Positions 1-32,362 of a stretch of 32,362 nt of DNA are shown in pieces. Origin of the DNA: Gammaproteobacteria bacterium. Lineage in GTDB: Bacteria > Pseudomonadota > Gammaproteobacteria > Pseudomonadales > Azotimanducaceae. Below the pieces are notes generated by a model. That model searched no databases, was not told the origin of the DNA, and saw nothing but the letters and a program-made list of their open reading frames with translations. Positions within the stretch are counted from its first letter, which is position 1. The number at the start of each line of letters is the position of its first letter. The DNA lies in NCBI GenBank assembly GCA_002728675.1, contig PBVL01000094.1, positions 1 to 32,362 on the forward strand. The letters are read 5' to 3'. Position numbers and translations under genes: made by a program.

Positions 1-1034
1 CCTTCCCAGCCGAGTCCGCGGTTGCCCATGATTTCCACCATGAGTTCGTCTTTCTCCTGGTTCATCTTCGCCCAGGCGACTTTCATGATGCCGATGGCGG
101 GGGACGGTCCGTGCACGGCCGCCTCCTCGTTGAAGCGGTGCGCGGTGAGGCCAAAGGAATGGGCCAGCATCTTCTGGCGCGCGATCCGCTCGCGCAGGGC
201 GCCGTCGGCAAGCCTGCCGCCTTCCATGGGCAGATAGTCCCGGGCGGCGTCTTCCAGTTCGTAGCTCCGGGTGCCGGAGCCCCCCATGCCGGCGATGCCC
301 TGACGCTCGTGCAGCAACAGGTGCTTGCCGATTGACCAGCCCTTGTTGAGATCGCCGATCAGGTTTTCTTTCGGGATGACGACGTCGGTGAAGAACACCT
401 CGTTGAACGGTGACGCGCCGGAGATGAGCTGGATCGGCTTCACCTCGACGCCGGGCGACTTCATGTCGAGCGTCATGAAGCTGATCCCTTCGTACTTGCT
501 GCCCCGGTCGGTGCGGAACACGCCGTACATCCAGTCCGACTCCAATGCGCCCGACGTCCAGATCTTGGAACCGTTCAGGACGAAGTGATCACCTTTGTCT
601 TCGGCGAAACTCTGCAGGCTCGCGAGGTCCGAACCCGCGCCCGGCTCCGAGTAGCCCTGGCACCAGTGGATGTCGCCGCGGATGATCGGAGGCAGGTAAC
701 GCTGCTTCTGCTCCTCGGTTGCGATGTCGAGCAGCGTCGGCCCGAACATCATCACGCCGAAGCCGCCAATCGGGTTGAAGGCGCCGGCAGTGCGCATTTC
801 CTCGCGCAGCACGGCGGCTTCCTCGGGGGAGAGTCCGCCGCCGCCGTACTCGGCAGGCCAGTTTGGAGTGGACCAGCCTTTCTCCCCCAGCCGCTCCTGC
901 CAGAGCTTCATGTCGCCGTCGAATTTCGCACCGAAGCCGGCCGGGACGGGTGGCGGCTTGCCTTTCAGTGATGCGGGAAAGTTCTCAGCAAGCCACGTAC
1001 GCGCGGTCTCGCGGAAGGCGGTGAGGTCTGACAT
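1..1034 (-). CDS. Acyl-CoA dehydrogenase family protein, 3' end truncated by window edge
   Basis: My reverse-strand translation from ATG at 1034 reads MSDLTAFRETARTWLAENFPASLKG...WSTPNWPAEYGGGGLSPEEAAVL...WCQGYSEPGAGSDLASLQ...FVLNGSKIWTSGA, typical ACAD motifs. It stays open to coordinate 1, so it is missing from the ORF track. Confidence 0.93.
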   Translation of the reverse strand, partial: MSDLTAFRETARTWLAENFPASLKGKPPPVPAGFGAKFDGDMKLWQERLGEKGWSTPNWPAEYGGGGLSPEEAAVLREEMRTAGAFNPIGGFGVMMFGPTLLDIATEEQKQRYLPPIIRGDIHWCQGYSEPGAGSDLASLQSFAEDKGDHFVLNGSKIWTSGALESDWMYGVFRTDRGSKYEGISFMTLDMKSPGVEVKPIQLISGASPFNEVFFTDVVIPKENLIGDLNKGWSIGKHLLLHERQGIAGMGGSGTRSYELEDAARDYLPMEGGRLADGALRERIARQKMLAHSFGLTAHRFNEEAAVHGPSPAIGIMKVAWAKMNQEKDELMVEIMGNRGLGWE

Positions 1035-1132
1035 TTGGCGGTGCTCGTGAATCTCGGTTGCGCCGATGATATAGCGATCTGGCCCTCGTGTACGTAGGAT
1101 GGCGGGGTCAACGAAGAAAGAAGGGATGCAAG

Positions 1133-1564
1133 ATGATCGTAGGCCTCGACCACATCGGTGTGGTGGCACATTCAATCGACCAGGCGGTCGACGTACTGCA
1201 GAACCAGATGGGATTCCCGCTCGATCTGTCGCGTTCGCCGCTGCCTGATGGCGCGTACTTCGCGCCCGAGGGAACACACAACTATTTCTTCCAGGTCGGC
1301 GAGGGCGAGACGCAGATCGAGGTGCTCATCCCCGTGCTGGAAGAGAAGGGCACCTACAAGTACCTGCAGCGTTTCGGCGCCGGGCTCCATCACTGGGGCT
1401 ATGGCTGCGACGACGTGGAAGTCGAAGCAGCGCGCCTTTCGGCACAGGGCCTGCGCCGGATCGATCTGGGCGAGCCTCCGGGGAGCAAGGTCACGGCTGC
1501 CTTCTTCCACCCGAAAACAGCAAACGGCATTCTCACCGAGCTCGTGCCCGCGCGACCCCGCTGA
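1133..1564 (+). CDS. VOC (glyoxalase/methylmalonyl-CoA epimerase-like) family protein
   Basis: MIVGLDHIGVVAHSIDQAVDVLQNQMGFPLDL...GTHNYFFQVGEGETQIEVLIPV...GLHHWGYGCDDVE; internal ATG at 1133 preceded by a purine-rich gaaagaaggg RBS. Confidence 0.85.
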   Translation: MIVGLDHIGVVAHSIDQAVDVLQNQMGFPLDLSRSPLPDGAYFAPEGTHNYFFQVGEGETQIEVLIPVLEEKGTYKYLQRFGAGLHHWGYGCDDVEVEAARLSAQGLRRIDLGEPPGSKVTAAFFHPKTANGILTELVPARPR

Positions 1565-1589
1565 TACAGCGGCAAGCGCGGCACCGACG

Positions 1590-2363
1590 ATGCGGCAGGT
1601 CAGCGTCACGCGCTACGTGACGCCGCTCAAGGAGGGCGGCTCACTCCCGGCGATTGTCGAAGCGGACGATGACGGGCTCTACGTGCTGAAGTTTCGTGGC
1701 GCGAGACAGGGGGAACGCGCGCTCGTCGCGGAACTGATCGGCGGCGGGATCGCCCGGGCGCTCGGTTTGCGGATGCCGGAGATTGTCCTCGTCGACGTTG
1801 ATCCGGCGCTTGCGAGCACCGAACCGGATGCCGAGATTCAGGACCTGATCCGCGCCAGTGCGGGCATCAACCTTGGGCTGGATTACCTGCCCGGTTCGCT
1901 CGGCTTCGACCCGGTGGTTGCCGACCCGGATCCCGACCTCGCGTCCCGGATCGTCTGGCTGGATGCCTATCTCTGTAACGTCGACCGGACGGCCCGCAAT
2001 ACGAACCTGCTGACCTGGCACGGCGATACCTGGCTCATCGATCACGGCGCAGCGCTCTATTTCCACCACGGTGATGCACCGTTCGAGACGCGGGTTGCCG
2101 ACCCGTTTCCGCTCATTCGCGACCACGTGCCGTTGCCCTGCGCGACGAGTCTCGCGTCGGTCGCGCCGAAGCTCACTGAACGCCTCGATGCTGATCTGAT
2201 TCAAGCCATCTTGGCAGAGATTCCGGATGCCTGGCTGCAGCACCCTGCCTATGCGGACGCGGCGGGCACACGGGCCGGCTACGTTGAATTCCTGATCCGG
2301 CGGCTTGATGCGCCGCAGGCGTTCGTGCAGGAGGCGCTGGATGCCATCCCGGCACCTGTTTGA
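1590..2363 (+). CDS. HipA-like kinase family protein (HipA_2 type)
   Basis: MRQVSVTRYVTPLKEGGSLPAIVEADDDGLYVLKFRGARQGERALVAELIGGGIARALGL...WLDAYLCNVDRTARNTNLL...TWLIDHGAALYFHH; Lys in YVLKF, NxDR..RNTN and IDHG motifs as in HipA-like kinases. The longer track ORF (from 1158) overlaps the VOC gene. Confidence 0.82.
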   Translation: MRQVSVTRYVTPLKEGGSLPAIVEADDDGLYVLKFRGARQGERALVAELIGGGIARALGLRMPEIVLVDVDPALASTEPDAEIQDLIRASAGINLGLDYLPGSLGFDPVVADPDPDLASRIVWLDAYLCNVDRTARNTNLLTWHGDTWLIDHGAALYFHHGDAPFETRVADPFPLIRDHVPLPCATSLASVAPKLTERLDADLIQAILAEIPDAWLQHPAYADAAGTRAGYVEFLIRRLDAPQAFVQEALDAIPAPV

Positions 2364-2757
2364 ATACGCGGTGCTCCAGGTTGTGCCGAGGGTCGACCGG
2401 GACGAGCGCATCAACGTTGGGGTCATGCTCTGGAGCGCCGGCGCGGACTTTCTCGATGCGATGTGCGAGGTCGACGCGGGGAAACTCAGGGCGATCGATC
2501 CCGGGGCGGGTATTGGCGCGATTCAGGGACACCTCACGGCGCTGCAGGCTGAATGCCGGGGTGATCCGGGCAGCGGCCCGATTGGAGCATTGCCGAACCG
2601 CGAGCGTTTCCTCATGCTTGCCGCGCCCAGGAGTACAGTGATTCAGCCGTCACCGATCCACACCGGACTGTGCGGCGACCCCGCGGAGACGCTCACGGCA
2701 CTGTTCGGGCGCCTCGTAGCCACACCGGAGTTATCCCATGTCAGAACCGACGATTGA
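2341..2757 (+). CDS. DUF3037 domain-containing protein
   Basis: MPSRHLFEYAVLQVVPRVDRDERINVGVMLWSAGADFLDAMCEVDAGKL, characteristic DUF3037 N-terminus; start lies inside the end of the HipA-like gene. Confidence 0.78.
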   Translation: MPSRHLFEYAVLQVVPRVDRDERINVGVMLWSAGADFLDAMCEVDAGKLRAIDPGAGIGAIQGHLTALQAECRGDPGSGPIGALPNRERFLMLAAPRSTVIQPSPIHTGLCGDPAETLTALFGRLVATPELSHVRTDD

Positions 2758-3487
2758 TCCCAATCCCACAGTAGTTGCGCAGCTTGCACCGAAAGGACGG
2801 TTGCGCGCCGCGATCAACATGTCGAATTTTCTGCTGGTCGTCGGCAAGACGGACGAGGGGTTGCCGGTCGGCCCCTCGCCGGATGTTGCCGGCGAGATTG
2901 CGCGACGACTTGGCGTTGCACTCGAACTCGCGCCGTATCGGACACCCAGCGACATTGCGGCGGCGGCCGGCGCGGACGAATGGGACATAGCGAACATTGG
3001 CGCGGAGCCGCAGCGAGCCGCGGTGATTGACTTCACGGCCGCGTACTCGGAAATCGAGGCGACCTACCTCGTGCCGCCTGATTCGCCGATTCAGGACGTG
3101 TCCGAGGTCGACGTGTCCGGCAACATAATCTCTGTCGCCGCCGGTAGCGCGTACGGGCTGTGGCTCGAGAACAACGTGCAGCACGCGGATCTGAGGGCGA
3201 TCAAAGGCAACGCGTTCGAGCAGTTTGTCGAGGGTTCGATGGACGCGCTTGCCGGTCTGCGCAGCGGGCTCGTCCGGGACGTCGAGCGGCTGCCGGGATC
3301 GCGCATCCTGCCTGGGCAGTTCACCGCGGTGCAGCAGGCCGTGGGCGTGAACAAAGGAAACCCGGAAGCGCACGCGTGGCTCTCAGCCTTCGTCGAAGAG
3401 ATCAAGGCGAGCGGGTTCGTTGCGGGACTGATCGAGCGGCACGGGGTGACGGGTCAGCTGTCTGTCGCACCGGCTGCCGCTCGGTAA
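2738..3487 (+). CDS. Family 3 extracellular solute-binding-like protein (ABC transporter SBP fold), no signal peptide evident
   Basis: LAPKGRLRAAINMSNFLLVVGKTDEGLPVGPSPDVAGEIARRLGVALELAPYRTPSDIAAAAGADEWDIANIGAEPQRAAVIDFTAAYSEIEATYLVP, SBP_bac_3 pattern; N-terminus MSEPTIDPNPTVVAQL is not a signal peptide. Confidence 0.8.
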   Translation: MSEPTIDPNPTVVAQLAPKGRLRAAINMSNFLLVVGKTDEGLPVGPSPDVAGEIARRLGVALELAPYRTPSDIAAAAGADEWDIANIGAEPQRAAVIDFTAAYSEIEATYLVPPDSPIQDVSEVDVSGNIISVAAGSAYGLWLENNVQHADLRAIKGNAFEQFVEGSMDALAGLRSGLVRDVERLPGSRILPGQFTAVQQAVGVNKGNPEAHAWLSAFVEEIKASGFVAGLIERHGVTGQLSVAPAAAR

Positions 3488-3493
3488 TATCGG

Positions 3494-4227
3494 TCACACG
3501 GAGCGGCTGCGTCGCCAGCGCATGCCAAAGAGCGCGACTGCCAGCAGGGTGAGCATGCCCGGGGCCGGAATCGCCGCTAGGTTGTTGTTCACGATTCCTG
3601 CGTCGACGCTGTTGAGCGTGTAACCCGTCGGCAGATTGAAGACACCGACGTCCGCAAGACCGAGCGACGCCGAGCCGTTTTCGGCACCGCTCACAGAGTC
3701 CCTGAGGCGGAAGTCTCCGATATAGCCGAACGTCACCGGTGTATTGAGTTGAACGGTTGCATTCGACGTCAGCACGTTGCGGACGCCTGGGGTCGTGAAG
3801 CTGTCGCTGAACTCGTTGAGGCCGCCGTTGATCTTGGCCTGGACAATCATGCGCTCGTTGGTCGGGCCGCCGGATATCCAATCGGCGACGAGGTTGGCAG
3901 ACACCGAAATGAAGCCGTTGTCGGTTGGGTCCGACAGGTTGGTGAAGATCAGGTCGGTGAATGTGATGACGCCGCGCATGTCGACCGTAGCGGTCATTCC
4001 CCCGCCCGTCGCGGCCAGCCGGACATGGTCATCAGCGCCGGGGTCAGTTCGACGCGGCCACATGTACGCCCGGAGCCTGGTACGTCGTAGCAGTCGCTGA
4101 CGGTGTTCGTGCCGGTCGCGAAGACCTGGTTGAGTGGCGAGAGCTCGAGACTCGAGTCATAGATCGGCGCGGCGATTCCGGCGCATGCAACTGCGCTCAG
4201 GCAAACAGCGAATGCAAGTCGAAACAT
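3494..4227 (-). CDS. PEP-CTERM sorting-domain protein, apparently frameshifted (two ORFs: 3994-4227 N-part, 3494-4063 C-part)
   Basis: N-part has a signal peptide (MFRLAFAVCLSAVACAGIAAPIYDSS); C-part ends IPAPGMLTLLAVALFGMRWRRSRSV (PEP-CTERM-like anchor). Frame change near 4017-4020. Confidence 0.72.
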
Positions 4228-4280
4228 GGGTCATCTCCCTGAATGAGTGACCCCATGTTGGTCCTTAGCGCTGCGGTTCC

Positions 4281-4300
4281 GTCAGTACTTTAGTACCGAC
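4281..4300. promoter_or_regulatory. Dyad upstream of the PEP-CTERM gene, candidate operator
   Basis: GTCaGTACTttAGTACcGAC: 9-bp arms with one mismatch; flanked by a direct repeat TACCGAC-tt-TACCGAC. Confidence 0.35.
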
Positions 4301-4417
4301 TTTACCGACGCGCCATACACCCGATACACCCGAAAGTGCTGACGCACCCGGCCCCTCCCGCAGAGCGATCGGGCACCGGGCGGCAAACTACGGGTCCGAC
4401 CGAAGCCGGACTTTGGA

Positions 4418-6085
4418 CTATGCGCTCTGGTTGGAGCGCAGGACGCGACCCGCCCGCGCGCCGGTGTGTTCGTCGTCCCGCAGAATCACCTGCCCGTTGA
4501 CGAGTGTCGCGGCATAACCCGCGCCACGCTGGATGAGCCTGCTGTTGTCGTGGGGGAAGTCCCGCACCATCTGCGGAATACGTTCTTCGACCTTGTCGAG
4601 GTCGAGCACGTTCACGTCCGCGCGCTTGCCAACCGCGAGTTCGCCGCGATCGCCCAGTGCGAGTACCTTGGCCGCACGCTGCGTCATGCGCTGAATCGCC
4701 GACTCGATGGGAAGCTTGCCCGTGTCGCGTACCCAATGACTGAGGAAGAACGACGGCCAGCCGGAATCCATGATCTGGCCCACGTGCGCGCCCGCGTCGC
4801 CCAGCCCCGGCACGACCCAGTCGCGGTCCATCAGTTGCTCGACCGCGTCGAAATGCATGTTGAAGAACGGACGGTGGAAGGTGGCCTTGCCGTCAGTCTC
4901 CAACTGCATCCGCAGCCAGGTCTCGGCGGGATGTTCACCAGCGGCTTTGGCCATCGCGGTAAGGTTGTCTTCAGGGGGACGGGTGTACACGGGGCGTGCT
5001 CCGTCGCCCATCCAGCGCAAGCCGGCTGCGAACGTGTCGCTCTGCGGGTCGTTTTTCGCGTCGTCGATCAGTGCCTGCCGGAACTCATCGTTGCGGATTG
5101 CTGCGAGCCGTTCGTCCATGTCGACTTCACGCAGTTTGCTCCATGCGGGGAAAAAGATGTTGTTGCGGAGGGTCGATACGAAACCGCCGGGACGCGGCAC
5201 GGTGGTGCCGTAGATCTCGCAGCCCTGTTCGCGATACTTCTCCACGATGTGGTGCGGGTCGTCGAACCTGAAGGACTCGGTCTCGACCACGCTGAAGAGC
5301 ACGCGAAGTTTGCCATGGGTCGCTTCTTCGCCCAGGTACTCGAGGTCGGTCTCGATCGCGTCTTTCGAGTACCAGGGTACGGTCTGCATCAGCCCGTTCG
5401 CGGCGCCGACGGCGGCTGCGATTGCTTTCAGTTCCTTCAACTCGGCGTAGGTCCCGGGGATTGCCCTGCCGTCCGGAAGCCGATGTCCTGGGAGCCGGTT
5501 CGTCGAAAAGCCGATTGCACCGTCCCGAACGGAGTTGCCCGCGATCTCTGCGATCCGCGCAATCTCCTCGTCGGTCGGGTTCTCGTCGATGCCGCGCGCG
5601 CCCATCACGTAGTAGCGAATGGCGGCGTGCCCGACCATGCCGGTCACGTTGATGCCGGGGTCCAGTTTCTCGATCGAGTCGAGGTACTCGCCGTACGACT
5701 CCCAGTCCCACGGCAGTCCGGAGAGAATGGCCTCACGCGGGATGTCCTCCACAGTCTCCATCATCTCCGCGAGGAAGTTGCGATCCGCGGGTTTGCAGGG
5801 CGCAAAGGTCACGGCGCAGTTACCCATGAGCGCGGTCGTCACGCCATGCCAGGAGCTTGGGGTGAGCATCGGGTCCCAGCCGATCTGGGCGTCGAGGTGG
5901 GTGTGCAGGTCGATGAAACCCGGCGTGACGACTTTGCCGCGCGCGTCGATCTCCTGCTTTGCCCCGCCGTCAACCTTGCCAACCGCGACGATCGTGTCGC
6001 CGTCGATTGCGACGTCACCTTCAAAGGCCGTGCTGCCCGTCCCGTCGACGATGCTCCCGCCGCGGATGATCATGTCGTGCGCCAT
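4418..6085 (-). CDS. N-acyl-D-amino-acid deacylase family amidohydrolase
   Basis: MAHDMIIRGGSIVDGTGSTAFEGDVAIDGDTIVAVG...VVTPGFIDLHTHLDAQIGWDPMLTPSSWHGVTTALMGNCAVTFAPCKP...LGDAGAHVGQIMDSGWPSFFLSHWVRD; amidohydrolase_3/D-aminoacylase motifs. Start set at 6085, behind a GGAG motif. Confidence 0.88.
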   Translation of the reverse strand: MAHDMIIRGGSIVDGTGSTAFEGDVAIDGDTIVAVGKVDGGAKQEIDARGKVVTPGFIDLHTHLDAQIGWDPMLTPSSWHGVTTALMGNCAVTFAPCKPADRNFLAEMMETVEDIPREAILSGLPWDWESYGEYLDSIEKLDPGINVTGMVGHAAIRYYVMGARGIDENPTDEEIARIAEIAGNSVRDGAIGFSTNRLPGHRLPDGRAIPGTYAELKELKAIAAAVGAANGLMQTVPWYSKDAIETDLEYLGEEATHGKLRVLFSVVETESFRFDDPHHIVEKYREQGCEIYGTTVPRPGGFVSTLRNNIFFPAWSKLREVDMDERLAAIRNDEFRQALIDDAKNDPQSDTFAAGLRWMGDGARPVYTRPPEDNLTAMAKAAGEHPAETWLRMQLETDGKATFHRPFFNMHFDAVEQLMDRDWVVPGLGDAGAHVGQIMDSGWPSFFLSHWVRDTGKLPIESAIQRMTQRAAKVLALGDRGELAVGKRADVNVLDLDKVEERIPQMVRDFPHDNSRLIQRGAGYAATLVNGQVILRDDEHTGARAGRVLRSNQSA

Positions 6086-6158
6086 GCTGTGCTCCTCCAA
6101 TGCTTGTCTGCCGCCACTGTAGCGCGTCTGATCGCCGCGCGTCTTGTAGACTGCACCG

Positions 6159-7391
6159 ATGGCTGAAGCATCGAGCAACACACTGAACGTGAAGGCAGTC
6201 GGGCTGATTTCAGGTGCCCACCTGTACAGTCACTTCTACATTCTCCTGTTGCCGCCGCTGTTCCCTCTGCTCACCGGCGAACTCGACGTGGGTTTCACAG
6301 AACTGGGATTTGCCATCACGGTCTTCAGTCTGGTCACCGGCCTGACCCAGACGCCTGTCGGGTTCCTCGTCGATCGGGTGGGTGCGAGGCTCCTGCTCAT
6401 CGCGGCGCTCGTCGCCGAGTCGATCGCATTCATCGTCATTGCGATTGCCCCGAGCTATCCCATGCTGCTTGTCATGATGGGCCTGGCGGGCCTTGCGAAT
6501 GCCGTCTATCACCCCGCGGACTACTCGATCCTGAATGGTTCCGTCGGTGAGAAGCACATCGGGCGTGCGTTTTCGGTTCATACCGCGAGTGGCTTCTTCG
6601 GCGGCTTTCTCGCGCCCGCAATCGTGCTTCCGCTGACAACCGTGATCGGGTGGCAGTGGGCGGTGGGGCTCTCCGCTGCGACTGGTCTCGGCATGGCCCT
6701 GGTGCTCGTTGTGGGAGCGGGCGCGCTCCAGGATGCTGACAATCGCGATGAGGCCGACGGCGCCGCGGAGGGGCAAAGCGGGTTAGCCGTGCTCCTTTCC
6801 GTGCCGGTGCTCATGGGGTTGCTCTTCTATGTCGGAATTTCGACATCGGGACACGGCGTCAGCGACTTCAGCGTGTCCGCGCTGGGGGAGATGTACCCGG
6901 CTGCGCTCACCACCCTGGGTGGCGTCCTGCTCGCCTACCTCTTCGCCAATCCCGTGGGTGTCCTCGCCGGAGGCTGGATTGCTGACTCGATCAAGCGCCA
7001 CGATGTCTTTGCCGCCGCATGCTTCGTTGGCGTCGCGCTGCCGCTCTTCGCCATTGCGGGGCTTGATCTGCCCCTGATCGTGGTCGCCGCGGCGCTCTTT
7101 GTCGTTGGCTTTCTGAACGGGGTGGTCTCACCTTCACGGGACATGCTGATTCGCGCGATGACGCCGCCGGGCCAGATGGGCAAGGTGTTCGGCTTCGTAT
7201 CGACGGGCTTCAACATTGGCGGGATCATCGCCCCGCCCGCGTTCGGTTGGTTGCTCGACCAGGGCAGCCCGACAAGCGTTTATTGGGGCGCGGGACTCGT
7301 CGCCTTGCTGACTGTTCCGACCGTACTGGTGACCGGACTGCAGGGGCGTCGCGCGGCTACGCGCTGGGCCGCTGAAGACGCGCCTGCCTGA
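6159..7391 (+). CDS. MFS transporter
   Basis: About 12 hydrophobic segments; FLVDRVGARLLLIAALVAES, GLANAVYHPADYSILNGSVGEKHIGRAFSVHTASGFFGGFLAPAIVLPL. Confidence 0.9.
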   Translation: MAEASSNTLNVKAVGLISGAHLYSHFYILLLPPLFPLLTGELDVGFTELGFAITVFSLVTGLTQTPVGFLVDRVGARLLLIAALVAESIAFIVIAIAPSYPMLLVMMGLAGLANAVYHPADYSILNGSVGEKHIGRAFSVHTASGFFGGFLAPAIVLPLTTVIGWQWAVGLSAATGLGMALVLVVGAGALQDADNRDEADGAAEGQSGLAVLLSVPVLMGLLFYVGISTSGHGVSDFSVSALGEMYPAALTTLGGVLLAYLFANPVGVLAGGWIADSIKRHDVFAAACFVGVALPLFAIAGLDLPLIVVAAALFVVGFLNGVVSPSRDMLIRAMTPPGQMGKVFGFVSTGFNIGGIIAPPAFGWLLDQGSPTSVYWGAGLVALLTVPTVLVTGLQGRRAATRWAAEDAPA

Positions 7392-7410
7392 GGGTTTCCC
7401 CTGCCGCGCC

Positions 7411-8334
7411 TCAGAGGTACGCGCGGTACTGGGCAACCCAGTCGAAGCCCACTAGTTCGACGTACGCGTCCATCAGGCGCCGTGTGACCGGGCCGGGAAC
7501 GGGTCCCGGCGCATGGCCGACGGTTCGTGCGTTGAACGACTTCACGGGGGCAATGCACATGCTCGTGGAGGTCAGAAAGATCTCATTGGCGTTGGCCGCG
7601 TCGTGGAAGTCGAGGTCCTGTTCGCGATGCTCGATACCCAGCTGTGCGCACAGATCGAACACAACCTGCCGTGACACACCCGGGAGTACAAACTGTTCCC
7701 GCGGCGTCAGGCACACGCCGTCCCGGACGAGGAAGATGTTCGCGCCGAGGCCCTCAGCGAGATTCCCGTTGTGATCCAGCAGAATCGGGTATCCCGAGTC
7801 GGGCGGCAACGCCATGCCGGCCATGATCAGGTTGAGGTAGTTGTGGGTCTTGGCTCGTGGCGTGAGCGCATCGGGTGACGTGCGGCGGATCGGCGAGATC
7901 ACGACGTCGACCCCGTCCCCGTAGAAGGGTGCGCGTTCGGCGAGCGGCAGCGGGCGACATTCGACGATCAGGGTTGCGCCCGGCTGCTCCCACCCTTCGT
8001 CCCCGACGTCTGCGAGGCCCCGCGACACGCGTTGTGCGACCCAATAGTCGGTATCCGGACCGAGCAGGTGCGCGTTGCGCGCGAGCACCTCATGGCTGAT
8101 CGCGACCATCTCGTCCGGTGCAATGCCCGGTTCGATCTGCATCGCACGCAGGGAGTCGTAGAGTCGCCCGACGTGCTCTTCGATGCGGAAGATATCGCCG
8201 CCGAAGGTGCGGGTCATGTCGAAGACGGCGTCTCCGTACAGGAACCCCTTGTCGCGAAACGGCAGACGAATGTCGCCTTCGGGGAGATACTTACCGTTGT
8301 AATACGCAATGCGCGCGTTCTGCCCCGCCTTCAT
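7411..8334 (-). CDS. Aminotransferase class IV (branched-chain / D-amino-acid aminotransferase-like)
   Basis: MKAGQNARIAYYNGKYLPEGDIRLPFRDKGFLYGDAVFDMTRTF...RAKTHNYLNLIMAG...LLDHNGNLAEGLGANIFLVRDGVCLTP; start ATGA overlaps the upstream gene's stop. Confidence 0.88.
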   Translation of the reverse strand: MKAGQNARIAYYNGKYLPEGDIRLPFRDKGFLYGDAVFDMTRTFGGDIFRIEEHVGRLYDSLRAMQIEPGIAPDEMVAISHEVLARNAHLLGPDTDYWVAQRVSRGLADVGDEGWEQPGATLIVECRPLPLAERAPFYGDGVDVVISPIRRTSPDALTPRAKTHNYLNLIMAGMALPPDSGYPILLDHNGNLAEGLGANIFLVRDGVCLTPREQFVLPGVSRQVVFDLCAQLGIEHREQDLDFHDAANANEIFLTSTSMCIAPVKSFNARTVGHAPGPVPGPVTRRLMDAYVELVGFDWVAQYRAYL

Positions 8335-9104
8335 TTCCACAGGTACCCCTTCGCGGTTGTCCGGTAGGTTTTGGTGAACGCAATGTCAGGCATGCAGCCC
8401 GCCTTTGCCATGGGTTCGCCCAGCGCCAGGTGGCGCGGGTCGTCGCGATGTTGCTCCATCGCTGCGAGGTCGGTGCAGGCCATGACGAACACGAGGTCCG
8501 CCTCGACATCGACCCCATAGGCCTGGTCAGCGACGGACAGTCCGCCACTGTAGACGAGCGTTTCAGGTTCGGCCTCGCGGCAGTAGTCGGCGTGGCCGCC
8601 GGAGATTTCGATGAATGCGTCCCGCTCTGCGTCGCCCGCGAAGTTCATGCCGAGGAAGATGACGAGTGCGCCTTCGTTGGCAAAGAACGATTGACGCTCG
8701 GGCCGCGACCACCACCCGTAACCCGGCAGGTCGACGAACTTCGAGATGAACGTCCGTTTCATGTTGACGCCGCTGTCACCCAGTGCTCTGGCGATTTCGG
8801 CGTGCGACGGGCGCTGCATATGGAAGGCCAGGCCGGCATCGCCGGTCGTATAGCGCTCGTAGGCGAGGACGCGCGTCGGGTCTTCGACCGACACCATGGC
8901 CTCGTAGGCGCAGGTCTCGGGTTCGAAGTCACGCGCATCGTCGCCGCGTGGCCCCCACAGGGTGAGCCATTCGTCCATCGACATATCGTCGGCCGGGACC
9001 TCGAACTCGACGATGGCGGTCATGGGGCCTTCGACTGTCGGACTCTGTCGGGTCCCCTCAGGGCCTTGTTCGGGTCGTTCCGGGCTGTTGTTCTGGTCGC
9101 TCAT
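8331..9104 (-). CDS. Hypothetical protein with apparently two ABM-like (dimeric alpha/beta barrel) segments
   Basis: MTAIVEFEVPADDMSMDEWLTLWGP...YEAMVSVEDPTRVLAYERYTTGDAGLAFHMQRPSHAEIARAL, then EGALVIFLGMNFAGDAERDAFIEISGG...LVFVMACTDLAAMEQHRDDPRHLALGEPMAKAG. Confidence 0.6.
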   Translation of the reverse strand: MSDQNNSPERPEQGPEGTRQSPTVEGPMTAIVEFEVPADDMSMDEWLTLWGPRGDDARDFEPETCAYEAMVSVEDPTRVLAYERYTTGDAGLAFHMQRPSHAEIARALGDSGVNMKRTFISKFVDLPGYGWWSRPERQSFFANEGALVIFLGMNFAGDAERDAFIEISGGHADYCREAEPETLVYSGGLSVADQAYGVDVEADLVFVMACTDLAAMEQHRDDPRHLALGEPMAKAGCMPDIAFTKTYRTTAKGYLWK

Positions 9105-9191
9105 GGGAATCTCTCCTGCACGGCGACACAGTACTGGTGCGCGGCGCGTGCCGCCAGCCGCGGTGGGGCCGTCAGACACTTGCCGGTTGTT

Positions 9192-9211
9192 GCGTGGGCG
9201 ATTGCCCACGC
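9192..9211. repeat. Perfect 8-bp hairpin between minus-strand genes
   Basis: GCGTGGGC-GATT-GCCCACGC; GC-rich stem with 4-nt loop, no T-tract on either side. Confidence 0.45.
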
Positions 9212-9310
9212 GATGAGTGGCGCATGGATCACAGACGTCGCCGGGCCGAAGCGTGACACTGTCCTCACATCATGCCGCGGGGAGGAGGTCGCCTGTGGCG
9301 CGGGGGCCAG

Positions 9311-10363
9311 CTACAACAGCGCGTCCAGAACCAGATTGGTCGACTCGACGATGCGCTGATCGCGGGGCCGCAGGTCCGGTGCGAAATCTTCCCCCGTGAG
9401 GTGCTGCAGGCCCTGGATGTAGCGGACGGCAATTTCGTTTGCCTGCTCGTCCGAGAACTGCTGCCCGGCCTCCTTGACCATGCCGCGCGCAAACTCCTTG
9501 GAGAATGAAACGGGTTTGCCGTCGCGGGTCATGACGGCGCCATCGTCGCCCATGCGCCAGAAGCGCGAGGAGTCCATCGTGTAGAGCTCATCCGCGGAGA
9601 CGATCTCGCCATCGGCGTTGACCCCGTGCTCGGTCTTGGTGTCGACCAGCACCATGCCCTTGCCGGCGAGATACTGGGTCACCATGCCGAAGGCCATCAG
9701 CGACGCATTGCGGATCTGGGCGTACTGCGCCTCGGTGCAGACACCGTCCTGAATCAGCTGGGCGGCGTCGGTCGTATGGTCGACCTCGTCCTTCGTGCTC
9801 GGCGTGTCCATGAGGTACGGCAGGATGCCGTTGGGTTCTGCCGCGGTGACGTCGAGTTGGTGCCCCGCGTACGACATGACGGTCTCGCCTGCTTCCTTCG
9901 CTGCGAGCCAGTGCTGGTACAGCGAAGTCGAGGTCGAGCTCTCCGCCATGAACAGGCGCAGGACGTTCTCGAGCTTCAGCAGATTGAGGTTTTCGGCGGG
10001 AATGACCGTCGAGGAGGGCGAGAGACCGTCCACTTCGAACTGTGACGATCCCAGCACCGATTTGACGAGACGGTGCATGTGGTCGTGGTTGAACGCCAGG
10101 ACCTGATCCTTGAACGGGATGGCGCCGCGATTGACGTCATGGGTCGAAATCCGGTTGTTGCGGAACATCAGGCGGATGGGCTTGCCCGAGGCGGTTTTGA
10201 GACGCTCGCCGAATACCGAGTCGGAGACTTTGCCTTCGAGTACGGTGCAGCCGGTCAGGCGCGGAAGCTCACCGTCCTCGATCAGCTGCCGGACCGGCCG
10301 GCCTTCGTTGACAGCAGCGCCGTGGGTCGACACCAGTTCGCGGATTTCTTGTTCGTTGAGCAT
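9311..10363 (-). CDS. purC: Phosphoribosylaminoimidazole-succinocarboxamide (SAICAR) synthase
   Basis: MLNEQEIRELVSTHG...LEGKVSDSVFGERLKTASGKPIRLMFRNNRISTHDVNRGAIPFKDQVLAFN...GMVLVDTKTEHGVNADGEIVSADELYTMDSSRFW, SAICAR synthetase signature. Confidence 0.87.
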   Translation of the reverse strand: MLNEQEIRELVSTHGAAVNEGRPVRQLIEDGELPRLTGCTVLEGKVSDSVFGERLKTASGKPIRLMFRNNRISTHDVNRGAIPFKDQVLAFNHDHMHRLVKSVLGSSQFEVDGLSPSSTVIPAENLNLLKLENVLRLFMAESSTSTSLYQHWLAAKEAGETVMSYAGHQLDVTAAEPNGILPYLMDTPSTKDEVDHTTDAAQLIQDGVCTEAQYAQIRNASLMAFGMVTQYLAGKGMVLVDTKTEHGVNADGEIVSADELYTMDSSRFWRMGDDGAVMTRDGKPVSFSKEFARGMVKEAGQQFSDEQANEIAVRYIQGLQHLTGEDFAPDLRPRDQRIVESTNLVLDALL

Positions 10364-10467
10364 GTTGGGAGACGTTGGTCCTGTGAGTGGGTAGAGAATT
10401 GGAGGCGTCCGATGATACTTGGGTTTGAGTCTGATTTTGGGTCGGGTTTTGCCGGTTCGGCTGGATG

Positions 10468-10511
10468 AACCGGGTTTCGCACCCGGATCGCGGGCGGTTT
10501 CAAACCCGGTT
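10468..10511. promoter_or_regulatory. Perfect 10-bp inverted repeat in the purC/MocR divergent intergenic region
   Basis: AACCGGGTTT (10468-10477) ... AAACCCGGTT (10502-10511), with nested CCGGGT-ttcgc-ACCCGG (10470-10486). Confidence 0.4.
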
Positions 10512-10582
10512 TGAGCGCATGGTATGGTGACGCTCTGTCCTGAAAAAGGTCCAATGGCGGGCAATCTTAAAGGACACTTTGA

Positions 10583-12037
10583 ATGGTCCTACCGCCTCTC
10601 AGTCTGGATCGTACTGCGGGTTCGCTATCGCGGCAGCTCTACGACGGGCTGCGCGTTGCGATCCTTGCCGGACAGTTCCGCGTGGGTACGCGGATGCCGT
10701 CGACCCGCGCACTCGCCGCGTCGCTCGACGTGTCGCGCAATACGGTGCATCAGGCGTTCGAGCAACTCATTCTCGAAGGCCTGCTCGAGGGCAGACAGGG
10801 CGCCGGAACGTTCGTGGCGGAGATGCCCCGTGGCATCCCGATCGGCCCCGGGGCAGGCGAACTGAGCGAACCGCGTGGCCGCCGGCTGCTGTCCCAGCAA
10901 GGGCGGGCAATCCGCGATGTGGCCGCGAAGTGGCCGGAGCCGATTCAGCTGCCGGGTGAATCCCGGGGCCGCGCCTTCGGGATGGGCGCGCCTGCGGACC
11001 TGTTTCCAACCAGCGTCTGGCGAAGGTTGCTTGGGCAATGCTGGGATGCACTGTCCCGCGCGCGTGGACTGGGTCGCGCGGAACACGAGCCGCTGCGGGA
11101 AGCGATTGCCGAACATCTGGGGACGACGCGCGGGGTCCGCTGTACGCCGGATCAGGTGATTGTCGTCAGCGGGAGCCAGCAGGGCATCGCGCTCACCGCG
11201 ACCGTCCTGCTCGATCCGGACGACTCGGTGTGGGTGGAGGACCCGGGGTACTTCGGGGCGCACACCGCCTTCGTCGGGTGGGGTGCGCGGGTTGTGCCGG
11301 TCGCTGTCGACGATGAGGGGCTGAGCGTCGAAGTCGGGCAGAGACGCGCCGCGGACGCGAAGCTGGCGCATGTCACGCCCACGCATCAGTTTCCGCTCGG
11401 CAAGACGATGCCGCTCAGGCGTCGGGCGGAGCTGCTGGCGTGGGCGCAGGCCGCCGACGCCTGGATTCTTGAGGAGGACTACGACAGCGAGTTTCGTTAC
11501 TCCGGAGCGCCGCTTGCGGCGTTGCAGGGGATTGACCCCAATCAGCGCGTCATCTACCTGGGGTCGTTCAGCAAATCCATGTACTCGGGCCTGCGGATGG
11601 CCTATCTGGTGGTGCCCCGGGACCTCGCTCCCGCGTTCCGGGCTGCGCGTCAGGTGGTGGGTGGGCCTCCGCCGGTGCTGGAGCAGGCGGTCGTCGCGCG
11701 GTTCCTGAGCGAGGGCCACCTGGATCGTCACCTGCGCCGCATGCGGCGGGTGTACGCCCAGCGACAGCGCTGTCTGGCGGAATCCGTCGGCGAACAGCTG
11801 GATGGATTGCTGCGCGTCGAACCGGATGAGACGGGTATGCATCTCGTGGGATGGTTGCGTGCAGGGGTGAGCGCCGAAGAGGTGTGCCGCCGTGCCGCGG
11901 CAGAAGGTCTGGAACTGCTGCCGTTGTCGAGCTATCGGGCCAGAGCGGGGCCTGAGGGCGTGTTGCTCGGGTTCTCCGAGGTGGACGAACGCGCTCTTCG
12001 ACACGGTGTGAGTCTGCTCCGCAAGGCGCTCGTCTGA
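10583..12037 (+). CDS. MocR/PdxR-type GntR-family regulator with PLP-dependent aminotransferase domain
   Basis: N-terminal wHTH (SRQLYDGLRVAILAGQFRVGTRMPSTRALAASLDVSRNTVHQAFEQL) plus class I aminotransferase domain (TPTHQFPLGKTMPLRRRAELL...ILEEDYDSEFRYSGAPLAALQGID...YLGSFSKSMYSGLRMAYLVVP). Confidence 0.93.
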   Translation: MVLPPLSLDRTAGSLSRQLYDGLRVAILAGQFRVGTRMPSTRALAASLDVSRNTVHQAFEQLILEGLLEGRQGAGTFVAEMPRGIPIGPGAGELSEPRGRRLLSQQGRAIRDVAAKWPEPIQLPGESRGRAFGMGAPADLFPTSVWRRLLGQCWDALSRARGLGRAEHEPLREAIAEHLGTTRGVRCTPDQVIVVSGSQQGIALTATVLLDPDDSVWVEDPGYFGAHTAFVGWGARVVPVAVDDEGLSVEVGQRRAADAKLAHVTPTHQFPLGKTMPLRRRAELLAWAQAADAWILEEDYDSEFRYSGAPLAALQGIDPNQRVIYLGSFSKSMYSGLRMAYLVVPRDLAPAFRAARQVVGGPPPVLEQAVVARFLSEGHLDRHLRRMRRVYAQRQRCLAESVGEQLDGLLRVEPDETGMHLVGWLRAGVSAEEVCRRAAAEGLELLPLSSYRARAGPEGVLLGFSEVDERALRHGVSLLRKALV

Positions 12038-12086
12038 CGCGCGGGGTTGGGACCGCGGTGAAGCCGGTGACCGCAACAGGCATACG

Positions 12087-13166
12087 ATGCCGAAGCACGT
12101 TGGAGCGTTACCGTTGAACACACAGGGTCTGAAAGGCATCTGGGGGCTGGAGCAGCTGGACAACACCGGCGCTTCGTTCTGGAAACTGGTTTCGGTCTTT
12201 ACAGTGTCGGGTATATTGATCGGTGCAGCGCTGAGTGTCCTGATTGGGCCGGTCCACGCCGACTCGCTGATGGCGTCCTTCTACACGCCGGTGGTCAGCA
12301 CCGTGACGTTGCTTGGTGTGTGCGGTGTCATCGGTTTCAGCACCGCACTCAACGTCGTTATCGCGAGGGCAATCGAAGCAGACCTGTCAGTGCTCTCGCT
12401 GGTGGATGATGTTCGCGAGTGCATCCCGCTACTCCGACCCGCGCCGAAGGTTCTCCTTTCGATCATCCTGCCGATGCTGCTGGTAGCAGTCCTGACGGGC
12501 CCAACGCTCGCTGGAGGACGACTCGGCCTCCCGCTGGGCGAAGCATTCGTCGTGTACTTCGGGGCAGGTCCCCTGACGAAACTCCTGGTGCTCCTGTTGT
12601 TGCCGCTGATGTCGCTGGCCTGGGGCATCGGGATGGCGATTGGAGTGGGTCAGATTCGTTGCCTCATCAGGCTCGCGCGGACGATCCGCGTCGAGTTCCT
12701 CCAGATGGATCGATACTGTGCGCTGGCAAACCCGGCGATCAGGGTCATTCTGATCGCGGTGTCGATCGTCAGTCTGTTCCCGATCATGATGTTGTACGTC
12801 GATGACGCCGTCTTCAGCACGCAAGTGGCAAAGATGGTGTTGATGATGCTGGTGTCGGCAGTTCCGTTGATCGTGATGTGGAGTTGCCCGGTTCTGATCC
12901 TGCGCAATCGAATCAGGGACCGGAAAGCGCAAGAGCTGCACAACATCATGCTGGCGTTGCAGGGTCAGGATGTCACGCTGACACTCGCGCGCCCGCAGAA
13001 TCCGGACACACCGCTGTCCACGGCAGACCTCCTCACCCATCAGATGTTCATCGAGTCCCGTTGGGAATGGCCGGTCGCGGCCCATGTGCAGAAGCTGATT
13101 CTGTTCGGGCTGCTGCCGCCAACCACCTGGGTGCTTTCCGCGGGGATTGAGAACTTCATGTTCTGA
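12087..13166 (+). CDS. Multi-pass membrane protein of unknown function
   Basis: 359-aa ORF with multiple hydrophobic helices; no recognised family motif. Confidence 0.72.
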   Translation: MPKHVGALPLNTQGLKGIWGLEQLDNTGASFWKLVSVFTVSGILIGAALSVLIGPVHADSLMASFYTPVVSTVTLLGVCGVIGFSTALNVVIARAIEADLSVLSLVDDVRECIPLLRPAPKVLLSIILPMLLVAVLTGPTLAGGRLGLPLGEAFVVYFGAGPLTKLLVLLLLPLMSLAWGIGMAIGVGQIRCLIRLARTIRVEFLQMDRYCALANPAIRVILIAVSIVSLFPIMMLYVDDAVFSTQVAKMVLMMLVSAVPLIVMWSCPVLILRNRIRDRKAQELHNIMLALQGQDVTLTLARPQNPDTPLSTADLLTHQMFIESRWEWPVAAHVQKLILFGLLPPTTWVLSAGIENFMF

Positions 13167-13205
13167 CGGGGTCGGACTCTCAGGTGCTGGGTCCGGGGTC
13201 GGACC
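13167..13205. repeat. Short direct repeat CGGGGTCGGAC x2 with small hairpin
   Basis: CGGGGTCGGAC at 13167-13177 and 13194-13204; GGTCC-ggggtc-GGACC at 13190-13205. Confidence 0.4.
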
Positions 13206-13288
13206 ACCGCCCTCGAACCGCACACGGTTGATCACGGCAGGTGTCACAGGCACGCTCGGCCCCTGATGCAGGCGAATCCCGAACAGGC

Positions 13289-14059
13289 ATGTTGAAAATC
13301 TACGGAATACCCAACTCTCAGCCCGTGCGCGCGGTCATGTGGCCATGCCTGATGCACGGCCTGGCCTTCGATCTGCAGCTGACGAGCCAGAACAAGGACG
13401 CCAAGGAACCCGCGTTCCTCGCAGACGTGAACCCCCGCGGCACAGTGCCAGCGATCGACGACGAGGGCGTGGTCCTCTGGGAGAGTCATGCGATCCTGAT
13501 CTACCTCTGCGAGAAACACGGCTGGCGGGATCTCTGGCCTGACGACCTGGTCGCACGCGCAAAGGTGAACCAATACCTGCACTTCCATCACCGGAACACC
13601 CGGGAGCTTGTCGTGCACTGGAGCAGATCGCTCTGGCCGAGCGTGTTCGGCAAGACGGACGCTGATGAGGGCTGGTTCAGGCGTAACACGTTTCCCGGAC
13701 TCGAGAACGGACGCGCTGTGCGTCGCCAGTCGCTCGGGATCATCGAGGGCATGCTTGGCCGATCCGCGTTCCTCGCCGGTGACAGCGCGACGCTCGCGGA
13801 CATCAGCGCGTATGAAGAACTGGGCCAGAATCAGCCGAAGTTCGCCAACTGCGAGGACTATTCGGACTATCCCAACATTCGTCGTTGGTTCACTGCGATG
13901 GAAGAACTGCCCGGTCACGACGATGTCCATGAGATATGGAGCCTGATAGGCGATGTGAATCGCGTCGAGGGCGGTATGCGGACGATCGCGCGTGCGAACA
14001 AGCAGGCGGCACAGACCATCCGGGATGCCGTGGCACGCATCGGTCGGCAGGGTGCCTGA
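13289..14059 (+). CDS. Glutathione S-transferase family protein
   Basis: MLKIYGIPNSQPVRAVMWPCLMHGLAFDLQLTSQNKDAKEPAFLADVNPRGTVPAIDDEGVVLWESHAILIYLCEKHG, GST thioredoxin-fold domain. Confidence 0.9.
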   Translation: MLKIYGIPNSQPVRAVMWPCLMHGLAFDLQLTSQNKDAKEPAFLADVNPRGTVPAIDDEGVVLWESHAILIYLCEKHGWRDLWPDDLVARAKVNQYLHFHHRNTRELVVHWSRSLWPSVFGKTDADEGWFRRNTFPGLENGRAVRRQSLGIIEGMLGRSAFLAGDSATLADISAYEELGQNQPKFANCEDYSDYPNIRRWFTAMEELPGHDDVHEIWSLIGDVNRVEGGMRTIARANKQAAQTIRDAVARIGRQGA

Positions 14060-14088
14060 TCGGTGGGCTTGTTTCGAGAGCGCTGTCC

Positions 14089-14526
14089 GTGAGCTACGTC
14101 TGGACCTACGAGAAGCTCGGCCGCTTCACCTACAATCTGCTGAGCAACGAACAGATCAAACCGTTCCTGCTGGAACACATCATGGCGGAGTGGCGGACGG
14201 ACGCCGTCGAGCATCCTGAGCAGATCTGGACCCGAGAATGGATGGCCGCGCTGCCCCGGATGCGCTTCGATCTCGAGATCCTGCAGGTGTCGGACGTTCA
14301 GCCGAGAGCGGACCTGATGGCCTTCGAAACCGAAGAGGAGAACTTCTACGAGGACCTGGTGGAGCGCGCCATCGAGCGCGAGACGAGCCTCGATCGTGGC
14401 GTCTCTACGGAGCCGATCCTCGTGAACCGGAACGGCTGCGAACTGATGGACGGCTACACGCGTTACCTCGTGTTTACGCGGCAGGGTCAGGACTTCACGT
14501 ACGCCTACGTCGGTACGGTCGAGTAG
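14089..14526 (+). CDS. Hypothetical protein with possible ParB/sulfiredoxin-like C-terminal segment
   Basis: GTG start 29 nt after the GST stop; VSYVWTYEKLGRFTYNLLSNEQIKPFLLEHIMAEW...STEPILVNRNGCELMDGYTRYLVFTRQGQDFTYAYVG. Confidence 0.6.
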   Translation: MSYVWTYEKLGRFTYNLLSNEQIKPFLLEHIMAEWRTDAVEHPEQIWTREWMAALPRMRFDLEILQVSDVQPRADLMAFETEEENFYEDLVERAIERETSLDRGVSTEPILVNRNGCELMDGYTRYLVFTRQGQDFTYAYVGTVE

Positions 14527-14549
14527 CGGCGCCTGCGGCGGTCGTGATT

Positions 14550-14966
14550 CTAGCCGGCCTCGAACTTCGGCCCTGAACTGCCCTCAGCGAAATGCTCGTT
14601 GGATGGGCCAAGCGCATTCCACGACACCGCTTCGGCGCAAAAGACTTCCTGCCCGGGAATCCACGTTTCGGCATCGTCGAGGGAGCCGAGCGTCACGTCG
14701 ATGAGCTCGCGTCCCTCCACACGATAGGTGAGCGACGTCGCGCAGCGTTCGCAGTGCATGCGCGTGACGCCCGGGGATGAATTGAACGCGCAGGGCTCGC
14801 CAGCCGTGATCGCGAACACGGCGAGCGGGATGACCGCCCAGGCGACGCTTTCTGCTCCCGCGATCCGTCGGCATGACTCGCAGTGACAGATGCCGACGGA
14901 CTTCGGTTCGCCCGTAATGGCGTAGCGCACGGCGCCGCAAAAGCAGCCGCCCGTGACGGTGCTCAT
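14550..14966 (-). CDS. GFA (CENP-V/GFA domain) family protein
   Basis: MSTVTGGCFCGAVRYAITGEPKSVGICHCESCRRIAGAES...MHCERCATSLTYR; conserved CxC, CHCxxC and CxxC zinc motifs. Confidence 0.92.
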   Translation of the reverse strand: MSTVTGGCFCGAVRYAITGEPKSVGICHCESCRRIAGAESVAWAVIPLAVFAITAGEPCAFNSSPGVTRMHCERCATSLTYRVEGRELIDVTLGSLDDAETWIPGQEVFCAEAVSWNALGPSNEHFAEGSSGPKFEAG

Positions 14967-15009
14967 CGGGCCGGACTCGTGGGAGGCGGCCTGTCTTTAC
15001 ACGTGAGGT

Positions 15010-16455
15010 TCACTCGAAGCCTGGCGGGGCGACAAAGCTGAAGCCCGAGGCCTCCAGCAGTTTGGCCATGCCGATGGTCTTCAGATCGCCGTATTCCGGA
15101 CCCATGATCTGCACGCCGATCGGCAGGCCTTCACCCACGGTGCCCGTCGGAATGACCGTGCTGGGGAGGTAGTTGTTGATCGCATGTCCGGACCAGAACA
15201 CACCTTCGCCGTAGCCGCGCGTTTCATTGTCGACCTGGAGCGAGCGTTCGTGCCAGGGACCGTGATCGTGTTCGAAGGCGGGTGTTGTCGTGACCGGCAT
15301 GAGGATGACGTCCCACGATTTGAAGAACTCGTGCCACGCCCAGCGTGACTGGGTCCGCGTTTCGTTGGCAAGCGCGTAGTCGCGGAACGTGGCGAGTTGG
15401 CGGCGGAGCGCGGCTTTGACTTCATCCGGCGTGTTGGACGCGGCAAGCCGATCCTGCAGCCGCTTGTACTCTTCTTCCGGGTTGCGCGACGCCATTACGG
15501 CACTCAGCAGCGAGTTGTAGTTGTCGTGGGCCGCGTTGATGTCGATGTCCGGCCGGGCGTCGTAGTCGACTGTGCCGCCGGCATCGCGCACCGCCTGCGC
15601 GACTGCCTCGATCCGCTTGCGGGTTTCTTCGGTGACGGGCGCGTTGTCGTCGTTCAGCCAGACCGCGACGCGGAACCCGCGGAGCGTCGGATGCGGGCAG
15701 GGCTGCAGTGAGAGTTGCAGTCCGGCTGCCTGAATCTCGTCAGGTCCGGCCATGGCGAGGGTCGCGACCTCGAGGTCGGCCGCGCTTCGCGCCAATGGCC
15801 CGATGACTGTCAGGTCTGACTGTGCGAGCACTCCGGGTGCCGCGTGACCGCGCGGTGGCAGGAGTCCCCAGGTCGGCTTGTGCCCGAATACACCGCAGAA
15901 ATGCGCGGGATTGCGAATGGAGCCGCCAATATCGGAGCCGCTTTCCAGGCCAGTCATGCCGGCGGCGAGCGTTGCGGCAGAACCGCCGGACGATCCGCCC
16001 GGACCGCGGCTCAGGTCCCACGGATTGTTCGTCGTGCCGTAGATGTCGTTGTAGCTCTGCATGTCCGCCAGATTGAGCGGCACGTTGGTTTTTCCGAAGA
16101 TATTCACACCCGCCTGTTTGAGGCGTTTGACAGACAGCGCATCTTCAGTTGCCCGGTTGTCCTTCCAGACCGTATTGCCGCGCGTCGTGATCAGACCGGC
16201 AACGTCGTAAGACTCCTTCAGGGTCGTGGGCACGCCATGCAGCGGCCCCCGGATGTCGTCCCGCGCGAGCGCGGCGTCCGCGGCCCTGGCCTGCTCCCGG
16301 GCGCGTTCGTAGTCCTTGACGACGACCGAATTGATGTCCGGATTGAAACGTTCGACGCGTTCGATGAAGTACTCGAGCATTTCCGCGGCACTGATGGACT
16401 TGTTTCGGATCGCCGCGCCGAGCTGGAGCGCGGACTGGAAGGCCATTTCGGTCAT
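15010..16455 (-). CDS. Amidase (amidase signature family)
   Basis: MTEMAFQSALQLGAAIRNKSISAAEMLEYFIERV...GPLHGVPTTLKESYDV...SRGPGGSSGGSAATLAAGMTGLESGSDIGGSIRNPAHFCGVFGHKPTWG. Confidence 0.94.
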   Translation of the reverse strand: MTEMAFQSALQLGAAIRNKSISAAEMLEYFIERVERFNPDINSVVVKDYERAREQARAADAALARDDIRGPLHGVPTTLKESYDVAGLITTRGNTVWKDNRATEDALSVKRLKQAGVNIFGKTNVPLNLADMQSYNDIYGTTNNPWDLSRGPGGSSGGSAATLAAGMTGLESGSDIGGSIRNPAHFCGVFGHKPTWGLLPPRGHAAPGVLAQSDLTVIGPLARSAADLEVATLAMAGPDEIQAAGLQLSLQPCPHPTLRGFRVAVWLNDDNAPVTEETRKRIEAVAQAVRDAGGTVDYDARPDIDINAAHDNYNSLLSAVMASRNPEEEYKRLQDRLAASNTPDEVKAALRRQLATFRDYALANETRTQSRWAWHEFFKSWDVILMPVTTTPAFEHDHGPWHERSLQVDNETRGYGEGVFWSGHAINNYLPSTVIPTGTVGEGLPIGVQIMGPEYGDLKTIGMAKLLEASGFSFVAPPGFE

Positions 16456-16529
16456 GGGCGTCACCTCTCTGAAGGGGAACGACACCCTACTTCGACTCGG
16501 TGCTCGGTGCCACCTTGGGGGAAGGCACA

Positions 16530-17516
16530 ATGGGCTCGTTTCGGAGACGGGAGCGGTCGGTGCAGGTGGCGTTCATTGGGTTGGGGAACGTGGGTGGGAA
16601 ACTCGCCGGCAACCTCGCGCGGAGCGGACACGCGCTCGTGGTGCACGATCTGAACGAAGCGGTTGTAGCCCCGCTGGTTGCGGCCGGCGCGCGTTGGTCT
16701 GACAGCCCGGCACAGGCAGCGGCAGACGCTGAGGTCGTCATCACCTGCCTGCCATCGCCCGCGGCATGCGCGGCAGTGCTGGAAGGGGCGGGTGGCGTCC
16801 TCGAAACACTCAGGCCCGGTACAGTCTGGATCGAAATGAGCACAACGGATGCGGAGGAAGTCGGGCGTCTCGCGGCCGCGGTCCGCGAACGTGGCGGCGA
16901 GGCTGCCGATTGCCCCGTCTCCGGAGGCTGCCACCGTGCCGCGACGGGCAACATCGCCATACTCGCCGGATGCGAACGGACGACCTTCGAGAAGATCATG
17001 CCGGTCCTCGAAGTACTGGGCAGAGACATTCTGCACACAGGCGCCCTCGGGACCGCCTCGCAGTACAAGGTGCTGACCAACTATCTTGCGAGCGCACACC
17101 TGGTCGCGCTGGCGGAGGCGCTGACGACCGTCGCGGCGCTCGACCTGGACCTGAACGCGTACGAGGCGATCCGCGTCTCGTCGGGAAACTCTTTCGTGCA
17201 CGAGACCGAAAGCCAGGTAATTCTGAACGGCAGCCGCAACATTGGTTTTACGCTGGGGCTCGTGCAGAAGGATGTGGGGCTGTTCCAGTCCCTCGCCGAG
17301 CGGGCGGGGCTCGACCTCGAACTGTCGCCGCTGCTGCTGCGAATCTTCGCTGACGCGATCGAACGGTTTGGCGCGGATGAATGGTCACCCAACGTGATTC
17401 GTCGCCTCGAGGAGCAGTCAGGCCGATCGGTGCTGGCACCCGGCTTTCCGCCGGAACTCGAAGATCATGCCCCCCGCGTGCGCGGCGCTGAAGTGATACT
17501 GCCAAAACGCGGGTAG
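16530..17516 (+). CDS. NAD(P)-dependent 3-hydroxyisobutyrate dehydrogenase family oxidoreductase
   Basis: VAFIGLGNVGGKLAGNLARSGHALVVHDLN...PVSGGCHRAATGNIAILAGC...GTASQYKVLTNYL; beta-HAD family. Start uncertain (16500, 16530 or GTG 16560). Confidence 0.88.
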   Translation: MGSFRRRERSVQVAFIGLGNVGGKLAGNLARSGHALVVHDLNEAVVAPLVAAGARWSDSPAQAAADAEVVITCLPSPAACAAVLEGAGGVLETLRPGTVWIEMSTTDAEEVGRLAAAVRERGGEAADCPVSGGCHRAATGNIAILAGCERTTFEKIMPVLEVLGRDILHTGALGTASQYKVLTNYLASAHLVALAEALTTVAALDLDLNAYEAIRVSSGNSFVHETESQVILNGSRNIGFTLGLVQKDVGLFQSLAERAGLDLELSPLLLRIFADAIERFGADEWSPNVIRRLEEQSGRSVLAPGFPPELEDHAPRVRGAEVILPKRG

Positions 17517-17549
17517 AAGGGAGTTTCTCCCGGACCCAGGGTGGATGGT

Positions 17550-17570
17550 GTTGCGTCCGTCGGACGCAAC
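17550..17570. promoter_or_regulatory. Perfect 21-nt dyad just upstream of the MFS start codon
   Basis: GTTGCGTCCG-T-CGGACGCAAC: 10-bp perfect arms around one base, 9 nt before ATG at 17580. Confidence 0.45.
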
Positions 17571-17579
17571 TGTGGCACG

Positions 17580-19106
17580 ATGCACAGCATCAAAGCGGTA
17601 CTTGAGCAACTCGGGAAAAGCGGTTTGGAAGTTGAATACACGCGCGAGCGCGCCCGTCCGGGGAAAGTTCCGGTTCTCACGAAGGTCTACCAGGGGTTTG
17701 GTGGCCTTGCGAATAGTCACAAAGACTTCGCCTTTGGTACGTTTCTGCTGCTCTACTACAGCCAGATTCAGGGGCTGCCGGCTTCCTGGGTGTCTGCGGT
17801 CATTGCTGTGTCGCTTGTTATCGACGCCGTGTCCGACCCGGTCATTGGTTCGGTGTCGGACAACTTCAAATCGAGGTGGGGGCGTCGCCACCCGTTCATG
17901 ATCTTTGCCGCCGTGCCATTTGGCCTGTGCCTCGGCGCGTTGTTCTTCCCTCCGACCGAGATGGGCGACGGCATCATGCTCGCGTGGCTGGCCTTCTTCA
18001 CCATTGCCACCCGCCTTGCCTACACGTTCTACTTCGTGCCGTGGAATGCCGTTGCCGCCGAGTTCTCAGAGGACTACGTGGAGCGTACGTCGATCATCAC
18101 CTACCGCTACCTGGTGGGCTGGATCGGCGGGGTGATCTTCTTCATCTTTACGTTCCAGGTCCTGTTCCCGAACACGGAGGAATTTCCTGCCGGGCAGCTC
18201 AATCCGATGCATTACCCGACGTTCGGGCTGATCGCGGGCGGACTCATCATCGCGTGGTCGCTCCTGTCGGCTCTCGGTACGCTGCGCGAAGTGCCGTACC
18301 TGCTGCAGCCGGTCAAGGAAACGCCGACGTTCAGTTTCAAACGATCGATCAGTGAAGTCCTGCTCGCATTGAAGAGCAGAAACTTCCGCCTGCTGTTCGT
18401 GATTTTCCTGATGTTCTCCGGTCTGGCGGGCGTTGGCGGCGTGTTCGACATCTACATGAACACCTACTTCTGGGGGCTCACGTCTACTGAACTGCAGTAC
18501 TTCGTCCTGTCGGGGTTTGGCGCCTTGGCCTCCTTCGCATCGGTGCCCTTTCTGCAGAAGACGGTGGACAAACATACCCTGCTGCTGACCTTTCTCTCGG
18601 CGTTCATGACGCTCGCAATCCTGAAGGTGTGCCTGCGCTTCTGGGGCATCCTGCCGGAGAACGGCGAAACGATGCTGCTGGTCTTCCTGGTCTGCCACGG
18701 GATCGTGATGACGTATCTGCTCACCACATGCGGGATCATGGTCGGTTCGCTGATTGCAGATCTGGTCGACGAACAGGAACTCGAAACGGGGCTCCGGCAG
18801 GAAGGGGTCTTCGCGTCTGCGATCAGCTTCGCGTCCAAGGCGACGTCCAGCGTTGGCATCCTGATCGGGGGGATCCTGCTCGACACGGTGATCGCGTTTC
18901 CGCGTCAGGCCGAGTTCGGCTCCGTTGATGACGACACGCTGTTCCTGCTGGCCTTGAATGACGGGGTGATCATTCCGGCACTGTTCTTCATTCCGATCTT
19001 CCTCATCACGCGGATGAATGTGTCGCGCGCGCGGCTTGCCGAAATTCAGGCCGCGTTGGGGCGGGGTGACAACGACTCGTCGAAACCTGACGCCGTGACT
19101 CAGTAG
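17580..19106 (+). CDS. MFS transporter, GPH (glycoside-pentoside-hexuronide:cation symporter)-like
   Basis: VIAVSLVIDAVSDPVIGSVSDNFKSRWGRRHPFMIFAAVPFGLCLGALFFPP...AYTFYFVPWNAVAAEFSEDYVERTSIITYRYLVGWIGG. Start uncertain (GTG 17541 possible). Confidence 0.88.
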   Translation: MHSIKAVLEQLGKSGLEVEYTRERARPGKVPVLTKVYQGFGGLANSHKDFAFGTFLLLYYSQIQGLPASWVSAVIAVSLVIDAVSDPVIGSVSDNFKSRWGRRHPFMIFAAVPFGLCLGALFFPPTEMGDGIMLAWLAFFTIATRLAYTFYFVPWNAVAAEFSEDYVERTSIITYRYLVGWIGGVIFFIFTFQVLFPNTEEFPAGQLNPMHYPTFGLIAGGLIIAWSLLSALGTLREVPYLLQPVKETPTFSFKRSISEVLLALKSRNFRLLFVIFLMFSGLAGVGGVFDIYMNTYFWGLTSTELQYFVLSGFGALASFASVPFLQKTVDKHTLLLTFLSAFMTLAILKVCLRFWGILPENGETMLLVFLVCHGIVMTYLLTTCGIMVGSLIADLVDEQELETGLRQEGVFASAISFASKATSSVGILIGGILLDTVIAFPRQAEFGSVDDDTLFLLALNDGVIIPALFFIPIFLITRMNVSRARLAEIQAALGRGDNDSSKPDAVTQ

Positions 19107-19888
19107 GCGGATGCGCCACCTTCGGCGGGTATGACGGCCGCGTTGACCATCCGCGACTCGTCGGAGGCGAGGAAGACCACCACGTTGGCGATGTCCTCAG
19201 GCATGCCGTAACCGAACGGATGTCGATCGTCGACAAGGCGACTCTTCGTTGCCATCGCCGTCTTGATCTGGTCCTCATCGCTGTTCTCGCCGTCAATGCC
19301 GAAACGCGACGCGACGCGTTCCGAGAGTACGATGCCGGGAGCGATTGCGTTGGCACGGATGCCATCGCGCCAGTAGCGGCCCGCGATGGCCTGGGTCAGC
19401 GAGATGATGCCGCCTTTGGCCGTGGTGTAGACGTGGCCCGGGAAGGCACCTTTCAGCGCGACGATCGACGTGAAGTTCACGATCGTGCCGCCGCCCGCCC
19501 GTTGAAGGTGTGGGATGCCGGCGCGGCAGCAGAGGAAGGGGCCTTTCAGGTCGAGATGGATGGTGGTGTCCCATACGTCGAGATCGACGTCAGTGACTGA
19601 AGCGTCAGCCTGGATCGAACCACCGGCGCAGTTCACGAGCACATCGATCTTGCCGAACTGTTTCGCGCCGGCGTCGAGGGAAGCGGCGACACTCGACTCG
19701 TCGGTGACATCGGTTGGCACGAAGAGCACGGCATCGCCCAGTGCCGCCGCGGTTGCTTTGCCCGTCTCCGGGTTCAGTTCCGCGACGACGACGCGTGCGC
19801 CCTCTGTGACAAACTTCTGTGCACTCGCCCGGCCAATGCCGGCACCGGCACCCGTGATGAAGGCGACCTTACCCTCAAGCCTGCCCAT
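19100..19888 (-). CDS. SDR family oxidoreductase
   Basis: MGRLEGKVAFITGAGAGIGRASAQKFVTEGARVVVAELN...VNCAGGS...VYTTAKGGIISLTQAIAGRYWRDGIRANAIAPG; TGxxxGIG and YxxxK. Confidence 0.95.
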   Translation of the reverse strand: MGRLEGKVAFITGAGAGIGRASAQKFVTEGARVVVAELNPETGKATAAALGDAVLFVPTDVTDESSVAASLDAGAKQFGKIDVLVNCAGGSIQADASVTDVDLDVWDTTIHLDLKGPFLCCRAGIPHLQRAGGGTIVNFTSIVALKGAFPGHVYTTAKGGIISLTQAIAGRYWRDGIRANAIAPGIVLSERVASRFGIDGENSDEDQIKTAMATKSRLVDDRHPFGYGMPEDIANVVVFLASDESRMVNAAVIPAEGGASAY

Positions 19889-20810
19889 GGCTCGGCCTCA
19901 GCTCGCCAATGCGTTCGGGGGTCGGCGTGACTTCGCCAACCGGACTCTCGATACGGCCGTAGGCGTACCAGATCTTGAAGCCGAGCCTCGCCTTCAGCTT
20001 GTCGGAAATCGTATCCCAGAGTTCCGGGTCCAGTGCGAGCGTCTGGTTTTCCTGCTGACGGAACTGGGGAGAACAGAACGTGCCGAGCACGCCGAGCCGG
20101 TCAGGCCCGCCGGTGTGCGCGCCCGTGCCGTGCCACAGTCGGCCGTCGAACACCATCAGGCTCCCGGCCGGGGCTTCAGGCTGGACGATGTCGTATCGGT
20201 CCTGGTTGTCAGGGTCGGGGTGCGCGCCTGAGAGATGAGAGCCGGGCACAACTTCGGTTGAGCCGTTCCGGGCGCTGAAATCGGAGAGCATCCACATGGT
20301 ATTCGCGACGACCGGTGGCGATATGCCGAGGCCCGCGTCGTGGTTGACGAACGCGTCCGTTGGGTTGCGGGTGATGTCCGAGGTCCGCGCGGCCGTGCTT
20401 GCGGTGGCCGGGCCGCGAGGCACGGGCGGCGGCATCCACCACTGATCGGTGTGCAGCCCCATTCTGACCCCGCCGGGTTTCGCGATATTGGCCGAGTGGG
20501 TCGACAGAATGAAGTGTTCGCCCAGCACGTGCCCGACCAGTTCGTCCACCAGCGGATGGGTGATCATGTCGCGGAAGCACGCACCCTTGTTGACGAGATT
20601 CCACATCCGCTGATTCGGGCCCTGTACACCCGGGCCGGCACCGTCGCGGGTCGCGATGCCCAGTTCGATTTCCGCTTCGGACTGTTCGACCAGGCGCTGC
20701 CGCGCCGCTTCCAGCTCGTTGGGGGCGAGTGCATCGGTCACGACGCAGAAGCCGTGTTTCGTGAGGTCTCGCTTCGCCTGGTCGAGGTCTGCTGTAGGCG
20801 TCGGAATCAT
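19875..20810 (-). CDS. Phytanoyl-CoA dioxygenase (PhyH) family protein
   Basis: MIPTPTADLDQAKRDLTKHGFCVVTDALAPNELEAARQRL...RMGLHTDQWWMPPP...GSTEVVPGSHLSGAHP...GSLMVFDGRLWHGTGAHTG; HxD and distal His. Confidence 0.9.
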   Translation of the reverse strand: MIPTPTADLDQAKRDLTKHGFCVVTDALAPNELEAARQRLVEQSEAEIELGIATRDGAGPGVQGPNQRMWNLVNKGACFRDMITHPLVDELVGHVLGEHFILSTHSANIAKPGGVRMGLHTDQWWMPPPVPRGPATASTAARTSDITRNPTDAFVNHDAGLGISPPVVANTMWMLSDFSARNGSTEVVPGSHLSGAHPDPDNQDRYDIVQPEAPAGSLMVFDGRLWHGTGAHTGGPDRLGVLGTFCSPQFRQQENQTLALDPELWDTISDKLKARLGFKIWYAYGRIESPVGEVTPTPERIGELRPSHGQA

Positions 20811-21613
20811 CTGGCGCTACCGAAGAAGCGGAGCTCGACGCTCACCCGCTTCATGGCGTGTTCGGTGTCGGGGATGCGGACCGCGCTGTGCAGCGTCGGT
20901 CTGAACAGGTTCCCGTCGGCGGGCGCCGAGTCGTAGGTCGTGAAGACCAGCGCTTCGTCTTTCGTCATCGCGGAGTAGTAGTTCCAGCGTTGTCCGTCGT
21001 TCGGTCGACAGTAGTGCGCGTTGAACGGCTTTGGCGCGTTCGGATTCAGTTCATAGACGAGGTCGTCCAGCTCGACACTCGTGCGGTCACACACCGTCAG
21101 CGGAAAACGCTCCAGCGGTGTTTCAGTGACCGAACGCCAGATATTGATGCCCACCACGCGGCTGCCCGAGGGCATGCCCATGACCTCGGGGAATGACTTC
21201 TCCACCGACTTGCCATCTTCGGTCAGGAAGTCCGCGTAGTCGTTGTGCACAAACTCCGCCGCGGGCCCGTACTGGATACCGTCTTTCCAGAAGTGATCCT
21301 TGTGCTTTTCTTCACGGAATGTATGGCTCGTGATCGGCTGGAAACTGAAGCCAGGCAGGAGTGTCCGCGTGAGTTCCAGCGCTTCGTCGTAGTGGATGCG
21401 TGCGACTTCCTCCGGGTCAGACCAGTCCTGCACCTTCGAGGGTGAGCGAACGAGCATGAAGCCCTTGCCGTTCAGGAGCAGGTCGGTCGTGTCGCCCGGG
21501 TCCCTGACGACGCCGTCGGTGATGCGGGCATCGTGAATCATCACAGGCACATTCATCTGGGGCGGGTCACCGTTTTTTGGCCCGGAGTAATTGAGAGTGC
21601 TGTGGAAGTCCAT
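20807..21613 (-). CDS. CmcJ/NvfI-family oxidoreductase
   Basis: MDFHSTLNYSGPKNGDPPQMNVPVMIHDARI...FVHNDYADF...GINIWRSVTETPLERFPLTVCDRTSVELDDLV...GQRWNYYSAMTKDEALVFTTYDS; typical CmcJ-like pattern. Confidence 0.83.
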   Translation of the reverse strand: MDFHSTLNYSGPKNGDPPQMNVPVMIHDARITDGVVRDPGDTTDLLLNGKGFMLVRSPSKVQDWSDPEEVARIHYDEALELTRTLLPGFSFQPITSHTFREEKHKDHFWKDGIQYGPAAEFVHNDYADFLTEDGKSVEKSFPEVMGMPSGSRVVGINIWRSVTETPLERFPLTVCDRTSVELDDLVYELNPNAPKPFNAHYCRPNDGQRWNYYSAMTKDEALVFTTYDSAPADGNLFRPTLHSAVRIPDTEHAMKRVSVELRFFGSAR

Positions 21614-21736
21614 GACGTGTCGTTCGTGCTGTTGTTCCTGCGCAACGATGCGCTGAATGCGCTGATCGCGCAAATCGGCTGCCGTCTGCCGGCACTCCAG
21701 CGCCCGCGTGTCGCGTCAAGGGCGGGTGCCAGGGAT

Positions 21737-22009
21737 TCAGGACGTGCGCAGCGCGCCGGGTTCCGCGCGCAGTTCGAGGCATTCGATGCCGCCCAGCTCG
21801 AACTGCCGGCAGACGAAGGGGCGGTCCGCATAGATGGTGCAGCGCATGCTGGAGCGATCGAGCAGGGCGCACCAGCCATCCTCGAGCCTGTGCAGGACGC
21901 GATTGCCCTGCTCGTCCACCTCGACCAGCCATTCGGGGACTGCCGTTTCGCCGAAAAGCGGGACCTCCTGGCGGCAGCAGCGGGCGTTGCAGTCTGAGCA
22001 ACTCACCAT
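21737..22009 (-). CDS. YkgJ family cysteine-cluster protein
   Basis: MVSCSDCNARCCRQEVPLFGETAVPEWL...GWCALLDRSSMRCTIYADRPFVCRQFELGGIEC; CxxCxxxCC plus further Cys. Confidence 0.87.
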   Translation of the reverse strand: MVSCSDCNARCCRQEVPLFGETAVPEWLVEVDEQGNRVLHRLEDGWCALLDRSSMRCTIYADRPFVCRQFELGGIECLELRAEPGALRTS

Positions 22010-22013
22010 GGGG

Positions 22014-22448
22014 TCAGGCGCTTTCCAGCTTCTCGCGCAAGCATTCGACGCCTGCTTCCGTGTTCGTGCGAATCCAGCGCGCACTGAAGTACTCGAGCAG
22101 CTTGTAGAGCCCGCTCATCGTGACGGACCACTCGTGCGTCAGGCGCGTCCCCGTGCCGTCCGCTTCGACCACAAAGCGACCGGTGAACTCGGACGGACCG
22201 CCCTTGCCGCGGTGGGCGAATACGCGCGGCGGATCGAATTCGGTGACGATGAGTTCGGCATCGGGCTGGTTGCTGCCTATCTGCACAATTTCCGTATAGC
22301 GGGTACCGACGCCGATCGCGCCGTCGGAGACTTTGGTGACTTCGATCAGGTCCGGCACCCACTCGGGAGCGCGTTCGAGGTCCGACACGAATGCGAACAT
22401 AGCCTCCGATGGGCAGGCAATGTAGATCTCAACGGTTCCACTCGCCAT
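22014..22448 (-). CDS. SRPBCC family protein
   Basis: MASGTVEIYIACPSEAMFAFVSDLERAPEWVPDLIEVTKVSDGAIGVGTRYTEIVQIG...FTGRFVVEADGTGTRLTHEWSVTMSG. Confidence 0.87.
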   Translation of the reverse strand: MASGTVEIYIACPSEAMFAFVSDLERAPEWVPDLIEVTKVSDGAIGVGTRYTEIVQIGSNQPDAELIVTEFDPPRVFAHRGKGGPSEFTGRFVVEADGTGTRLTHEWSVTMSGLYKLLEYFSARWIRTNTEAGVECLREKLESA

Positions 22449-22578
22449 GCGCGCTTCTCCTTTTCGCTGACTGTGCAAGGTGCGAAGCGCCAGATCAAGA
22501 TGCCCCAGTGCACTGTTTGACGCGGCGCGGGACGCGCGAGACAGTGTGCACCGAGACCGCAACGGCAGGGAGAGAGCG

Positions 22579-23565
22579 ATGAAGATCGGCATCACCGAGA
22601 AGGGCGTCATGCATACGGACCCGGACGAGTTCGACCTTGACACGCGCTTTCGGATGGTCGCGGAGAGCGGCGTCTACGACTACTACGACAAAACACCCGA
22701 AGACCCGGCGCTCGTTGACGCCTATCTCGCCGCGAGCGAGAAACACGGCCTACCGGTCCGCGCAGGTGGATGGTTCTATCTCCTTGGACGGGACGAAACG
22801 CTGCTCAAGGAGAAGCTCGAACTGTCCGCGCGACTCGGCAGCGTCGTTCACAATACCCAGATTCTCTCGAAGCACGCGGACGGGCATTTCGTCACGAACG
22901 ACGAGGTGGTTGCGATGTATCTGCAGGCGTACGAGTGGGGAGACGCGTGCGGTTGTTATCCGACGTTCGAGGTCCACATCAACATGTGGTCGGAGGACTT
23001 TCGGCGCGTCAACGAGGTTGCTGACGCCGTCGAGGCGCGTGGCGTGCCGTTCAGAATGACGCTCGACCACTCGCACGTGATTTTCAAGATCGACAATCCG
23101 GAAGAACAGAAGGTGTTCGACATCGCTTCCGCCGTGGCAAGCGGCGAACTCGTGCTGGACCCGTTCCTTGCAGGCAGCGTGTGTCAGCAGTGGATCGACC
23201 GTGGGCTCGTGCAACACGCCCACGCACGTGCCGCGGTGCCGAACAACCCGCTCAACACCGCTTACTCGGGCAAAGACGGTGCCCCGGGTCGCGGCGTGCA
23301 GTATCCGTTCTTCGAGCCTGCCGAAGGGCAATACGTTGTGCCCTGGGATGGCACCCGGCTCGAGCCCTGGAAAGAGGTGGTGCGCCAGCTCTTCGCCTAC
23401 CACGCGGCGAATGAGTCCAGCCCGCTCGGGCAGGTATCGACCGAGTTCATTCCCGGTCCCGACTATGGAGCGGGACACGGTTACTCGATCTTCGAGCACA
23501 GCGTCGCGTGTGCGACGTGGCTGCGGGAGACCTGGGACGCGGCCCGCACCGTGGCGGCTGCCTGA
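22579..23565 (+). CDS. Xylose-isomerase-like TIM-barrel / sugar phosphate isomerase-epimerase-like protein
   Basis: MKIGITEKGVMHTDPDEFDLDTRFRMVAESGVYDYYDKTPED...FEVHINMWSEDFRRVNEVADAVEARGVPFRMTLDHSHVIF; RBS GGGAGAGAGCG before ATG. Confidence 0.65.
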   Translation: MKIGITEKGVMHTDPDEFDLDTRFRMVAESGVYDYYDKTPEDPALVDAYLAASEKHGLPVRAGGWFYLLGRDETLLKEKLELSARLGSVVHNTQILSKHADGHFVTNDEVVAMYLQAYEWGDACGCYPTFEVHINMWSEDFRRVNEVADAVEARGVPFRMTLDHSHVIFKIDNPEEQKVFDIASAVASGELVLDPFLAGSVCQQWIDRGLVQHAHARAAVPNNPLNTAYSGKDGAPGRGVQYPFFEPAEGQYVVPWDGTRLEPWKEVVRQLFAYHAANESSPLGQVSTEFIPGPDYGAGHGYSIFEHSVACATWLRETWDAARTVAAA

Positions 23566-23566
23566 A

Positions 23567-24523
23567 TCAGTTGGCGCCCTCGATCGCCGGCGTGTGTCTG
23601 CGCACGAACGGCAGCAGGTCGTCGAGGATGTCCTGCAGGGTGACCGCAATCCCGAACCGGGCGTCATGAAACAGCGTCGTCGCGGCGCGTGAGTGGGGGA
23701 TCGGATGCAGCACGTCGGTCTCGTCGCCGTGATGCAGGATCAGCGTTGGCAGCGCAAGTGCCGCAAGTTGCTCGTCGGTCATGCCAAGTGCGGTCTTGTG
23801 CTGGTAAGACTCGAGGTGTTCTCCCGAGCGCCGCATGGCGGCGAGGAACGCGGTGACGTCCTGCGCGAGAAAGCGCTGCTGACGGGCCGGGTCGTTCCGT
23901 TGCAGGTAGGCCGCCCACAAAGGCGTTTTTGCGAGCGCCTCCATTGAGGTGAGGGTCTCGTCGAGGAGGTACTTGAGGTAGTACTCCTCCGAAAGCTGGC
24001 GCCCGGCAATCGGTCCCCCCGTCAGGGGCGCAATCACGATCGCGGACAGGTCTTCCGGGTGGCGATCGGCAAGGATCATGTTCGAGCGCGCGCCGGCCGA
24101 CATGCCGTAGCAGGCCGCCGGCGCCACGCCGAGCCGCCCGATCAGGGTGTGGAGATCTTCGGCTTCCTCGATGGCAAGCGGTTCGCTGCCGAAGGCCACT
24201 TCGGAGCGACCCATATTGCGCCGATCCCAGATGATCACGCGGCAGTCGGGAGCAGCCGCCGCGACGTTGATGGCAAAGTTGCGGAACCCGTCACACTCGC
24301 CCATACCGCCCGGCGTCACGATGAGCGGGACCGGCGCGGTCGGGTTGTAGATCTCAACGTGGAGTGTCACGTCGCGGTCGGGGCGGAGATCGACAGCATG
24401 AATTTCGGACCGAACCCGTTCAGCACGCTCGACCAGTTGCGCGTTGAAATACACCTCGAAATAGGGGTTGTCCGCTGCGCCTTTGAACAGCGTGACGTGG
24501 TCGCGGTCAGGGGGGGTGCTCAT
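23567..24523 (-). CDS. Alpha/beta hydrolase
   Basis: PLIVTPGGMGECDGFRNFAINVAAAAPDCRVIIWDRRNMGRSE...ACYGMSAGARSNMILADRHPEDL; nucleophile elbow GMSAG. Confidence 0.9.
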   Translation of the reverse strand: MSTPPDRDHVTLFKGAADNPYFEVYFNAQLVERAERVRSEIHAVDLRPDRDVTLHVEIYNPTAPVPLIVTPGGMGECDGFRNFAINVAAAAPDCRVIIWDRRNMGRSEVAFGSEPLAIEEAEDLHTLIGRLGVAPAACYGMSAGARSNMILADRHPEDLSAIVIAPLTGGPIAGRQLSEEYYLKYLLDETLTSMEALAKTPLWAAYLQRNDPARQQRFLAQDVTAFLAAMRRSGEHLESYQHKTALGMTDEQLAALALPTLILHHGDETDVLHPIPHSRAATTLFHDARFGIAVTLQDILDDLLPFVRRHTPAIEGAN

Positions 24524-24631
24524 GTGGGTTCCTTCCTGTTACAGACTGGGCGCAGAGTCGCGCGGGCGGCAGGGTACTGGGGCTGGAGACCCTTGGCGAG
24601 CGGTCGCGAGCGGCAACGCGCTGTGGGGGGG

Positions 24632-25276
24632 TCAGTCGTGAATCGGGTAGTCGTCGGCGGCCGCGTGGAAGTCTGCCCATTCCGATTCCGTCAGTAGTCT
24701 GGGTTCACCCAGACGGCGTGCGAGCAGGTACTGCCGACACAGGATTTCCAGCCGGTGCGCGGTGTCGGCCGCGGCCGCGAGTGTCTTGCCGCGGGCGATC
24801 ATGCCGTGGTTGCCGAGCAGGCACGCGGTGCGATCGGCCAGCGCGTTGGCCGCGTCTGCCGCGAGTGCGGGTGTCCCGAATGTCGAATAGGGCACACAGG
24901 GGACGTCGTTGCCGCCAAACGTCCCGACGAGGTAGTGGAAGCCCGGCAACGGCGCGACGTGGCTCGCGAGGGCCACGCACGCGTCGGAGTGCGTGTGTAC
25001 GACAGCCTGGGCATCCGGGCAGTGCGTGTAGATTCCGGCGTGCATCTGCCACTCGGAAGACGGCTTCAGGTTGCCGTCGAACTCGCCGCCAAATGAGCAA
25101 GCGACCAGCGTCTCGGGTGTGACCGATGCCGCGGTTGCGCCCGTCGCCGAGATCAACATGCCGCTCCCGAGTCGCACGCTGAGATTGCCGGACGACAGCT
25201 CATTCAGTCCAAGCTGCTCCATGCGCTGATACTGCGCGGCGAGGGACGCCCGCAGGGATTGCTCCGAACCGTTCAA
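24632..25276 (-). CDS. Class II aldolase/adducin family protein
   Basis: QYQRMEQLGLNELSSGNLSVRLGSGMLISATGA...MHAGIYTHCPDAQAVVHTHSDACVALAS...LLGNHGMIARG; zinc HTH...H pattern. Confidence 0.92.
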   Translation of the reverse strand: MNGSEQSLRASLAAQYQRMEQLGLNELSSGNLSVRLGSGMLISATGATAASVTPETLVACSFGGEFDGNLKPSSEWQMHAGIYTHCPDAQAVVHTHSDACVALASHVAPLPGFHYLVGTFGGNDVPCVPYSTFGTPALAADAANALADRTACLLGNHGMIARGKTLAAAADTAHRLEILCRQYLLARRLGEPRLLTESEWADFHAAADDYPIHD

Positions 25277-26031
25277 AGCTCCATCGGAATCCGGAAGTAC
25301 GTGTCCATGATGTAGTCGCGTTGTTCCAGCAGGGTCGGGTTCATGACGGCGCGGATTGGATCGGGAACCGTCTCGAACCGTGGCCGGACTTTCGGGTGCA
25401 GCGGGCAGCGCTCGGGGGGCATGATCGCGAGCAGGTTGCTGAACGCCGCCCAGTAGAAGTCAACGGCGGACACGGTGTCACCCATCAGGTACCGGCTGCC
25501 GGCAGCGCGCTGCGCCTCGATCATGGCGGTCAGGTGGTTCAGCAGGCTGATGACGCGGCGTTCGGCAGCCTCACCGTCCGCTTCGTTGTAGCCGTACTTC
25601 AACGCAAACGGAGAGGGGGCCTGACCTTCGGCGGGGCGTGCCATGGTGAGGCGATAGTTCCACCCGAGCCCCAGTTCGCCGCAGATCTCGTGCGCGAGCC
25701 CCATGGCCACGATGCGTGCTGCCGGGTCCTCCGGAAGGAGCGGGCGTTCCGGGGCAAGTCGTTCGAGAAGGAACAGGATGTCATTCCAGCGGTTGAGGGG
25801 CGGTTCGTCGTTCCAGGCAACAACCGGACCGCTGTTGGTGCCGGACCACTCGACCAATTCCGGGTTTGCTCCGCCCGGCTCCTGTGGGCCGACAATGTAG
25901 GCGAGTCCCTTGTACTCCATCATTGCTTTCGCTGCCTGGCCCCAGGGGCTCGGCATGCCGCGAACCAGCACCAGCCTGAGGCCGTCGGCGGCGATAGTGT
26001 CGTCAATTGAGTGATAGTCCATGCGATGCAA
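25273..26031 (-). CDS. Glutathione S-transferase-like protein
   Basis: LRLVLVRGMPSPWGQAAKAMMEYKGLAYIVGPQEPGGANPELVEWSGTNSGPVVAWNDEPPLNRWNDILFLLERLAP; stop overlaps the aldolase start (ATGA). Start uncertain (26031 or 26022). Confidence 0.75.
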   Translation of the reverse strand: MHRMDYHSIDDTIAADGLRLVLVRGMPSPWGQAAKAMMEYKGLAYIVGPQEPGGANPELVEWSGTNSGPVVAWNDEPPLNRWNDILFLLERLAPERPLLPEDPAARIVAMGLAHEICGELGLGWNYRLTMARPAEGQAPSPFALKYGYNEADGEAAERRVISLLNHLTAMIEAQRAAGSRYLMGDTVSAVDFYWAAFSNLLAIMPPERCPLHPKVRPRFETVPDPIRAVMNPTLLEQRDYIMDTYFRIPMEL

Positions 26032-26092
26032 TCCGTCTGTCGCTACTTGATGGTGCCAAGCCTGGCGAGGTCGTCAGCCTGGGGTCGGTGGT

Positions 26093-26425
26093 TCATATTG
26101 AGGATGGCGGCGGCGATGACGTGACTTGATGCAGTTTGTCGAGCATCGACTGCAGCGTCTTTTTGTCTGCGGCGGTCGGCACGTGGGCGATGCGCGCGAT
26201 GATGCCGGCAAGCGTGCGCTCGTCGTCGGTCGCGCCGGCTTTCTCGGCAACTTTTTCGATCGTTGCCTTGTGTGCGGCAGACGGGAAGTGATTCAGTTCC
26301 GAGAGAATTGCCGCCATCTCGACGGCGGGACTGGCGTGCCCGTTCGCGTTTGCGGCGAACGGAACGGTGATCAGCATGAGCGCCAGCAGTGAGCCGAGCC
26401 GTCCACAGATTCGTGTCATTGTCAT
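26093..26425 (-). CDS. Small secreted protein of unknown function with internal helical repeat
   Basis: Signal peptide MTMTRICGRLGSLLALMLITVPFAANANG; repeated units LNHFPSAAHKATIEKVAEK / IAHVPTAADKKTLQSMLDK. Confidence 0.68.
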   Translation of the reverse strand: MTMTRICGRLGSLLALMLITVPFAANANGHASPAVEMAAILSELNHFPSAAHKATIEKVAEKAGATDDERTLAGIIARIAHVPTAADKKTLQSMLDKLHQVTSSPPPSSI

Positions 26426-26514
26426 TTTCCGTTGAAGTCGCAATGATTGTGCCCGAGGCCGCGAGGGCGCGCACGCAAGCCGTTGCGACGCGCCGGAACA
26501 GCGAGGAACGATCG

Positions 26515-27381
26515 ATGAGCACAGCGTACTCCCCGACGGAGCTTCCGCAACCAACTGAAGACTGGGATCAGCTTCGGGCCGATCTCGATGAGCACGGCTA
26601 TTGTCTGCTCGCCAACGCGCTCAGCCCTGCACAGGTCGAAACTGTGCGCGGCCGATTGTTGGACCAGGCCGCGGGTGAGATGGCCGACGGCATCGCGTTC
26701 CGGGACGGCGGTCCTGTTGCTGATGACGGCACGCCGCCGCCGAATCAGCGCGTGCTGAACATGCTCGACAAAGGGGAAGAGTTCCATCAGTTGCTCCTGC
26801 ACCCCATCGTGGACGAGGTGGTGTGTCACCTGCTCGGCAATCAGGTGATTTCGTCGAGCGTCACCGCGAACATTGCGAACCCCGGCGGGCAGCCCCAGGC
26901 GCTGCATTCCGACCAGGGGTATGTCGATATTCCCATCACCGATGCGGTCGTCTGCAACACGCTCTGGATGTTGTGTGACTTCACCCCCGAAAACGGCGGC
27001 ACCAACCTCATTCCCGGCAGCCACCACTGGAATCGGTATCCGGATCCGGTCGACGACTACAGCAAGTGCATTGGGCTCGAGGGTCCGGTCGGGACCGCCT
27101 GTGTGTTCGACGGGCGCGTGTGGCACGGAACCGGCCCCAACCGAACGCAGGAGCCACGGATCGGGCTGCTCAACTACTGGTGCCGGCCCTGGCTGCGCCA
27201 GCAGGAGAACATGGCCGCGTCCCTGCGTCCGGAGACGGTTGCCACGATGCCCGAGCGGCTGCTGCAGAGGATTGGTTTCCAGGTGTACGGTTCGCTCGGC
27301 AACATCGATCCCGCGCCCGACCAGCAGGGGCTGCTGGTTGACCCCGGCAAGCCGAGGGTCGGACGCAGAAGCGTCCCCTGA
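26515..27381 (+). CDS. Phytanoyl-CoA dioxygenase (PhyH) family protein
   Basis: MSTAYSPTELPQPTEDWDQLRADLDEHGYCLLANALSPAQVETVRGRLLDQA...QALHSDQGYVDIP...NGGTNLIPGSHHW...ACVFDGRVWHGTGPNRT. Confidence 0.92.
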   Translation: MSTAYSPTELPQPTEDWDQLRADLDEHGYCLLANALSPAQVETVRGRLLDQAAGEMADGIAFRDGGPVADDGTPPPNQRVLNMLDKGEEFHQLLLHPIVDEVVCHLLGNQVISSSVTANIANPGGQPQALHSDQGYVDIPITDAVVCNTLWMLCDFTPENGGTNLIPGSHHWNRYPDPVDDYSKCIGLEGPVGTACVFDGRVWHGTGPNRTQEPRIGLLNYWCRPWLRQQENMAASLRPETVATMPERLLQRIGFQVYGSLGNIDPAPDQQGLLVDPGKPRVGRRSVP

Positions 27382-27402
27382 CCCTGGCGTGCTGACTCTT
27401 CG

Positions 27403-28389
27403 TCAGTCCGTGTCCAGGCCGAGCAAGCGGAGCGCGTTGCCGCCGAGGATTGCGCGTCGCTGTGCCTCGTCCAGATCCCCCCTTGCCTCGATGAGTCCGA
27501 CCGGATTGGTTTCGCCCATGTCGTAGGGATGATCCGAGCCCAGCACGATGCGATTGCTGCCGGCAACGTCGAGCAACAACGACAGGGCGGCGTCCGAGTG
27601 GGTGAGGCTGTCGTAGTGGAAGCGCTTGGCCAGTGACGACGGAGGGGTTTGCATGTGCGCCAGCTCAGGGCGGACCGAGGTGCCGTGGTCCCATCGGCCG
27701 CACAACGCCGGTGTCGAGCCGCCGCCGTGCGGCAGGACAATGTCGAGATCGGGGCAGGCGTCCAGGACGCCACCGAAGATGAGCTGGGCTGCGGCTGCCG
27801 CGGTATCCGTCGGGTTGCCGATCAGATTGCTGAGGTAGTACTCGCGCAGACGATCCGCGCCGAGAATGCCCGCCGGATGCAGGAACACGACACCCGAGCG
27901 ACGTTCGATTGCCTTGAATACGGGTGCGAAGTCCGCATCAGACAGCGGGCGCCCGGCGATGTTGGTCTCGATCTCGACCCCCGCCATGCCGCCCTCACCC
28001 AGGATTCGCTCGACCTCGGCCACCGCGAGATCCGGGCTCTGCATCGGCACGATCCCGAGCGGCCGGAAGCGATCGGGGTGTGCCGCCGCCATGCCCTGCA
28101 GATGGTCGTTCACCCGCCGATGCAAGGGTGCTACGGCAGCGCCGTCCAGATTGCTGTGAAACAGCATCGGTGATGGACTGATGGCCGCGAGGTCGACGCG
28201 CATGGCATCCATGGCGGCGAGGATCGTATCGGTGTCGTAGTGATCCGGGTCCATCGGAAAGCGGATGGGACCTATCTGCAGGAACTCGCGTCCTGCCTCC
28301 CGGATCAGCGTCTTGCCCCACGGGTTGCCTTCGGCGAGTTCATCGAGAAAGAACCGGGGGATCATGTGGAAGTGGAAGTCGACGTTCAT
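27403..28389 (-). CDS. Amidohydrolase family protein (ACMSD-like)
   Basis: MNVDFHFHMIPRFFLDELAEGNPWGKTLIREAG...GGMAGVEIETNIAGRPLSDADFAPVFKAIERRSGVVFLHP...IVLPHGGGSTPALCGRWDHG...RIVLGSDHPYDMGE. Confidence 0.9.
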   Translation of the reverse strand: MNVDFHFHMIPRFFLDELAEGNPWGKTLIREAGREFLQIGPIRFPMDPDHYDTDTILAAMDAMRVDLAAISPSPMLFHSNLDGAAVAPLHRRVNDHLQGMAAAHPDRFRPLGIVPMQSPDLAVAEVERILGEGGMAGVEIETNIAGRPLSDADFAPVFKAIERRSGVVFLHPAGILGADRLREYYLSNLIGNPTDTAAAAAQLIFGGVLDACPDLDIVLPHGGGSTPALCGRWDHGTSVRPELAHMQTPPSSLAKRFHYDSLTHSDAALSLLLDVAGSNRIVLGSDHPYDMGETNPVGLIEARGDLDEAQRRAILGGNALRLLGLDTD

Positions 28390-28568
28390 CGCTGCGCTCT
28401 GCAACCGGGAGGGGGCCGCGGGCATGTGTGTCACCAACGCGCGCGGTTTCCCATGTTACCGGGGTTCGGGTGAGTGCACCGAGCGCCTCGGGGATCAGCT
28501 TGCGGATTCCGCGTCCGAGTTGTCCGTGGTGTCCCGGAAAGTCCGAAGATCAGAACGCAGGGTTGGGT

Positions 28569-28594
28569 GATCGTGTCAGCGATCGCCCACGATC
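28569..28594. repeat. Nested dyad
   Basis: GATCGTG-tca-GCGATCGC-c-CACGATC: 7-bp inverted arms around the 8-bp palindrome GCGATCGC. Confidence 0.4.
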
Positions 28595-28642
28595 GAGCTT
28601 CTGCGGCTGCCAGTGCATCCCGCCCTCAGGGGACTCTCAAGG

Positions 28643-28678
28643 AGTGTTCCAGGGACTTGCAAGGGACCCTGGAACACT
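28643..28678. repeat. Perfect 12-bp inverted repeat (REP-like element candidate)
   Basis: AGTGTTCCAGGG-acttgcaaggga-CCCTGGAACACT in a ~500-bp intergenic region; CAGGGgACTctCAAGG / CAGGGACTTgCAAGG direct similarity as well. Confidence 0.5.
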
Positions 28679-28897
28679 GTCAGGGGGCTGGAGTTGCGTC
28701 TCTGCCCGCAGGCCATCCATCACGAGTCCATAGTCGATCTTCTCGCCACACCAGCGGGTGACCGCGGTCTTGCTGTCGAGCGTGACCCGGTCGAGATTGA
28801 TCTGACCGATGACCCGCTAGGGTTGGCTGAGATTGCCCGAGCCGCACCAAACGCTCCGCAGCCCCCACAAGCTACGAAACACCCTTATCATTTCGGG

Positions 28898-30454
28898 ATG
28901 CGACGACGTGAGTTCATTGGAGGATTGGGCGCTGCGGCCCTGACGGCAGGGTGCGGACCAGGTGGTGACGCCGGGCCGGCCTCACGGGTGCGTCTGACGA
29001 CCGGCGATATTGAAGGCCGGGTCGTGAACGGCGTTCACCGGTTTCTCGGGATTCCCTATGCCGAGCCGCCGTTCGGCAACAATCGTTTCGTGTTGCCGGT
29101 GCCGCGACGTCCCTGGGACGGCGTTCGACAGGCGTTCGAGTACGGCCCGATCTGCCCCCAGACGGGGGGCGCGTTCAACGGCGATGTGCCGGAGGAAGGT
29201 GAAGACTGTCTGTCGCTCAACGTCTGGACGCCAGATCCCGGGACTTCAGGACTGCCGGTGATGGTCTGGGCGCACGGCGGCGGTCAGGTCAGCGGCACGG
29301 GCGCGAGCCCCTTCTACGATGGCACCCGGTTTGCGAACGATGGTGTTGTCCTCATCACCTGCAATCGCCGTCTGGGCGCCGAGGGGTATCTGTATCTGCC
29401 GGAACACTTCGGTGATGGCGTCGGGCCGGGCAACCTCGGGATCGAAGACCTGATCGAGGTGTTGCGCTGGGTTCAGGGCAACGCGCGCGCGTTCGGCGGC
29501 GACCCGGGCAAGGTGACGTTGTTCGGTGAGTCGGGCGGCGGTGCGGCGACCCAGGCGGTCGTGGCGACACCCGCGGCACGCGGACTGCTCCACAGGGTCA
29601 TTCTCCAGAGTGGCGGTCACTCGGCGCAATACGCGGAGTCCGCAAGTGCGCTCACGGCAACGGCACTGGACGCACTTGGGATCAAGGCGGGTGATCTCGA
29701 CGCGCTCCGGGAGGTGTCGTGGACGCGGTTCGCGGAGATCTACGAGGCGCTGCAGGCGAGCGGCCACGGACGACCGCAGGTGTACATCCCGGTCATCTCG
29801 GAAGCGATGCCGCTGCACCCGGTTGACGCCACATATGCCGCAATTGGCACGGACCTCGATTACCTCATCGGCACCTGCAGGGATGAGTTCCGGCTGTTCG
29901 CGGCGCTGCTCGCGGGGAACGTCGACACGCCTTTTCACCATCGCGTGGACCGCCTGATCGAGGCGGGCGGCGGTGATCGTGCGGCACTGGCGGCGGCGTA
30001 TCGGGCGGAACGCCCGGTCCTCGACGAGGACGATGTCCAAAACGCCCTCATTGGAGACATGTGGTTTCGGGTGCCCGGCATTCGGATTGCGGACGGGCAT
30101 GCGAGTGCCTCAGCTGGCCGCACCTCAGCCGGCCGCACCTACATGTATCGTTTCGACTGGGAATCCCAGACGTTGGGCGCGGCGCATGCGATGGACATTG
30201 CCGTGTTCGGCAACGGCGTGCCGTATGGCGTCCTTGCAGGGCTCCGCTCGACAGAGGTCACCGCGACGCAGATGCGCAAGGCGTGGGTCCGATATGCAGA
30301 GACGGGCGATCCGGGCTGGGCCGCCTACGACACACAGCGGCGTCTGACGATGTCCATCGACGATGAGTTCCGGTTGCTCGAGGATCCGTTCAAGCGCCAG
30401 CGCGAAGCCCTGGGTGAGGTACTCACGATGAACTGGCAGTCCCGGCGCGTCTGA
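28898..30454 (+). CDS. Carboxylesterase/lipase family protein (type B), Tat/lipoprotein-like signal
   Basis: MRRREFIGGLGAAALTAGCGPGG (Tat-like with lipobox LTAGC); GIPYAEPPFGNNRF...EDCLSLNVWTPDP...VMVWAHGGG...VTLFGESGGGAATQ. The upstream ORF extension to 28613 is probably not coding. Confidence 0.93.
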   Translation: MRRREFIGGLGAAALTAGCGPGGDAGPASRVRLTTGDIEGRVVNGVHRFLGIPYAEPPFGNNRFVLPVPRRPWDGVRQAFEYGPICPQTGGAFNGDVPEEGEDCLSLNVWTPDPGTSGLPVMVWAHGGGQVSGTGASPFYDGTRFANDGVVLITCNRRLGAEGYLYLPEHFGDGVGPGNLGIEDLIEVLRWVQGNARAFGGDPGKVTLFGESGGGAATQAVVATPAARGLLHRVILQSGGHSAQYAESASALTATALDALGIKAGDLDALREVSWTRFAEIYEALQASGHGRPQVYIPVISEAMPLHPVDATYAAIGTDLDYLIGTCRDEFRLFAALLAGNVDTPFHHRVDRLIEAGGGDRAALAAAYRAERPVLDEDDVQNALIGDMWFRVPGIRIADGHASASAGRTSAGRTYMYRFDWESQTLGAAHAMDIAVFGNGVPYGVLAGLRSTEVTATQMRKAWVRYAETGDPGWAAYDTQRRLTMSIDDEFRLLEDPFKRQREALGEVLTMNWQSRRV

Positions 30455-30469
30455 GCGTCCGGGCGCTCA
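30452..30469. terminator. Stem-loop spanning both stop codons of a convergent gene pair
   Basis: TGAGCG-tccggg-CGCTCA; includes esterase TGA and the opposing TCA; no T-tract. Confidence 0.3.
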
Positions 30470-31731
30470 CGGCTGCAGGATCAGTGTCAGCTTTGTGGGT
30501 TCCTGAGGCGCGACCAGGGCGTTGAGCACGGTCAGACGCAGCTCGACGCTGGAGGCGCGGGCATCGAGGCCAAGGCTGAGTCGCTTGCTCGAATGAGGTT
30601 CGATGCGTACGGGGCCGGGCTGGCCAATCGTGGACCGACCGGTCACGCCCCCACCCTCGTTGCGTACGACCAACACGGCACTCGACCGGTTTTCGAGTTC
30701 GGCCCATGCGACGCTTCCCGAGCCATACCAGCCGGACTTGCTGACGACGAGACTCGCCTCGAGCAGCGCGGTCATCTCCGCCGTGTGCGCGATCAGGAGT
30801 TCGTCTTGCCAGATCACCGTCCTGCGCTCGAAGAGCGCGCGTTTCACGGCTGCCGGCGTACGATCTTCGGCGAGCACCAGCGTGACCGGTCGGAACCGGC
30901 CTTCGTAGTCCCACGCAATCAGTTCGTGGACGTCGGACGTGCCGATGAGCGCGAGGTTGTGCTTGAGCGCCAACCGGTGCGCGTTGGGGTAGTAGCGGCC
31001 ACCGTTGGCAACTTCGACGCCCGACAGCAGATCAGCCTCAATTGCGTCGCGGTGGAAATCGTTGAGTTCCGCGTTCGGGGTCTCGAAGCTCGGGTGGTTC
31101 CAGAAGACGAAGGCGTCCTGACGCTTGGCTTCCTCGAGTACCTCGCGCGCGGGTCGAGTGCTTGCGGCGCCGATCGGTCGGCAAACGGCGCCCAGAAGTC
31201 GCTGCCTGCTTCGGTGGCTGCGTGCGCACCCGACTGGCCGGCGTCTGCGGCAAAACGTTCGGCTTCTTCACGGGTCGGAAAGCGGTGCTCGGCCTGATAG
31301 GTGTGTGCATCGCGTTGCGCGACGAGTGCGTTGGCATCTTTGACGAATACGGCATTCATGTGGCCGGCCGCGTCACTGCGCGTAATTTCAGCCCCCGGAA
31401 TCACCATCAGGTCGAGACCGGAGCCCGAGCGAGCGGCCTCCTCGTATGCGCGATTGCGGTCCTGGTGCGGAATGTCTTCGATGTGGGGCTGCCATTCGAG
31501 GTGCTCGGTGATCGCGATGCCGTCGATGCCGTCGCGTTCGGCTTCCCTGACGCGGATCGTGGGCCACACGTGACCGTCCGAGAAGACCGAGTGCGTGTGG
31601 AGATCCACCACAACCGTGTGACGGCCCTCGGTGTCGGGAAAGCTGATCTTCTGGCCTTCAGTGGGACGAACGTCGCCGTGACCATGGGCAGTCGACGCGG
31701 CGATAAGAGCAAACGCGGGCAGGAGGCGCAT
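30467..31731 (-). CDS. CehA/McbA-type PHP-domain metallohydrolase, apparently frameshifted (ORFs 30919-31743 and 30467-30973)
   Basis: N-part: signal peptide then VVVDLHTHSVFSDGHVWPTIRVREAERDGIDGIAITEHLEWQPH; other frame continues AREVLEEAKRQDAFVFWNHPSFETPNAELNDF...LALKHNLALIGTSDVHELI. Frame change at a (CG)4 run, 31144-31151. Confidence 0.78.
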
Positions 31732-31798
31732 GGGAGTCTCCATCGGAAAGCGCTCAGCCTACCGCGAGGTCCGTGGCCCTCCAAAAGCGTTGACGTGC

Positions 31799-32362
31799 CT
31801 ACTCAGCCGCGTCCCTGACGGTTTCGTAGAGGGCCGAGCCTTCGAACCATGCCCGGTCGACGGGGCCGGCGTAGGGTTCGTACTCATAGCGGCAAGGCTC
31901 CTCGGTCAGTCGCGGGTCGTTCTCTGCTTCGAGCGTTGCGAGCAAACGAGCTTCCAAGCGGGCTCGGACGTCCGCGTATTCGGGATTGGTCGCCACATTG
32001 GTCATGTAGTGTGTATCGCGCCTGAGGTCGTACAACTCCTCACGCGGACGTTTGCCGAAGGCAAGCTGATACAGCGTTCGACGTCGTCTTCATCCCGGTG
32101 ATGGATTATCCAGGCTTTGGTGGGGCTAGCGTCCATGTCCCTGTACGCGATGCCGACGTCCTCGCTCAGCGCCTTGAAGTCGGGGGCGGGCGTGCTCGGG
32201 TCGTCAAGGCCCTTCGGATCACCCATCGGCCAGCGATCCGGCTCGAAGTTGATGATGTAGATGTATTCTCGCTCGCGGATCGAGCGCTGCGGGTAGGGCA
32301 GGAAGCCCTCACGGGCGTGCGCGATGTGCCGTTCGCGACCCATGACGACGTGATCGCGGGCG
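31799..32362 (-). CDS. Sulfatase C-terminal part (heparan N-sulfatase/SGSH-like), 5' end off window, apparently frameshifted
   Basis: RARDHVVMGRERHIAHAREGFLPYPQRSIREREYIYIINFEPDRWPMGDP then, in another frame, QLAFGKRPREELYDLRRDTHYMTNVATNPEYADVRARLEARLL. Frame change near 32066-32078. Confidence 0.75.

Follow-up and report, generated by a model that had tools for sequence, protein, structure and literature searches.

A widely conserved two-gene unit of a compact HipA_2 kinase and a single-domain DUF3037 protein, with incidental VOC and SBP neighbours

The stretch of DNA analyzed here (the window; 32,362 nt) forms contig 11 in a genome that is fragmented into 252 contigs and is 91% complete with 7.6% contamination. 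Four plus-strand genes are packed together near its start, and an ORF check bore out the coordinates given in the initial annotation together with both overlaps, 23 nt between the kinase and DUF3037 genes and 20 nt between the DUF3037 and SBP genes; a gap of 25 nt separates the VOC gene from the kinase gene. The Pfam matches of all four ORFs were above the curated cut-offs. The features are:

1133-1564, plus strand: VOC (glyoxalase-fold) gene, ATG start; Pfam Glyoxalase_4, 6e-13; neighbour judged to lie outside the unit
1590-2363, plus strand: gene for the HipA_2 kinase, ATG start, product of 257 aa presumed to be the toxin; Pfam HipA_2, 2.4e-15; PADLOC PDC-M66A, 7e-25
2329-2334, plus strand: AGGAGG, Shine-Dalgarno-like site for DUF3037 within the kinase ORF
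2341-2363, plus strand: 23 nt over which the end of the kinase gene overlaps the start of the DUF3037 gene, conserved across compact loci
2341-2757, plus strand: gene for the DUF3037 partner, ATG start, product of 138 aa in the compact, single-domain form and presumed to be the antitoxin; Pfam DUF3037, 3.8e-37; PDC-M66B, 2.8e-6
2738-3487, plus strand: leaderless SBP_bac_3-like gene, ATG start; Pfam SBP_bac_3, 8.9e-16; neighbour judged to lie outside the unit

The assignment of the second gene as a HipA-like kinase was upheld by its match to Pfam HipA_2 (PF20613) at 56.9 bits against a cut-off of 27, covering positions 5-212 of the 240-position profile, and the product of the third gene matched PF11236 over the whole profile (1-118 of 118) at 127.6 bits, the cut-off being 22.6. 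An alignment of 58 kinases showed that the ATP/Mg-binding residues, on which the kinase assignment depended, are intact, with K34, E48, D132 and N137 invariant and D151 conserved at 98%. From the general features of protein-kinase-like folds, we take K34 and E48 to be the lysine/glutamate pair, D132 the catalytic aspartate and N137 and D151 the two Mg ligands. An AlphaFold2 model of the kinase built from three sequences (the window protein and two Actinomycetota homologues) had a mean pLDDT of 37 and a model of DUF3037 alone a mean pLDDT of 45, both too low for use. No credible relative emerged from sequence searches of the PDB, whether the query was the kinase itself or a profile of the kinase or of DUF3037.

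The neighbourhoods of 57 other HipA_2-DUF3037 loci (40 compact and 17 long) were compared, with flanks of at most about 5.5 kb each. The results showed that the kinase gene was directly upstream of the DUF3037 gene in 58/58 loci where both were found, the kinase frame being shortened in three long-form loci. When another gammaproteobacterial family (f35; 249 genomes) was searched separately with DUF3037 and with the kinase and the two genome lists were compared by eye, the same 86 genomes carried both genes and 163 carried neither; the pair was present in 24 of 54 genera, with compact pairs at one per genome. The statement in the initial annotation that DUF3037 genes occur next to this kinase type was thus confirmed. 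Among the 41 compact loci the two genes overlapped by 14 nt in 20, by 23 nt in 15 and by 20 nt in one, so that 36/41 have an overlap of 14-23 nt; four Actinomycetota loci had an overlap of 4 nt, and in one locus (L090) the overlap could not be placed. Records from Bacteroides and Parabacteroides likewise carry the 23 nt overlap in their annotation, and this form spans Pseudomonadota and Bacteroidota. A Shine-Dalgarno core was found within the kinase ORF immediately before the DUF3037 start in 34/41 compact loci. An overlap of the two genes by 14-23 nt in 36/41 compact loci is more than chance. Translational coupling, which had been proposed for both overlaps, is likely for the kinase and DUF3037 genes given the conserved 14-23 nt overlap and the Shine-Dalgarno core, whereas the 20 nt DUF3037/SBP overlap, like the 25 nt VOC/kinase gap, was seen in no other genome because the VOC and SBP neighbours are not conserved. 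Together, these data indicated that HipA_2 and DUF3037 (1590-2757) are a real, widely conserved two-gene unit, and we are highly confident that the compact pair works as a functional two-protein unit. Separately, plasmid SNP1 of Streptomyces nigrescens (L128, about 8001-8840) carries a compact-type HipA_2 kinase with no DUF3037 gene detected downstream, and the next readable frame after this kinase resembles a TetR-type regulator.

A tree of 55 kinases, obtained by a quick search without bootstrap, separated long-form from compact-form kinases with 100% SH-aLRT and very long branches (2.59 + 3.95), and in this sample of 55 the kinase clade matched the form of the DUF3037 partner exactly. The window kinase grouped with gammaproteobacterial compact kinases. 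Profile-profile comparison with hhalign matched the compact and long forms at 99.0% for the kinase and 98.6% for DUF3037, and on these profile matches the two clades are homologous in both proteins. The long DUF3037 partner carries about 150 extra C-terminal residues, a region missing from compact DUF3037; where intact, the long-form partner usually measures 271-286 aa. The Pfam HipA_2 profile fitted long kinases better and the DUF3037 profile fitted compact partners better. As a further observation, the PADLOC model M66A fitted compact kinases better than the long-form kinases sampled, while M66B fitted long DUF3037 better (L015, L028, L112, L122, L125); since the two models lean in opposite directions, their scores suggest that there may be an intermediate clade combining a compact-like kinase with a long partner.

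The pairing of a HipA-like kinase with DUF3037 is already published in its long form as PDC-M66, DS-6/HipAD and the Retron-Sda1 pair. PADLOC lists it as PDC-M66, a phage defence candidate, and both the M66A and M66B models are matched by the window proteins, whose genes adjoin. In one published study, the protection of E. coli against Bas51 by the HipA/DUF3037 genes of Retron-Sda1 does not depend on the retron, removal of the kinase abolishes defence and removal of DUF3037 is toxic (PMC12548924). In a second, DS-6 was renamed HipAD, a mutant of DS-6A in a predicted catalytic residue lost defence, and DS-6B, a fusion of DUF3037 with DUF1829, was modelled as binding the kinase (PMC13092281). Like this system as described there, the window holds two genes, for a HipA-like kinase with conserved catalytic residues and for a DUF3037 protein (PMC13092281), and both window proteins are homologous to those of long-form pairs, DS-6 itself being compared by description. 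In contrast, a deep split separates the clade of the window kinase from the long-form kinases. Moreover, DS-6B has a second domain and was modelled as contacting DNA (PMC13092281), whereas the window DUF3037 protein ends after its domain; at 138 aa it falls short of the long partner of PDC-M66 and HipAD (about 280 aa, including a second domain at the C-terminus) and matches PDC-M66B over positions 4-130 of 281 only. The likeness to hipBA and hipBST lies in kinase-type catalytic motifs (PMC8262856). At 257 aa compared with 440 aa for E. coli HipA the window kinase is small, as are the minimal HipT kinases (PMC8262856), but it has neither an HTH-type HipB nor a HipS partner, its neighbours being VOC and DUF3037, and an hhalign comparison of the compact kinase profile with full-length E. 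coli HipA gave no significant match (probability 1%, 21 columns). DUF3037 is not mentioned in a 2021 census of ten Hip gene organisations (PMC8262856). The accessible parts of the two phage-defence papers with DUF3037 do not treat the compact clade separately, although a supplementary neighbourhood file of the first may include it (PMC12548924, PMC13092281), and we found no published experiments on the compact clade.

The compact pairs lie in ordinary chromosomal surroundings, and no relatives of them were found in phage records or viral contigs. PADLOC matches were few among 141 compact-locus neighbours (AbiE genes and scattered single matches), and among the long-form loci there are two next to type I restriction-modification genes and others with MADS, ParE or phage-capsid genes nearby; this contrast is a rough one because many redundant PADLOC models match one gene. 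No neighbour family occurred in more than 9 of the 58 loci, and the largest groups confined to compact loci numbered six. We rejected the idea that the pair occupies a fixed chromosomal site, as the neighbours vary and form small syntenic groups only. Six f35 loci (L086, L088, L089, L090, L091, L094) have a DUF4031-like gene at varying distances of up to 3 kb from the compact pair, which probably reflects shared ancestry of the site. In their single copy per genome (f35), chromosomal setting and lack of viral relatives, the compact pairs are unlike many mobile defence or toxin-antitoxin genes.

By homology, the compact pair is probably a toxin-antitoxin unit, and this is the reading we favour. 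The compact kinase would be a growth-inhibiting toxin that phosphorylates a cellular target, and DUF3037 would bind and restrain it. Translation of DUF3037 would start within the kinase ORF, served by a Shine-Dalgarno-like site of its own; with start and site so placed, ribosomes that complete the kinase would go on to synthesise the partner and so keep the kinase neutralised, until a trigger, possibly phage infection, frees it. In favour of this we counted the co-occurrence and constant order of the two genes, the conserved overlap with its internal Shine-Dalgarno core, the catalytic residues, the homology to tested long pairs and the horizontal acquisition described below; against it we counted the clade split, the missing C-terminal region, the single copy per genome in f35, the ordinary surroundings, the lack of a phage or viral-contig relative and the S. 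nigrescens kinase (L128) that has no DUF3037 after it. The readings of the pair as toxin-antitoxin, as functional unit and as defence overlap, and the likelihoods we attach to them do not sum to one.

The compact pair might also be an active abortive-infection system against phages, as HipAD is, and be triggered when a phage infects the cell, although this is somewhat less probable than not: the homology to PDC-M66, DS-6/HipAD and the Retron-Sda1 pair and the horizontal acquisition described below speak for it, while the separate clade, the missing C-terminal region and the lack of enrichment beside defence genes in this sample speak against. Setting compact HipA_2-DUF3037 apart from those long-form systems that have been tested for phage defence makes it an answerable question whether the 'defence' label (PDC-M66, HipAD) can be carried over to the compact clade. 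We put forward only tentatively, as rather doubtful, that the compact clade constitutes a separate kinase/partner class, in which single-domain DUF3037 would control the kinase, the ribosome-binding site of the partner would lie in the part of the kinase gene that codes for its C-terminal end and the role would be a chromosomal one unlike long-form defence. It is unlikely that the kinase is a chromosomal regulatory or housekeeping enzyme with DUF3037 as an obligate subunit or activator, needed for its activity rather than inhibiting it; the single copy per genome across 24 of 54 f35 genera, the ordinary neighbours with few defence genes nearby and the want of viral relatives would fit such a role, but the patchy presence (86/249) and changing neighbours are unlike a core function, and a homologous long pair acts as toxin and antitoxin (PMC12548924).

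The toxin-antitoxin reading concerns the two inner genes; the initial annotation had extended the module to the outer two, proposing a kinase/partner/sensor assembly. The gene-neighbourhood comparison spoke against this, as no homologue of the window VOC or SBP (E<0.01) was present among neighbouring ORFs within 5.5 kb in any of the 57 other loci (0/57). Within the window's own family, orthologues of the SBP (G001, G008, G019; 58-69% identity) had no kinase homologue, DUF3037 or VOC of the window type nearby, and orthologues of the VOC (G002, G004, G018; 71-87% identity) had no kinase homologue, DUF3037 or SBP nearby. DUF3037 was absent from 36/36 other sampled genomes of the family. Since the pair is missing from these genomes while the flanking genes have family orthologues, it looks horizontally acquired, and since those orthologues are not linked to the pair, it most likely came in alone, into a setting of genes native to the lineage. 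A wrongly binned contig was thought unlikely, as the best matches of the flanking VOC and SBP come from the same family. The window contains no tRNA and no long repeats bracket the pair, and GC content is even across positions 1-7000 (0.61-0.66). The linkage of SBP and VOC to the pair is incidental, and both lie outside the unit. Tight packing and the 20 nt overlap would allow co-expression in the window genome, where alone co-transcription of DUF3037 and SBP is possible, but a four-gene module, in which the SBP would bind a ligand and the VOC handle a small molecule to control the kinase jointly, is largely refuted by these neighbourhood data and is highly improbable. What is removed is an attractive kinase/sensor story; the conserved unit is HipA_2 with DUF3037.

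Several observations concern the genes around the pair. On the minus strand, window positions 3494-4063 encode a possible PEP-CTERM-anchored small protein, whose C-terminal motif is weak and scores below cut-off. The VOC protein resembles methylmalonyl-CoA epimerase at 65.6 bits, far under the family cut-off of 114.95. The description of the SBP as leaderless was sound, since no signal peptide was seen by eye and the start region is likewise leaderless in same-family relatives; this SBP_bac_3-like protein (2738-3487) is a stand-alone gene in some genomes of the family (L012, L013, L014). With ancestral cyclohexadienyl dehydratase constructs as its top PDB matches (E about 8e-9), the protein might be an enzyme of the SBP fold and not part of a transporter.
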